In this document: piece by piece, positions 1 through 64,000 of the stretch
Numbering within the stretch: position 1 is the first letter of the stretch
How the letters are laid out: every line of letters starts with the position of its first letter
Assembly: GCA_002457555.1 (NCBI GenBank)
Contig: NTJQ01000001.1
Coordinates: 62,001 to 126,000, forward strand
Source of the DNA: Marine Group II euryarchaeote MED-G37
GTDB lineage: Archaea; Thermoplasmatota; Poseidoniia; Poseidoniales; Thalassarchaeaceae
Direction: 5' to 3'
DNA: 64,000 nt
Position numbers and translations under genes: made by a program
Notes under the pieces: model-generated
The model's input: the letters and a program-made list of their open reading frames with translations, nothing else
The model's database searches: none
Told to the model about the DNA's origin: nothing

Positions 1-1
1 C

Positions 2-3000
2 GACGAGGACGATGACACCGACGAGCGGCCAGACAGAGATTGGGACCAATTAGAAGAGGATCACTCCGGTACATCAGATTGGGACCATGATAACGATGGA
101 ATCCTAGACGAGGACGACAAGATCCCAACACGAATCAATATGACATCCAGTAACGTACTTTGGTTAGATGCGGTTAATCCAGCGATATTCAAAGGTACAG
201 TGAATTGGTTAGACCCTGATACAGGAGTTTTCGAACCAGCCCCCGACCTACCAGTCCAGATAACAATTGAATGGGCGCGAAACGGAACTCTCGCCCTTGA
301 AACAGTAGACGTATTGACAGACGCTGCTGGGGCCTTCGTGGTTGGACAATTCCTATTGCCTGAGGACCTAATTGTAGGCCCAAATACAACCTACAATGTC
401 TATGCAGAGGTCACTGAGATGTTCTATCACGATAGCTCTCAAACCGAACCTATACCTATAGAAATCAGAGCAAACACTACCATTGATTATGTCTCTTGGA
501 CATATTTCCGAAGTGACGAACAACCTCTATTCGTGGATTACAAGGTCCACTATGAAGCAGATTGGGATCGTGGTATATTCGACAACAGAATTACTCATGC
601 ACCAATTTCCTTCCGTGTCCACGGTGGTCCATTTGGGAACTATACACACCCAACTATCTTCGATGGATATGGATATGGATATCGCGCAGATTCAGCCGGG
701 TGGGCATCATTGACTTTCGTACAAACCGCCGGTTCTCAAGGACAATGGAAGCAAGTACAATGGAATTCAACAATGGATAATGGCGTTGGAATGTTACCAG
801 GGGGATACGAGGAAATTATCTGGGATGATAACGCAAAGAATCACTATGTTTTGGGACGTTATGATTACACCAATACCAGCTTGCCAATTGGCGACTACTC
901 ATTCATTGGCTATGCTAGAACGGATTTAGGCGATGAATGGCCATTCCCTTATCTTGAGGGCGCAGAGACAGAGGCATTCACCATTCGTTCCATGCACCGG
1001 ATGTACATTGAAGCCGATATGTACGTCTCTTCTGTTAGACCAGTATTCTTCTGGGATGCAACCCAGTTTACCGGTTCTTCATTCGGGGCGTGGAGAGCTC
1101 TTTTCCACCAACCAAGCCTTGATGATGCTGGATTAGATTATGCCGATGTCAGTCTTGGTAAGCCATATGCGATGTCTTGGGACGGAACTCCAGAAGGCCT
1201 AACCGGTGAGAGTGCTAGACTACGGCCATTCGTTTCCTCCAATGATACGCATTGGAGAATTGCGATGCAAAATGGTGGTGACTTCAACGCACCTCCTTGT
1301 GGCCCTGTTGAGCCAACAGACCCAGATAGTGCAATTCGCTGTGAAGTCATTCCAGAAATGTTCACTGGCGAGGAGTTACGAGTCATTGGTAGTGTATGGA
1401 ATAGAACCATGGTTCCATGGCCACATGACCCTATGACTCTACAAGTCGACCTAGATAGGAATGGGATTTTTGCTGGTTCACAAGAAACAGGATTCGCCAG
1501 AGCACCTCAGATGATCAATGGTGTTGCAACCTTCGATTACAATTGGACATGGTACTCTCAATATGCTGCCGGATTCTATGGTATTCGAGCCGACTTCACT
1601 AACTCAAATTTCTACTTCACTGGTAATCAGAGTAACGTGCTTGCTCCAACTGGAGCATACCTCAATGTCTCCGTTATTGGTACCAGTGAATTCAAGGAAT
1701 TAATCCAGCCACGCCTATACCGTGGTCAGAATCGTAGTATAGAGGTTCAGTTGCTGGATAATTCTCTCCAACCACTGAAGAACTCTCAAATAAATTACGT
1801 ATGGGAGGCCGATGGCACCAACGGAATCGCAGAGACGGATAGTACCGGTTGGTTCAGTGTTAACTTGACAATAGAGGAAGATCACGAATTAGGGAACTTC
1901 ACCTTGGACTACACATACCCGGGAGATCCTCGGCACCAAGGAACATCGGGTTCGATGGACCTTTGGGTAGTTTCTAGAACTTACATTACACTGCAAGACA
2001 CCACGCCAAATATCCGCTCTGCCGGTGATATTTGGGAATTTACTGCACAGGTGACTGATGACAACCGTACTGCAGTCATCAAGGATTCAGGTCAAGCATT
2101 GGATGGTTGTGGAGCAAACGGCGGCGAGGTTCTGATAATTTTGGAAGGTACGGACTTTGAAGACCGCACCCACCGCCAGATTGTAGAAATCCAATGCCCG
2201 AACGCTGGCACCATCCATCATGAGATGGTCTTAGACCCACAATTACTCCGCGACGACCCACAATCCTTCCTTCCAGATGGATTCGGGCCAGTTAACGTAA
2301 TTCTGCGATTTGAGGAGAACTTACCTCACGAGGGATGTGGGCCGCTAGACGCTGAGGCACTCAGTACATCTGGAGCATGGGATCCATGCGTACAAGTAGT
2401 GAATAGCGACCACTATCGAAGAGTTATGCAGTTTCAAGTCGATGGATTTAGTTTGATAGGGTACACAACTCTCAACGTTGACGATCAGATTGTTTACACC
2501 TCCGAGATTGACCCGACTACTGGTCAACCAATAGAGAAGCCGATGGTGGTAACTGGACAGTTGATTGACGAATTAGGAACCAATCTATCGAATAGGGCAA
2601 TCAGAGTCACCTACGAAATGGTAGGTTCAGAAACTGGAGTAGTTGGCTGTCTACCTGGCACAAGCGATGCTAATGGATTCTACGAGATAACCTGCCCACT
2701 TACCGACGTACAGGCAGGACAAGCTCGTGTCAAGGTCGAATTCAATTCTTACGAGAACAACGATCGCTATCGATACCACAACGCTAGCACAACGCGCTTG
2801 TTCCCGGTCTTCTCAAATTCCACCCTGGATGTGCAAGAGATCGGACCATTCCGAAATGATGTTGATTCATACACCTTCCAGAATGGTTCAGTATTCCCTG
2901 TTCTTTACCTAAAGGAATCCTTCCACTTGGATGCAAGGCTGACTCAAACAAATGGCAACCCGATTGGAGGCAAGTGTCTGAATATTTACTTGGATCCAGA

Positions 3001-4231
3001 GGTGAATACTCGACCTATTGCTACATCCGTAACAATGGATGGAACTGGCGAAATTGAGTGGTTTAGTGGCGACCCAGATGACAATCCGAGTCGACGTGGT
3101 GTTGAACCTACTTCAGACAAGATGGAAGGTTTCAGAATCGTAAGAATAGCCTATGAACCAAATAAGGAATTACCAGGTGGTTGTAGGGCTGAGACAACAC
3201 CGGTGGTGAATGGTTCATTTATCGATATAGAAGTGCTTGTTAGAAGTCGTGTAGACATCTTGCTGAAGGACCACTGGTCAAATCCAGATGGTTACCAAGA
3301 GGGAGATTACATCAATGGTTCAGTGGCGATTCTGCGAGACCGATTAGACCTCTCTGTAGAATCTCAAACAGTGATTTTCACCTATCAATTTTGGAATGCA
3401 GAAGAAGGCGAGTGGATTCCTCACAACGTAGTCTACGCGACTACTAACGAGTTGGGAGTTGCTTCGTTTAGCTTCCCTTACTCAGGCGTCAACGTTCCTG
3501 GAGAATTGGACTGTGATCAAGGAGGATATTGTATATCTGAAGGAGAATGGCAAGTCACAATTCACTTCAAGGGATCTCATGAATTTGAAGAAGAATTCCT
3601 CAATAATACTCCAGCGATTTACCTAGGCGAGCCCGTAACCAAGGGAGAAGCGAACTTCTTCACATTGCAAGTGCTTACGATTATTGGAATTGCATTAGCC
3701 TTTGCAGTCTTGGTTGGAGCAATCATGTATCGAAACTACGTAGAGCGCCGCAGAATCGAGATTCTGCGTGGTATACTAACAGACTCCCTGATGTCTCTAA
3801 AGGCATCCAATGAGTACATTGATACGATTTTCAATTGTTACAAGGAATTGGTGAGATACTTCCGTAGTAGAGGCGCGATGAAGAAGGTCTACGAAACAAC
3901 AAGAGAATTCGAGGATGCGGTAACAGGAATGTTAGCAGGAATCGCGCCTCCTGAGGATTTGGATGTCTTCTTCTCGCTCTTTGAAGAAGCCAGATATTCC
4001 GACCATGAGATAGGCGCGGATCAGAGAGACAGAGCAATCAATGCATTGCAGTCGATTATCAACCACATCAGTGCCTCTCTTGGTGATGGAATGCTTAACC
4101 GAACCGCAGTCAATGAATCCGGCCTATACGGCTCGGTTGTGAAAGCGGGCTCATTCGTAGACTCAGAAGGCCAAGAGAGAATCGCAGGAACCGATGATGG
4201 TTCAGAGGACGATAAAGGATTCCGAATATGA
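2..4231 (+). CDS. Large surface-anchored protein, 5'-partial: acidic Asp-rich segment, Ig-like/carboxypeptidase-regulatory-like repeats, one C-terminal TM helix, DUF4129-like cytoplasmic tail
   Basis: Frame stays open to the window edge (DEDDDTDERPDRDWDQLEEDHSGTSDWDHDNDGILDEDDKIPTRINMTSSN...), so the listed Met at 140 is probably internal. TM segment FFTLQVLTIIGIALAFAVLVGAIMYRNYVERRR near the C-terminus. Confidence 0.75.
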   Translation, partial: DEDDDTDERPDRDWDQLEEDHSGTSDWDHDNDGILDEDDKIPTRINMTSSNVLWLDAVNPAIFKGTVNWLDPDTGVFEPAPDLPVQITIEWARNGTLALETVDVLTDAAGAFVVGQFLLPEDLIVGPNTTYNVYAEVTEMFYHDSSQTEPIPIEIRANTTIDYVSWTYFRSDEQPLFVDYKVHYEADWDRGIFDNRITHAPISFRVHGGPFGNYTHPTIFDGYGYGYRADSAGWASLTFVQTAGSQGQWKQVQWNSTMDNGVGMLPGGYEEIIWDDNAKNHYVLGRYDYTNTSLPIGDYSFIGYARTDLGDEWPFPYLEGAETEAFTIRSMHRMYIEADMYVSSVRPVFFWDATQFTGSSFGAWRALFHQPSLDDAGLDYADVSLGKPYAMSWDGTPEGLTGESARLRPFVSSNDTHWRIAMQNGGDFNAPPCGPVEPTDPDSAIRCEVIPEMFTGEELRVIGSVWNRTMVPWPHDPMTLQVDLDRNGIFAGSQETGFARAPQMINGVATFDYNWTWYSQYAAGFYGIRADFTNSNFYFTGNQSNVLAPTGAYLNVSVIGTSEFKELIQPRLYRGQNRSIEVQLLDNSLQPLKNSQINYVWEADGTNGIAETDSTGWFSVNLTIEEDHELGNFTLDYTYPGDPRHQGTSGSMDLWVVSRTYITLQDTTPNIRSAGDIWEFTAQVTDDNRTAVIKDSGQALDGCGANGGEVLIILEGTDFEDRTHRQIVEIQCPNAGTIHHEMVLDPQLLRDDPQSFLPDGFGPVNVILRFEENLPHEGCGPLDAEALSTSGAWDPCVQVVNSDHYRRVMQFQVDGFSLIGYTTLNVDDQIVYTSEIDPTTGQPIEKPMVVTGQLIDELGTNLSNRAIRVTYEMVGSETGVVGCLPGTSDANGFYEITCPLTDVQAGQARVKVEFNSYENNDRYRYHNASTTRLFPVFSNSTLDVQEIGPFRNDVDSYTFQNGSVFPVLYLKESFHLDARLTQTNGNPIGGKCLNIYLDPEVNTRPIATSVTMDGTGEIEWFSGDPDDNPSRRGVEPTSDKMEGFRIVRIAYEPNKELPGGCRAETTPVVNGSFIDIEVLVRSRVDILLKDHWSNPDGYQEGDYINGSVAILRDRLDLSVESQTVIFTYQFWNAEEGEWIPHNVVYATTNELGVASFSFPYSGVNVPGELDCDQGGYCISEGEWQVTIHFKGSHEFEEEFLNNTPAIYLGEPVTKGEANFFTLQVLTIIGIALAFAVLVGAIMYRNYVERRRIEILRGILTDSLMSLKASNEYIDTIFNCYKELVRYFRSRGAMKKVYETTREFEDAVTGMLAGIAPPEDLDVFFSLFEEARYSDHEIGADQRDRAINALQSIINHISASLGDGMLNRTAVNESGLYGSVVKAGSFVDSEGQERIAGTDDGSEDDKGFRI

Positions 4232-4289
4232 TTACGTAGAGTCGAGGAAAAGGGGCGAGCAAAGCCCGTCCCATCCTCTTCTCGATGTA

Positions 4290-4323
4290 CTGCGAGTCAA
4301 TGCCCCGTAGGGGAAACCCGCAG
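4290..4323 (+). promoter_or_regulatory. Structured leader upstream of the ribosomal protein operon
   Basis: CTGCG...CCCC-GTA-GGGG...CGCAG nested inverted repeat in the intergenic region between the surface protein and rpl18e. Confidence 0.4.
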
Positions 4324-4380
4324 CATTCATAACAGGCGGTCAGGTGGGCGCGCTACCCAAGTATACGTCGAGGGAGTCAT

Positions 4381-4746
4381 ATGAGTAAGAACATGAGAAA
4401 GACCAACCAGGCCCTAATCGCCCTAATCGGCGATCTCAAGGACCAGAGCAGGTCAACCGGTTCTGCACTGTGGCGAGACGTCGCTCTGAGGCTCGAGAAG
4501 AGCCGAAGCAATTGGGCTGAACCGAACCTGAGCCGCCTGAGCCGATATGCTGCCGAAGAGGATGTAGTCCTCGTTCCCGGCAAGCTTCTCGGTAGTGGCG
4601 ATGTGGCCGGTAAGCCGAGCGTCGCCGCCTACAGTGTTAGCATCGGTGCCCGCTCGAAGATTGAAGCAGCAGGCGGACGTGTCCTCACGATCCGTGAATT
4701 GATGAACGAGAACCCAGATGGAAAGGGGGTGAGGATACTTGGCTGA
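4381..4746 (+). CDS. rpl18e: 50S ribosomal protein L18e
   Basis: MSKNMRKTNQALIALIGDLKDQSRSTGSALWRDVALRLEKSRSNWAEPNLSRL matches the archaeal L18e pattern; followed by L13 and S9. Confidence 0.92.
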   Translation: MSKNMRKTNQALIALIGDLKDQSRSTGSALWRDVALRLEKSRSNWAEPNLSRLSRYAAEEDVVLVPGKLLGSGDVAGKPSVAAYSVSIGARSKIEAAGGRVLTIRELMNENPDGKGVRILG

Positions 4747-5227
4747 AGCAAGCACTCTCGTCTTCGACGCATCCAACAAGGTACTCGGACGCCTCGCTAG
4801 CCATGTGGCTAGCGAATTACTGACCGCTCGCAAAGCGGGCAATCAGAAGCGCGTGATTATCGTGAACGCCGAGAAAGCCATCGTAACCGGGCCAAAGACA
4901 TCAGTCTTTGCCAAATACGATCACAAGTACAAGTTGAACCACCCAAGAAAGGGACCTTTCTTCCCACGCATGCCGGACCAGATTCTCAAGAGAACCGTCC
5001 GAGGAATGTTGCCATACCAGAAGAACAGCACTGGCCGCAATGCCGTGCGCGATCTACGAGTGATGATTGGTACCCCCGCAAATCTATCTGGTGACGATTT
5101 ACCAGACGGCCATGCTTGGGGCGATTCCAGCTCCTTTGACCGAGATTTACCACAAAAGTTCGTTCGTCTCGGCCAAATTAGCGAACACCTAGGTATCGAT
5201 AGCACCCGTTGGGGAGGTGAGCAGTAA
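4739..5227 (+). CDS. rpl13: 50S ribosomal protein L13 (TTG start)
   Basis: [53 protein letters not shown] Shine-Dalgarno-like sequence before TTG. Confidence 0.93.
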
Positions 5228-5664
5228 TGGCTAAGAAAAAGAAGAAGGAAACGGTCGAAACTAGTGGAAAGAGAAAGACCGCAATAGCTCGAGCAACCGT
5301 CCGTAAAGGCGCGGGTCGAGTTCGTGTAAACCACAAGCCAATCCATATCATGGAACCCGCTCTTGCACGCCGCAAAGCGCTAGAGCCGGTTCAGATTGCC
5401 GAGGCGATGAAGCGGCTTCAGGATGTCGACATCTCAGTCACTGTAGAAGGCGGTGGGCAGATGGGCCAAGTTGATGCTATTCGAACCGCAATTGCTCGCG
5501 GCCTCGTTCACTACAACGGCGGAGCGGAGGGAATTGATGAGGAACTCCGCGATGAGTACCTAAGATTCGACCGTAGCCTACTTGTTAACGATCCAAGACG
5601 CAAGGAGCCGAAGCACCAAATGGGGCGGGGCGCTCGCAAGAAGTGGCAGAAGTCGTATAGGTGA
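5227..5664 (+). CDS. rps9: 30S ribosomal protein S9
   Basis: [23 protein letters not shown] ... C-terminal [11 protein letters not shown]. Confidence 0.95.
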
Positions 5665-5670
5665 TGAAAG

Positions 5671-5877
5671 ATGTTAATTCCAGTACGTTGTTGGAGTTGC
5701 GGCAAAGTCGTAGCTCATGTGTATGATCAGTTCAAGAATGCAGTCGATACAGGCGAGGACCCATCAAAAGTTCTCGACGACCTCGGCATTGAGCGATACT
5801 GTTGCCGACGGATGTATGTAGGCCACATCGAATTAATCGATGAGATATCGCCTTTCAGCATCGCTCGACAGGATTGA
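5671..5877 (+). CDS. rpoN: DNA-directed RNA polymerase subunit N (RPB10 homolog)
   Basis: [21 protein letters not shown] ... [23 protein letters not shown]. Confidence 0.95.
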
Positions 5878-5930
5878 TTTTCCAGCCGTCAAGGCTTTGG
5901 GAGATACTTCTCACGCAAGAATCACACAAG

Positions 5931-6008
5931 GGGCCTGTAGGTTAGCTTGGCCTATACTTCGCGGCTGGGGGCCGCGCGACCCAGGTTCAAATCCTGGCTG
6001 GCCCACCA
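5931..6008 (+). tRNA. tRNA-Pro(GGG), CCA encoded
   Basis: Anticodon stem-loop CGCGG-CTGGGGG-CCGCG (anticodon GGG), T-arm CCAGG-TTCAAAT-CCTGG, acceptor GGGCCTG/CTGGCCC (one T-T mismatch), 3' ACCA. Confidence 0.9.
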
Positions 6009-6092
6009 TATTCTTGCATGCGATAGCTATAATTTACGAGTTTTATTACCAAAAAAGAGCACCTTTTAGGGGACAGCCCCCCCTCGTAGAAC

Positions 6093-8231
6093 ATGGTTCC
6101 GGAGGCCATGGATGAGTGGGCGAACAGCGCCCGCATCGAGGAGCTTGCAAGGCTGCTTGCGCATCATTCTAACCTCTATTACAACAATGCCTCCCCCGAG
6201 ATAACCGATGCTGAGTATGATGCCTTTTTTGATGAATTAAAGCAACTTGCTCCTGAACACCCTCAACTTTTCAAAGTCGGCTCGGATCCAGTTCCTGGCT
6301 CAGAGAAAGTTGACCACCTATTCCCAATGAGAAGTCTAGACAAGGCTACCGAGGAGGAAGAAGTTGCACACTTTGTTGCAGAAACAACAGCCCACGGAAG
6401 TCGTTTCGTATGTCAACCAAAATTGGATGGCTCTGCATTATCTCTAGAATATCGTCGAGGACGTTTGATTCGTGCAGCTACACGCGGAAATGGAGAGCGC
6501 GGTGAGGATGTTACTGCCAATGCTCGTAGGATACGAAATATTCCCGAATCAATAGATTGGGAAGGAGATGCTCATGTTCGAGGTGAAGTGGTAATGCCAT
6601 TGGATGTGTTTCGGAAAAAATACGCATCTATCGCACCTAATCCTCGAAATCTCGCCGCTGGAAGTTTACGTCAGAAAACTGCGGATGCAGGTAAAGGAGA
6701 TGCAGCCGATTTAACATTCCATGCCTATGGTGTAATGTTCCCAAGCCCCCAAAATCGACATCCGGATAGCCCGGAACCTCCTGCCTTTACAAATGACTCA
6801 GAAGCAATCGACTGGCTCGAATCAAACCAGATTGCTGCGGCTGGAAATGAAGTAGTCGAAGGAGAGGATGACGAGGCAGTAACCCAGGCAATTCTTGAGG
6901 TAACGAAGCGATGGACAGAGAATCGCGATAATGCAGAATGGGAGATAGATGGGGTTGTCATCAAATTGGATGATTTAGCAAAGAGAGAACTTCTCGGCGA
7001 AACTGCCCACCATCCCCGTTGGGCGTTGGCTTGGAAATTCCCTCCAGAAGAAGCCTCTACGGTTGTGATGGGCGTAGATTGGCAGACGGGAAGGACCGGC
7101 ACGGTGACCCCCGTTGCAAGGGTAGCACCAGTAACGGTATCAGGGGTAACAGTTGAGAACACTACTCTACACAATGCCGGAGAGATTGAAAGGTTAGGAA
7201 TCTGTATAGGGGATAGAGTCAGAATAGTTCGTCGGGGAGATGTAATTCCGAAGATTATCGAAGTTTTGGGTGAAGCTAAGAGTTCGGACTTAGAGAATCG
7301 ACTTCACGCCGACGGAACTCGGTTTAACGACTCACTACCTAAGCGCGAGGACGTCCTGACTCCAGAGCAATGCCCCAGATGTGAAACTAACCTGCAACAA
7401 GATGGGGCATTCATTCGTTGCTTCAATCTAAATTGTCCTTCTCGACTAGAAAGAGCAATTCTGTATTGGTGTAGGGCCCTAGAGATGGATGGAATCGGTG
7501 AGAAATTAGCCGAACAATTGTGTGACGAGGGGTTAGTCTACACTCTACCTGATCTTTACTCGTTGACTCACTCCGACATTGTCGGTTTGGAACGAATGGG
7601 TGAGAAATCTGCAAATAACATAATTTCCCAATTGGATTCAACAAGATCTCTCAGCCTCTCAGCCTTCCTGGCGGCTCTAGGTCTACCAGGCATTGGGCCC
7701 GAGTTAGCGACAGGATTTGCAGAAGAATTAGGAGACTCTGAGACTATGTTTAATCTGCTAAATGATCATGAAATTGCAATCTCTAGATTAGTCAAATTGG
7801 AAGGAGTTGGTGAGACTGTTGCTCGCTCCTTCCTAGAAGGTCTGTCGGAACGTAGGGAGATGGTGGAAGGATTAGCCGCAGTGATTGAAATAACTCCTGC
7901 AGAAGCAAAACAAGAATCGGAAGGGCCACTTACGGGACAAACATTCTGTATTACTGGAAGTTTGAGTAGGCCAAGGAAGGAAATCGCCTTGATGATTAAG
8001 GCCGCCGGCGGTAGAGTTGTTTCATCCGTCTCAGGGCAGTTGGATTTCTTAGTTGCCGGAGGATCCTCAGGGTCTAAGTTGGATAAAGCAAATAGGCTTT
8101 CAGTATCCATCTTGAGCGAGTCGGAACTAGAGTCAAAAATCTCCGGAGGAGAAGTAGGTCCGGCCGAAGAAAGCTCTGGTGAGATACTCGGTGATGCTGG
8201 ACCACAGCAGATGTCATTAGGGGATTATTGA
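6093..8231 (+). CDS. ligA: NAD+-dependent DNA ligase (LigA)
   Basis: Domain Ia (HHSNLYYNNASPEITDAEYDAFFDEL), adenylation motif QPKLDGSALSLEYRRG, Zn finger CPRC...CFNLNC, HhH repeats, C-terminal BRCT (GPLTGQTFCITGSLSRPRKEIALMIKAAGGRV). Start may be 6108. Confidence 0.95.
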   Translation: MVPEAMDEWANSARIEELARLLAHHSNLYYNNASPEITDAEYDAFFDELKQLAPEHPQLFKVGSDPVPGSEKVDHLFPMRSLDKATEEEEVAHFVAETTAHGSRFVCQPKLDGSALSLEYRRGRLIRAATRGNGERGEDVTANARRIRNIPESIDWEGDAHVRGEVVMPLDVFRKKYASIAPNPRNLAAGSLRQKTADAGKGDAADLTFHAYGVMFPSPQNRHPDSPEPPAFTNDSEAIDWLESNQIAAAGNEVVEGEDDEAVTQAILEVTKRWTENRDNAEWEIDGVVIKLDDLAKRELLGETAHHPRWALAWKFPPEEASTVVMGVDWQTGRTGTVTPVARVAPVTVSGVTVENTTLHNAGEIERLGICIGDRVRIVRRGDVIPKIIEVLGEAKSSDLENRLHADGTRFNDSLPKREDVLTPEQCPRCETNLQQDGAFIRCFNLNCPSRLERAILYWCRALEMDGIGEKLAEQLCDEGLVYTLPDLYSLTHSDIVGLERMGEKSANNIISQLDSTRSLSLSAFLAALGLPGIGPELATGFAEELGDSETMFNLLNDHEIAISRLVKLEGVGETVARSFLEGLSERREMVEGLAAVIEITPAEAKQESEGPLTGQTFCITGSLSRPRKEIALMIKAAGGRVVSSVSGQLDFLVAGGSSGSKLDKANRLSVSILSESELESKISGGEVGPAEESSGEILGDAGPQQMSLGDY

Positions 8232-8236
8232 GGCAT

Positions 8237-9046
8237 TCAACCATACATTCCAGAGCTTTCAACACCCGGTTTATCGATATTCATTTGGTTGAGTTGAGTT
8301 GCCATCATTTCTCGGATTTGTTCTTCTATTCTCTGGGCTTCTTCTAGTAGAGGTTCAGTATCTAACTTAATTGCAGGAAGTAGACCATCAAGCCTTTCGA
8401 TAATCCGAGCTGCCGCTCGAGCATCCGGTATTGCACCATTTGCTAAGTCGCCACCGGATTCTGCTAGGATGGCCATAGCATCGATTCTTCTCCTCCGACA
8501 TTCACCCAACATTACTCCACTCATGCCTCCAACGACTCCATGTTTGAGTTTCGAAACGCCGAGTTGCTGAAGTGTCTCCTGTGCTGAATCTGTAGAACCA
8601 ATCCCCAACATTGATTCATCAGAGTCATCCTCATCAAAGATAGAATGTGCTTGATCTGGACCATGTGAAAATGAATCAATCATCATAACCTGACTCGCTC
8701 CGCTAGACTCGACCCAGTCGAGTATCGAATCTGCAAGTGAAAGAGTCAAATCCGCGTTCACTTGAATTTCAGAGACGATTAACACAACTTTGTCACATCT
8801 GTCCATGTGACAGATAGGCTCACCTGCATAGAATCGCAGGGGCGGCAACGGTTTTCCTTCCTGAACCAAGCAAACCGGAGGAAGCCCGGCTCCTCTTGCC
8901 CCTCCTACAAAGGTGAGACCTAAACGGTCGACTAGGTAGTGGGCTACGATACTACTAACGAATCCAGCAGAAGGAAAACATGTCACGATCAAGGCACCCT
9001 CAGCATTCAACTCTTCATCTACCGCGACTACGGGGGCTCCGCTCAT
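8237..9046 (-). CDS. PAC2 family (proteasome assembly chaperone-like) protein
   Basis: ALIVTCFPSAGFVSSIVAHYLVDRLGL..., VVGGMSGVMLGECRRRRIDAMAILAES, PDARAAARIIERLDGLL. Confidence 0.8.
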   Translation of the reverse strand: MSGAPVVAVDEELNAEGALIVTCFPSAGFVSSIVAHYLVDRLGLTFVGGARGAGLPPVCLVQEGKPLPPLRFYAGEPICHMDRCDKVVLIVSEIQVNADLTLSLADSILDWVESSGASQVMMIDSFSHGPDQAHSIFDEDDSDESMLGIGSTDSAQETLQQLGVSKLKHGVVGGMSGVMLGECRRRRIDAMAILAESGGDLANGAIPDARAAARIIERLDGLLPAIKLDTEPLLEEAQRIEEQIREMMATQLNQMNIDKPGVESSGMYG

Positions 9047-9098
9047 TGAACCCTAACTGACCGAGATACTGTTAATCATTGGCCTCTCCTGATATAGC

Positions 9099-10391
9099 AT
9101 GTCGGAGGCAGAGGAGGTGCAATCACCGGGCGAAGGAAGTGAATCTAACCCTGAACCAGAGGAGGGTTTTATCGCCCACCAGTTGTCTCCATCATCGTGG
9201 AATAGGTACGAAGAATGCCCACGAAAATACTGGCTTTCTCGTCAAGGCCTTCCCCGAAAGGCGAGCATGCCCGCGGCCTTGGGTAATGCGGTCCACAATT
9301 CGGTAGAAGACCTCTGCAATCTCGATTTAGCCGATCGGGAAGATGAAGAATTAGACTGGCTTCCCGCCACCGCCAAAGCAGTCTTGGATAGACATTGGCA
9401 AATAGAGAAAGATAACTTTCTAGAGACTCCTCGACATCCTCGCTGGAAGGATGAACAAATAACCAAGGCGCATGATGGGCTCATTGGAGCCTTGAACATT
9501 CTCTTTAGCAAATCCAACGTTGACGTTCAGAACTTATCAGAAGTTAATGTAGCAACCTGGAAAGAGGTTCAGTCAATCGTTTTGGCAAATGAAGGAACTT
9601 TAGTTTCAGAATGTGGGCGGTTAATGGGGCGACTCGATTTGTTGGTAGCTGATCTCGATGAAAATGGGGAGTCGCAGGGTTGGGTTGTAGCCGATTTGAA
9701 AACCGGTAAACCACCATCACCTACACTAAATGAAAAGGTTAGTCGCCAGTTAAGGTTCTATCGAGATTTATTGAAACAGAATAATCCCGATCATCCAACC
9801 GTAGTCGCGGAAGGCTGGTACTCTTCAAACCAAACAGTTCACCAAGCCGATGGTCCAGACGTATTGGAATCGGCATTAGAGGCATGGGAAGGAATGCGCC
9901 CTTCCACGACACCTCTTCCCGCCACGCCCGGCGACCAGCAGTGTGGCTGGTGTGAGTGGAAGGCGTGGTGCCCAATTTGGTGGGCCGCTCGTCGAGATGG
10001 CACACTCTCACCAGGTCATATGTTCCGTGATGAGGTGGTTCAAGTCATTCGATTTGACCGTGAGGCCGGAGCGGCTCTATTCCAACGAATGCCACCAGTC
10101 GGTAATGAAGGGGAATTAGCCCCTTCAGACCACAAATTCGGTGCGGTCCTTCGCGATCAAGCCTTGGTACATCTGTCCGAACTACTTGACTCTGGTCATG
10201 AAGGAGCCATTTTCCTTGGCAGCGCTAGAATGGACGGACGCATTGCACATCTTGGTGATTGGTGCGAGATATTAGCGTGGAATCCAATGAACGAAGGACA
10301 CGCCCGCGATTACTCACGTTGGTTGCGAAGTAATTCTGATACGGTGTTCGAAGAAATAGGCGAAGACGGTGAAGATAACCAGTCCAAGTAG
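9099..10391 (+). CDS. Stand-alone PD-(D/E)XK (RecB/Cas4-like) nuclease with Fe-S Cys pattern
   Basis: LSPSSWNRYEECPRKYWL, GRLDLLVADL...WVVADLKTG, QLRFYRDLL, CGWCEWKAWCPIWW. Confidence 0.8.
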   Translation: MSEAEEVQSPGEGSESNPEPEEGFIAHQLSPSSWNRYEECPRKYWLSRQGLPRKASMPAALGNAVHNSVEDLCNLDLADREDEELDWLPATAKAVLDRHWQIEKDNFLETPRHPRWKDEQITKAHDGLIGALNILFSKSNVDVQNLSEVNVATWKEVQSIVLANEGTLVSECGRLMGRLDLLVADLDENGESQGWVVADLKTGKPPSPTLNEKVSRQLRFYRDLLKQNNPDHPTVVAEGWYSSNQTVHQADGPDVLESALEAWEGMRPSTTPLPATPGDQQCGWCEWKAWCPIWWAARRDGTLSPGHMFRDEVVQVIRFDREAGAALFQRMPPVGNEGELAPSDHKFGAVLRDQALVHLSELLDSGHEGAIFLGSARMDGRIAHLGDWCEILAWNPMNEGHARDYSRWLRSNSDTVFEEIGEDGEDNQSK

Positions 10392-11209
10392 CGTTTGTCG
10401 ATCTTCTGCAGTTCTTGAAGCGTCCTACCTTTGTGTTTTCCGAAGGCGATGACAATTCCTTGGTCTGAATGACGCAATCTTCCATTCGTATCATCGACCG
10501 GCTCCAAGTCAACCAAACTAGGTCCTAAACGGCCGCTATTACCTAGATTTCCAGATAACATATCTTGTAATTCATCCAGCCCGCCTCTGAATTCCTTTGG
10601 ATGACTTTGCATCATCGACCAAAGTAACAGCAGGGTTGCTCCTGCGTCCGCATCAGCACGGTGCGCGCGGGCGATGTTGATATCGTAACGCGCGCAGAGA
10701 GACCCCAATGCATGACGGCCAGGGATTCGCAGTTTCCTAGCCAAGGTTAGGGTGTCAATAATTGCTCTTGGCACAGGGACTTCAAACCCTGCCCTCATAC
10801 ATTCCAACTCAAGAAATCTCCAATCAAATCTTGAAACATTATGCCCAACTATAACAGCGTCAGAAATCAATTTGATTAATTCAGGAAGATGTTCAGAAAA
10901 ATCATTTTCTCCTTTCACATCCTCGTCAGTAATACCGTGTACTCGAGAAGATTCAGGAGGTATTGAGCGACGAGGATTTACCAGGGCGGTTTGGTTAATG
11001 TGTGAACCATCAACGTCACTACCAATCAATGCATATTGCACAATCCGGTCACTTCGAGGGTTCAATCCTGTAGTCTCTAGGTCGAAGCCGAGAACCCTGT
11101 ATCCGGCTAGCATAGCTCCGACCATGACTTCACGAATGAGAGGCCCTCCTTGAACTTCATTGGTGATGGAAATAAATCCGTCATACCTATTTGTCTCTCT
11201 CTGTCCCAT
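10310..11209 (-). CDS. DEDDh-family 3'-5' exonuclease (DnaQ/PolC epsilon-like) with C-terminal GKHKG-type domain
   Basis: VLGFDLETTGLNPRSDRIVQYALIG, RVHGITDEDV, VIVGHNVSRFDWRFLE, ARAHRADADAGATLLLL; C-terminal IAFGKHKGRTLQEL. ORF extends to 11491; start placed at MGQRETN (11209) by inference. Confidence 0.85.
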   Translation of the reverse strand: MGQRETNRYDGFISITNEVQGGPLIREVMVGAMLAGYRVLGFDLETTGLNPRSDRIVQYALIGSDVDGSHINQTALVNPRRSIPPESSRVHGITDEDVKGENDFSEHLPELIKLISDAVIVGHNVSRFDWRFLELECMRAGFEVPVPRAIIDTLTLARKLRIPGRHALGSLCARYDINIARAHRADADAGATLLLLWSMMQSHPKEFRGGLDELQDMLSGNLGNSGRLGPSLVDLEPVDDTNGRLRHSDQGIVIAFGKHKGRTLQELQKIDKRYLDWLSSPSSPISSNTVSELLRNQRE

Positions 11210-11216
11210 ATGTATA

Positions 11217-12401
11217 ATGGGGTTAGAAGCCGGGCGAGCCGTATCACTATCCATCCTGCTCTTGCTTACCTCTTTAGCAGGATGCACCGGCTTGGCATCG
11301 TCAACTCCTATTGCCGAAATTTCCGCAGACCAAACCTCGATTAATCTAGGTGAATCAGTTAATTTTGACGCCAGGTCTTCAAGCACACCATCGCCGACAA
11401 TTATCGACGAATATGTTTGGGACTTTGGAGACGGAGAAACGAGGACGACCACCACTGGTATCGCTTTCCACACATTCACGCAAGCCGGCAATCACGACAT
11501 TGAGGTAGTTGTTGTTAACGACCGTGGGGAAAGCGATAGTGCTTCGATTACCATATTTGTAAACTCTCCACCAACCATCGTAATCGAAAAACCGGGCTAT
11601 GTTCGTACCAATCAGACTGCGACTATCGATGCCTCAGCATCCTTTGATTCAGAAGGAGGGGGTGTTGAATTCATTTGGGACCTCGACCTTGGATTCGACA
11701 GAAATGGCGATGGTGATCCAACAAATGATGCAGATTCTACGTCTTCTTCTGTTCAAGTGATTTACACAGATTCTGGAAACCAAACAGGTTCGCTAACTGT
11801 AGTAGACGATAACGGCGCCACAAGCACAGAAATTTGGAGCTTGATGGTGGTTAGTCGAATGTTCAATGTGGTTTGGGAAGAACAACACCTAACCTATGAA
11901 TGGTCAGGATATACTGAACAGGGAGATAGCACCACTCACCAACATATTCCCGGAGAAGTTGGTTCTCGTACCAATGGGGCACGAATTATGCAGGTCAATG
12001 CAACCTTAGTTCTCGACCGAGATTTATTACCAATTCAATGGCCGGAAGATAATTTTACACTCCGACTAAATATTCCAATGACTGGTTGGTCGACAAGTGC
12101 TCAGACCACCCACGACAATGTCACACTAAATGCAACAGCGAGTATAGACAGAGGCGACTTGAATCCTTGGCCTGATAGCGGATATACGGTAAGTGCCGAT
12201 AGTTCGGATAGCCTAGAACAATCTCTTCTCAACGAGGCTGGAGCGAGGTTCGGGCAAGGCGAATGGATTTGGGTAATTACGGCCGATGAATGCGATCCAG
12301 ATATTCTAATTGACGAAGTAGATCCAGACTCTGGAAATGACTGGACTCTAACCATAGATTACACTTTACTGATTCCAAGGGTCAGTGAAGTCACAGCATA
12401 A
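11217..12401 (+). CDS. PKD-domain lipoprotein
   Basis: Lipoprotein signal MGLEAGRAVSLSILLLLTSLAGC; PKD motifs YVWDFGDGETRTTTTGIAFHTFTQAGNHDIEVVVVNDRG and a second degenerate copy. Confidence 0.8.
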   Translation: MGLEAGRAVSLSILLLLTSLAGCTGLASSTPIAEISADQTSINLGESVNFDARSSSTPSPTIIDEYVWDFGDGETRTTTTGIAFHTFTQAGNHDIEVVVVNDRGESDSASITIFVNSPPTIVIEKPGYVRTNQTATIDASASFDSEGGGVEFIWDLDLGFDRNGDGDPTNDADSTSSSVQVIYTDSGNQTGSLTVVDDNGATSTEIWSLMVVSRMFNVVWEEQHLTYEWSGYTEQGDSTTHQHIPGEVGSRTNGARIMQVNATLVLDRDLLPIQWPEDNFTLRLNIPMTGWSTSAQTTHDNVTLNATASIDRGDLNPWPDSGYTVSADSSDSLEQSLLNEAGARFGQGEWIWVITADECDPDILIDEVDPDSGNDWTLTIDYTLLIPRVSEVTA

Positions 12402-12455
12402 TCTCTCATTTTCGATGGATAAGGCCTTTCAACCCAAAGCCATTGGAAGGCTTCG

Positions 12456-12806
12456 ATGGTACGTTCAATCGAAGTCAAGAAGGCCTCGGTAAGAAATCGA
12501 CTGATTGTCGATGTCGATGTCTTAATGAACGAACCAAACGATTTCGATTTCTCTCCTCGGGCCAGAATGGAAGGCAACAGTTTGAGCATTACAAATGCCG
12601 GAAATGAAGCAGGGGGCAGCATCGACTTGGATGACGACCAGATGATTGCAGCGGAAAGAGATAGAATGGTCGAATTAAGGGTAAAATTCTCAGTCGAGGG
12701 TATGCATGGAATCCTCACCAACAAGACCAAGAATACTAGGATTGCTCCCAATGCCAAGAAACTTGCAGAGCCTCGTTGGAAGACTGTTCTGCCCCTTTCA
12801 ATGTGA
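12456..12806 (+). CDS. Conserved hypothetical protein
   Basis: Uninterrupted 116 aa ORF filling the gap between the PKD lipoprotein and tRNA-Arg; no family recognised. Confidence 0.55.
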   Translation: MVRSIEVKKASVRNRLIVDVDVLMNEPNDFDFSPRARMEGNSLSITNAGNEAGGSIDLDDDQMIAAERDRMVELRVKFSVEGMHGILTNKTKNTRIAPNAKKLAEPRWKTVLPLSM

Positions 12807-12855
12807 TTTTACCCACCGTCGGGGTTATACAGAAGTCATCGGTCGAAAACACGCT

Positions 12856-12932
12856 GGACCCATAGTGTAGCCTGGATATCACTGGGGCTTGCGGAGCCTC
12901 AAACCCGTGTTCGAATCGCGGTGGGTCCGCCA
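12856..12932 (+). tRNA. tRNA-Arg(GCG), CCA encoded
   Basis: Acceptor GGACCCA/TGGGTCC, anticodon arm GGGGC-TTGCGGA-GCCTC (anticodon GCG), T-arm CCGTG-TTCGAAT-CGCGG, 3' GCCA. Confidence 0.92.
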
Positions 12933-12999
12933 TTTTCACCAGAATGTGGAAACTTTTCACAATACAATACTACATAACGCAAATTATTCACGTCATCAT

Positions 13000-14055
13000 A
13001 TGCGTAGTATAGCGTTGGCTCTAACTATTCTACTACTATCTTGCAGTTTTGTTGGCTGTGCCTCAGACGACGAAACAGAAGCGTCCGAAGACCCAATTTC
13101 AGATATTGAAAGGGAAGATTTACCAAACGAGACCAACGAATCTACGAAAATCACTCTAAGGGATTGCGAAGATAGAGGCGGAACATGGTTCGAGGAAAGA
13201 GAAGAGTGTTCCTTTGATTCAGATAGACCAGAAGAAGAGACTGAGCGGCCAGAAGAAGAAGCCGGACCAATCGCAATTCCTCCATGTAATGTGACGGCTA
13301 CAGAGGGACTTAATCCAACAACTAATCCCTCTTCATGGCCGGATATCCAAGCCGGCCAATGGCTCGCAGTAGATGGTTTGACTGATGTTTCATACGCCTC
13401 AATAGAATTAGATAATGAGTCAGAAGCAGTCGTTGATGAACGCCTTGATTACGAGTGTGGCTACACTTATTCGGTAAAAGTTCCTGCTGGATACAACGCG
13501 AGCAATGAGTATCCGTTATTCCTCTATCTCCACGGTCAATTGCTTGACTCGGTATTTTTCAACAACATGATGGCGAATAATTTTCATGTCCCTGATGATG
13601 ACAAATACATTATTGTTAGACCCTCGAAATTGGAAATTGATTGGGACCCAAAGAAGGCATTAGATGTCCTTGAAGACGTTAAAGGAAATCTGAATGTAGA
13701 CGATGATAGAGTATACCTTACTGGTTTGAGTATGGGAGGAAGAGGCACATTCATCGTAGCTGCTGCACTTCCAGATTATTTTGCAGCAATTATGCCACTG
13801 ACTCCTCATCATGAGCCCTACTCATATTTACCATTAGCAGAGGATATTGCTCATCTGCCCGTATGGATGAGTCACGGTACAAATGACAGCACCTCAGAAT
13901 ACAGTATGGCCGCCCAGATGGCCGAAAATTTGAGTAATCTTGGTGCAGAGATTGAATTCCAAACAGTTGTCGGCGGAGAACATGGGGGTTGGTTTGCAAT
14001 CTATTCTGATCCAGAAATAATGCAATGGATGCTTTCTCATACTAGGCGGGAATGA
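13000..14055 (+). CDS. Lipoprotein alpha/beta hydrolase (LpqC/feruloyl-esterase-like)
   Basis: Signal MRSIALALTILLLSCSFVGC; YPLFLYLHGQLLD, VYLTGLSMGGRGTF (GxSxG), VVGGEHGGWF catalytic His region. Confidence 0.8.
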   Translation: MRSIALALTILLLSCSFVGCASDDETEASEDPISDIEREDLPNETNESTKITLRDCEDRGGTWFEEREECSFDSDRPEEETERPEEEAGPIAIPPCNVTATEGLNPTTNPSSWPDIQAGQWLAVDGLTDVSYASIELDNESEAVVDERLDYECGYTYSVKVPAGYNASNEYPLFLYLHGQLLDSVFFNNMMANNFHVPDDDKYIIVRPSKLEIDWDPKKALDVLEDVKGNLNVDDDRVYLTGLSMGGRGTFIVAAALPDYFAAIMPLTPHHEPYSYLPLAEDIAHLPVWMSHGTNDSTSEYSMAAQMAENLSNLGAEIEFQTVVGGEHGGWFAIYSDPEIMQWMLSHTRRE

Positions 14056-14088
14056 TTGACTATTCTTTAGTCGACATATTCATTTCTC

Positions 14089-14523
14089 TTGCATCTATGG
14101 CGATACATGGCTTTTACCTCGAGTAGGCGAATCGACTTCCCGATGGTCGATATGGCCAAGATTGTCTACTATCCTCAATTTTGGGACTTAGCTCACAGAT
14201 TTTACGAAGAATCATGGGAGTACTCGTGCGGTATGCATTATAACGAAATTCTGAGAGAGCACAAGATAGGATTTCCACTTGTTCACTCCGAAGCAAATTT
14301 CCGCCACCCATTAGCATATGGCGACGCAGTAGATTGTACAATTACAGTTCCAAAAATTGGAGAGACCTCAATCACTTGGAGGATTGAGTTTAGAAATCAA
14401 GAAGGAACTCTTTGTTGGTCTGCAGATCAAGTTACTGTATGTGTGGATATGAGTGATGTGAAGAAGAAGATAACAGTCCCTGACTGGATGCGAGAAGGTC
14501 TTTCAAAAATGGCTCCAAACTAA
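14089..14523 (+). CDS. Acyl-CoA thioesterase (4-hydroxybenzoyl-CoA thioesterase-like hotdog)
   Basis: RRIDFPMVDMAKIVYYPQFWDLAHRFYEE, VHSEANFRHPLAYGDAVDCTITV. Confidence 0.8.
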   Translation: MHLWRYMAFTSSRRIDFPMVDMAKIVYYPQFWDLAHRFYEESWEYSCGMHYNEILREHKIGFPLVHSEANFRHPLAYGDAVDCTITVPKIGETSITWRIEFRNQEGTLCWSADQVTVCVDMSDVKKKITVPDWMREGLSKMAPN

Positions 14524-14930
14524 TCCGTTCCGGGTTTTGGCCACTTCTTTCCCAGCGCATTGCGTAGATCATCATCCATAGTAGCCTCCCACCAATTCGC
14601 CTCTCTCCAGATGGCGTAGCGCCCTCTAATCCCACGTAGGTCAGCACCATCGAGGCGACATCTTTGGAAATTTGACAGATTCATTCGAGCCTTGACAAAA
14701 CTCGCATCTCGCATATCTGCGTCATCAAACGCGGCCTTCATCAGATTAGCACGTTTGAAGGAGGCCCTCCGAAGATCGGCACCTGACAAATCAGCACCTT
14801 CCAAATCAGCACCATCAAAAACGGCTCGACGAAGATTAGCCCCCGCCAGGTCAATTCCACGAAGGTCAGCTCCAACATGGGAGGTGAAAGACCAATCTTT
14901 TGGCTCTAATTCCGAATTTTCTTCGCTCAA
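14520..14930 (-). CDS. Pentapeptide repeat protein
   Basis: Tandem A(D/N)LxX pentapeptides: ADLRGIDLAGANLRRAVFDGADLEGADLSGADLRRASFKRANL. Confidence 0.9.
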   Translation of the reverse strand: MSEENSELEPKDWSFTSHVGADLRGIDLAGANLRRAVFDGADLEGADLSGADLRRASFKRANLMKAAFDDADMRDASFVKARMNLSNFQRCRLDGADLRGIRGRYAIWREANWWEATMDDDLRNALGKKWPKPGTD

Positions 14931-15496
14931 GACGATAGCCTCTCCAGATGATCTCTACCAGCGTCTGTAAGTATCACAAACCGGTTCTTATCGGTGCCTT
15001 GTGGAAAGGTCAACAAGGCCGGACGTCCTCTAGACGAGGAATCATCCAACATTCTATTGATGTATAGTGAAACGTTCCACTTCTCTAATTCCTCATCTGT
15101 CCAACGACCAGAATCCTCAATCAATTTCTTCACTTCTCTAGGAGGGGTATTATCCTCTTTTTCAACTGAGCGAAGATAGTGAATTGCGGCCAGAATTACA
15201 TCTCCAGTTCTGAAGATATTACAATTTTCAAGGAGTCTTCTAAACGCAGAACCTCGCTCTGGCACTCCGGTTTCGTTGAGGGATTTACGCGCGGCTTCAA
15301 TAGCGTCTTGTCTAGCGGTTCGGATTTTTGATAGCGCAGATGCCCAGGTATCCTGTTCCTTGAGTTTCAGCCATGAATCGTTAACTTCGCGAGATGATCC
15401 CGTCAAATCCACTTCAGTTGAGCCGACCCTGATTATGATTCTTCCAATGTCGCCGTTATCTTCCTCTGACATACTAACAAGTCGCCGATCAATCAC
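14927..15496 (-). CDS. Conserved hypothetical protein, possible C-terminal winged-helix-like segment
   Basis: Uninterrupted 189 aa ORF; C-term RFVILTDAGRDHLERL resembles wHTH ends. 4-bp overlap with the downstream pentapeptide gene. Confidence 0.55.
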   Translation of the reverse strand: MIDRRLVSMSEEDNGDIGRIIIRVGSTEVDLTGSSREVNDSWLKLKEQDTWASALSKIRTARQDAIEAARKSLNETGVPERGSAFRRLLENCNIFRTGDVILAAIHYLRSVEKEDNTPPREVKKLIEDSGRWTDEELEKWNVSLYINRMLDDSSSRGRPALLTFPQGTDKNRFVILTDAGRDHLERLSS

Positions 15497-15611
15497 TAAT
15501 TGATAAAATAAACCTCAAAATAATATCAATAAAATCAGCCCGTATGATTCTCCGCCTCTCTACCACTCGCGACCGTTTGGTTCAAGACTCTTCGACATCA
15601 GCCGATGTCCG

Positions 15612-16376
15612 ATGACCTCACACGACAACTCGGGTTACCCATTGGTTCTGCACTCTTCTGCAGACCCAACAACTCTTGGCGGTACAGCAATTTGTGGCTT
15701 TTCGACAGTCGGTTCGGTGGGGGTAATTGCTATGTCTCACATCATTCAGACACTTGACCTCGATCCTATGGGGACCGTTCTCCATCCTGAGTTTCCTGCA
15801 ATTGCTCTTATTCATGAATCAGTCCCAAAACATCCAGTGCGAGTCTATCAGGGCGACGGACTCGGGATATTTATTGCAGAAATTCAATTTCCTCCGCAGA
15901 ATGATGTCCACTTTGGAGAGACAGTCCTAGAATGGTTCACCAAGGGAGGCTTTGACAGGTTAATCGTAATCGACGGAGTCGTAAGTAACGATTTGGGGAT
16001 CAAGGAAGAAAGCGATTTGTGGGGTGTTTCTTCAACCGCAATAGGCCGAGATGCACTTGACAACTCCAACATTCAGCGAATCCAACAAGGAATCGTCTCC
16101 GGAATCTCCGGCTACCTAATTGCTGAAGGTGAGCGCAGAGGCCTAGACGTCACTGCGCTTTTAGCAGAATGTAACCCAATGTATCCCGATGCACGAGCCG
16201 CATTACTAGCAATCGAGGGTGTTTGTGATCTGATAGATATGGAGATACCAGTCAAAGGACTTCTCGAAGATGCTCGAGCTATAGAGGAGAGAGTACGCGA
16301 GGCATTTGAGCGGGCGCAAGCAAACGCTCTACCAGCACCCGAAGACGATGACGATGAAGTCAGAATGGTCTACTGA
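15612..16376 (+). CDS. PAC2 family protein (second copy)
   Basis: TAICGFSTVGSVGVIAMSHIIQTLDLDPMGTV, GIVSGISGYLIAEGERRGLDVTALLAE, PDARAALLAIEGVCDLI. Confidence 0.8.
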   Translation: MTSHDNSGYPLVLHSSADPTTLGGTAICGFSTVGSVGVIAMSHIIQTLDLDPMGTVLHPEFPAIALIHESVPKHPVRVYQGDGLGIFIAEIQFPPQNDVHFGETVLEWFTKGGFDRLIVIDGVVSNDLGIKEESDLWGVSSTAIGRDALDNSNIQRIQQGIVSGISGYLIAEGERRGLDVTALLAECNPMYPDARAALLAIEGVCDLIDMEIPVKGLLEDARAIEERVREAFERAQANALPAPEDDDDEVRMVY

Positions 16377-16382
16377 TTCCAT

Positions 16383-16943
16383 TCAGTAAAACGGATTGGT
16401 CCCTGCTGCATGATCTGTCGAATCGATAACCTGGATAATTTCAGGAACCTTTTCTTTAATCATCACCTCAACACCTTGCTTTAGTGTTACATCTGCCATA
16501 CCACAACCTTGGCACCCGCCTCCAAAGGCGATTATTGCTTTATCTTCATCAACACCTACGAGTTCGACAACGCCACCGTGGCTGGCAACCGCTGGATTCA
16601 CTTCACTGTTGATGATTTCAGCGACTTTCTGAGACAATTCATCAACCCACATGGGATTGGGATTATCAAACGAGAATCCTCCACCCATCAAGGTCTCCTT
16701 GAAGTCAAGAGTCGCACCGTCGAGATACTGAACACTCCTAGCTGCAATTCGAACGGTTATTCCATCGACCTCGTTGATGTAATCATCTTCAGAGCCTCCC
16801 TCAGTCCCAACGAACTGCAAATCGTACTGGAAACCTTTCGGCCCCCTGCCGACGATTTCGACACGTAAAGACAAATCTGATTGGTCTGCTTGCTCGGCGA
16901 ACGAGTCAAGCATTTCACGAGCTTTTGGCGTAATGGCTAGCAT
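16383..16943 (-). CDS. NfuA-like Fe-S carrier: degenerate A-type (IscA-like) domain plus NifU C-terminal domain
   Basis: MLAITPKAREMLDSFAEQ ... GGGFSFDNPNP (A-type fold without the Cys) then VAEIINSEVNPAVASHGGVVELVGV..AFGGGCQGCGMADVTLKQGVE (CxxC). Confidence 0.85.
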   Translation of the reverse strand: MLAITPKAREMLDSFAEQADQSDLSLRVEIVGRGPKGFQYDLQFVGTEGGSEDDYINEVDGITVRIAARSVQYLDGATLDFKETLMGGGFSFDNPNPMWVDELSQKVAEIINSEVNPAVASHGGVVELVGVDEDKAIIAFGGGCQGCGMADVTLKQGVEVMIKEKVPEIIQVIDSTDHAAGTNPFY

Positions 16944-17088
16944 TCCCTTCGACCCTTTCAGACACCCATCCGTCTTCAACCTGCGGGCGAGACGATGGTA
17001 AACAAACCGAAACTAAAGCACAAATCAACTCGCTAAGTCTCCTAACTCCATCAGCAAGCCTTTGAGACATTAGGTATGTGCATAAGTC

Positions 17089-18096
17089 ATGGCGCAGCAG
17101 GAGGTCACCGACCGGCTAGGAAGACAACTTCGTGATCTGCGCATTTCGGTGACCGACAGATGCAACTTTCGTTGTCCATATTGTATGCCTCGAGAGAGAT
17201 TCGGTGACGAACATACTTTCCTTCCTCGACGAGCATTTCTTTCATTTGAGGAAATAGAAAAGGTCGTGAGGGCTTGCGTCCCCCTTGGTTTGGATAAAGT
17301 CAGGTTAACTGGCGGGGAACCATTGCTAAGACCAGGCCTTTCTGATTTAGTGAATCGACTGTCTGACGTAGGAGTCGACGTTGCTCTAACTACAAATGGT
17401 TCACTTCTACGACGCCATGCTAAGGACCTCTCAAAGGCAGGTTTGAAGCGAGTTACAATCAGTTTAGACGCTATTGACGAAGACGTACACCAGCAGATGA
17501 GCGACTCTTCAGTAACAGTCACCCAGATTCTAGACGGAATAGAAGCGGCACGAGAGGCGGGTTTGTCCCCAATCAAGGTAAATTGTGTAATCAAGAGAGG
17601 AGTAAATGAAGAACAAGCGAGCAAAATGGTACATCATTTTAGAGGTACAGGAGTAATAGTTCGCTTCATTGAATTCATGGATGTTGGCCGTACGAATGGT
17701 TGGACTTTAGGAGAAGTAATCTCTAGCCAAGATCTCCTAAATCATCTGCAAAAGGAATTCGATTTGGTTCCGCTTGAATCCGAACGGTCTTCCGACGTAG
17801 CAGTACGTTGGGGTCACTCAGACGCCTCAGGAGAAATCGGTTTGATTTCCTCAGTCAGTGAACCATTTTGTGGAGATTGCGTTCGGGCTAGGATTTCTGC
17901 TGACGGGCGCCTCTTCACTTGCCTCTTCGCTTCGGGAGGACATGATCTTCGGGCACTAATTCACGATGTAGAGAGAGGTGATCTTACGGCGGCAATTGCA
18001 GCTATTTGGCGACGCCGCGCCGACAGATATTCCGAATTACGCTCAGAGGAAACTTCAGCCTTGCCAAGAATTGAGATGTCATACATTGGCGGCTGA
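17089..18096 (+). CDS. moaA: GTP 3',8-cyclase MoaA (radical SAM)
   Basis: LRDLRISVTDRCNFRCPYCMPRE, VRLTGGEPLLRPGL, SEPFCGDCVRARISADGRLFTCLF. Confidence 0.93.
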   Translation: MAQQEVTDRLGRQLRDLRISVTDRCNFRCPYCMPRERFGDEHTFLPRRAFLSFEEIEKVVRACVPLGLDKVRLTGGEPLLRPGLSDLVNRLSDVGVDVALTTNGSLLRRHAKDLSKAGLKRVTISLDAIDEDVHQQMSDSSVTVTQILDGIEAAREAGLSPIKVNCVIKRGVNEEQASKMVHHFRGTGVIVRFIEFMDVGRTNGWTLGEVISSQDLLNHLQKEFDLVPLESERSSDVAVRWGHSDASGEIGLISSVSEPFCGDCVRARISADGRLFTCLFASGGHDLRALIHDVERGDLTAAIAAIWRRRADRYSELRSEETSALPRIEMSYIGG

Positions 18097-19425
18097 AATC
18101 TCTCTCAATGCGGCGACGATATCAGCCCAAGGAGCGTCTGTCCTCAATGAGGGCTCCGCATAATGGGAAATCGCCGCACTGTGGCCTTTTTGTTGTAATA
18201 AGTCAACCATTCTTCTAGGACTGGGGGGCGATCCCTTTTCTTGCCAACTCGCCAACTCATCAACCGCTATCAGATGATGTCCAGAAATCGCGGTTGCTTC
18301 TTCGGAGATATGACGAATTGCTCTTACGAGCCTTCGATTTTCAGCCTCAAAATCCTTTTGTGACCAACCAGCAATATCGACCTCATCGAAAGTTGGCGCG
18401 CACATTTGTAGCACTTTTTCTTCGGTCATAGAAGCCATAGTTTCAGCATCACCCATGGGGCCAATCCACATCGGACCCGATACCCTGGAATCTTCTCGAG
18501 CGACTGGGTGTGAAAGCGGAAGGAAACAACGAATCGGTAACTCACCGGAATCTTCTGGCGGCAAGAATCCAGCAGAAATCGACGCCTCCACTTCATCCTT
18601 GGTAGGAGAAAAAATTCGCCAACCCAAAGATGCCTCCACATCATTCGCTCCCTGCATAACTTTCCTCACCCGAACCGAAACCCGAAGATGGTGCGAATCC
18701 CAAATTGAAAGAAGAGGTTCGATACTACGGTCGTGCCGCGCAGCAGCGCGCGCGACTGTTGCCATCAGAACACGTAGACCAGAATCGTGCTTGAGTTTGT
18801 CAAGACGCACCCTAGCACCATATCTGCGCATTAGTGGATTCTTTGAAGAGCCGCTCAATGCAGCGGTATCAGTTGCACTAACTTCCAATACCCCACGTCG
18901 AGCAAGAGCCTGAATCGCGGTATCTAAGAAAGGAACAGGTGAGCCAAAAGGATCGATATCAATCCAGTGCCATCCTTGAGATAAAACACTGGTTCGTAGA
19001 TCTCCTAAGAGAGGAACCAATTCTCCATTTTCAGATGAAAATTCTGACTCGGTGGCCATAGCCCAATCCAATGCATTTTGGTCCATATCACCGACTGTTG
19101 CGATAAGACGGGATGATGCCTCTTCTGGCAATTCGTTCAACCATCTTCTGGCTCTCAAACCAGAAGCACTCAATCCGTCAAGAGCTCGAACTTTGGAATC
19201 CCCTAGAACTCCAGATTCAATCGCATGCGCCATCAAGAGTACGCTACGAGTTCTCGACCCCGCCATCGCAGGATTATGAAATACGAAGCCAGCATTTTTC
19301 GAACTTGGCCCCTTTTTGTTCGAATCGGGTAAATCAGTGACCCTTGTCAGAGTCCTTCCTTCCCTGTGTACAAGGCCCGGCCAATCGGGCGGTAGATTGT
19401 TTTCCACGGCATCGCGAGTCAACAC
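18079..19425 (-). CDS. trm1: tRNA (guanine-26-N2) dimethyltransferase Trm1
   Basis: REGRTLTRVTD, NPAMAGSRTRSVLL, ALDGLSASGLRARRW, IDPFGSPVPFLDTAI, SATDTAALSGSSKNPLMRRYGA. Confidence 0.92.
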   Translation of the reverse strand: MLTRDAVENNLPPDWPGLVHREGRTLTRVTDLPDSNKKGPSSKNAGFVFHNPAMAGSRTRSVLLMAHAIESGVLGDSKVRALDGLSASGLRARRWLNELPEEASSRLIATVGDMDQNALDWAMATESEFSSENGELVPLLGDLRTSVLSQGWHWIDIDPFGSPVPFLDTAIQALARRGVLEVSATDTAALSGSSKNPLMRRYGARVRLDKLKHDSGLRVLMATVARAAARHDRSIEPLLSIWDSHHLRVSVRVRKVMQGANDVEASLGWRIFSPTKDEVEASISAGFLPPEDSGELPIRCFLPLSHPVAREDSRVSGPMWIGPMGDAETMASMTEEKVLQMCAPTFDEVDIAGWSQKDFEAENRRLVRAIRHISEEATAISGHHLIAVDELASWQEKGSPPSPRRMVDLLQQKGHSAAISHYAEPSLRTDAPWADIVAALREISAANV

Positions 19426-19458
19426 TCACACATTGGCTTGACTACTCTCGCATGTGAA

Positions 19459-20577
19459 TCAGTAGTGCTCGAAAACAATCTCAGAATCAGCGTGAGTTAC
19501 TCGATGACCATCATCGCATACAATTCCTACTATTCTAGTGCCAGACAGCCTCTCAGTAAGCCAATTTTCAACGGTTTCAGCAACCTCTGCAGATACAGCG
19601 ATACACATACCCATTCCCATGTTGAATACTCTATGCATTTCCAATTTTTCAACAGGTCCAGTTTCAGCCATCCAATTGAATTCAGGTGGAATAGGTAATG
19701 GGTTCGAAATATGCCACCCCAAACTATCGTGTAATCGCAATAAATTCGATAGGCCACCACCAGTAATGTGTGCAATTGCCTTGAGATCTCCAGAGGCACA
19801 AGGGGCAGTCCCTTTCCGACATGAATCAATCAAATCGATGATTGGGTCAACGTAGATTCTAGTGGGATTCAACAGAACTTCTCCCAAGGTTGCACCGGAT
19901 TCACTCGCGCCTTCGATTTCTCTTCCCAGATGATTCGTATCGAACGGCGCAGTATCGCTTAGTGACAAACCAGACTTCTCGATAATTGCTCTCAGCAATG
20001 TGTAGCCATTGGAATGAACTCCACTGCTCGGTAGACCGATTATGACATCACCCGCCTCTAGGTTTTCACCGGTTATTGCCTCACCAGCAGGGAACCATCC
20101 AAGAGCAGTACCTGAGAGATCCAATTCAGTTACTATGCCTGGAAGCGTTGCCGTCTCCCCTCCTGCAAGAGTAATCCGCGCTCGACGGCATGCTTCTGCA
20201 AGGGAGCCACCGATAACGGAATGAGTTTCTGGGTCGGTTTCTGGCACTGCGATATAATCTACGAATGCTAGAGGTTCTGCTCCCACACAAAGTAAGTCAT
20301 TCACATTCATTGCTACGCAATCAATTCCAACCCCTTGATACCGACCAAGTTTATTCGCCAATTGAAGTTTAGAACCCACTCCATCTGTTGCTAGGGCCAA
20401 TCGAGAGCTTCCAAACTCGATGATACCTCCAAATCCACCAGGTAAAGGTACAGGGGCACCTCGAGTCCCCGGCTTTCTGACAGAACCACTTAGAGAACCG
20501 ATTAGGCTGGCAATCGCAGCGCCTTCAGCATCGATATCGACCCCGCTGGTTGCGTAGTCCATCGGGGAGTCATCCAC
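19459..20577 (-). CDS. purM: Phosphoribosylformylglycinamidine cyclo-ligase
   Basis: MDYATSGVDIDAEGAA, LALATDGVGSKLQLA, GIDCVAMNVNDLLCVGAEPLAFVDYIA, ITGGGLSNLLR. Confidence 0.93.
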   Translation of the reverse strand: MDDSPMDYATSGVDIDAEGAAIASLIGSLSGSVRKPGTRGAPVPLPGGFGGIIEFGSSRLALATDGVGSKLQLANKLGRYQGVGIDCVAMNVNDLLCVGAEPLAFVDYIAVPETDPETHSVIGGSLAEACRRARITLAGGETATLPGIVTELDLSGTALGWFPAGEAITGENLEAGDVIIGLPSSGVHSNGYTLLRAIIEKSGLSLSDTAPFDTNHLGREIEGASESGATLGEVLLNPTRIYVDPIIDLIDSCRKGTAPCASGDLKAIAHITGGGLSNLLRLHDSLGWHISNPLPIPPEFNWMAETGPVEKLEMHRVFNMGMGMCIAVSAEVAETVENWLTERLSGTRIVGIVCDDGHRVTHADSEIVFEHY

Positions 20578-20589
20578 AGTCTAACCAAT

Positions 20590-20852
20590 GGTTCAAGGTT
20601 GATGATTAAATCGGTATCAAAATTACTAATTACTAAATCTAAATTTATTATATTGATTATATACATACTACCTATGTGTAGATTTTGTTATTTTTTCTAA
20701 TGTTTGCAAAAAAATCGAAGAAAAATTACGAAAATGGGAAGTAGTGAGCCATTTTAGAAAAACTACGGGAAATAGATTCTACCGAATCCAATAAGAGAAC
20801 TACTATAACGTCCACATTACCACGAAAGAGGGCTAAGGAGCGTAGACTCGCT
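20590..20852 (+). promoter_or_regulatory. Long AT-rich promoter/leader region upstream of the binding-protein gene
   Basis: About 260 bp non-coding, with TTTATTATATTGATTATATAC TATA-like tracts, unusually long for this compact window. Confidence 0.4.
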
Positions 20853-23800
20853 ATGTTAGATAAAAAAATGATTGCAATGCTGATGACACTCAGTATGCTT
20901 GCGGCATCACTCGCAGGCTGTCTGGGTGGGGATGATTGGGAAGCGGATCCGGCGGACGATTTGTCCGCGGATATCGTTACTTCCGCATGGGACCCAATTA
21001 TACCAAACTTGAACGACGGTGAGATGTGTGATGCCATAATCTCTGCCATGACAAAGACGGATGCGCGCGACCAAGTTGTCGACTTCACTCGCGGTTACTA
21101 CACAAGTAGCCAAGGTGTAATCGGTGCTGCAGGTTCCGCGTCAATCTCGGACGTCTCAGATCTGAACGCAGCTGGTACAACCATTGCTGTACAGTCTGGT
21201 ACTACATCCGATCTTTATGCCAACGAAAATTTGGCTATGGCTACAATTGTTGCTTACGATGATTTCCCATCGGTAACAGCAGCCGTCTCAAACGGAGAGG
21301 CAGACTACGCTATGGGAGACTCCCCTGTGCTTGCTCTTTCCGGCGACCTGATGACCACATTCTCTGACGAGACCTTCGGAATCGCAGTACGTGAAGATTC
21401 AGGCGAGCTACTTGGCGCACTCAACGTTGCTATTACTGCAATCGTTGATTCCGGTGAGTACGACGCTATCTTTGGCGAGTGGTTCGATGGAGCAGTCGTC
21501 CTAACCGACGACCGCGACGCGGATACCGCTACATCCTACCCAGAACTAAGCGAGGATTCAACCCTGACAGCAGTTCTAGAGGCAGGTTCGCTGAAGTTCT
21601 GTTCCGACACAGCATACCCTCCATTCGAGAACCTCGATGAGAACGGTAATGCAGTTGGATTCGACGTCGACATTGCTAACGCACTTGTCGATGAGATCGC
21701 AGCTCACTATATGGGAACCGATAACCCGATGTTCGAGGGAAGCCCTGCTGTTACTATCAAGCTAGGATTCCTAAACGATGCATCTGGTCCAATTTCCCAG
21801 TTCGCAGCTCCATTCACTTTCGCGTGGGGAGCAGCTATGGCTGACCTCAACGCAATGGGAGATGACTACATCTTCGAGGTAATTGAGGCAGATTCTGCAT
21901 GTGACGGTACAGCGGCTGGTACAGCAGCTCAGTCCCTTTTGGACGCTGGAGTTGTTGCAGTAGCTGGTGCAGCTTGCTCTGGAGCATCAATGGGTGCAAA
22001 CGCAGTCCTTTCGGCTGCAGGAGTCCCAATGGTATCCTACGCTAGCACATCGCCAGCACTAAGCGACGCCACTGCATACCCTCACTTCTACAGAATTGTA
22101 CCAAGTGACGCACTACAGGGTCAAGCCGCAGCTGACATGATTGGAGCAAGCGGAGTATCCAACACCGCTATTGTTCACATGACCAACAGCTACGGTGCAG
22201 GTCTAGCAGACGCAGTCGCAGCCAACCTAGGCGCAGATAACGTATGTCTACAGTCCGGATACGAAGAGACCGCAACCGACTTCCAAGCTGCTGTTCAGGC
22301 AGTTGTGGACGCTGGATGTGACTCAGTATTCCTAGGATCGTATTCCTCTGATGGTGCAATGATCGTAGAGACTATGGCTGTAATGGGTGCAACAATCCCA
22401 ATTTTCAGCGCAGACGGTATGGCTGGAGAAGCAGCACTGAACGACTACACACAGCCTGCAGCAGCTAACGGCATTCAGGTCACACGACCTCGAGCAGCCG
22501 CAGCTGGCGGTACAACCGCTTTCACTGACGCTTGTGCAGCAGACGCAGTCTGTTCGACTGGTATCTTCACCGCAGAAGCATATGACGCAGTAATGATGAT
22601 CGGTCACGCTGCAATGCACGAAGATGGCGCAAACATGGCTACGCACATCGACATGGTCGGTGACGGCTATGCTGGAGAGAGTGGAACACACAATTTCCTA
22701 GACAACGGTGATGTCGGTGGCTCAGGTTACGATGTCTGTACATTCCACCACGTACCAACATACGGCGAGTACTTCAACTGCGACCGAATGTGGGACGCTG
22801 GTAGTGACGCAGGAGTAACTGCAGCACCGTTCACTGGAGTTACAGTCAAGATTGGATTCTTGAACGACGCAACCGGACCTATTGCAGAATACGGACCTGG
22901 ATTCGTTGCAGCATCCCAGATTGCTCTTGGCCTAGCCAACACAATCGGATACAGCAGTGGAGTTCAGTTCGAACTCGTATACGCAGATTCCGGATGCGAC
23001 GGAACTATGGGTGCATCAGCAGCTCAATCACTCGTTGACGCGGGTGTATGGGGTGCAATAGGAGCAGCATGTTCCGGTGCATCTATGGGTGCTAACGGTA
23101 TCTTGTCAGTTGCTGGAATCCCTCAGATTTCATACGCGAGCACAAGCCCTGCCCTAACTGATGCAGCAGCATACCCTGGATTCTTCAGAGTCGTACCAAG
23201 CGACGCTCTGCAAGGTCAAGCAATGGCTGCTGTTGCAACAGCAGATGGTCAGGACAACATCGCAGTAGTGCACATGACCAACTCGTACGGTTCAGGACTA
23301 GCGGACTCATTCGTTGCCAACATGGATGCAGCACATATCTGCAACCAGATTGGATACGACGAGCTCACAACTGACTTCACTCAAGCAGTACAGTCAGTTA
23401 TGGACGATGGGTGTACATCTGTATTCCTTGTCTCATATGCATCTGATGGTGCAATGATCATCGAAGAGATGGCTTCTCAGGGATACTCTGGAGCTATCTA
23501 CGGTGGCGATGGAGTTGCAGAAGAAGGACTGGCGGCAGGAATGTCGGATAACTCTCTGGTAGATGGTGTAATTGCATCTAAGCCAGCAGCAGTAGGCGCA
23601 CCTGGTGAAGTTGCTCTGACTTTTGCATACCTATGTGGAATGAGCCCAGATTGTGCGGGCGGTATCTATACCGCTGAAGCATTCGACGCGGTCACGATCA
23701 TGGCATTCGCTGCTTTCACAGCACTGACCACACCAGGTCTAGACGCTGGAATGGCAGTAATGGCAGTAGGTCAAGGCTGGAACGGCGCTAGCGGTTCCCT

Positions 23801-23936
23801 GAGCTTCATGCAGAATGGAGATGTACCTGGGTCTGGATACTGTATCGGTGAGTTCTCTCACGATGCAAGCGATGATTCAGTATCGTACGACTGTACAAGA
23901 AACTGGGATCCAGTCAACGGCGTAACAACCGCTTGA
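20853..23936 (+). CDS. Multi-domain lipoprotein solute-binding protein: SBP_bac_3-type domain (lobe order permuted) plus two tandem LivK/Peripla_BP_6-type domains
   Basis: Lipobox MIAMLMTLSMLAASLAGCLGG; SBP_bac_3 motifs (DAIISAMTKTDARDQVVDFTRGYYTS; LKFCSDTAYPPFENLDENGNAVGFDVDIANALVDEI); duplicated VTIKLGFLNDASGPI / VTVKIGFLNDATGPI with SGASMGAN..YASTSPAL in each. Upstream of LivHM/G/F genes. Confidence 0.85.
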   Translation: MLDKKMIAMLMTLSMLAASLAGCLGGDDWEADPADDLSADIVTSAWDPIIPNLNDGEMCDAIISAMTKTDARDQVVDFTRGYYTSSQGVIGAAGSASISDVSDLNAAGTTIAVQSGTTSDLYANENLAMATIVAYDDFPSVTAAVSNGEADYAMGDSPVLALSGDLMTTFSDETFGIAVREDSGELLGALNVAITAIVDSGEYDAIFGEWFDGAVVLTDDRDADTATSYPELSEDSTLTAVLEAGSLKFCSDTAYPPFENLDENGNAVGFDVDIANALVDEIAAHYMGTDNPMFEGSPAVTIKLGFLNDASGPISQFAAPFTFAWGAAMADLNAMGDDYIFEVIEADSACDGTAAGTAAQSLLDAGVVAVAGAACSGASMGANAVLSAAGVPMVSYASTSPALSDATAYPHFYRIVPSDALQGQAAADMIGASGVSNTAIVHMTNSYGAGLADAVAANLGADNVCLQSGYEETATDFQAAVQAVVDAGCDSVFLGSYSSDGAMIVETMAVMGATIPIFSADGMAGEAALNDYTQPAAANGIQVTRPRAAAAGGTTAFTDACAADAVCSTGIFTAEAYDAVMMIGHAAMHEDGANMATHIDMVGDGYAGESGTHNFLDNGDVGGSGYDVCTFHHVPTYGEYFNCDRMWDAGSDAGVTAAPFTGVTVKIGFLNDATGPIAEYGPGFVAASQIALGLANTIGYSSGVQFELVYADSGCDGTMGASAAQSLVDAGVWGAIGAACSGASMGANGILSVAGIPQISYASTSPALTDAAAYPGFFRVVPSDALQGQAMAAVATADGQDNIAVVHMTNSYGSGLADSFVANMDAAHICNQIGYDELTTDFTQAVQSVMDDGCTSVFLVSYASDGAMIIEEMASQGYSGAIYGGDGVAEEGLAAGMSDNSLVDGVIASKPAAVGAPGEVALTFAYLCGMSPDCAGGIYTAEAFDAVTIMAFAAFTALTTPGLDAGMAVMAVGQGWNGASGSLSFMQNGDVPGSGYCIGEFSHDASDDSVSYDCTRNWDPVNGVTTA

Positions 23937-23950
23937 TATGGAACGTAAAG

Positions 23951-23979
23951 CAGTGCGGCGGGATTTTCCCGCCGCACTG
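23951..23979 (+). terminator. Intrinsic-terminator-like hairpin between binding protein and permease
   Basis: Perfect 13-bp stem CAGTGCGGCGGGA-TTT-TCCCGCCGCACTG followed by CCCCAACTTTTTATT. Confidence 0.75.
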
Positions 23980-24022
23980 CCCCAACTTTTTATTCCTGTA
24001 AACTTAGGGTACGTGTAGTAGT

Positions 24023-27000
24023 ATGCTGCACGATGCCCGAGAAAATTTTTCTGAACTCCCTAGAGGGGTTCGAAGAATCATATTCGCAGTCTTACTATTC
24101 GTTGATGCGAATTTCCTTGGTACTCTGAATGGCTACGGATCTCTGAATCTCCTAGACATGCTATTAGGAGATACACTGCCTAATGATATGGTGTGGTTGA
24201 TTCAGTTAATCGAATCAATTACAGCAGGTTTTGTTGTAATTAAGGTAATTTTTGATGATGTTCCAAGTAGTCCATATCGGATGTTTGCCCTCCTTCTATC
24301 ACCATTTTTCATGGTAGCAGTAACCTTCTATTCTCTTGATTTACTACTCGAAGGACTTGGTGCAAGCGCTGGATTCACACTTGATTTAGTATCGATTACT
24401 ACAGGCACTCTCACTTGGTCTTCGACTTACTTGGCGATTGCCATTGGTTTGACTCTGACCTACAAGGTTCAGAGATACGGTAATTTCGCTCAATCTGAAT
24501 TATTCATGATTGGAATGTATCTCTCGATGATTATGATTTGGACAGACTATTTCTTTCCTATGACCAGTCTTTCTACAACCAAAGAAGGAGTATTGACTTG
24601 GTCGGTATTGGCATTCACTTTGATTGCCGCATTCATCCTAACCGGCTTTGCTGGAATCATCATTGATCGCCTGGTCTACAAAGGGTTTCGCAAAACTCAA
24701 GCAAGCCCACAAGTGATGATGATTGCATCTCTTGGTGTTGCGTTAATTCTTCGAGCCTTGACTTACATGCGATTCGGCGCGGGAAGAAACATGTTCGAGC
24801 CAGAAGGAGATTGGCGAATGCCGAATCTTCGCTGGGAACTCCCAACAACAAAGATGCGCTTCAACCTAGGAGAAAGAAATCTCGAAGAGGGTAGAACCTA
24901 CACACAATGGACCTGTGAAGAAACCATAGACGAAACTACCGGCGAACCGGTACTAACTAGAATAGTCAGTGATACCTCAAAACCCGCTATCGAAATCTAC
25001 GACACTACTGCTGATTGTGTAACTCAAGCTACAACCAATTATGCCTACTACAAAGGTGCCGTACCAGTGGTAATGTTCTCAGCAGTATTGTTGTTGATGC
25101 TACTCCTGAACAAAACTCGCCTAGGCAGGAGAATGAGGGCGGTTGCAGATAACCCAGAATTGGCTGCAAGCAGTGGAATCAATGTCGAGAGAGTACACAT
25201 GACGAGTGCTTTTCTCTCAGCAGGAATATCAGGAATGGGCGGTGCAATCTTTGCTTTGACTCTAAGATTTAATCCAGAAACTGCATTCACTCTCCTTCTA
25301 CCATCCTTTGCGATAATAGTTCTCGGAACAATCGGCTCCATTCCTGGAGCGGTAATTGGGTCTCTGGTTGTTGGATTTGTGCGTGCACTATCCTCTCCAG
25401 TATTGATTGGGATAGGCTCGCCTCTTGGACGTTCAAATTATTCTGCACTGGATGGCGTAATGCCGTACATCTTCTTGGTCGCGATTTTGATGATTATGCC
25501 CGAAGGTATTGGCGATGCATATGAGAAATGGAAAATCGATCGTCTTAGAAAACGAAAAGAATACGACCCCGAAAAATCAGACAAGGTCACAGCCATTTTG
25601 GCAATTTTACCAACCGGCATATTTGGAATACATCACTGGTGGAGAAATAGAACCGACAAGATGCAAAATTTCTCCGCCGTTGCAATAGCAGCATACGCTT
25701 TCCATCGATTTAGCGATTTCGTAGCGAAAAATTCGTTCGCAAAGGGTTGCGGGGATACTTGTCAGGACGACGAATTCGTAGACACCAATCTAGCAGTTCT
25801 GACCGGTAGGAATGATGGAACTTTGCTATTGGAAGACTCCCCGTTGGATGAATCAGATTTGTTGAGTCAAAAGTCACCTCCCGAAGGATTGACACCTGCA
25901 GAGGCTGAGATATGGACCACAAACGCAGTTTCGGATATGAATGAATCCTGGTTAAATCAAATGAACTTTGAAATTGATATGGTCAATTTCATAGTTGACC
26001 TAGGGGACATCCTTTGGCCATGGGCATTCGTCTTACTTTGGGTCTATTCAATCTATGAAGGAATTTCTATATTACAAGGAAAATACGAAACTCAGGGCTC
26101 ACAAAATGTCACAGTGAAAATAAGCGAGGCGATCTCCTCAATTTCAATTCAATTCAGTAAATTACAGACCCAAATTCTACTTCGCTGGTCAGAATTCGAT
26201 AGGAAACATGACCAAATTGTCAAGCAGATTCGAGAAAAAATATCTCAATCATCTAGTGGTTTTACCACAAAGGTAAGTACAGAATCTGGCAAGCTATACT
26301 CCAACATCCTCGAGAGACTGCCAATAGGTTCAGCAGACGATAAGCAGAACCTGCGAAGTTATGGAAGGGAGAGTCCAATTGGTTCTTGGATTCTTTTCGG
26401 TTTGTTGATGTTCATTCTGATATTGTTCTTAGTCTGGTTACCAATTGCTGAGTCTGATGATTTCCGATTCAAGAAGGTACTACAGGTATCCAACGTTCTA
26501 CTAACTCTCTCAATTTTCATTCTGATGTCTTTCTCTCTCAATCTACACACCGGATATACAGGAATGGTCAACTTCGGTGTTATCTTCTTCGTCGCTATTG
26601 GAACAATAACTGTCGGGATTCTCACTGCTCCAGAGAACCTTCACGGGTATGATTGGGCGATTTTACCGGCACTATTGATTGCCCTACTGCTAGCCGCAGC
26701 CTTTGGTTGGGCGCTAGCATATCCAACCGCTCGCCTAAGAACTGATTATTTCGCAATTGTAACAATATCACTCGGTGAGATTGTCAGGGTACTACTCGCA
26801 GGTGAGCCATTGCTAAGAGTTGGAGCGGTCGGCAATGCAATAGGAATTTCTTCCTATCCATTGCCTTTCGAAGACATGTGGTTCTGCGGCTCAGAAACCT
26901 CTGGTCCCGGCACAAATTGGGTTAGTCCAGATGCCTGCCGAGATGATCCAACTCTAACCAACACTCCAGCATATCTGATTGGTGAATGGTTGAATTTAGG

Positions 27001-27772
27001 CGAGCCAGCACCATACATGTTCTTGCTGATGATTATGTCCGTTGTGGCAGTAATCCTTGTTTGGATTCTATTGAACAGAATCCTTTCCTCACCATGGGGT
27101 CGAATCCTAAAGGCAATCCGAGAGGACGAAGAGGTAGCACAACACCATGGTCACGATGTTCTAACTCACAAGGCGGCAAGCCTAGCTCTAGGTGCCTCAA
27201 TCGCAGCTCTCGCCGGAGCTTTCTGGGCTTGGAAACTAACTGGATTTGAGCCGAGCTTCATGTCCCCGGCCCGCTCAACTTTCCTAGTTTGGGCCGCATT
27301 CATAATTGGTGGCGCATCAAATAATCGAGGAATGGTAGTTGGAGCATTCATCATCGTCTTAATGGAGTTCGTATTCAATGTATTAGTCGCAGGACAAGGC
27401 TCTGCAGATCTTCCACTACACACCACAGCAGCTCGTATTGATTCGTTGTTTGAGTGGCTAATCCTGAGCCCATGGGAAGTAGTAAGCGTCTTCCTAGTTG
27501 CAGCATTTGTCGGATTTGCAATACGCTCAGAAAGAATTCTTGAAATCGGCTTAGCCGGTGTGGCGGTCTTTTCATTCACTGCAATTGCTCTTGGTCAGCG
27601 TTCAATCGATGAATCGTTCTTTGGTGGCGTGGTATCTGCTGACATGCTTTACTTCAAACTCTTCTTGATTGGCTGTTTGATGCTATTTTCATTGAAGTTC
27701 AACACCAAGGGTCTACTTCCAGAAGTACCGGTTAGACCCGAGCGCCCCAATGGAGGTGAGGTTGTTGAGTGA
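24023..27772 (+). CDS. Fused LivH-LivM branched-chain amino acid ABC permease
   Basis: N-half LivH-like (GNFAQSELFMIGMYLS, RRMRAVADNPELAASSGINVERV, SIPGAVIGSLVVGFVRAL); C-half LivM-like (NLHTGYTGMVNFGVIFFVAIG, PTARLRTDYFAIVTISLGEIVR, GRILKAIREDEEVAQHHGHDV). Confidence 0.88.
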   Translation: MLHDARENFSELPRGVRRIIFAVLLFVDANFLGTLNGYGSLNLLDMLLGDTLPNDMVWLIQLIESITAGFVVIKVIFDDVPSSPYRMFALLLSPFFMVAVTFYSLDLLLEGLGASAGFTLDLVSITTGTLTWSSTYLAIAIGLTLTYKVQRYGNFAQSELFMIGMYLSMIMIWTDYFFPMTSLSTTKEGVLTWSVLAFTLIAAFILTGFAGIIIDRLVYKGFRKTQASPQVMMIASLGVALILRALTYMRFGAGRNMFEPEGDWRMPNLRWELPTTKMRFNLGERNLEEGRTYTQWTCEETIDETTGEPVLTRIVSDTSKPAIEIYDTTADCVTQATTNYAYYKGAVPVVMFSAVLLLMLLLNKTRLGRRMRAVADNPELAASSGINVERVHMTSAFLSAGISGMGGAIFALTLRFNPETAFTLLLPSFAIIVLGTIGSIPGAVIGSLVVGFVRALSSPVLIGIGSPLGRSNYSALDGVMPYIFLVAILMIMPEGIGDAYEKWKIDRLRKRKEYDPEKSDKVTAILAILPTGIFGIHHWWRNRTDKMQNFSAVAIAAYAFHRFSDFVAKNSFAKGCGDTCQDDEFVDTNLAVLTGRNDGTLLLEDSPLDESDLLSQKSPPEGLTPAEAEIWTTNAVSDMNESWLNQMNFEIDMVNFIVDLGDILWPWAFVLLWVYSIYEGISILQGKYETQGSQNVTVKISEAISSISIQFSKLQTQILLRWSEFDRKHDQIVKQIREKISQSSSGFTTKVSTESGKLYSNILERLPIGSADDKQNLRSYGRESPIGSWILFGLLMFILILFLVWLPIAESDDFRFKKVLQVSNVLLTLSIFILMSFSLNLHTGYTGMVNFGVIFFVAIGTITVGILTAPENLHGYDWAILPALLIALLLAAAFGWALAYPTARLRTDYFAIVTISLGEIVRVLLAGEPLLRVGAVGNAIGISSYPLPFEDMWFCGSETSGPGTNWVSPDACRDDPTLTNTPAYLIGEWLNLGEPAPYMFLLMIMSVVAVILVWILLNRILSSPWGRILKAIREDEEVAQHHGHDVLTHKAASLALGASIAALAGAFWAWKLTGFEPSFMSPARSTFLVWAAFIIGGASNNRGMVVGAFIIVLMEFVFNVLVAGQGSADLPLHTTAARIDSLFEWLILSPWEVVSVFLVAAFVGFAIRSERILEIGLAGVAVFSFTAIALGQRSIDESFFGGVVSADMLYFKLFLIGCLMLFSLKFNTKGLLPEVPVRPERPNGGEVVE

Positions 27773-28556
27773 ACCTGTACTAAGGGTAGAAAATCTCCGA
27801 AAGGAATTCGGCGGCCTAGTCGCTGTAAAGGACGTCTCTTTCGAAGTGGGTCCAGGTGAATTCATTGGATTAATTGGCCCTAACGGCTGTGGCAAATCTA
27901 CCACATTCAATTGTATTAGCGGATTGTTGAATCAGACTGCAGGGGACATCGAGATTTTTGGTAAGGACGCTTCTAATATGCGGCCGGACCAAATCCAAAA
28001 TCTTGGATTTACCCGAACCTTCCAGCATACTCGCTTATGGCGACAAATGACAGTGATTGAAAATCTACTAGTCCCTCCTCGTGAACAATTCAAACCTAAT
28101 CCATTAGCGTCAATTTTGCAATTATCTTCGTCTGCTGAGGAAGAACGTCTTGCTCGCGCATACGATGTGTTGGAACAATTAGAAGTTCCACACATGGCAC
28201 ACAACATGGCCAGCGAACTTTCAGGTGGCCAATCAAAATTAGTAGACATAGGACGCTCAATGATGGGCAATCCAAAGTTGCTACTACTCGATGAACCAGT
28301 GGCCGGTGTAGCGGGGCCGCTGGCGATGAAGATATTCAACAATCTAAGGCAAATCGTAGACGAAACCGGGATATCAGTTCTAATTATCGAGCACAATATG
28401 GATTTCATTCTCAGGCAAGGCGTAGACAAAATCGTCGTGATGAATGAGGGAGAGGTTCTGATGGTGGGAACTCCGGACGAAGTTCGTAGCAACCGAGAGG
28501 TTATCGAAGCATACCTAGGTGCTGCAGGTGATGAATCAGGAGGTGAAGAAGAATGA
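27765..28556 (+). CDS. livG: ABC transporter ATP-binding protein LivG
   Basis: GLIGPNGCGKSTTFNCISGLL, LSGGQSKLVDIGRSMMGNPKLLLLDEPVAGV. GGAGGTGA precedes an in-frame TTG at 27765, so the ORF start (27750) is probably too early. Confidence 0.9.
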   Translation: MSEPVLRVENLRKEFGGLVAVKDVSFEVGPGEFIGLIGPNGCGKSTTFNCISGLLNQTAGDIEIFGKDASNMRPDQIQNLGFTRTFQHTRLWRQMTVIENLLVPPREQFKPNPLASILQLSSSAEEERLARAYDVLEQLEVPHMAHNMASELSGGQSKLVDIGRSMMGNPKLLLLDEPVAGVAGPLAMKIFNNLRQIVDETGISVLIIEHNMDFILRQGVDKIVVMNEGEVLMVGTPDEVRSNREVIEAYLGAAGDESGGEEE

Positions 28557-29269
28557 GCGACAGAGTTCTCGAAATCAATGGAATGAACAGTGGTTATGGC
28601 TCCGTCCAGATTCTATATGACATTAGCTTGTACGTGGATAAGGGAGAATTCGTCACCATCATTGGTCCGAATGGTTGCGGCAAGTCAACTTTAATCAAGA
28701 CAATTTTTGGAATAGCCACTCATTATTCAGGGACAGTTGAACATGAGGGAGAAGAAGTGTCTGGATGGAGAACTGACCAGTTAGTCAATCGAGGGATTGC
28801 ATACGTTCCACAGGTGAACAATGTATTCCCCTCTTTGACTGTTCATGAGAATTTACAGATGGGTGGAAACAAACTTCCTTCCGCTATACTCGCCGAGAGA
28901 ATTGAACGTGCACTGAATATGTTCCCTGATTTGCAACAGCGAACTCATGACCTTGCAGCTTCCCTTTCAGGCGGTGAGAGGCAGATGCTGGCGATTTCTC
29001 GTGCGCTAATTTCCAATCCTACTTTCCTATTGCTTGACGAGCCGACAGCAGCACTTTCCCCCCTCTATCAGCAACAAATTATCGAAAGAATCGATGCTCT
29101 GAGAGAAGAAGGAATCACCGTACTTATTGTCGAGCAGAACGCTAGACTGAGTCTTGCTCGTTCCGACCGAGGGTATATTTTCGCCAACGGTAAAGTAGTC
29201 CATACTGGCGACGCACAGCATATTCTGACGGATCCAGAAATCGGCGAGTACTTCCTTGGTTCTCATTAA
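28553..29269 (+). CDS. livF: ABC transporter ATP-binding protein LivF
   Basis: TIIGPNGCGKSTLIKTIFG, LSGGERQMLAISRALISNPTFLLLDEPTAALSP; ATGA overlap with livG. Confidence 0.92.
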   Translation: MSDRVLEINGMNSGYGSVQILYDISLYVDKGEFVTIIGPNGCGKSTLIKTIFGIATHYSGTVEHEGEEVSGWRTDQLVNRGIAYVPQVNNVFPSLTVHENLQMGGNKLPSAILAERIERALNMFPDLQQRTHDLAASLSGGERQMLAISRALISNPTFLLLDEPTAALSPLYQQQIIERIDALREEGITVLIVEQNARLSLARSDRGYIFANGKVVHTGDAQHILTDPEIGEYFLGSH

Positions 29270-29273
29270 TCAA

Positions 29274-29885
29274 TTAACGAGAAAGTACTCTCTGCACCGC
29301 TAGAGGGATGAAATGCAGAGAGCCTGCTAATCTGTGTCCATCTTCCACCTCTATCAGTTCTACTAATTCATTCGATTCCGCTACCTTTCGTGAGGATTCC
29401 AAAGGAACGATATCGTCTTGGTTTCCATGAAGAATTACAGTTGGATGGTGCAGAGTAGGCCATGACATCTCATCAGCTGATGTAATGAAATCCCAACCGA
29501 ATGGCACCTCATGCCCAAATCCATGATGGAAATACTGTCGTAAGCCAGTCTTTTCCCATTCATTCAAACCTTGTTCACCCGCGATTGAACGGAAATTTTC
29601 TGCAAGACCAAATGCAGGTGCAAGCAAAACCAATCTCAACTCACGCCCTGCAAATCTTTCGGAAGCATTTGCAATAGCGAGCCCACCATATGATGAACCC
29701 ATAACCACATCAATATCTTCATTTTCAGCAATATTCTTTGCGATAACTTCAGTTTGTTCGGCAATCGTCCAACCATAATCGCTCATGGCTGGACACAAAA
29801 CTTCCCAACCTAAGTTATCGGAAATCCAAGTTGGCTTGGAGCCATTTGGACTGCCCTCCAAGCCATGGGCCCAAAGAACTCGCAT
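29274..29885 (-). CDS. Small alpha/beta hydrolase
   Basis: VLWAHGLEGSPNGSK, VVMGSSYGGLAIA (GxSxG), VILHGNQDDIVPLESS, GHRLAGS. Confidence 0.75.
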   Translation of the reverse strand: MRVLWAHGLEGSPNGSKPTWISDNLGWEVLCPAMSDYGWTIAEQTEVIAKNIAENEDIDVVMGSSYGGLAIANASERFAGRELRLVLLAPAFGLAENFRSIAGEQGLNEWEKTGLRQYFHHGFGHEVPFGWDFITSADEMSWPTLHHPTVILHGNQDDIVPLESSRKVAESNELVELIEVEDGHRLAGSLHFIPLAVQRVLSR

Positions 29886-29905
29886 TATTATCCATCCAAT
29901 TATAT

Positions 29906-30334
29906 CTAGTCAAATTCTAGACCCAATAACTCGAATTCAACAAGAGGGCAACGTGTCATCATTGCATGTTCCATGACTCTGATGTGAATTTCTGCCACTA
30001 CATGGACGGTCGCCTCGAATAGATGACCTGCGTGAACATTGTTGTCATCATCAGACCAACAGCAGTGGATATGTGTGAAAGGCTCTCCTTCCTTTGTGCG
30101 AGCAATGTTTCCAGACAGGCTAACCAATTCCGATGGATGATCTAATGGTCGTCTTTGGTAAACTCCCTCCTCGTTCATGTAACCATATTGATTTCCACGA
30201 GTCCGTCCTATACCACTTGTGATGGCGGCCGCATTAAATCCAAGGTCATCCGCCAGTTGCTTCAAAGATGTGTGAATCTCTTCTCCGGGGTCTAGTCGGA
30301 CTAGGATGTCACTTCCTGACCGCGTGTGTTCCAT
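29906..30334 (-). CDS. PPC/DUF296 domain protein
   Basis: SGSDILVRLDPGEEIHTSLKQLADDLGFNAAAITSGIG, VSLSGNIARTKEGEPFTHIHCCWSD, HAGHLFEATVHVVAEIHI. Confidence 0.85.
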   Translation of the reverse strand: MEHTRSGSDILVRLDPGEEIHTSLKQLADDLGFNAAAITSGIGRTRGNQYGYMNEEGVYQRRPLDHPSELVSLSGNIARTKEGEPFTHIHCCWSDDDNNVHAGHLFEATVHVVAEIHIRVMEHAMMTRCPLVEFELLGLEFD

Positions 30335-30542
30335 GAAGGGGCGGTTATGCAACGGTGCTTGAATAAATCCCAAGGTTGGTTTCCTCTGGGCTTCGTTAAT
30401 CTAACGATATTCTTGCAGTGGAAGCGCGCAAGTCCTCATTTTGTCGACGTGTTGCGGTCAAAACTTCCAGTGGAAGTAAAGGGGTCCAGTGAACTATCCG
30501 CTTTGTTCATAGACTACGGGTTCTCATGTCCCGCGCCCGACG

Positions 30543-32711
30543 GTGAAATCCATGACGATGGCAGCACATGACTCATCCGCTAGGTGGAGGACTTTCTTCA
30601 CTGAAGCAAAAGAGGCGGAGATAGTTCTGCTACTGTCCAAGCAGTCTGAAAATGCTGTGCTTGATATTACATTCCACGAACTTCAAGCCTTCGATCCCGA
30701 GTTTGCTGAAGATGTCCTAAAAGACCCTCGTAAAATAATCAGCAACGGCAGAACCACTCTAACAGAAATTTGCCGTGAGCGTGGTGAAGACCTTGATTGC
30801 TTAATTCGAGTTGGTGAGTTGCCTAAGGATAGCCGAAGAGAACTCAGGGACGTGGGGAGTCGCGACATCGAAATGTTGCGAAGCGCAGAAGTCATTTGTA
30901 CAAAAATTAGTGAAATCAAACCTAGGATTCATCGAGCGGTCTTCCAATGTGAGAATTGTGGACACACAATTGAGATGATTCAAGAAAACGAAAGGGAATT
31001 GAAAGAACCGCTAAAATGCCCGGATGAAACAGGATGTGGTGAGTCAGCCGGGCGCTCTGGTGGAACTCGCTTCAACCTCGTGATGAACGTCTCTCGAATG
31101 GTGAATAACCAATGGATTGAGGTTCAAGAAGTTCCTGAAAACGTACCTAGTGGTGCTCAACCATCTCGTGGACAAGTATTGGTTGAAGGAGACTTGGTAA
31201 ACAAACATCTTCCAGGTCAAAGAGTTGTAATCAACGTCATTCCTGTTGTTCATTCTGAGGTGAAGAGAAACAAGAAGACACCGATGTTTGACATCATCTA
31301 TCATCTTGTGAGTTCTGAACACGAGAGTACACCATTTACTGAAATAAAAATCTCCGACGAAGACCGCCAGTCAATAATCGACGTAGGCGCTAGACCTGAC
31401 TTGTTACAATTAATGCAACACTCAATCGCGCCTTCGGTTTACGCAACCGGAGTGGTTCATTTCGTCAAGAGAAGTCTTGCTCTGCAACTATTTGGCGGAG
31501 TTTCTCGAGTAAACAAAGATGCAACGCGCTCTCGTGGCGACATCCATATTCTTCTAATGGGTGACCCAGGTGTTGCAAAATCACAACTTCTCAATTACAT
31601 GTCAAAACTTTCTCCTCGAGGCATGTTTGCTACTGGTGGGGGTGTGTCCGGTGCTGGACTTACTGCTGCCGCAGTGAGAGATGAATTCGGCGGCGGTGGC
31701 CGATTCGCTTTGGAAGCTGGAATCCTACCTCTTTCAGATAGAGGAATGGCCGCTATTGACGAGTTCGATAAAATCAGTGAAGAAGATAGACGAACTATGC
31801 ACCCAGCCATGGAACAACAGCGCTTGGATGTATCAAAAGGCGGAGTGAAGGCCACCCTAAACACGCGATGTGCAGTACTTGCAGCAGCTAACCCGAAAGA
31901 TGGCAGATTCACAAAGCGTGGAGCAAACGAAAGCGTGATGCATTCGTTCAACGAAACTGGCCTACCGCCTCCACTTGCATCGAGATTCGATATAATCTGG
32001 ATGCTGCGAGACGAAGTGAGAGTAGATGACGATGAGAGAATCGCTAGACATATTTTGGAAGTCAGAACACAGGGAGTAAGCGAAACAAAATTGGACGAAG
32101 CTATGGAATTTGACCTTAGAGAAGCAGATGATGGAGTGATCTTTGATGAAGGAGTGGATGGTTCCCAACACCTCACTGTTGAATTCCTGAGAAAATACAT
32201 TGCTTACGCGAAGAGAACCGTCAATCCAGACTTGAGCGACGATGCAAAGGCATTGATTTTAGAGTACTATACAAATGAGCGACAATCCTTTGGCCGTGAT
32301 CAACAACAATACACAGAGACAGAAGTGATTCCGATTACTCCACGAGCTTTGGAGGCTCTAATCCGCTTGACAGAGGCTCATGCTAGAATGCATCTTCGAG
32401 ACGTTGCCAGCGCGGATGACGCAAAGATGGCACTTGCAATTTTCAGACATTGGCGCGAAGAAGCTGGAATTGAAGACGAGTCAGAATTAGCATCGGGGGT
32501 ATCGGTTAGTCAAAGAAATGCAGGTAATACTGTAAGGTCAATAATCCGTGATTTGTGCAGTGAAAAGGGTGTTGCAGAATTAACTGAGATTCTCAATCGT
32601 AGTGAAACACGCGGTGTTAACGAGTACCAAGTGGAGGAGGTACTTTCGAGAATGTTGCAAGGCGGAGAATTATTCGAGATATCACACGAGCGCTATTCCT
32701 TCGCCCGTTGA
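30543..32711 (+). CDS. mcm: Replicative DNA helicase MCM
   Basis: Zn motif CENCGH..CPDETGC; ILLMGDPGVAKSQLLNYM Walker A; AAIDEFDKISEEDRRTMHPAMEQQ; AAANPKDGRF; arginine-finger region LPPPLASRFDIIW. No intein. Confidence 0.95.
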   Translation: MKSMTMAAHDSSARWRTFFTEAKEAEIVLLLSKQSENAVLDITFHELQAFDPEFAEDVLKDPRKIISNGRTTLTEICRERGEDLDCLIRVGELPKDSRRELRDVGSRDIEMLRSAEVICTKISEIKPRIHRAVFQCENCGHTIEMIQENERELKEPLKCPDETGCGESAGRSGGTRFNLVMNVSRMVNNQWIEVQEVPENVPSGAQPSRGQVLVEGDLVNKHLPGQRVVINVIPVVHSEVKRNKKTPMFDIIYHLVSSEHESTPFTEIKISDEDRQSIIDVGARPDLLQLMQHSIAPSVYATGVVHFVKRSLALQLFGGVSRVNKDATRSRGDIHILLMGDPGVAKSQLLNYMSKLSPRGMFATGGGVSGAGLTAAAVRDEFGGGGRFALEAGILPLSDRGMAAIDEFDKISEEDRRTMHPAMEQQRLDVSKGGVKATLNTRCAVLAAANPKDGRFTKRGANESVMHSFNETGLPPPLASRFDIIWMLRDEVRVDDDERIARHILEVRTQGVSETKLDEAMEFDLREADDGVIFDEGVDGSQHLTVEFLRKYIAYAKRTVNPDLSDDAKALILEYYTNERQSFGRDQQQYTETEVIPITPRALEALIRLTEAHARMHLRDVASADDAKMALAIFRHWREEAGIEDESELASGVSVSQRNAGNTVRSIIRDLCSEKGVAELTEILNRSETRGVNEYQVEEVLSRMLQGGELFEISHERYSFAR

Positions 32712-32715
32712 GCCT

Positions 32716-34857
32716 ATGAGCGATGACTCTTCGCTGGAGAATGTGAGCACAAGGGAGCCGCACGGAGAGGTGGCCAAAGCCTCAGAGTTAGACCCCTCCG
32801 CTCTCGGCTTCATGTGCGGCCTAGAAATACATCAACAATTGAACACGGGTAAGTTACATTCTAGGATGTCGAGTACTCTTTACGAATTGGGGATTGAGGA
32901 AATTCCGCCAGAATGGAAGCGCGAGGGTAGGAGACTTAGAGCCGCTCGAGGTGAGGGTGGTAAAGTCGATGTCGCCGCCCGCTTCGAAGCCCGTAGAAAC
33001 CGCTCTTTCGTTTACGTTCAGTCCCCAAATTCTGGCTTAATTGAGTTGGATGAAGCACCACCACTATCTCATGATGATTCGGCGGTTAAAGCGGCCTTAA
33101 CTATCAGTGCGATGATGGACGCAAAGCCTGTTCCATTCCTTCAAGCGATGAGAAAAACAGTAGTCGATGGCTCAAATACAAGCGGCTTTCAGCGCACCAC
33201 ATTAATCGCGACCGATGGAACGATTGTGACCCCTTCTGGACATGTGGGTATCGATGTTATTTGCCTAGAGGAAGATTCTGCAAGAAAACTCGATACAAAA
33301 CCGACAGATTCTGGCGAGATAGTGATTTACACACTCGACAGACTTGGAATTCCATTAGTTGAGATTGCCACAGCCCCTCAAGTGCAAAATCCTGAACACG
33401 CCAAGGAAACCGCCCTTGCTCTCGGCACCTTACTTCGGGACACACGAATGGTGCGCCGTGGACTTGGTTCAATCCGTCAAGATCTGAACGTCAGTATCGC
33501 CTGTGGTGATCGAGTTGAAATCAAAGGTTGTCAGGATTTGGATTGGATACCACGAATCATCCAGTTAGAGATGGCCCGCCAGTTGCATATGTATCGTCTC
33601 GCAAATAAATTGAGAGATGAGGCTGACCTACCACTACTTCCGCCGGACAGGAGAGATGACCAAATTCCAGTAGAGAATCGAGTTGCAAAGGCGGTTGAGA
33701 ATAGAATTCCGATGAGGCTCCACGATGTCACGTCCTCCTTTGATGATTGTACTTCGACAATGGTAGAAAGAGCCCTTGCCCGCGGTTCACTGGTAAAGGC
33801 GATAATTCTGCCCGGATTTGCAGGAAAGATAGGCACGAAGGAGATGGATGATGAAGAATCCCAACTACCAAGGCTTGGAAGAGAATTAGCAAGTGCTGCA
33901 AAATTAGCTGGAGTCGCGGGGATTTTCCACTCTGACGAACTCCCTGCTTATGGAATAGAACAGAATCAGGTAGATTTGATTCAATCAAAACTAGCTCTGG
34001 TAGAAAACGATGCTTTCGTACTATGCGCTGCACCAGAATGGCAAGCGGATTTAGCACTCGAATCGGTCATCAAAAGAGTCCGCCAATCCTATCATCGAAT
34101 TTCACAGGAAGTTCGAAACGTCGTAATTCGCAAGGGAGCGCCAGAGGATGGTACTACAACTGCAATGCGACCACTTCCAGGCGGTGCTCGCATGTATCCA
34201 GAGACCGATATCCCAGTAGTTACTCTTGATGAGAAACGATGGTCTTCGATTAGGGGAGATCTTCCACTAAATCGAGCGCAAAGAATCGAGCGCCTCAGCT
34301 CATACGATATTTCAGACAATCAAGTTCAGGCACTTATTGGCGCCGAGCTAGATGATGACTTGGTCATCGCTGTTGAAGGAGAACCAACTGGCACTCCTGG
34401 AATACCTGCTAAATCCATGGCATCTGCTCTTCTAGACAATACCCGTGAGGATATTGCTGAAGGTACGAAATACACATCAAATACTCTCCCTATGCCAGTT
34501 CTCACACTTTCTCTTCACGCCTGTGAGGAAGGCATCATTACCCGCGAAGGATTGATACCAATGGCCCACAGTCTACTGATTGAAGGGCCAACTCATACAG
34601 AAGCGGAATTTCCTAAGCGCCTGAAATGGTTCTGTGAAAAAGCAGATTCTAATGGTTATACTCCCGCAGACTCTTCGGCGGTGGAAGACGCTGTTGACCA
34701 AATCTTAGCGGATCGCGCAGACTTCGTTACTGAGCGTGGATTAGGTGCAATAGGGCCACTGATGGGCCCAGTAATGGGTAAGTTAGGTGGGGCTGCTGAT
34801 GGGAAAGTTGTTAGTGAGATATTGAAACAAAAAATCAGTAAGATCATCGATGAATAA
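32716..34857 (+). CDS. gatE: Glutamyl-tRNA(Gln) amidotransferase subunit E
   Basis: LGFMCGLEIHQQLNTGKLHSRM, FVYVQSPNSGLIELDEAPP, MRKTVVDGSNTSGFQRTTLIATDG, DLNVSIACGDRVEIKGCQDL. Confidence 0.95.
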   Translation: MSDDSSLENVSTREPHGEVAKASELDPSALGFMCGLEIHQQLNTGKLHSRMSSTLYELGIEEIPPEWKREGRRLRAARGEGGKVDVAARFEARRNRSFVYVQSPNSGLIELDEAPPLSHDDSAVKAALTISAMMDAKPVPFLQAMRKTVVDGSNTSGFQRTTLIATDGTIVTPSGHVGIDVICLEEDSARKLDTKPTDSGEIVIYTLDRLGIPLVEIATAPQVQNPEHAKETALALGTLLRDTRMVRRGLGSIRQDLNVSIACGDRVEIKGCQDLDWIPRIIQLEMARQLHMYRLANKLRDEADLPLLPPDRRDDQIPVENRVAKAVENRIPMRLHDVTSSFDDCTSTMVERALARGSLVKAIILPGFAGKIGTKEMDDEESQLPRLGRELASAAKLAGVAGIFHSDELPAYGIEQNQVDLIQSKLALVENDAFVLCAAPEWQADLALESVIKRVRQSYHRISQEVRNVVIRKGAPEDGTTTAMRPLPGGARMYPETDIPVVTLDEKRWSSIRGDLPLNRAQRIERLSSYDISDNQVQALIGAELDDDLVIAVEGEPTGTPGIPAKSMASALLDNTREDIAEGTKYTSNTLPMPVLTLSLHACEEGIITREGLIPMAHSLLIEGPTHTEAEFPKRLKWFCEKADSNGYTPADSSAVEDAVDQILADRADFVTERGLGAIGPLMGPVMGKLGGAADGKVVSEILKQKISKIIDE

Positions 34858-34919
34858 TAATTCATCGGAATGGGGTTATCAACTAACTTATTAGACTCGA
34901 TTTACTTCAAAGGAACTCC

Positions 34920-35384
34920 ATGTCTAAGAACTTCAACGCCATTATTTCTGTATCACTTCTAATTGTCTTATCATCAACCCTTGCTGGTTGTACATCGGAA
35001 ACCGAACCACTAGGGGAAGAAGAAATCGGAGAACTCAGTGTTGTGCTGACTTTAGATTTCGTAGACCAGGGTAATCAAACAACGAATTTAGCTGACAGAC
35101 TGACGAATGGCAGCATCACATTTGATCCAATATTAGTCGCCCCCAATGTCTCCGCGTACAGGGTGATGGAAGCACTGCAACTTAGAGAAAACTTCACCAT
35201 TGACGTCACTTACTATGTTGGAATGGGCGCCTTTATTCATACTATTGACGGTGTTTCTGGAGCAGATGATTGGTCAACATATTGGGGCTTTTATCATGAT
35301 GAAGAGATGGCCCAAGTGGGGGCATCCAGCTACCTGATTACCTCAGATACTCACTTGAGTTGGGTGCTAACACCGTCCGCCTAG
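34920..35384 (+). CDS. Lipoprotein with DUF4430 (transcobalamin-C-like) domain
   Basis: Lipobox VLSSTLAGC; SAYRVMEALQLRENF..., GVSGADDWSTYWGFYHDEEMAQVGASSYLITSDTHLSWVLTPS. Confidence 0.6.
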   Translation: MSKNFNAIISVSLLIVLSSTLAGCTSETEPLGEEEIGELSVVLTLDFVDQGNQTTNLADRLTNGSITFDPILVAPNVSAYRVMEALQLRENFTIDVTYYVGMGAFIHTIDGVSGADDWSTYWGFYHDEEMAQVGASSYLITSDTHLSWVLTPSA

Positions 35385-35428
35385 TATTTCTGAGGAATAA
35401 TTTCTAAGTTATTTCTCCAAAAAGTACT

Positions 35429-36109
35429 ATGAAGCGACCATCAGGAGCGGGCTATATGTACGATTTTCACAACTTCGCCCTTACCCCAGAACAGGATCTG
35501 GTTGTGAACATAGTAATTTTGTCTTCACTGGTATTTGCTATTCTGAAAGGTGAAAAGAAAATTCAACACTCTAATCCTTTAATGATTCTAGCGTTAGTAA
35601 CGGTTTTTTGTATTGCAGGAAGAATACTACTGCAACCATTGCCCAACATTCAACCAGTCACCGTTACAATAATCCTAGTTGGGATATACTACCGTTCGCC
35701 TTGGGCAATCGCAGTATCTGGTGTGGTTGCCCTCAGTACCAATTTGATATTCCTTGGACATGGCCCTTGGACTATTTTCCAAGTCATAGGATGGAGTGTT
35801 GTTGGTATAGCGGGTTCAGTTTTTGCAGACAAATTATTGGTTGATGGCAAAATAGCATTGAATCGGCTAATGATTTTGTCAGTAGTCTCGGCATTTGCAT
35901 TTGATTGGATAGTATCTGCAAGTATACTGCTAAACCATGATTTCTCTACGTTGTACCCATATCTGATGAACGGTCTTCTGTTTGATGTGTTCCACGCTCT
36001 CGGAAATGCCGCATTTGTGATCTTACTTGCCAATCCTCTTGGTGAGATTATGTCACGTCATAGAACTACCAATAGAGGTCGTGCGGTGAGTGAAGTTGTC
36101 GCCAACTGA
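35429..36109 (+). CDS. Multi-pass membrane protein resembling ECF transporter S component
   Basis: About 6 hydrophobic segments; AIAVSGVVALSTNLIFLGHGPWTIFQVIGWSVVGIAGS resembles ECF S components; adjacent to DUF4430 lipoprotein. Confidence 0.6.
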   Translation: MKRPSGAGYMYDFHNFALTPEQDLVVNIVILSSLVFAILKGEKKIQHSNPLMILALVTVFCIAGRILLQPLPNIQPVTVTIILVGIYYRSPWAIAVSGVVALSTNLIFLGHGPWTIFQVIGWSVVGIAGSVFADKLLVDGKIALNRLMILSVVSAFAFDWIVSASILLNHDFSTLYPYLMNGLLFDVFHALGNAAFVILLANPLGEIMSRHRTTNRGRAVSEVVAN

Positions 36110-36464
36110 TGAAATCACCATGGTCCTAGTGACCCGAGCAGACCTCAAGTTATCCAAGGGTAAGTTGGCGGCACAGTGTGGTCACGCCGTAATGGAGTGC
36201 ACCATTCGAGCAAAGAAAGAATCACCACGTTCTCTTGATCGCTACCGCAGAGAGGGTGCAAGGAAGATAGTCTGCAAAGCACCCGATGAGGAATCGCTGC
36301 GAAAGATACTGAGTCATGCAAAGAAAGCGGGGTTAGTCTGCTATCTGGTCAAAGATGCAGGACATACAGAGATTCCTCCAGGAACCGTTACTGTAGCCGG
36401 GATAGGCCCAGGTCCTAGGTCTGAAGTAGACAAGATAACGGGAGACCTACAATTGGTCGGTTGA
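36090..36464 (+). CDS. pth2: Peptidyl-tRNA hydrolase, Pth2 family
   Basis: VLVTRADLKLSKGKLAAQCGHAVMEC, GLVCYLVKDAGHTEIPPGTVTVAGIGPGPRSEVDKITGDLQL. Confidence 0.95.
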   Translation: MKLSPTDEITMVLVTRADLKLSKGKLAAQCGHAVMECTIRAKKESPRSLDRYRREGARKIVCKAPDEESLRKILSHAKKAGLVCYLVKDAGHTEIPPGTVTVAGIGPGPRSEVDKITGDLQLVG

Positions 36465-36482
36465 AATCCGAAACGAAAGAAG

Positions 36483-36508
36483 CCCCACAGAGCGAGCGCC
36501 CTGTGGGG
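36483..36508 (+). terminator. Hairpin downstream of pth2
   Basis: CCCCACAG-AGCGAGCGCC-CTGTGGGG followed by GGTTT. Confidence 0.5.
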
Positions 36509-36523
36509 GGTTTGAGAAGAATC

Positions 36524-36558
36524 GGCGAGGCCAGGAGACCGAAGTCCCCCAGCCCGCC
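36524..36558 (-). terminator. Long UUCG-capped hairpin downstream of the aquaporin-like gene
   Basis: Minus strand GGCGGGCTGGGGGAC-TTCG-GTCTCCTGGCCTCGCC: about 15 bp (GC/GU) with one bulge, closing C(UUCG)G. Confidence 0.55.
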
Positions 36559-36597
36559 TTACGTATTTTCAGAATCTGTAAATTATTGATTCAGTGT

Positions 36598-37224
36598 TCA
36601 GAGTTGTTCTTCCAGCATTCCACCTAGCATAGCGCCAACGCCTATTACAACGCCGTCTACTATCCAGTGGCTTGCTGCTTCAGCAATGTTTCCACCGCCA
36701 ACAAGCTCAGTAGCCATCATGTCAGCACCGCCAACACCAGCACCAAGGCTTCCAGCAAGTGCGACAACTGCGAAAGCAGTCATCCAGCCGTCACATCTGC
36801 CAGCTATTACACCAATCAGTGCACCAGCACCTAGCATCATCAAGAAGCCATCCATGTTGTTTACATCTGCTCCTTCAGCTGCATCAGGGCCCCAAAGTTC
36901 GAAGCCCCACATATCTGGTTCTGCTGCTGCGACATCTCCGCCTTCAGCCATTAGAACTACTGCTACACAAGCACCAAGCATTTGGAAGACTAATCTCATT
37001 ACGTTGCCTATCCATGCATCTGTGTCCTGTAGGTCACCAGTCATTGCACTGATCCAGGTGAACATAGGCAGAACGTGTGCTCCTGCCATAGCTGCCATGG
37101 TAACAGCCAATAGCAATCCTGCCATCACCATGTTACCATCGTCGCCTATTTCACCGAGAACCAGTAGTGACACCAAGAAGGCGCCACCAAGTTCTGCCAT
37201 GTTCGTTTTCCAATCCATTTCCAT
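36598..37224 (-). CDS. Membrane protein, divergent aquaporin (MIP)-like without NPA motifs
   Basis: AELGGAFLVSLLVLGEIG..., GAHVLPMFTWISAMTGD, GVGGADMMATELVGGGN...SHWIVDGVVIGVGAMLGGMLEE aligned by eye with MIP half-repeats. Confidence 0.5.
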   Translation of the reverse strand: MEMDWKTNMAELGGAFLVSLLVLGEIGDDGNMVMAGLLLAVTMAAMAGAHVLPMFTWISAMTGDLQDTDAWIGNVMRLVFQMLGACVAVVLMAEGGDVAAAEPDMWGFELWGPDAAEGADVNNMDGFLMMLGAGALIGVIAGRCDGWMTAFAVVALAGSLGAGVGGADMMATELVGGGNIAEAASHWIVDGVVIGVGAMLGGMLEEQL

Positions 37225-37391
37225 ATTATTTCCTCCTCGCCTTAGCGAGCGTTCTCGCGCTATTCGGTGACTATATAATCGGAACTGATAGAAACCGGAA
37301 AAAAAAGCCTATTTTATTACATTTTTACGAATGCCGGTGTGGCTGATTACACCTGATAACGCAGATGATATCGAGTGTATCGGAAAACTAG

Positions 37392-37408
37392 TCGGTGCTA
37401 TGCACCGA
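37392..37408 (+). promoter_or_regulatory. Leader hairpin upstream of CDO-like gene
   Basis: Perfect TCGGTGC-TAT-GCACCGA inverted repeat about 40 nt before the ATG. Confidence 0.35.
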
Positions 37409-37448
37409 TTCGGCAATCGTCAATAATCCCAACCTTCCCTGACAACCT

Positions 37449-37997
37449 ATGGCAGTGCAGCTAGAACTCGACCCAGAGGCTCGAAAAGACTTGCTTTCTG
37501 AATGTTCAGGCCTTACAGGCCTGGTCGATTGGTTGGATAATATCGATCGACGTCCTGGGCTACCAGAACTCGACACTCATCTCAAGGGAATGGACATCAA
37601 CCTCGATGCCCTTCGAGAATGCATCGGCTACGCCGATGATGGATATCAGCGCAATGTCATCAAGAAAACCGAGTTCTATGAACTCGTTGCAATATGTTGG
37701 ACACCTGGTCAAGAGACTCCAATTCACGATCACGTTGGCTCTGATTGCGCGTTCTTGATTGCTGACGGCGTCTCTACAGAGACGATTTACCAATTGAATG
37801 ACGAAGGTCTTGCGTACCCAGTCGAAGTCCGCACTTACCAGCCAGGGGAAGTCTGTGCAGCTGAAGAACCAGACATTCACCGTGTTTCTAATGAATCGAA
37901 TTCACAACTGATAAATGTCCATGTTTACACTCCTCCTCTGTACGCTTTTAGCCTATACGAACCAGTCCCCGAGCCGACCGCGGAGCGGTCGAATTAG
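37449..37997 (+). CDS. Cysteine dioxygenase type I family (cupin)
   Basis: TPIHDHVGSDCAFLIADGVSTETIY and DIHRVSNESNSQLINVHVYTPP match CDO metal-site motifs (HxH...H). Confidence 0.88.
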   Translation: MAVQLELDPEARKDLLSECSGLTGLVDWLDNIDRRPGLPELDTHLKGMDINLDALRECIGYADDGYQRNVIKKTEFYELVAICWTPGQETPIHDHVGSDCAFLIADGVSTETIYQLNDEGLAYPVEVRTYQPGEVCAAEEPDIHRVSNESNSQLINVHVYTPPLYAFSLYEPVPEPTAERSN

Positions 37998-38009
37998 GTT
38001 GGCAGAATT

Positions 38010-39329
38010 TTACTCTACTCCAGCATCTCGCTTGTATTCTTCATACACTTCTCGGAACAGTTTGATGTCCGTTTCAAAGGTCTCTGGCGGTAAGGGACCG
38101 AATGAGAATCTGAAGAATCGGGAATACGGCGTTTGGTAAATAGGGTCCTTTGAATGAGGTCTTGCCATATCACAATCTTTAGCGCTGAGAATTGCTGCTC
38201 CGTGTTTGAATAAACGTTTGTTCAATTCCTCACTATTCATTCCCTCTGGTAATTCGAGCCAATGGTAGAACCCACCATTACCCGTGTAAACTCCAAGACC
38301 CATTTCTTCGAATGCCTTGCCGTATCTTTCTCTCTGCCAGTTGTAATGTTGTTCTACGGCAGCCCTAGCCTTCTTGACTCGACTTGGTTCTAGAAGCATA
38401 ACAGCATAGTGTTGTGAAGGATGGCTTACGCCACCCATTCCGAAACTCGAGTAATTTGCCATAGTCTCAATGTTGGCCTTACTGGCAATAATCCAGCCGA
38501 TCCGGATTCCTGGTGATTGCAAGCCTTTGGTGCAAGCGCCGGCAAGGAAGACGTTGCTGTTATCGAGGTCTTGTACAAACTCGATTCCACTAACAGATGG
38601 TGTGTGAAACATTTCGTAGGCTTCATCCAGAAGAATTCCATTGCCGGATTTTTCTGCCATTTCGATGAGTTCTCGTAACTCTTCTCCAGAACGAGTTTGA
38701 CCTGATGGATTCTGAGGATTCGAAATTACTGGCAATAGTCCCGTTCCTTCACTAACTCCTTCTCGGTCGAAATATTCTGAATTACTAGGGTGGAAATTAT
38801 TCTCTTTGGTGAAAGGCACAATGTCGTATTCGGTATTTGTTTGTGTTAGAATGTCGAGATATGCTGGCCATTCTATGTTTCCAATTCTAACCCTGATGTG
38901 TTCTTTTAGGAAGGCCATTACCGTGTAGATTCCAGGCCTTCCCCCAGCGAATACCATGACATTCTCAGAGGTTATTGATGAGCCATATCTTGAGTTGTAG
39001 TAGTCAACGATTGCTTCTCGCAATTTTGGGTGCCCCCAAGCCTTGGGATAAAATCGATCTTCCCATGTAACTTCGACACTATCAGGAAGTTCTGGTCCAC
39101 CGAATTTTTCCAACGGCGTGGTAAGAGGGAAACCTTGCGACCAGGGGTAAGTTCCTTCTGTTCCCATGAAACTACCAAAGGTATCTCTGAATGCATAGAG
39201 AGTCTCGTAAATTCCCATAGGTGGACAGTTGTCCGAAAGGAAAGATTCAACCTGAAAATCATTAGTTTGTTCTGAACTCTTCACTCTGGCAGTTCCCCCT
39301 GTAATACACCTCCGCGAGGCTGCACACAA
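38010..39329 (-). CDS. PLP-dependent class I/II aminotransferase
   Basis: AWGHPKLREAIVDYYNSRYG, VISNPQNPSGQTRSGEELRELI, GILLDEAYEMF, FLAGACTKGLQSPGIRIGWIIA. The 5' end probably starts later (MGIYETL). Confidence 0.88.
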   Translation of the reverse strand: MCAASRRCITGGTARVKSSEQTNDFQVESFLSDNCPPMGIYETLYAFRDTFGSFMGTEGTYPWSQGFPLTTPLEKFGGPELPDSVEVTWEDRFYPKAWGHPKLREAIVDYYNSRYGSSITSENVMVFAGGRPGIYTVMAFLKEHIRVRIGNIEWPAYLDILTQTNTEYDIVPFTKENNFHPSNSEYFDREGVSEGTGLLPVISNPQNPSGQTRSGEELRELIEMAEKSGNGILLDEAYEMFHTPSVSGIEFVQDLDNSNVFLAGACTKGLQSPGIRIGWIIASKANIETMANYSSFGMGGVSHPSQHYAVMLLEPSRVKKARAAVEQHYNWQRERYGKAFEEMGLGVYTGNGGFYHWLELPEGMNSEELNKRLFKHGAAILSAKDCDMARPHSKDPIYQTPYSRFFRFSFGPLPPETFETDIKLFREVYEEYKRDAGVE

Positions 39330-39409
39330 ATGAGTTTGACCATCCTACTTTCTAATCTCAAGTATATGCCTAACAAAGCGTTAATGCATTCTATCGCTGT
39401 CGCCTGAGT

Positions 39410-42400
39410 ATGAACCGGCCCTTTAGTCGACGAATCTGCCTCTGTTTAGCGCTCACAGCATTACTTCTTGGGCTATCTGCATCCTTTGGGATAGACACTA
39501 ACGCACAAGAGAAACTTGCAGACGAGAAAGTCGTAGAAAGCACCCATTCCTCAAATCAAAGTTTGACAGGATTCCAAGCCGGCTCGATATATACAGAAAC
39601 AGTACTCGTGTCGTCATTGGAATATACATGTGTGAATATGAAAATACCTTCTTGGGTTAACGCTAGAACAAAATGCTGGGGTGCAAATAATTACGGCTAC
39701 ACTGGACATGGTAACTGGAGTCAAACTCACGAGCCGTATTTTGTACTATATGATTCTGGAAGTGGCATGACAAAATCTCTCGGCTCTTTTGGATTCCATA
39801 CAGTATCAGTACAGACCAACGGTGCAACAAATTCATGGGGGACCAATGAATATGGAGAATTAGGATTAGGGAATACCAATACAAACACAATAAGAGGGAA
39901 TACTGGCAACATGCCTCCAAACAGAACAGCTCTGCATGTTGAAGCCGGAGCAGATACCAGTTGTATGATTGCAGACGACCAATCAGTTTGGTGCTGGGGA
40001 AGAAACGACCCATTTGGACAGACAGGGACGAACGTTACTCCATCTCTGTTCCCAGTTCTACTACCAACAAAAGTACAGATTCCTAACAATCAATCGGCTA
40101 TTGCGCTATCTATGGGATGGAATTTCGCATGTGTCATATTAGAAGATCGAACTGGAATGTGTTGGGGTAAAAACGCCAATGGACAACTTGGTAATGGAAA
40201 TTATGATTATGCCGAATTCTCGCATCAAACTCCTGCACCAATTACAATAATTCCTCCGAATAGGACTCTTTCCGCGATCTCACTAGGAGGAGGTCATGCT
40301 TGCTCCATTCTAGATAACGGAAGTGTGTTTTGTTGGGGAGGAGGCAGAAATGGACAATTAGGTGACGGCACTCATTCGAATACTTCGACCACAGGTAATT
40401 ACGTTCCATTACCAGCAGGGCGAACTGCATTATCAATATCATCTGGTGTGAGGCATACATGCACAATCCTAGACGATCACAGCACTTGGTGCTGGGGGAA
40501 TAATTCAGAGGGCCAGATTGGTGATGGATCATCCGTTCCAGATACAGGAGAGACGGATTGGGAGCACAATCACCCCAGTAGTCCAGTAGCGGTAAGTGTC
40601 CCCGCCGGAATTGAGTTTGCTGCAATATCTGCTGGTCAAGACCATACTTGTGCAGTTGCAACAAACGGTTCGTTATGGTGCTGGGGCGGTCATGGTCGTG
40701 GCCAGCTAGGTTTGGGACGGTATATGAGTTCCGAGTCTCTTTGGACGCCCGTAGACAGTGACATACCAGCTTGGGTAAATCTATCAGGGCAAAGTTCTGC
40801 TTCAGCTTATGTTCCACTTTCTGATAGAGACCTCGATAATGATGGAAATTTATCCATCTTTGACCGTACACCGCTGGGCACTCCTATTTGCCCACCAGGC
40901 CAATATTTGATAGTTGTAGATGAGACTTGCAACGATGCCTCACCAGGTCATTATGTGCCGAATTCGAATATGACCTACCAAATTCCTTGCTCTTTTGGGA
41001 CATACCAACCAAATGCTGGCCAATCCTCCTGCTACGACGCAGATCCAGGATACTATGCTTCAATTCCTTTCTTGCATCAGAATCCTTGTGATGTTGGCCA
41101 ATATCAAAATGCATCAGGCCAATCCTCCTGCCATCCTACACCAGTAGGTCATTACAATAATTTGACAGGTTCAACCTCTCCAATACCTTGCAGCCCAGGA
41201 TATTTCCAATCTTCGGAAGGTCAGGCTAATTGTATTGCTAGTCAAGCCGGCTACTATGTTCCAAGCGAAGGACAGTCGGCCCAGACTATTTGTGAGGCCG
41301 GTACTTTCCAACCTGGTACAGGAATGTCTCTTTGTTGGAGGGCAAACTTAGGAAATCACGTCACCCAGGAAGGAGCTACCCAACAGACGGACTGCCAACC
41401 GGGTACCTATGCTGATGTACGAGGTTTGGTTGAGTGTAAGGAAGCAGACTCGGGGTATTTCGTATCAACCAATCTTTCCGCAACCCAATCGGCATGTCTC
41501 CCAGGTGAATATCAACCACTCTCAGGACAAGATAGCTGTTTGATGACCGATATCGGTCACTATAATTCAGACCCAGGATCTTCGGATATGATTCCTTGTG
41601 AGCAAGGATATTTCGAAGATCAAATGGGAAGCACATCTTGTAATCCATCGGAACCAGGCTATCATGTTCCCAGCACAGGTTCATCTAGTCAAACGGAGTG
41701 TCCAGTTGGCACCTATTCAACTGAAAATGCAATAGTTACCTGTACCGATGCATCACCAGGATACTATGTTCCAGGGATAGGCTCAACAGTGCAACTTGAA
41801 TGTCTTGCAGGAACATACACTGCGGAAGCGGGAGCATCATCTTGCACAGATGCCGACCCAGGCTACATCGTCAGATTTGATGGATCCTCACAACAGGAGG
41901 AGTGTACGGCAGGCAGCTATCAATCAGCTTCTGGAAGTACAGATTGTATTGCAGCATCACCCGGTAATTTTGTATCCGAAAATGCCGCAACTGGACAAAC
42001 AGAATGCCTACCTGGAACGTACCAATGGGACACAGGTCAAACGGATTGTTTGGATTCACCTGCTGGGCAATATTCTGCAGAGGCAGGCTCCTCGACAGTT
42101 GAGAATTGTGAACCAGGTACATACCAACCAGATACAGGCCAACCATCGTGTATAGAAGCCGAAGAGGGCCATTTCGTAGATGGATTTGGGGCGACTGAAC
42201 AAGTACCATGTGAGGTTGGAAGTTTCCAAAGTCTGACAGGCCAATCAAATTGTCAGCAAACAGATCCAGGATACACAGTATCTTCAGTCGGTTCAAGTGA
42301 GCAAACCCCATGTTCACCTGGAACTTACCAACCATTATTCGGAAAGGAAAGTTGTATTCTTGCTAGTGCTGACTATTTCGTGGAATCCGCTGGGTCTTCC

Positions 42401-42685
42401 CAACAAACCAGTTGCCCTTCAGGAGAATCTCAGCCAGAAGAAGGTCAATCTTCCTGTATTAGCGACGGGGAGAGCGATCTACCAATATTTGCAATTGCTG
42501 GAGCTGCTATTGTAGTCCTCGCAATCGGAGGATTCTTGATGACTCAGGGTAAGAGCAAACCTGCTCCAAAAGCCAAGAGAGGAAGAAGGCCACCAGAGGG
42601 CGCCAAAAGACGGAGAAAGCGACCTAAAGGAGCTAGTAAGCCGAAATCAAGAGAGGCCACTCCCAAAAAAATTGATGAAGAGTGA
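39410..42685 (+). CDS. Surface protein: RCC1/BLIP-II-like propeller repeats plus about 16 Cys-rich ephrin-receptor-like (GCC2/GCC3) repeats, TM and basic tail
   Basis: RCC1 repeats (HACSILDNGSVFCWGGGRNGQLGDG; HTCAVATNGSLWCWGGHGRGQLGLG); Cys repeats C-x2-G-x-Y..G-x-x-x-C..PGYYV; TM LPIFAIAGAAIVVLAIGGFLM then KAKRGRRPPEGAKRRRKRPK. Confidence 0.88.
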   Translation: MNRPFSRRICLCLALTALLLGLSASFGIDTNAQEKLADEKVVESTHSSNQSLTGFQAGSIYTETVLVSSLEYTCVNMKIPSWVNARTKCWGANNYGYTGHGNWSQTHEPYFVLYDSGSGMTKSLGSFGFHTVSVQTNGATNSWGTNEYGELGLGNTNTNTIRGNTGNMPPNRTALHVEAGADTSCMIADDQSVWCWGRNDPFGQTGTNVTPSLFPVLLPTKVQIPNNQSAIALSMGWNFACVILEDRTGMCWGKNANGQLGNGNYDYAEFSHQTPAPITIIPPNRTLSAISLGGGHACSILDNGSVFCWGGGRNGQLGDGTHSNTSTTGNYVPLPAGRTALSISSGVRHTCTILDDHSTWCWGNNSEGQIGDGSSVPDTGETDWEHNHPSSPVAVSVPAGIEFAAISAGQDHTCAVATNGSLWCWGGHGRGQLGLGRYMSSESLWTPVDSDIPAWVNLSGQSSASAYVPLSDRDLDNDGNLSIFDRTPLGTPICPPGQYLIVVDETCNDASPGHYVPNSNMTYQIPCSFGTYQPNAGQSSCYDADPGYYASIPFLHQNPCDVGQYQNASGQSSCHPTPVGHYNNLTGSTSPIPCSPGYFQSSEGQANCIASQAGYYVPSEGQSAQTICEAGTFQPGTGMSLCWRANLGNHVTQEGATQQTDCQPGTYADVRGLVECKEADSGYFVSTNLSATQSACLPGEYQPLSGQDSCLMTDIGHYNSDPGSSDMIPCEQGYFEDQMGSTSCNPSEPGYHVPSTGSSSQTECPVGTYSTENAIVTCTDASPGYYVPGIGSTVQLECLAGTYTAEAGASSCTDADPGYIVRFDGSSQQEECTAGSYQSASGSTDCIAASPGNFVSENAATGQTECLPGTYQWDTGQTDCLDSPAGQYSAEAGSSTVENCEPGTYQPDTGQPSCIEAEEGHFVDGFGATEQVPCEVGSFQSLTGQSNCQQTDPGYTVSSVGSSEQTPCSPGTYQPLFGKESCILASADYFVESAGSSQQTSCPSGESQPEEGQSSCISDGESDLPIFAIAGAAIVVLAIGGFLMTQGKSKPAPKAKRGRRPPEGAKRRRKRPKGASKPKSREATPKKIDEE
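40888..42462 (+). repeat. In-frame tandem protein repeats, about 32-33 aa period, about 16 copies
   Basis: Recurring CxxGTYQ...GQxxCxxAxPGYYVxxxGSSxQT in the translation. Confidence 0.85.
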
Positions 42686-42761
42686 TTTACTAAATTCGAC
42701 AGTTTAGAAGTTGAACCCGCCACTCGGTTTTCTTGAAATGTGAGTCCGATTCAGGAGAACC

Positions 42762-43808
42762 ATGCGAGGGTATGCGTCAGACAGGGTTGACCTCCGTTCG
42801 GATACTGTCACCCAACCCACTGAATCTATGCGCGAAGTGATGACTTCTGCAGAGGTTGGAGATGATGTCATGGGTGACGACCCTACGGTAAATCATCTTC
42901 AAGAAAAAGTGGCTAAGATGTTAGGTAAAGAAGCGGGACTGTATGTGTCTTCAGGGACTATGGGTAACGCGGTAGCTATACTCGCTCATACTCGCCCCGG
43001 CGACGAGATAGTGGCATATACCAAATCACATATTTTTCGATACGAAGGTGGCGGCTATGCCTCTCTTGCAGGTTGCTCAATGTCACTAGTACCTGCTTCA
43101 GATGGAATAATGAGGCCGGAGGATGTTAAGGCAGCTATTCGTAAAGCGGAGGGTAGTGAATCTCATTATCCTGATTGTAGTCTAGTTTGCGTCGAGAATA
43201 CCTCAAACCTAGGCGGTGGCTCAGTTTATCCCCAAGAAATACTCGATGAGATATGTCAGATCGCTCATGAAAATGGTTGCAATGCTCACATGGACGGTGC
43301 TCGACTATTCAATGCCGTAGTGGCCTCAGGAACCGACCCAGCAAGAATGGTGAGAGATTTTGATACCGTGACCATTTGTCTATCAAAAGGTCTCGGGGCT
43401 CCGGTAGGATCGGTTCTTGTTGGTAGTAAGGAATTCATTGACCGAGCCCACAGATTCCGCAAGATGCTAGGTGGAGGTATGCGACAAGCAGGGATAATCG
43501 CCGCAGGTGGGTTATATGCTCTGGATAATAATTTGGAGGGACTTGCAGAGGACCACGTTCGAGCTAAGAGGCTAGCAATAGCGATTAATGAAATACGAAA
43601 TTACTCAGTAGAATTGGATGCAGTCCATTCTAACATAGTTCTAATTTCAACACCAGAAGGCACCGCTAAATCCGTTGTATCTTCACTCGCTGAACAAGGT
43701 ATTGATATTATCGATATTGATGATTCACAAGTGAGAGCAGTTACTCATTTACATATCACCGATGAGGATATTGAAAGGACGATTACGGCCTTTTCTTCGA
43801 CGCAATAA
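42762..43808 (+). CDS. ltaE: Low-specificity threonine aldolase (beta-eliminating lyase family)
   Basis: [86 protein letters not shown]. Confidence 0.92.
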
Positions 43809-44777
43809 ATGCGAACCCTTCATCACCGGAATGATTTCGCCGATTCGATGCGAAGCATTCTGGCGGTCTTTCTTTCCGCGCTATTACTAGCACCGATGGG
43901 TACTCTGGCGGAGACCGGAACCATTTGGCTCGATGCTAGAGGTCAACAGGATGCTGGAACCTTTGGGGGTCTTACCTTACCGATTGGTAATGGAACAGTT
44001 GATGCAAGCACCAGCTCGGATTATGTTGATCTGCCGAATATAGTTGAGGTGTACACTGCAACTTGGTGTGTAAATTGCGTAACATCAGAGGAAGCCATGA
44101 GCGAGGCAGTCGAAGATGTCGATGCAGTACTTATCCACTATCACCGTGTTTGGATAGAACCGGAAGACCCATTCGGTTCGGATAGTACCGAGGAGCGGTG
44201 GGTAGAATATTATGGAGAGTCCTCGAATTCAGTTGCAGGGGAGGAGAGAATCGCTCCTAGTTTGGTAGTAGATGGTCAGCGTTTACATACTGGTTCAAGA
44301 GCAAAAGGCGTTTCATTAATTGATGATTATTCACAATCATTACAGGTCGGGAATCGTGCTTGGTTTCTAGGTGGCACAATCGATTTTTCGGTTATTTTCA
44401 CTGAAGCAGGAGCGAGCTTTTCTTGGAACTTCGATAATCTAGTATTTTCTTGTGCCGATGATTGTCCTACCCAGACTACAACTCCATGGATTCTATTCGT
44501 CGAGGATTCAGCAAATTTCGATGAAGGTAGTAACAATTTGGAAGATTATCATCATGTTAATCATGCAGCAAACCAGATTTCTGGGACCAATGGAACAGCA
44601 ATTCTCGATGTCCCTGAAACTTGGGATGGTGAAGACATGAAAGCAGTATTACTAATCGATTGGGAAATTGAAAAAGAAGGCGGGAATAGTTTCCATGATA
44701 GTCTACCCGGAATTGGCATATCTACTCTATTCTCTCTCCTCCTCGCCGTCCCCCTAGTGAAAAGTCGACGTCAATGA
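43809..44777 (+). CDS. Secreted/membrane-anchored thioredoxin-fold protein (CVNC motif)
   Basis: Signal MRSILAVFLSALLLAPMGTLAE; VEVYTATWCVNCVTSEEAMSEAVEDV; C-terminal TM ISTLFSLLLAVPLV. Confidence 0.65.
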   Translation: MRTLHHRNDFADSMRSILAVFLSALLLAPMGTLAETGTIWLDARGQQDAGTFGGLTLPIGNGTVDASTSSDYVDLPNIVEVYTATWCVNCVTSEEAMSEAVEDVDAVLIHYHRVWIEPEDPFGSDSTEERWVEYYGESSNSVAGEERIAPSLVVDGQRLHTGSRAKGVSLIDDYSQSLQVGNRAWFLGGTIDFSVIFTEAGASFSWNFDNLVFSCADDCPTQTTTPWILFVEDSANFDEGSNNLEDYHHVNHAANQISGTNGTAILDVPETWDGEDMKAVLLIDWEIEKEGGNSFHDSLPGIGISTLFSLLLAVPLVKSRRQ

Positions 44778-44834
44778 GGTCAATTCTGAGCCAATCCCAT
44801 CGGCGGGTTCAAGAACCCCCTCAAAGCATCATAG

Positions 44835-47800
44835 ATGCTCGGTGGCGTCATGGTTCAGGAACTGGTACACTCTGTTACCAATGAAGAGGTTCAACCGGGG
44901 CCACTTCCAGATTGGCTAGTTGACCATATAAAACGGCAAAGCACAGAGCCGCTACCTCACTCCCAAGGAGGCCCATCTCGAATTCTAATACTGTATCCTG
45001 GAGAGCAGGCTAGGCGAGAGAATCTTGAGCGCTTAGCGGATGAAGGGGTAGTAATTGACAGAACTCTTCACCATACTATTGATTCTCTCGAAAAATCTCT
45101 TCTTGCGGATTTAAGATTGCCAAGAATCTTATCGATGTCTGGCGGTTGGAATTTAATTCTCAATGCCGCCTGTGCTGAGGCTGCTGCTAATTTGGAATTT
45201 CCAATTATTCATCCAATACCTCAACTCCAATGGAATCGAAACAAGACGCGTTCTATAGCCACTTTGCATTCGATTTTGTCACGTGAGGGCAGTCTGAATG
45301 ATTGGGAAGGAGCAGGTATTGCGGGCTTCTCTCGCGTAATTAGAGAATTGGAAGTACAATTGGGAGGCACCCACCCTGATTTCGTTACTGACCGGGTAAT
45401 CGAGGGCCTACAGAGAACACTTAGTTCTCAAACGTCACCATTTAGCCTGTTAGAGGTCGATGGAATTGTAATGCTCGACCATTCTCCTGTTATGCCCTCT
45501 CGAAAAATAGATTTGTTACGAGTAATTTCACAACATCGTCCAATTCATCAATTGGTATATCCTGGAAATTTTAGACAGGGATTCCATGGTTTTCTTCTCG
45601 AAGACCAATACCCAATTAGGGATTCTCAAGACCTATCTAGTTGGCTACCTAATCACGATTTGGCAGATCTATCAGAGGGAATTGAAACCTCAAGCCATCG
45701 TAGATTTAGAATTCAGAGAGAGGCACATTCTATTTCACTAGCGACCAGACTAATCGCTGAGCAACTGAGGACTAATCCAGAGTCTAGCATATTGCTGATT
45801 GACCCTACCTCATATGAAGAAAACCACCAATGGATTAGAGCCTTGAAAGATATCGGAATCTCTCTGCCTAGCTCACAATCCATGGCTTCTAGCAAACCTC
45901 TGGGACATTGGCTTGCTAGTCTTGCCGGTATTTGCCATGGGCCGAATGCATGGTCTCTAGATTCATTGCGAGCGCTTGCCTTACAGGAATCTTTGAGAAT
46001 TTTTCCAGAACCAAACTCTCATCCCTTAGACACAGAAATTATTCCAATGGCAAACGCAGATTTACTATCGGATTTGGCTCGAAGCGATCACATACTTGGT
46101 GGGGCTGGAACCCTTGAGAGATGGTTAATCACTCTTGCAAGAGAAGAATCAGACGATATCAAAGGGCCGACTAAGGAAGCCACACAGTGGTGGCTGCTTT
46201 CACTGGCCCAGACAAATAGGCCACTTCTAGCAGATTATGATCAGGCGGTACTTTCCAACCGTGACTTATGGCGCGGTTGTCATAGCGGCCAAGAGTTACC
46301 ACAAATAGAAGCCACAAACAGTGGCGATGAGTGGCTAAATTCCGCTCTATCAAGAGTTGATTTAGAATTGGGCATTGACTCAGCGGATGGCTCTCACTCC
46401 CTCCCAGCCGCAGTAGTGCAAAGCGTAATTGATGCACATTCACGACTACGAAGAATGCAACGAACAACAGGCCAATCAATTCCACAATCCGGCTCTAATT
46501 GGGTTGTTGAGTTGGAAACAATACTATCCTCGACCCCTGTGAGAAGTGGCGGTGGTAATTCATACAGCAGAGTCCGCCTCTGTACTCCAGAGGACGCATT
46601 AGGCTGTAATGCAGATTTGATAATCCTAGCAAACATTTCCAGTTCTTCTTGGGATTTACGAGTTCAGAAGGTGCCACTGCTGGGGGAAGAGGAGCGACAT
46701 AGGCTAGGAATTCTTAGACCAGACACTCCGATTCGTCAAGCTCGTCACCATTTCTATCATTTGCTAGGTGCAGCAAATTCAGAGATTGTAGTATTAGATC
46801 CGAGTCAGGATAAATCCACTCCTGTCGCCGCTCCAATTCGTGAATGGATTGGTGACCACATTTCCGAATCAACATCAATTAATCTCGAAGAATCTCCGAT
46901 TAGAGAAAATGACTCGAGTAATCAAAGATGGCAAGATGGGAACTCATTGCGCAATATGCAGGCGCCTTCTAGATTGGCACTCAACCCTTCAGCGGTTTCA
47001 ATACCTCTTGACGTAGAAATTCAGCAGGATAGACAACGTCGAATGCAAAGGGGTGTAGATGAGGAAGGATATCTATCTGAAATGGGAACTCCACATATTT
47101 GGGACGTGAAGGATAGTCAATTGATTATCAGGCCTCCAAAAAGAAAGGTCAGTCCGAGGATGGCCTCACGCTGGCCGGTAGTCGGCGGCTCTAGAATGGC
47201 ATCAATCGACCCGCGCCCGCTAACCCCTGAAGAAACCGGGTCTTTCCCTTTCGATTCTCGACATGGGCATGTTGAAGGCGCTGGACAAATAGTTCCAATT
47301 TGGTCAGCAAGTCGCCTCAAATATTGGCTTTCGTGTCCCAGAAAAGGCTGGCTAACTCGAGGATTATATGCTAAAGAAGAGGAGCGCCAAAGGGAAGACC
47401 TTGACGCTAGAGTACAAGGAAATTTGCTCCACAAAGTACACCATCAATTGATTGAACAAATCTTAGGAGTTGAGGAGAATAAAGAACGAAATCTTGAAGA
47501 AATAGAGAACAGCAACTTGCCCTTGAATATTGCAAATGCAAATCTAAGTGACACCGAATTACAATCTATTGCACTAGGAATTCTCGCCGATTTAGCTCCG
47601 TGGTTAGAGAGGACTGATGCAGTCTCCAATACTCGCTTACGTATGCTAACTGGTTTCACAAGGAATGAGTGGTTTGAATGGCTTAGCGAAGAAGACCCAA
47701 CTCCCTTAGCCGGTCGCATTGGTAGAATGATAACTGCCGAACGAACATTATCGGGGGCAATACCAATTGCCATCGAGTGGGAGGCGCTTTCTTTCGATGA

Positions 47801-48455
47801 TGATGGGATTGAAATCTCTCTTCCAGCAGAGCTATCCAGCCACGGCGATGAAGAATTACCATCATTAAGATTGAGAGGAGAAATAGACCGAGTAGATTTA
47901 CTTCCTTTCGATTCGGAAATGACTATTTTTGAAAATGAAAATGGGTCGAATTCTGTAGCACCAATTAGGCTGCATGGTGAGGATTGGACGCCTCGAAGAC
48001 AAATTATCATCCGTGACATCAAAACCAGTGAAAGAGAACCACGCGAACGCCATCGTTTGGGGCTGCTCGAGGAATTACAACTCGCCCTCTATTCAAGAGC
48101 ATGGGAGGTGGCACATCCAGGTGACTTAGTAATCGCTGCCGGTATCAGTGTAATTGGCCATAATACAGATTATTTCCTAGAAGTTTCAGACCTGATTAAC
48201 GAAGAATCCTCTGGGCTTGAGATAGGAGATAGGAGTAAGCAAGAAACATCTGATCTGCATCGCTTTCCAGACGAAGAACCCGACCAAGCGAGTGACTCAT
48301 TCAGGGCTTGGTTGGCTCAACGTCTTACCACGGCCCTTGCAACTGCCGCGGGAGCATCTAGCGGCCGGGTTCACCCGACTCCTAGTGAGGACGCTTGCAA
48401 ATACTGTCCTGTGACTTCGGTATGTGATGTTCGACACAGAGGTGATGACCGATGA
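44835..48455 (+). CDS. AddB-like helicase/nuclease subunit (Fe-S PD-(D/E)XK nuclease; no P-loop seen)
   Basis: C-terminal WSASRLKYWLSCPRKGWLTRG, GEIDRVDLLP...IIIRDIKTSERE, EELQLALYSRAWE, ACKYCPVTSVC; N-terminal ILILYPGEQARRENL lacks GxGKT. Confidence 0.75.
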   Translation: MLGGVMVQELVHSVTNEEVQPGPLPDWLVDHIKRQSTEPLPHSQGGPSRILILYPGEQARRENLERLADEGVVIDRTLHHTIDSLEKSLLADLRLPRILSMSGGWNLILNAACAEAAANLEFPIIHPIPQLQWNRNKTRSIATLHSILSREGSLNDWEGAGIAGFSRVIRELEVQLGGTHPDFVTDRVIEGLQRTLSSQTSPFSLLEVDGIVMLDHSPVMPSRKIDLLRVISQHRPIHQLVYPGNFRQGFHGFLLEDQYPIRDSQDLSSWLPNHDLADLSEGIETSSHRRFRIQREAHSISLATRLIAEQLRTNPESSILLIDPTSYEENHQWIRALKDIGISLPSSQSMASSKPLGHWLASLAGICHGPNAWSLDSLRALALQESLRIFPEPNSHPLDTEIIPMANADLLSDLARSDHILGGAGTLERWLITLAREESDDIKGPTKEATQWWLLSLAQTNRPLLADYDQAVLSNRDLWRGCHSGQELPQIEATNSGDEWLNSALSRVDLELGIDSADGSHSLPAAVVQSVIDAHSRLRRMQRTTGQSIPQSGSNWVVELETILSSTPVRSGGGNSYSRVRLCTPEDALGCNADLIILANISSSSWDLRVQKVPLLGEEERHRLGILRPDTPIRQARHHFYHLLGAANSEIVVLDPSQDKSTPVAAPIREWIGDHISESTSINLEESPIRENDSSNQRWQDGNSLRNMQAPSRLALNPSAVSIPLDVEIQQDRQRRMQRGVDEEGYLSEMGTPHIWDVKDSQLIIRPPKRKVSPRMASRWPVVGGSRMASIDPRPLTPEETGSFPFDSRHGHVEGAGQIVPIWSASRLKYWLSCPRKGWLTRGLYAKEEERQREDLDARVQGNLLHKVHHQLIEQILGVEENKERNLEEIENSNLPLNIANANLSDTELQSIALGILADLAPWLERTDAVSNTRLRMLTGFTRNEWFEWLSEEDPTPLAGRIGRMITAERTLSGAIPIAIEWEALSFDDDGIEISLPAELSSHGDEELPSLRLRGEIDRVDLLPFDSEMTIFENENGSNSVAPIRLHGEDWTPRRQIIIRDIKTSEREPRERHRLGLLEELQLALYSRAWEVAHPGDLVIAAGISVIGHNTDYFLEVSDLINEESSGLEIGDRSKQETSDLHRFPDEEPDQASDSFRAWLAQRLTTALATAAGASSGRVHPTPSEDACKYCPVTSVCDVRHRGDDR

Positions 48456-51400
48456 CGATGAGCAATGTCGAGGATAATTCCGGCCCCATTACTCTGAACA
48501 CGGGGCAGCGTCTAGCACTCAATCTAGATTCACACATCGTCATCGACGCCGGTGCGGGCACTGGCAAGACCATGACTATAGTAGAGAGAGTTGTTCAGCA
48601 TTATCTAGAGGAAGATCAGCGCGCAACGCGATTACTTCCAAGGCCCGAACGACCTAGGCAATTGGATGGAGGTACTCTGATTTCTCCCTCATCTCAGCGC
48701 ATGAACTTGCAAGAATGGGGAGGTTTGCTACCATCGGAGGTAGTCCTTCTAACATTCACAGTAGCCGCTGCGGACCAAATGAGGGATAAATTAAGGCAAA
48801 AAATCGCTCGATTACGACCCGGTTCGTTCATCGCTTCAATCGAATACGACGCAGATCCAAGAATAACAAACGATGGATTTCCCGAACAATTGTTGATGTT
48901 GTTAGAAGATGCTCCTATTGGCACCATTGACTCATTCTTCAATCAATTAGTGTCGCCATACCGTAGCTACCTCGGTGACGAATTCGGTGAGGACGTTGTT
49001 ACCGAATCCGAGATTTTGCGAATAATTGAACAAAGCATCAACACACTTTGGAGACTACCTAATTCTGAAAATTTGTACGGCGACGCTGTAGATGCAGGAA
49101 TTCCTTCCAATGATGTTGAAGCGGTTTTAGCAGCTCGTGACAGAATAACACAACACTATTCTGGAAGAACTCGAGCGACTAATATTCTCAACCCAATAAT
49201 TTCCAAATCGATATTTATTTCAGAGGGAGAAAGAGGTCTTTTGGGACAAGACGGGAGAATAGATTCCGAACTATTGCAACAACGTCTCATGTCTTCCATT
49301 AGGACCGAAGACATCGAAGAGGTCACAATCACTATACAATCGATTATCGAAGATTTCGTAGATTGTGTTCGTAGTTACCCCAGATTAGCACCCCATGGTT
49401 GGGATGTGGGGACCCGAATCCATGCTCTATCATTACTCTCAGACGACGGCCCTCCTTCTGACGAATGGGAGCGTTTGATTTGGCTCAGCAGGGTATTCAT
49501 GTGTATCGTGGGTGGAAGTCTCCTCGAGGTAGATAAGTGGAAACCCTTCCCAAGTGGAAAATTACCAAATCACCATACTTATCCATGGCGTCCTGGAATA
49601 GAATCTTTCTCAAAACTAGACGGCGCCGACAAATCAAACGTCAGAGATATTTGGAAAAATTGTGAATCACGTGCTAGTAACATCCTCGGTTCAGAGGTCG
49701 GACAAAGGGTGAAACATCATTCTTTACTTGCTTTAATTCTAGATTCTAGAGAGGGCACGATTATTCCAACAAATGCTCGATTTAATTTGACTCATCTTCC
49801 TCCGGAATTACCGGAACGACTTCCATTCGGAATAAGCCCTAATTCGTATTCATTCAACATTGAGTCTGAAGCGAGAAACCTCGATGATATCCGGATAATT
49901 CTACGAGGCTTAGCTGGTATCGTAGATGCTCTAAAGGAGAGGGAAGAGGTTCATGAGCATCGCGATATAGCTTTGTTAGCAGGCGATTTATTGTTAGATT
50001 CTTGTCCAAGAGTTTGCCGTACATTTTACCCAGAAACACTAATTTCGGCTCTAGATTCAATTGGAGATAACACCTGGCGTGATGACCACATCCATCGTGC
50101 ATTTGTTGTCTTGGATGAAATGGAGATAAATCCAGAATTAGCCGGGGGCGCGGCTTCAAATTTAGCAGAAATCCGCAGAGACTTGGTCCACAGATACCAG
50201 ATATTACGACAGATTAGGCGAAGATATCGAGCTTTTATCATCGACGAGGCTCAAGATAACTCACCCCTACAGTGGCGAATCCTGTCAAGGCTTTGGGGAC
50301 CACGTGAGTTTGTAGAAAGTGATGACCTTAACGAACCAGACACAGACTGGCAGCCAACAGTTTGCTATGTTGGCGACATGAAACAATCAATCTATGCATT
50401 CAGGCAAGCCGAAGTTGCAGCATTCAGACAATTCGCTCATCGACTTCGTTCGATAAATCGACACGAGTATCAGAATATCTCCGAGTTAACCCGAGATCCC
50501 GTTCTCCGGAGTGATGTCGCTAGTCGTGACCCGAGGTTCTCTCACGATAGGCAAATTGTACGTGCCTCTGAACTATTACAAGAAAATGCACGCAATCTAA
50601 CAGAATGGGTTAATTTCGAAACTACTGAAGGAATAACTTCACTCAGTCCAGAAGAGGTCACCGCTCGTTCAGAAGGCGAGATTTCACTCACTACGAATTA
50701 TAGGACAGATGGAGAGCTTCTACAGGTTATGAATGAATGGTGGGAAGATCTTTTCTCAGGTCGACATCGTTTCTTCCCGGACGCAGATTACTATGCCTCA
50801 GCACAGCGTTTACTGCCATCACCTACAAAAGAGAATAATCGTGGAACACTGGAGTGGATTTGTCCAGTTATGAACGATGGGGATGAAAACCCTCCAACGG
50901 AATTGACCACTTACATTGATCCATTCGAGTCGGGTAAATCAGATTCTAATGAGCGTCAAGCAATGATGATTGCAAAGCGGATACAGGCAATGACTCAATG
51001 TCGAGAGACTAGAGTGATGCAACCTGATGGAGATTGGGTTACAATACCGGCACCAGAAGAGCCAGTTAGATATAGTGACATAATGGTGCTAATGGCCACC
51101 CGCTCAAAGATTCGAGATGCTCTTGTTCGTCATCTAAGAGATCACAATATCCCAGTGCAAGCCGACCGAGAGGGCGGACTGATGCAACGACCAGTGGTCT
51201 CTGATTTAGATGGGCTGATACAATTCATCGCTCGACCAAATAGCAGATTCGCTGCTGCTTGGGTCGCCCGCTCTTCATTGATTGGAATGAGCGATGCGGA
51301 ATTACAATCATTCCTAGCGACAAGGCAAGACGAGAATTTGTTACATCGTCTCATAGAACACAGCCCAACACCTAGACAGAGTGCATTAGTACAGAGATGG

Positions 51401-53503
51401 ATTGACCTATCTTCATCTGGAAGGATAATTGACTTACTCATTGAAACCGTCGATCAATCTGACTTGTTAACTGCTTATTGCGATGAAGGCTCGATTCAGG
51501 ACGTGGAGAGATTCATCGATGAGATTCGATCAATTTCAGAATCGGCTGGCCGTGATGCGATAGTAATAGCAGATCGTTTACGAGATTTGAGGGAGCAAAA
51601 AGGACGCGCACTTGAAGCGAAGAATATCCCAGAGAGAGATGCTGTTCAATTGATGACTATACACAACTCCAAAGGCCTTGAATCGAAAGTAGTCTTTCTC
51701 ACAGACTTATTTGGTAAGGGCATCATCACATTGACCAATGAAGCACAATCAAGACTAATCGTCAGCCCTGAATTTTTTGCAGGACACCCTGCTCCATGGC
51801 CCGGCAGTGAGTATCCAATATCGGCTATGTGGGAACACGCAAAAAAAATCGCCCAAAAGAGGAAGAATGCTGAGGCTAGACGCTTGCTTTACGTCGCTGC
51901 AACTAGGGCTGAGGAGCATTTGGTAATCGTAGGCTCTCCAGACAATACTGATTGGCAAGAAGACTCAGGTTTACGTTTACCTTGGAGATATTCTGATACT
52001 CAAACCACTTTAGGACAAATGTGGGCAGAATCACTTAGGCAAGCCTCACATCGTAGAGGCGAACATTCTGAAGATTCACCCTGGTTGTCTTCGGAAGATG
52101 ACAATCAACCTCATCCACTAAATTCAGAGAGAGGCCTTGATAGAATACTCAATCCTGCTTCACTTCGTTTTGATGGTTGGTTAAGAGCCGAGCAAGAAGG
52201 CCACCCGAAAATGGGCATCAATGTATACCACCACCCTGACTGTTTAATCAGTGAAAATATAGATGAAAATGTATTGCATTCTCCACTCGTACGCCAAACC
52301 ATGTTGCACGAAGCAGCAACCGAAGATAGGGTGGCTGGGATAGAGATCACCTCAAGGTTAGAAACAGGAGGAAGAATACGATTAGCACCTCATAGATTAT
52401 CCAAAATCGACTCCTGCCCTCGTCGGAATTGGTTTGAGACAAGAGGCGGATTGAAACCTGACCCTATCTCCTCCTCCAACCAACTCCTCGCCGAAGACAA
52501 CGATTCTCGTTCTGCTCGTCAAATGGATGAACCGAATATAGAATATGAAGACAGAAATCTTCCAACCCCTACCGAATTGGGATTGATTGTGCATAGGATG
52601 TTTGAGGTTGGGATTGGTAACCCCGGCCCAGTAGAAGATCAACCTTCAATACCCCTTCCAATAACTTGGTCAACTCCTGTTGATAGTCGTTTATTGGATA
52701 GTGAATTGATGGCCGAAGTATTCTCAGAATTGCTACCGATGGGAGTTGATATCGATAAAACCGCAGAGATTGTTGCATTGATCTTGCAGAGAATTGAAGC
52801 AGGCCATATTGGAAGATTATCAAATGCAGAAATTATCGAAGGCGAAAGGGTTGAGGGATTACGTACTGAATATCCATTCACCATTTCAAATGCAATCTCT
52901 TTCGAGCCTGTATCTCGAACTAGATGGGCGCCTGATGGCCAACAAAACCTCGCTCGATTTGAAAACGCAATTGTCGATATGGATGGTTCAATCGACCTCG
53001 TATTATGTTCGACTCACGAAGATGGTTCCTCTTCAATTCGCCCAATTGATCTGAAAACTGAACAGGCAGAGACTGTACTGTCTGGCTCAGGAAAATTAGT
53101 CGATGCTTACGGAAACCCCTCTACTTCACCCGTCAATGATGCAGAACTGGATATGTTGGAACATCATCGATTACAACTGGCATTGTATCACCGAGCTTTG
53201 GAGAAAATGGAGGCTGGACGGCCAGAAGGGCAGCGACGTCGAGTAGGGAGGCCGGCAATTCTTGTCGGTGTTTCTGGTCGCCTAGTGATTTATCCAGAAG
53301 ACATGTTCGCAGCAGCACAATCCGACTTAGATGAGATTCTCTCGACTGCAGCTCGGATGGAATTAGCGACAGAATTGCCATTAGCAGATTTCCAAAGAAG
53401 ACCAGCATCGGAGTCTCATATTTGTGGAATATGTCCGTTCAATAGAGGAGATTTACCAATTTGTGGCCCTCTTCCCGACCTCAGTGTTCAATCACAATCT
53501 TGA
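48452..53503 (+). CDS. AddA-like UvrD/RecB-family helicase-nuclease
   Basis: VIDAGAGTGKTMTIVERV, VLLTFTVAAADQMRDKLR, FIIDEAQDNSPLQWRIL, YVGDMKQSIYAFRQAEV, LTTNYRTDGELL, VQLMTIHNSKGLESKVVFL, RRLLYVAATRAEEHLVIV; nuclease SCPRRNW, RPIDLKTEQAE, RLQLALYHRAL, ICGICPFNRGDLPICG. ATGA overlap with the upstream gene. Confidence 0.85.
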   Translation: MTMSNVEDNSGPITLNTGQRLALNLDSHIVIDAGAGTGKTMTIVERVVQHYLEEDQRATRLLPRPERPRQLDGGTLISPSSQRMNLQEWGGLLPSEVVLLTFTVAAADQMRDKLRQKIARLRPGSFIASIEYDADPRITNDGFPEQLLMLLEDAPIGTIDSFFNQLVSPYRSYLGDEFGEDVVTESEILRIIEQSINTLWRLPNSENLYGDAVDAGIPSNDVEAVLAARDRITQHYSGRTRATNILNPIISKSIFISEGERGLLGQDGRIDSELLQQRLMSSIRTEDIEEVTITIQSIIEDFVDCVRSYPRLAPHGWDVGTRIHALSLLSDDGPPSDEWERLIWLSRVFMCIVGGSLLEVDKWKPFPSGKLPNHHTYPWRPGIESFSKLDGADKSNVRDIWKNCESRASNILGSEVGQRVKHHSLLALILDSREGTIIPTNARFNLTHLPPELPERLPFGISPNSYSFNIESEARNLDDIRIILRGLAGIVDALKEREEVHEHRDIALLAGDLLLDSCPRVCRTFYPETLISALDSIGDNTWRDDHIHRAFVVLDEMEINPELAGGAASNLAEIRRDLVHRYQILRQIRRRYRAFIIDEAQDNSPLQWRILSRLWGPREFVESDDLNEPDTDWQPTVCYVGDMKQSIYAFRQAEVAAFRQFAHRLRSINRHEYQNISELTRDPVLRSDVASRDPRFSHDRQIVRASELLQENARNLTEWVNFETTEGITSLSPEEVTARSEGEISLTTNYRTDGELLQVMNEWWEDLFSGRHRFFPDADYYASAQRLLPSPTKENNRGTLEWICPVMNDGDENPPTELTTYIDPFESGKSDSNERQAMMIAKRIQAMTQCRETRVMQPDGDWVTIPAPEEPVRYSDIMVLMATRSKIRDALVRHLRDHNIPVQADREGGLMQRPVVSDLDGLIQFIARPNSRFAAAWVARSSLIGMSDAELQSFLATRQDENLLHRLIEHSPTPRQSALVQRWIDLSSSGRIIDLLIETVDQSDLLTAYCDEGSIQDVERFIDEIRSISESAGRDAIVIADRLRDLREQKGRALEAKNIPERDAVQLMTIHNSKGLESKVVFLTDLFGKGIITLTNEAQSRLIVSPEFFAGHPAPWPGSEYPISAMWEHAKKIAQKRKNAEARRLLYVAATRAEEHLVIVGSPDNTDWQEDSGLRLPWRYSDTQTTLGQMWAESLRQASHRRGEHSEDSPWLSSEDDNQPHPLNSERGLDRILNPASLRFDGWLRAEQEGHPKMGINVYHHPDCLISENIDENVLHSPLVRQTMLHEAATEDRVAGIEITSRLETGGRIRLAPHRLSKIDSCPRRNWFETRGGLKPDPISSSNQLLAEDNDSRSARQMDEPNIEYEDRNLPTPTELGLIVHRMFEVGIGNPGPVEDQPSIPLPITWSTPVDSRLLDSELMAEVFSELLPMGVDIDKTAEIVALILQRIEAGHIGRLSNAEIIEGERVEGLRTEYPFTISNAISFEPVSRTRWAPDGQQNLARFENAIVDMDGSIDLVLCSTHEDGSSSIRPIDLKTEQAETVLSGSGKLVDAYGNPSTSPVNDAELDMLEHHRLQLALYHRALEKMEAGRPEGQRRRVGRPAILVGVSGRLVIYPEDMFAAAQSDLDEILSTAARMELATELPLADFQRRPASESHICGICPFNRGDLPICGPLPDLSVQSQS

Positions 53504-53562
53504 GTAAACTCGTGAGCCCTTTGTGGGAAAGAGTCCATTTGCCGAAGTGATAACCCAAATCC

Positions 53563-54975
53563 ATGACAGTAGATCTAGATAGCATGGCACAGAATGCCGA
53601 GAGGATTTGGGAAGAGTCAATTCTTCCCAGTCTTGGTGAATTTATTGAGATTCATGCTTTATCGCCAATGTTTGAACCCAATTGGGATGAATTAGGAGAA
53701 TTACAGGCTACTATCGATTTATTCTGCTCATGGTTGGATGAGCAGGGGATTCAGGGAATGAGTTACGATATTCATCGAATTGGCGAGCATTCTCCAGTAC
53801 TTTTGGTGACCATTGAAGGAACAGGAAGCGGCGAAGTCATGTTCTATTCTCATTTAGATAAACAACCTAGCCGACCTCGCCTTTGGTCTGAAGGCCTACA
53901 CCCACTAAAGGCCATTCGCCGAGATCCTTTCCTGTTTGGGCGAGGGTCGGTTGACGATGGTTACGGTGGTTATCTGTGTGTGGCAGCAATCAGGCTACTA
54001 CAAGAAGCGGGAATCCCCCATCCGAAGGCCACCTTCCTCATTGAAACCTGCGAGGAATCCGGCTCATTTGATCTACCTCCTTACCTTGACGCATTAACCG
54101 ATGAGTTGGGTAATCCTGACCTAATCGTGGTTCTCGACAGTGGGGGCCCAAGTTACGAACACATTTGGGTAACCGAGGCACTGCGAGGCTTGGTTGCTGG
54201 AAACCTAAGTGTAAGAGTCTCACATGAAGGAGTCCATTCTGGGATGTCTGGAGGAGCTATCCCATCCTCGTTTAGAATACAGAGAATGCTTCTAGATAGA
54301 GTCGAGAACTCACAGACCGGCGAGGTATTAATTCCAGAAATGCACATTGAAATTTCCGACAAAATCAAACGAGAAGCTGTCACCTTGGGTAAAATCCTAG
54401 GTGATGAATTATGGAAGTCTTTGCCGGTTGTTGATACCCTCGAAGCGCAGTCAAAAGGGCCTACTGAGATGCTGTTGGATATCAATTGGAGACCAGCCCT
54501 TTCGGTAATCGGAGCAGATGGTATACCTCCAGTACAAACCGCTGGCAATGTTCTGCGAACAAATACTGACTTGAAACTCAGTTTCCGTATACCACCTGGA
54601 GTCAAGGCCGATGAAGTTCAAGAGATTGTCAAAGGAACTCTAGAGGCCAATCCGCCATACGGCGCAGAGGTGACTTATCACACAACTGAACCCGCCGATG
54701 GTTTCCATGCACCTCCCTTACATGAAGGTGTAGCGGCGGCTTTAGAATCCGCCAGTGTCCACCTAACCGGACACCCTCCGATGGCTACTTGGATTGGTGG
54801 AACAATTCCATTCATGGCGATGATTCAGGGTAAATATCCCGAAGCCTGCTTCCTTTGTACTGGTTCATCAGGCCCGGGGAATAATGCACACGGCCCCGAT
54901 GAGAAGTTGCACATACCCCATTCAAAGCGGCTGAACGTTGCACTAGCAGCCGCTATTGCAGCGCTTTGTGACTGA
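53563..54975 (+). CDS. M20 family metallopeptidase
   Basis: GEVMFYSHLDKQPSR, FGRGSVDDGYGGYLCVAAIRLL, FLIETCEESGSFDLP, VSHEGVHSGMSGG, TGSSGPGNNAHGPDEKLHI. Confidence 0.9.
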   Translation: MTVDLDSMAQNAERIWEESILPSLGEFIEIHALSPMFEPNWDELGELQATIDLFCSWLDEQGIQGMSYDIHRIGEHSPVLLVTIEGTGSGEVMFYSHLDKQPSRPRLWSEGLHPLKAIRRDPFLFGRGSVDDGYGGYLCVAAIRLLQEAGIPHPKATFLIETCEESGSFDLPPYLDALTDELGNPDLIVVLDSGGPSYEHIWVTEALRGLVAGNLSVRVSHEGVHSGMSGGAIPSSFRIQRMLLDRVENSQTGEVLIPEMHIEISDKIKREAVTLGKILGDELWKSLPVVDTLEAQSKGPTEMLLDINWRPALSVIGADGIPPVQTAGNVLRTNTDLKLSFRIPPGVKADEVQEIVKGTLEANPPYGAEVTYHTTEPADGFHAPPLHEGVAAALESASVHLTGHPPMATWIGGTIPFMAMIQGKYPEACFLCTGSSGPGNNAHGPDEKLHIPHSKRLNVALAAAIAALCD

Positions 54976-55080
54976 TTTTCCTGATATTTCAAACCCAAAG
55001 TTGGATATTCTAAGTGCGGTCTAGGATGATATTCAATCCGCCGAAGTTAAAGCAGGGCGGAGTTTCGAGGGAGATGAGGT

Positions 55081-55722
55081 GTGCTGATGAGCGATGAAGA
55101 AGTCAATGACTCTCCCGATCTTCGAATCCGCCAATTGGAGGAAGATTTGATCAAGGAGAAAGACCGACTTGAGAAGCTATACGCTGGATATACAGCTCTC
55201 AAAGATACCTCCGATGAAAAGGATGCAACCATCGATGTTCTAGAGCGTCAGATGATCGATAAAGAGATTGAGATGGAGGGTCTTCAAGAACTCCTTTCAG
55301 ACAAAGACAATCGCATCAGGGATCTGGAATTAGACGGCGCTAAGAATTCACAACGAGTAAAGCATCTCGAGCCCGAACTACAGAAAATGGAAGAGATGTA
55401 CAGCCGTGAATCGGCTCGTTTAGGTAGAGTATTCGAGGTCGCTGAAGACCTCGATGAGGCTCTACGGGTGGCCAAGGCACAATTGACTTCTAGAGATGAT
55501 TGGTATGCTCAGCACATGAGGCTCTTCGAAGATCTAAGTCAGGCGATTCAGACTCGCTACGACATGATTGATACAGCGATTGAAGCAATTCGCGAGCAGG
55601 AACTCAAGCAGGCAACGTTCCGCGAGCGAATGGATGAAACACTCGATGCGGCTGCAGATGCGGCTGAAGAAATGACCAAAGAAGCAGCCGAAGAAACTGA
55701 GGAAGAAGTCGACGACGAATGA
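55081..55722 (+). CDS. Coiled-coil protein, hypothetical
   Basis: Charged heptad-like sequence across most of the ORF with acidic tail EETEEEVDDE. Confidence 0.6.
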   Translation: MLMSDEEVNDSPDLRIRQLEEDLIKEKDRLEKLYAGYTALKDTSDEKDATIDVLERQMIDKEIEMEGLQELLSDKDNRIRDLELDGAKNSQRVKHLEPELQKMEEMYSRESARLGRVFEVAEDLDEALRVAKAQLTSRDDWYAQHMRLFEDLSQAIQTRYDMIDTAIEAIREQELKQATFRERMDETLDAAADAAEEMTKEAAEETEEEVDDE

Positions 55723-55725
55723 TTC

Positions 55726-56451
55726 TCATTCGGGCTTAGTTCCGTCAGCCAGCCGTATGCATTTTGCTGGCAAACCTCCCCATATCTCTCCAGCGGGGAT
55801 ATCAGTCCATTTTGGGAGAACTGCTCGATTGGCAACGACTGCTCCTTCACCAATTGTACATCCAGGTTGGACAGTCGAATTTCCTCCGATTAGTGCACCC
55901 TTTCCTATTTTTACGGGGGCCATAACCAACTCACCTTTCTCAACCAAATGGGCGTTAATGATTGCATTTCCTCCGATTACCACACCGTCTCCTAAGACAA
56001 CTGATCCAGCATCATTTAGATGAGGTGAATTAATCTGACAACCAGCGCCAATCTTCGCGCCTGCCATGCGATAGTAAATCGTGCCAACAAAAGAAGGAAC
56101 TAAGACTGGCAAGAATAGTATCGCAACTCTGTGGAATACCATTGACCAAGCCCATTGAATTGTAACAAATGATCGAAGAGGATATCTCCCGGGCTCTAGC
56201 CGAGGTCGAAATAATCCACCAAGCAGGCCGGACATCAATACTAGGGTAATTCCCCAAACCACACAAGCTAATCCTAGAGAAATACCGGTACCGAATAATT
56301 CCAACCAATATACTTGGTCAACTAGGTATGCCCGAGCCTCAAGAAACATCCAAACACCAGGAATAGAGGCAATTCCAACAATAATCCCAAGGAATGGAAT
56401 GATCAAAAAAGTCAACACGTTTTGAACAACCTCAAACGACTTCAGGTGCAC
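55726..56451 (-). CDS. Membrane-anchored left-handed beta-helix (hexapeptide) acyltransferase-like protein
   Basis: N-terminal TM segments; GAGCQINSPHLNDAGSVVLGDGVVIGGNAIINAHLVEKG..IGKGALIGGNSTVQPGCTIGEGAVVANRAVLPKWTDIPAGEIWGGLPAKCI. Confidence 0.82.
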   Translation of the reverse strand: MHLKSFEVVQNVLTFLIIPFLGIIVGIASIPGVWMFLEARAYLVDQVYWLELFGTGISLGLACVVWGITLVLMSGLLGGLFRPRLEPGRYPLRSFVTIQWAWSMVFHRVAILFLPVLVPSFVGTIYYRMAGAKIGAGCQINSPHLNDAGSVVLGDGVVIGGNAIINAHLVEKGELVMAPVKIGKGALIGGNSTVQPGCTIGEGAVVANRAVLPKWTDIPAGEIWGGLPAKCIRLADGTKPE

Positions 56452-56532
56452 ACCCCGCCTTTGGTATCGGTGAGTCAGTCATCAATTTTGGCCTGTCGGC
56501 AGAATCAAGACAGTACTGAATGCCGACACAAT

Positions 56533-57666
56533 ATGGCTCAGGCTTGTGGTATGCTAGGTGATGGTTCACCTACGGTGAAAATCCACCATCTAGTCAAAGC
56601 ACCAGAAAACACAGCCGAGTCTATTGCACGTCGCGAATCTTGGGATTCAAAGAAGCCGGCAACGGTCTACGTAACACCTGAGCGAATGCCAGACGGAACA
56701 CCCTGTCAAGCGGCGACGGTAATCTTGCGTACTCGTGGCTGTGCTTGGTGGTGGAAATCGGGTTGTACCTTCTGTGGCTACTTCAATGATGTTCGTGACG
56801 ATGTAACTGTAGAGGACCTATTTGCTCAGTGGGAGGATGCAAAAAATCAGACTAATGATTTCGAAGGATGCTCCATGGTCAAGGTGTACACATCGGGTAC
56901 TTTTTTTGAGGATCAAGAGAATCCAGTAGAATGGCAAGAGCACGTTCTAAAAGAGACGCATGAAATGGGATTACACCTTGTAGTCGAAGCTCAAGCCCAT
57001 ATGTGCAAGCCAGAGAAATTAGAGTTCCTTGCTAAGCATCATCCAGGATGTACTGTAGCCATTGGGCTTGAGGCCTACGATGACGCAGTACTTCGGTTTC
57101 ATGTCAACAAAGGTTTCTCCACAAAAACATGGAGGAAGGCCGTAGAAGATCTTCGAAGAAACAACCTTCGCGTCAAAACCTATCTGATTTTCAAGCCTCC
57201 ATTCATGAGTGAAGGTGATGCATTGAATCACACATCGAAGTGGCTTGTCGATGTCGCGCCACTTTCAGATGAAGTATCGATAAATCCAATGAATATACAG
57301 AATCGAACAATTGTCGACCGATTGTTCAGGAATCGAGAATATCGTCCTCCATGGCTATGGTCTCTAATCGAAATGATTCAACGTACTCACGAAGAGACCG
57401 CAGAACACGACTCTCGTATTATCGTTCATCCAACTGCAGGAGGAAAGATTCGCGGAGCCCACAACTGTGGTTCTTGCGACAAACATGTAGTCGCTGCTAT
57501 CGAACGATACTCGGTTTCTCGAAACCTAGCTGAATTCAAAGGATTAGAATGCGAATGCAAGGCGATTTGGAGAGCAGAGATAGCCTCTGACCTCTGTCTC
57601 CCCACTCCTCTCGGTACTGGCCGAGATAGGCGAGGCAACCGCGTCGACCTAATGCGCGCTCCTTGA
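56533..57666 (+). CDS. Archaeosine biosynthesis radical SAM protein RaSEA-like
   Basis: AATVILRTRGCAWWWKSGCTFCGYFND (CxxxxxxxCxxC-type cluster), MVKVYTSGTFFEDQE, VVEAQAHMCKPEKLEFL, SINPMNIQNRTIVDRLF. Confidence 0.82.
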   Translation: MAQACGMLGDGSPTVKIHHLVKAPENTAESIARRESWDSKKPATVYVTPERMPDGTPCQAATVILRTRGCAWWWKSGCTFCGYFNDVRDDVTVEDLFAQWEDAKNQTNDFEGCSMVKVYTSGTFFEDQENPVEWQEHVLKETHEMGLHLVVEAQAHMCKPEKLEFLAKHHPGCTVAIGLEAYDDAVLRFHVNKGFSTKTWRKAVEDLRRNNLRVKTYLIFKPPFMSEGDALNHTSKWLVDVAPLSDEVSINPMNIQNRTIVDRLFRNREYRPPWLWSLIEMIQRTHEETAEHDSRIIVHPTAGGKIRGAHNCGSCDKHVVAAIERYSVSRNLAEFKGLECECKAIWRAEIASDLCLPTPLGTGRDRRGNRVDLMRAP

Positions 57667-57689
57667 GGTGAGGGACTACGTCCCTCGCC
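57667..57689 (+). terminator. Terminator-like hairpin after RaSEA
   Basis: GGTGAGGGAC-TAC-GTCCCTCGCC, 10 bp with one G-T. Confidence 0.55.
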
Positions 57690-57756
57690 CAATGCTTAAG
57701 GGCGAATCTTCAGTGGTCCACCTGTCCACGAAGTGTTGTGGACTAGTGGTGTCTAA

Positions 57757-58014
57757 ATGAAGAATGATGACGGATTTCTACAAGGCGAGAACGAACCTGC
57801 GGCTTCTAAGGTAGTAATTGTTGGAGCGTTGGTCTCCTCTCTAATCTTCATGGTGATATACAGTATTCTGTATCCAGGACAAGATTATCCTGTTCTTTCT
57901 GATTTCGAGACCTTCGGTTCTCTGACCGGAGGAATCTGGTTCTTCCTCCTTGGAGCAATATTCGGAATGTTCTCGATAGTTGCGACGATGATTACGGAGG
58001 CAACTCGCGAGTGA
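57757..58014 (+). CDS. Small membrane protein (2 TM), hypothetical
   Basis: VVIVGALVSSLIFMVIYSILYP and GGIWFFLLGAIFGMFSIVATMI; co-directional and adjacent to the next membrane gene. Confidence 0.6.
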   Translation: MKNDDGFLQGENEPAASKVVIVGALVSSLIFMVIYSILYPGQDYPVLSDFETFGSLTGGIWFFLLGAIFGMFSIVATMITEATRE

Positions 58015-58015
58015 G

Positions 58016-59677
58016 GTGATTATGATGTCTGAGATTCTAACTACTCTTGCCATCTTTTGGCTCTCTGCTCTAATCTTCTATATTCTAGTCCACAGAGGAT
58101 TGTGGATATTCTCCGACGTAGCACGAACTATGGGGATGTTCATGCTCGAAAAAGCCCTAGGCCCGGGAATCGACTTAGTTGAGGGCCGTTCAGGTTCTGC
58201 TGCAAGAGCATGGATTCTGCAATCGGTTCTATGGATGATGGTCGGCGCTCTATTCACCTTTGAGGGAATGTGGCTTTCACATGACCCGACCGCACTTCAT
58301 TCACTTGGCGCATGGGGATACGACCCAACTGCAGAGACTCTAGCCGCCACTGGTAAGGCTGTTACCGCATTTGGTGGAATAAGTATGGCACTAATCGGCT
58401 GTGGCCTACACATTCTTCCCAAGTTGTTGGGCACAGGACTTGCGAGTGAAAGAAATGGAACCTTGGTCTCATTCCTTTACTCCGGCGGGGTATTCGTCAC
58501 TTTGATTGGTTCCCACGATCCGGTTATTCTTGGGTTCAAGGTTCTAGTTATTGGAACAGGAATACACATTTTGGCAATGACAGCCATCGTCATCAACCAA
58601 TTACTCACTGTAGCTAGTCGTACCGACTCAATTCCGATGCCAGCATGGCTTATTCTGCTAGGTTTGATGGCTGAATCATTCAATATAATCGCTGTAATGT
58701 CAACCGGTGGAATTGAGGATGGAAATGGCCAGTGGTTGATGTACAGATTACAGGGAAGCGGGTTCTTCTTCCTTTCATTATCCGGCGTTGTATTGTACGC
58801 ATCTAGCGTTGGTTCCGGAAATGCACTCTGGTCTCGAACACTAGTTGGTGCAACATTGCTCGGTGGTTTGTTTACATTGAACCCGTTTGGTGCAAACCAC
58901 GGAAATCTGGTTGCAGATTTATTCGGTCTTGATGCTGGAGAGTTGGCTATGTCCACAAATGACACAGTGATAGTTACCTTCCTAATGGCGCTTGCATCAG
59001 TACCGGTAATCGCTTTCGTTGCAAATGCTATGCTAACCATTCGAGATAGTTCGTCTCCGGGAACTGCTGGTCTAGCCGAGATTAATCTTGGATTACTGGC
59101 GATGATTCCGGTATTTATCGGCTCACTGTTTGTTCAAACCGATGCAGTATCGGGAACTAATGCAATCTCTGGGCTTTCGTGGACAATCGAAGAGATGAGC
59201 CGATGGGCAGTATTGGTGCCACTATCACTTGGTTCAGTACTTACTCTCTATCCTTCAATTACCGGGCGACAATTGGCGTCTGCTGAGCGCGCTCGAGCCT
59301 CGTTTTGGTTGATGGGTGCTGCAGTTTTGCTTGGATTAATGCTCAATTTGACTTCCAGCGCTATAGACATGGCTCTCTTAGACGCTGGTGTAGAAGACCC
59401 ATCTAGTCTATCTCACGAACTTTCAGTGGCCGCTTCTGTAATCTTCTACTTTGCTGTAGTTGCGATGATTCTACACTGTCTAAATATGGTAAGCGGGCTA
59501 TTCCGCGGCGAGATTGTCGGAGAAGATACCGAGGTTGCCTCATCTATCGAGATAGAAACCTACAACCTCGCATCTGCTACAAGTGTCTCTCGAATCCTTG
59601 CCTCTGGTGCTGGAATGGACACAATAGTAGTGCCAGTGGGCGAATCGGACGAGAAGGGCTCAGCAACTGATTTGTAA
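58016..59677 (+). CDS. Polytopic membrane protein, possibly distantly related to heme-copper oxidase subunit I
   Basis: About 14 hydrophobic segments; GGISMALIGCGLHILPKLLGTGLASERNGTLVSFLYSGG and SITGRQLASAERARASFWLM recall CcoN/NorB helices. Likely start is ATG at 58022/58025 after GAGGTGA. Confidence 0.45.
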   Translation: MIMMSEILTTLAIFWLSALIFYILVHRGLWIFSDVARTMGMFMLEKALGPGIDLVEGRSGSAARAWILQSVLWMMVGALFTFEGMWLSHDPTALHSLGAWGYDPTAETLAATGKAVTAFGGISMALIGCGLHILPKLLGTGLASERNGTLVSFLYSGGVFVTLIGSHDPVILGFKVLVIGTGIHILAMTAIVINQLLTVASRTDSIPMPAWLILLGLMAESFNIIAVMSTGGIEDGNGQWLMYRLQGSGFFFLSLSGVVLYASSVGSGNALWSRTLVGATLLGGLFTLNPFGANHGNLVADLFGLDAGELAMSTNDTVIVTFLMALASVPVIAFVANAMLTIRDSSSPGTAGLAEINLGLLAMIPVFIGSLFVQTDAVSGTNAISGLSWTIEEMSRWAVLVPLSLGSVLTLYPSITGRQLASAERARASFWLMGAAVLLGLMLNLTSSAIDMALLDAGVEDPSSLSHELSVAASVIFYFAVVAMILHCLNMVSGLFRGEIVGEDTEVASSIEIETYNLASATSVSRILASGAGMDTIVVPVGESDEKGSATDL

Positions 59678-59745
59678 GAAAATCAGTACAAGCCAGCACC
59701 GTCAAGTTGAGGGCTAAACACCCCTGTTGAATAGAAGGGAAAGAC

Positions 59746-61032
59746 ATGAGGATAGGCCTAGTTGGTAAGCCGAACGTTGGGAAATCAACGACATTCTCGG
59801 CTCTAACCCAAACACCTGTTGATATTGCAAATTATCCATTTACAACCATTGATCCTAATGTAGGGGTAGCATGGATTCCTCTTAGAGAACCGTGTGCCTG
59901 CTCGACACTTAGAGCAAAACGCGAGGCAGATGGAAGGCTCGTATCAACAACTGATGACGATCTCCGAAAGGGCAGCATTTGTTCCCCAAATACTGGCTCT
60001 TGCATTGGCCACAATCGCCTAGTTCCTGTCACATTAGTGGACGTTGCTGGATTGGTTCCAGGAGCCCACGAGGGGCGAGGTAGAGGAAATCAATTCTTAT
60101 CGGATTTAGCCCAATGTGATGCACTAATCCAAGTCGTTGATGTATCTGGTTCGACAGATTTGGAAGGAAATCCAGTGGGTCATGGGGGCTCCAATCCCGT
60201 CGAAGAGCATGAGTTCCTTCTCGGGGAGTTGGATGCTTGGATCCGTGGAATAATCGAATCTAGCTGGCAGCGTGGATCTCGCCGTGTCCAATCAGAAGGC
60301 GATAAGGCCCTAGTTACATATCTGTTAGATCAATTAAGTGGCATTGGCGCGAATGAATCCCATGTCTCATCCGGCATTACTGAGGTTTCATCTCAGCACC
60401 CTGATGCCGGCGTCCCATGGTCTTGGGGTCAAGAGGAGTTGACAACACTGGCGAAAACAATTAGAACAGGATTATTCCCTATTTGTATTGCAGCAAACAA
60501 AGCGGATCGAGTTGAAGAAGACTCATGGAATCAACTTGAGGAGATGGTAACTGCATCTGGAGGTATACTAGTTCCCACAAGTGCCGAGGCAGAACTTGCA
60601 CTAAGCAGGGCGAGTGCTGCCGGATTAATTCAACACAGACCGGGGGGAGAAGGTTTCACAGTCACCAACAAAGGGGAGTCCAATTTGTCTGAAGCGCAAA
60701 GGAATGCCCTATCCTCAATTGGAGAGTCCCTTGCAAAATGGTCTGGTGGAGGATTGGTTGGGCTTGTTGGAGATATTGTATTCGATAGGCTCGATAGAAG
60801 AGTTGCCTATCCCGTACAAGATGAAACTCACTGGGTAGATGGAGAAGGTAATATCCTCCCCGATGCTATTCTAATCTCAGATGGAACAACAGCGAAGGGA
60901 TTAGCCTACGCAGTTCACACCGACCTTGGTGATGGTTTCATTCGAGCTACAGACGCCCGCAGTGGACGTGTAATCGGTGCAGATCACGAGGTAAAGAATG
61001 GCGACGTGATACGAATTCACGCCAAATCGTGA
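59746..61032 (+). CDS. YchF/OBG-related GTPase with C-terminal TGS-like domain
   Basis: [67 protein letters not shown]. Confidence 0.9.
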
Positions 61033-61119
61033 TTCAATCGTGAAGTCTGGACAAGAGAAGGGTGAGCTGTCTCTCGGCGTCCGCCTGTAGAAGCGGCCAG
61101 CATCCGCACGACCTCATAG

Positions 61120-61136
61120 CCACCGCTAAACGGTGG
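61120..61136 (-). terminator. Hairpin downstream of the L12 gene
   Basis: CCACCG-CTAAA-CGGTGG in the convergent intergenic region. Confidence 0.4.
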
Positions 61137-61167
61137 TCGCAGGTTGTGTGTTAACTTACTACTAGCT

Positions 61168-61479
61168 TCAACCGAAGAGAGAACCGAGGCCTTCGAAGCC
61201 ACCGGCTTCTTCCTCTTCTTCCTCAGCTGGCGCTTCTTCAGCAGCAGGAGCAGCGTCTCCACCACCGCCACCAGCAGCAGCTGGAGCAGCAGCGACAGGC
61301 GCAGCAACGGCAGTTGCCATTGCTTCACCGATGTCAACATCGCCGAGGGATGTGACAAGTGCCTTTACTCGGGCCCCGTCAACCTCAACACCAGCAGCGC
61401 TCAAAACTGAGCTAACGCCGTCTTCATCGATATCCTTCTCTGCGGAGTGCAGTAACATTGCAGCATATACATATTCCAT
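61168..61479 (-). CDS. rpl12: 50S ribosomal protein L12 (P1/P2 type)
   Basis: [34 protein letters not shown] ... [18 protein letters not shown]. Confidence 0.95.
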
Positions 61480-61500
61480 TTTTTTCTCACCTTTTTTTTT

Positions 61501-62526
61501 TCAGCCGAAGAGGTCGCCGAGTCCATCGAACCCTGCGTCTTCTTCTTCCTCCGTTTCCTCTTCTGCCGAGGCATCCTCGGCGGATTCTGCTGCATCGGAG
61601 GTTGCAGCAGGAGCACTTTCAGCAACGCTAGCAGCAGCACCTAGTGCCGCCGCCAACTCGTCATCAAGTGCAGAGGAATCTAGCTGACCTGCTAGGGCCA
61701 GCGCACGTGCGTTTGCACGTGTAATGAATAGCGGAATCGTGACATCGTTGGTGATGCCTGCTTCCACCGCGACAGATGTCGCCTCGCCACTCGCCTTTGC
61801 GAGTAGGGTTGGCATTGTCTGTGAAGCGAACCAGCGAATGTTGCAGGCGAGGTTGAATGCGCCTGATGTCGCGGTAATGATATCCGTTCGGAATCCATCT
61901 GTGTCTAGGTCTAGCGAATCGGCTTCGAATAGGAACCCGTCTTCAATTGCTCCGGTTAGGATAATTCCAATTTCAATGGGGTTAATATCCAACTTGGAAA
62001 GCATGATTCCAAGATCTGCTGAAATCGTTTCACCTTTGTTGACAACAGTCGTAGTCTTCTGAATGGCAACCTTTCCCTTGTCTATTTTAGCGGGAATTCC
62101 AACAGCGTTGAACTCACCAACGATAGGACCAGGGCCGAATTCGGTTGGCCCTTCCTCGACTACAATGTCCATTGGCGAAACTTCTCCTTCCTTGGCAGCA
62201 CGACCTTGTTTTGTCTTTTCCAGTTCGGAGTATAGTTGGAAGACATTCATAGAATTAGTGTGAACGATCGCAGGTTGTATTGCTCCTTCAAGCAGCGATT
62301 CTAGTTCTTCCATCGGTCGATCGGTTTGCTTCCAAGCGAGGCGCATCAAGGTTTTCTTTGCCATTGTTATAGATAGGCTGCTACGCAAATCATCGCGCAT
62401 GCTTAGCATATTCTTGGCAGGAACCCCTCCGATGTCGACAACCCCAAGAACTCCATCTGAGGTCAAAATTGCAGCGAGTTCACCAACACGGTCTCGCTTC
62501 CAAGACGCTACCTTTGGCTCAATCAT
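61501..62526 (-). CDS. rplP0: 50S ribosomal protein L10 (acidic P0)
   Basis: VASWKRDRVGELAAILTSDGVLGVVDIGGVPAKNMLSMRDDLR ... C-terminal EEEEDAGFDGLGDLFG. Confidence 0.95.
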   Translation of the reverse strand: MIEPKVASWKRDRVGELAAILTSDGVLGVVDIGGVPAKNMLSMRDDLRSSLSITMAKKTLMRLAWKQTDRPMEELESLLEGAIQPAIVHTNSMNVFQLYSELEKTKQGRAAKEGEVSPMDIVVEEGPTEFGPGPIVGEFNAVGIPAKIDKGKVAIQKTTTVVNKGETISADLGIMLSKLDINPIEIGIILTGAIEDGFLFEADSLDLDTDGFRTDIITATSGAFNLACNIRWFASQTMPTLLAKASGEATSVAVEAGITNDVTIPLFITRANARALALAGQLDSSALDDELAAALGAAASVAESAPAATSDAAESAEDASAEEETEEEEDAGFDGLGDLFG

Positions 62527-63224
62527 TCAATCACCTCGACCTTAATTGAAGGGCCCATTGAGGTCTTGATGTAGCAAGAACGGATATTTCCTGTGCCGCG
62601 CTCTAGTTTTCCAGTAACACGACTCCAGATTGCCATCGCATTGTTGGTTAAATCATCGAGACTTTGCTCTCGTGAGCCCATTGGGCTGTGGAATGTCATA
62701 TTGTCTCTTGAGCGAACAATCGTTGTATCCTTCAGACCAGCTGCAACCATTGCGGGGTCAAGAGTAGGAGGAACGGGTCGTGGCATCTTACCACGAGGTC
62801 CGAGAACCACACCGAGGAATCTACCAACTGTTCCCATGTGTGGTATCTCTGCGAGGAAGAAATCGATGCTATTTGCTAACTTACGAGCCTGTTGACGGTT
62901 ACCGCCTAAATCCTCTATAGTTGTAGGGTCGATAATGTCGATTCCAGCAGCTCTGGCTTTAGTTGCCATTTCGCCACCAGCAAACATGGCTATCTTGATT
63001 GGCTTTCCACGCCCAGCGGGAAGTCTAATTTCCTCTTGAATACGGTTTGCTGGGTTCTTCAAATCGATGTCCTTCAAGTTAAATGAAAACTCGACGGTTT
63101 CGATGAACTTGCGCTCAGGAGCGCTGTTCAAGGCTTCTTCAATTGCTGTTTGGATATTTTCTCTCATATTCCTCACCTCTGCGGTCAGCGAGGTTACCCT
63201 CTCCCGCAATTCGTGAATTATCAC
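62523..63224 (-). CDS. rpl1: 50S ribosomal protein L1
   Basis: FVETVEFSFNLKDIDLKNP-type N-terminus; LGVVLGPRGKMPRPVPP. Confidence 0.95.
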   Translation of the reverse strand: MIIHELRERVTSLTAEVRNMRENIQTAIEEALNSAPERKFIETVEFSFNLKDIDLKNPANRIQEEIRLPAGRGKPIKIAMFAGGEMATKARAAGIDIIDPTTIEDLGGNRQQARKLANSIDFFLAEIPHMGTVGRFLGVVLGPRGKMPRPVPPTLDPAMVAAGLKDTTIVRSRDNMTFHSPMGSREQSLDDLTNNAMAIWSRVTGKLERGTGNIRSCYIKTSMGPSIKVEVIE

Positions 63225-63499
63225 TCAAAATGCTCGTCGAATCTCCCTTCTTTCATTGCTTGTAATGCGGCCTTTGGCTCCATGCCTTCGACCTTAATTC
63301 GCATTGCTACGCAGGTTCCCATGACCTCACGCGAGCGCGCGTATAGTGTTGCACCAGTTAAGCGGTCTTTCTGCTTGTCAGCAACCTGCTTGACTTGGTC
63401 CATTGATAGGTTCTCAGTGGATGCATCCCAGCTTCCATTACACTTCTTTTGACCGAGGGTCTGCAGAATCATATGAGGTGTCTCATTACGTGCTGACAT
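63221..63499 (-). CDS. rpl11: 50S ribosomal protein L11, C-terminal (rRNA-binding) domain only
   Basis: ENLSMDQVKQVADKQKDRLTGATLYARSREVMGTCVAMRIKVEGMEPKAALQAMKEGRFDEHFE matches L11 CTD; syntenic (spt5-L11-L1-P0-L12); N-terminal domain absent. Confidence 0.85.
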   Translation of the reverse strand: MSARNETPHMILQTLGQKKCNGSWDASTENLSMDQVKQVADKQKDRLTGATLYARSREVMGTCVAMRIKVEGMEPKAALQAMKEGRFDEHFE

Positions 63500-63585
63500 G
63501 CTCTTTACCCCCTACTGAAGTGCCTCGCCGACCTGCTCTCCCTATTTGAGCGTGATGACGAACCTCTAATTTCTCCTGATTATGC

Positions 63586-64000
63586 TCATTCAACACGCTG
63601 AGTAACTCGAACTTGATCAGCACGTACTGTCAGGGCGACTGGTACAGCCGCTTCGAATAGCTCGACAGTGACCTCTTCCTTTGACTCTGTAACACGTATA
63701 ACACGGGCCGACTGGCCTTTGAATGCGCCACCGCTGATTTCGATTATACAACCTTCCTCAATACCAGCTGTAGCCGCCTTAGGCTCGAGGTAGGAGAGTG
63801 TATTTTCTAGAGGCGAAACACCGGGTAGAACCTTTCGACAGTTCTTCAAGCGAGTTGTGGTCATTCCAGACATTCCAATTAATTTCTCGACATGGTGAAG
63901 TGCAGACGCCTCAAGGAAAATATAGCCGCGTACATGCCCTGGAACCAATACTCCGAAAATTTCGTCTTGAATGTCCTTCAGAGAACCGGTACCGGAGAGT
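63586..64000 (-). CDS. spt5: Transcription elongation factor Spt5/NusG, 5'-partial at window end
   Basis: Frame open to window edge (LSGTGSLKDIQDEIFGVLVPGHVRGYIFLEA); KOW motif CIIEISGGAFKGQSARVIRV. Confidence 0.9.
   Translation of the reverse strand, partial: LSGTGSLKDIQDEIFGVLVPGHVRGYIFLEASALHHVEKLIGMSGMTTTRLKNCRKVLPGVSPLENTLSYLEPKAATAGIEEGCIIEISGGAFKGQSARVIRVTESKEEVTVELFEAAVPVALTVRADQVRVTQRVE

Follow-up and report, generated by a model that had tools for sequence, protein, structure and literature searches.

The window, a stretch of 64,000 nucleotides from a Thalassarchaeaceae genome of ~1.28 Mb in 25 contigs (Marine Group II euryarchaeote MED-G37), carries on its forward strand an open reading frame (ORF; 20853 to 23936) encoding a lipoprotein of 1,027 residues. 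The ORF list and Pfam searches resolved this protein into a signal peptide, an SBP_bac_3 domain in permuted order (residues 38 to 287), and two Peripla_BP_6/ANF_receptor domains adjoining genes for LivHM, LivG, and LivF. The features of the locus are as follows.

20853..20921, + strand: signal peptide with lipobox LAGC and putatively lipidated Cys23 (translation; from the motif)
20964..21485, + strand: first part of the permuted domain, corresponding to the canonical middle and C terminus, with beta2 of lobe 1, IISAMTKTxxR, lobe 2, the return hinge strand, and the C-terminal helices (Pfam profile 39 to 131; canonical archaeal profile 87 to 270)
21486..21587, + strand: C-to-N junction DGAVVLTDDRDADTATSYPELSEDSTLTAVLEAG, which closes the ring from the canonical C terminus to the canonical N terminus (homologous to the junctions in permuted relatives of the MGIII type and from Asgard archaea)
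21588..21713, + strand: canonical N-terminal segment, beta1 and alpha1, LKFCSDTAYPPFE...GFDVDIANALVDEIAAHY, placed last (Pfam profile 1 to 37; canonical archaeal profile 32 to 85)
21750..22808, + strand: first Peripla_BP_6 (LivJ-type) binding domain (Pfam)
22842..23912, + strand: second Peripla_BP_6 (LivJ-type) binding domain (Pfam)
24023..27772, + strand: fused LivH-LivM permease with two BPD_transp_2 stretches (ORF and Pfam)
27750..28556, + strand: LivG-like ATPase, ABC_tran plus the branched-chain C-terminal domain BCA_ABC_TP_C (Pfam)
28553..29269, + strand: LivF-like ATPase, ABC_tran (Pfam)

The combination of a lipoprotein bearing three binding domains with LivHM, LivG, and LivF encoded downstream identifies an operon encoding a Liv-type importer with a triple receptor. 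The sequence-only reading had recognized a lipoprotein with a permuted domain, which stands, but the range it gave stops inside the 1,027-residue ORF, and the two Peripla_BP_6 domains were absent from its description.

In the translation, the LAGC lipobox is followed by SADIVTSAWDPIIPNLN...DAIISAMTKTDARDQVVDF...YDAIFGEWF and then by LKFCSDTAYPPFENLDENGNAVGFDVDIANALVDEI. The whole receptor matched the Pfam SBP_bac_3 profile (PF00497) at 2.3e-25 and 89.3 bits, well beyond a chance match and above the gathering score of 26.4. Profile positions 39 to 131 aligned with residues 38 to 212 and positions 1 to 37 with residues 247 to 283, approximately, both parts exceeding the gathering cutoff separately (66.1 and 32.0 bits); the same swapped pair was found in relatives. 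Against a canonical profile built from 19 canonical-order SBP_bac_3 proteins of Asgard archaea, positions 87 to 270 matched domain residues 3 to 179 (152 bits) and positions 32 to 85 matched residues 196 to 248 (45 bits). These matches are complementary to one position, indicating that no segment was lost or doubled, and their order indicates that the domain is a permuted variant of SBP_bac_3 and not an ordinary, canonical-order member. When the domain was rotated computationally, two residues at a time, and rescored against the canonical profile, the best single match rose from 152 to 195 bits, the optimum lying within the linker between EWF and YPELSED. In searches of the PDB, AncCDT-1 was recovered in two pieces (27.7 and 72.2 bits) with the native order and as one alignment (111 bits, residues 14 to 245) with the rotated order. 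Residues 38 to 287 are thus supported as a circularly permuted SBP_bac_3 domain in which all segments are present once, as the sequence-only reading had proposed from the elements, their order, and the retention of one full lobe set.

AlphaFold2, supplied with an alignment of 43 sequences from the window and related loci, predicted one compact fold with a mean pLDDT of 93.4 and a pTM of 0.89, the N-terminal segment and the junction being about as confident as the remainder. A Foldseek search of the PDB matched the model to AncCDT-1, ArgBP, GlnBP, and LAO with E values down to 2.9e-15. Because Foldseek aligns in sequence order only, the coverage of ~175 columns, with TM-scores of 0.62 to 0.71 (~0.6 by query and ~0.7 by target), is what is expected for a permuted query. 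The confidence of the AlphaFold2 model suggests that the N-terminal segment occupies its place on the canonical fold. The structure prediction called for by the earlier reading therefore returned a single confident domain rather than two half-domains.

The permuted order recurs in some 80 Thalassarchaeaceae genomes. Matches to the domain were obtained in 83 of 293 genomes of the order, all those listed belonging to family f1, with four of the 83 matching only through a distant short relative. Of 80 loci drawn from the species-level collection of genomes, about 70 belong to the family of the window, several being from single-cell genomes, and the same order was found in 60-odd named Thalassarchaeaceae/MGIIb contigs, again with single-cell assemblies among them; the named carriers of the gene are Candidatus Thalassarchaeaceae or Marine Group IIb archaea. 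In the other family of the order (f2), the Liv receptors examined carry LivJ domains, one or two per protein, and lack SBP_bac_3. Conservation in about 80 genomes, including single-cell genomes, indicates that the order is not an assembly fault, and a frameshift was likewise ruled out by the same stop-free ORF in dozens of independent metagenome-assembled genomes (MAGs) and single-cell genomes. The alternative that the protein consists of two incomplete, noncomplementary half-domains, or is such an artifact, can accordingly be given almost no weight: the halves complement each other to one profile position, the model is compact and confident, and we found no evidence favoring either possibility. 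Among the Thalassarchaeaceae homologues that we read over their full length, in no case did an intact N-terminal segment precede the domain, an arrangement that would have contradicted the permutation. Two candidates for a hidden N-lobe, L016 with a longer leader and L020 with a longer linker, were rejected, since the extra stretch in each is a CTDxxAxNYN...DDGSC linker.

A CTDxxAxNYNxxANxDDGSC repeat occurs in some interdomain linkers of the triple receptor (L014, L016, L020, and L084), the linker that carries it differing from genome to genome. In a 1,297-residue version of the receptor (L083, G078:C38), the lipobox region before the permuted domain is replaced by a zinc-ribbon-like N terminus, a transmembrane helix, and DxDxDG (thrombospondin type 3-like) repeats.

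In the window, the chain of the domain is cut between alpha1 and beta2 (lobe 1), and comparison with other archaea revealed relatives with different ends. Five Asgard domains from four genomes (L159, L162, L184, and two copies in L156/L185) are cut at the entry to lobe 2. Their order is lobe 2 entry, C-terminal helix, junction, and N-terminal segment, the domain ending just before lobe 2; the single-copy proteins carry a C-terminal membrane anchor after the domain, and in L156 two permuted copies stand in tandem. The AlphaFold2 model of L159, obtained from a four-row alignment, had a pLDDT of 39.6. The lobe 2 entry cut was also found in three proteins (L212 to L214) of another family of the same class (f3, MGIII type), which is probably Marine Group III, and in a family of short proteins of 333 to 348 residues present in some Thalassarchaeaceae genera. 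A third cut was found in one genome alone: the Asgard protein L186 has the C-terminal helix first and the return hinge strand last. Finally, two Thalassarchaeaceae proteins (L071 and L072) contain, inside large unrelated secreted proteins, a canonical-order domain that is 53 to 57% identical to that of the window and starts with the second half of the window-type junction, YPEPSEGSSLSHILETGEL. In these two proteins (894 and 1,219 residues, respectively), the SBP_bac_3 domain is flanked by FxCDNGEEIPASWxNDGExDCxDGSDE-like repeats resembling LDL-receptor class A repeats. An additional f3-type ORF (L234, G752:C3) holds the C-terminal helix, junction, and N-terminal segment; a stop or frameshift upstream apparently removes most of the lobe 2 part from the frame.

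The junction, of ~30 residues, is alike in the window type (DGAVVLTDDRDADTATSYPELSEDS), the f3 type (GDEIVVLTDDTNANTATEYPAEPTG), and L186 (SGSVVLTDDSTTNTSTTFPARADITEGG), with z scores of 9.0 to 9.6 against shuffled sequences (9.2 for the window versus L186 and 9.6 for the window versus MGIII-type L212). The f3 junction (L212) matched those of the Asgard lobe 2 types L184 and L185a with a z score of 5.1; scored individually, the window junction was not significantly similar to those of Asgard L159, L184, and L185a (P = 0.17 to 0.40). In a tree of rotated domains, 24 permuted-lineage rows, including L071 and L072, were split from 33 canonical archaeal rows with support values of 100/96, and L071 and L072 were grouped with the window type at 100/100. 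The shared junction, the differing chain ends, and the canonical order of L071 and L072 together indicate one closed ring whose ends lie in at least three different places, namely, at the lobe 2 entry, between alpha1 and beta2, and before the C-terminal helix. The permutation was probably not made in the protein of the window but inherited from an already permuted archaeal binding protein and then re-cut. We lean toward a single ancient C-to-N closure, after which the ends would have moved at least twice round the ring, with one branch returning to the canonical order and the binding site being kept throughout. Conversely, L071 and L072 might retain the ancestral order, the window type having arisen by a single permutation separate from those of the MGIII-type and Asgard proteins. 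AU tests leave some room for such an independent event, as they rejected neither a tree with L071 and L072 lying outside the rows of permuted domains (P = 0.095) nor one with the two next to the window type (P = 0.45). This scenario is nonetheless improbable in view of the homology of the junction in the window type, the MGIII type, and L186 and of the grouping of L071 and L072, which start with half of that junction, with the window type.

For the origin of the ring, the sequence-only reading had offered a pruned tandem duplication as one option, to be examined by comparing homologues for a tandem-duplicate form. Related archaea do contain SBP_bac_3 domains in tandem, two to four per array (L187, L232, and L233), and together with the permuted tandem L156 they fit this route, as examples of the arrangement and not as demonstrated ancestors. 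Among the Thermoplasmatota, L232 (1,285 residues) has four tandem canonical domains and L233 (990 residues) has three. Direct descent from L187 was rejected, since its linker shows no relationship to the permuted junction (P = 0.25 and 0.94) and the tree places it among canonical proteins; it therefore serves as an example of tandem architecture only. One ring closure followed by re-cutting through head-to-tail copies is the economical reading of these data.

The ligand positions of SBP_bac_3 receptors (the arginine of TxTxxR, the aspartate of GDxP, the Ser/Thr pair, GTT, and the W/F position) are unchanged in the window-type, MGIII-type, and Asgard permuted proteins, and in 10 of 10 window-type rows checked. 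The roles of the TxTxxR arginine, the lobe 2 aspartate, the Ser/Thr residues, and GTT in amino acid contact are presumably those of LAO and HisJ. The best NCBIfam subfamily for the domain was the lysine/arginine/ornithine receptor, at a score far below the cutoff. Most likely, the domain acts as an amino acid receptor for the Liv-type ABC importer. A PAAT importer that is encoded elsewhere in the genome and lacks a binding protein of its own may be served by it as well.

That second partner is suggested by contig C4 of the window genome (G000), which carries purC, a PAAT permease fused to YCF48, and a HisP-like ATPase. No binding-protein gene lies between purC and the permease in this genome, the gap being only ~106 bp, whereas some sister genera have a short permuted SBP gene there; in G025, a gene for a 326-residue permuted binding protein occupies exactly that position. 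Short permuted SBP genes adjoin the YCF48-fused permease in Asgard, f3, and Thalassarchaeaceae genomes, with the HisP-like ATPase also alongside where the locus extends far enough. The N-terminal domain of the permease consists of YCF48/BNR-like repeats, as seen at positions 4466 to 6514 of L242 (G000:C4) and 4578 to 6887 of L235. Delivery in trans of an amino acid from the permuted domain to this permease and ATPase is a tentative possibility. It agrees with the missing gene and with the loss of the carboxylate-binding arginine in all three members checked of the short Thalassarchaeaceae SBP (family 2). It agrees also with the co-occurrence of permease and window-type receptor in 21 of 36 family genomes, compared with 5 having only one of them (permease in 4, receptor in 1) and 10 having neither (Fisher P = 3.7e-5, uncorrected for kinship among MAGs that are related and incomplete). 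Against it, G078 and G185 carry a window-type receptor without such a permease, and the receptor shares its chain with LivJ domains and has its gene beside that of the Liv permease. A regulatory function appears less probable still. As a ligand sensor tuning the Liv importer, the Type II domain would no longer deliver substrate, in line with its being an N-terminal addition absent from f2 Liv receptors and with the fact that Liv permeases do not usually work with Type II domains. However, the amino acid contact positions are all unchanged, which fits sensing as well as delivery, and multireceptor importers such as GlnPQ deliver from tandem binding proteins (PMC8025302).

The short relatives of 333 to 348 residues (L073, L074, L075, L080, L081, and L166 to L175) have a C-terminal transmembrane helix and have lost the ligand arginine and the YPPFE motif. 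They are probably decayed or repurposed receptors. In coastal metatranscriptomes, livK of Thalassarchaeaceae was among their most transcribed genes (PMC9723583), and this livK is likely the gene described here.

PAAT-family SBP_bac_3 receptors (HisJ, ArgT/LAO, GlnH, AncCDT-1, and Thermotoga maritima ArgBP) are homologous to the domain over its entire length and match it in ligand-contact residues and, as far as sequential alignment reaches, in predicted fold. Unlike in these proteins, the chain in the window is rotated, with the canonical ends joined by a conserved junction, and whereas they work alone with a HisQM-type permease, the window domain is fused to two LivJ domains. LivJ and LivK of LIV-I importers (PF13458/PF01094) are of the same kind as two of the three receptor domains, and the whole operon (LivHM, LivG, LivF) corresponds to theirs. 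The difference is the extra permuted Type II domain at the N terminus, by which a single lipoprotein unites a Type II receptor with Type I receptors. The top PDB sequence match was SBD1-SBD2 of GlnPQ (6h30), a tandem of SBP_bac_3 receptors (PMC8025302). Its head-to-tail copies on one chain represent the architecture needed as an intermediate but, unlike the window domain, both are complete, canonical, and fused to a permease. A parallel for the permutation itself is TpMglB-2 (Tp0684) of Treponema pallidum, a naturally permuted Type I receptor for glucose, for which the class "Type Ic / Cluster Bc" was proposed (PMC4990184); it is the only natural example with a described structure that we found. 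Both are natural, conserved permutations in membrane-tethered binding proteins of ABC importers, and TpMglB-2 keeps ligand binding (PMC4990184). For TpMglB-2, a sugar receptor of Type I, a single cut point was described (PMC4990184), whereas the window lineage is a Type II amino acid receptor with several cut points and one junction. The window domain matches Type II SBP_bac_3 and not the Type I/Cluster B fold of a sugar receptor; it resembles the TpMglB-2 class in being permuted and is not a member of it. In the part of the literature covered, we found no natural permutation of SBP_bac_3, the permuted proteins there being TpMglB-2 and engineered sensors, and no report of one ring with several cut points.

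Together, these results lead us to propose, with a probability of about 0.9, that the locus encodes a complete, ligand-competent permuted Type II domain of re-cut archaeal descent, fused to a Liv receptor and handing over an amino acid to an ABC importer. Head-to-tail copies whose outer halves were trimmed would have given rise to a permuted domain. In the archaeal lineage from which the window protein would descend, the junction was already closed and the ends lay elsewhere, at the lobe 2 entry (MGIII-type and Asgard proteins) or before the C-terminal helix (one Asgard protein). In the window type, the canonical C terminus is joined to the canonical N terminus through the conserved junction, the chain being opened between alpha1 and beta2, and fusion would have placed this domain after the lipobox of a Liv-type receptor carrying two LivJ domains. 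The order, completeness, and conservation of the domain, the homology of its junction, and its binding residues are observed here, whereas the ligand, the partner, and the route through tandem duplication are inferred. A polar amino acid captured at the cell surface would then be passed to the neighboring Liv permease or to a PAAT-type permease encoded elsewhere in the genome.

Circular permutation is a common engineering trick in binding proteins and is rare naturally in this superfamily. The lineage described here is an unusually clear case, read from sequence, in which the ends of a protein moved during evolution while its binding site was retained. The SBP_bac_3 tandem arrays are the kind of duplicated intermediate that duplication and trimming needs. 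Since one ring is found with different ends across archaea that also have such arrays, this route can be tested step by step.
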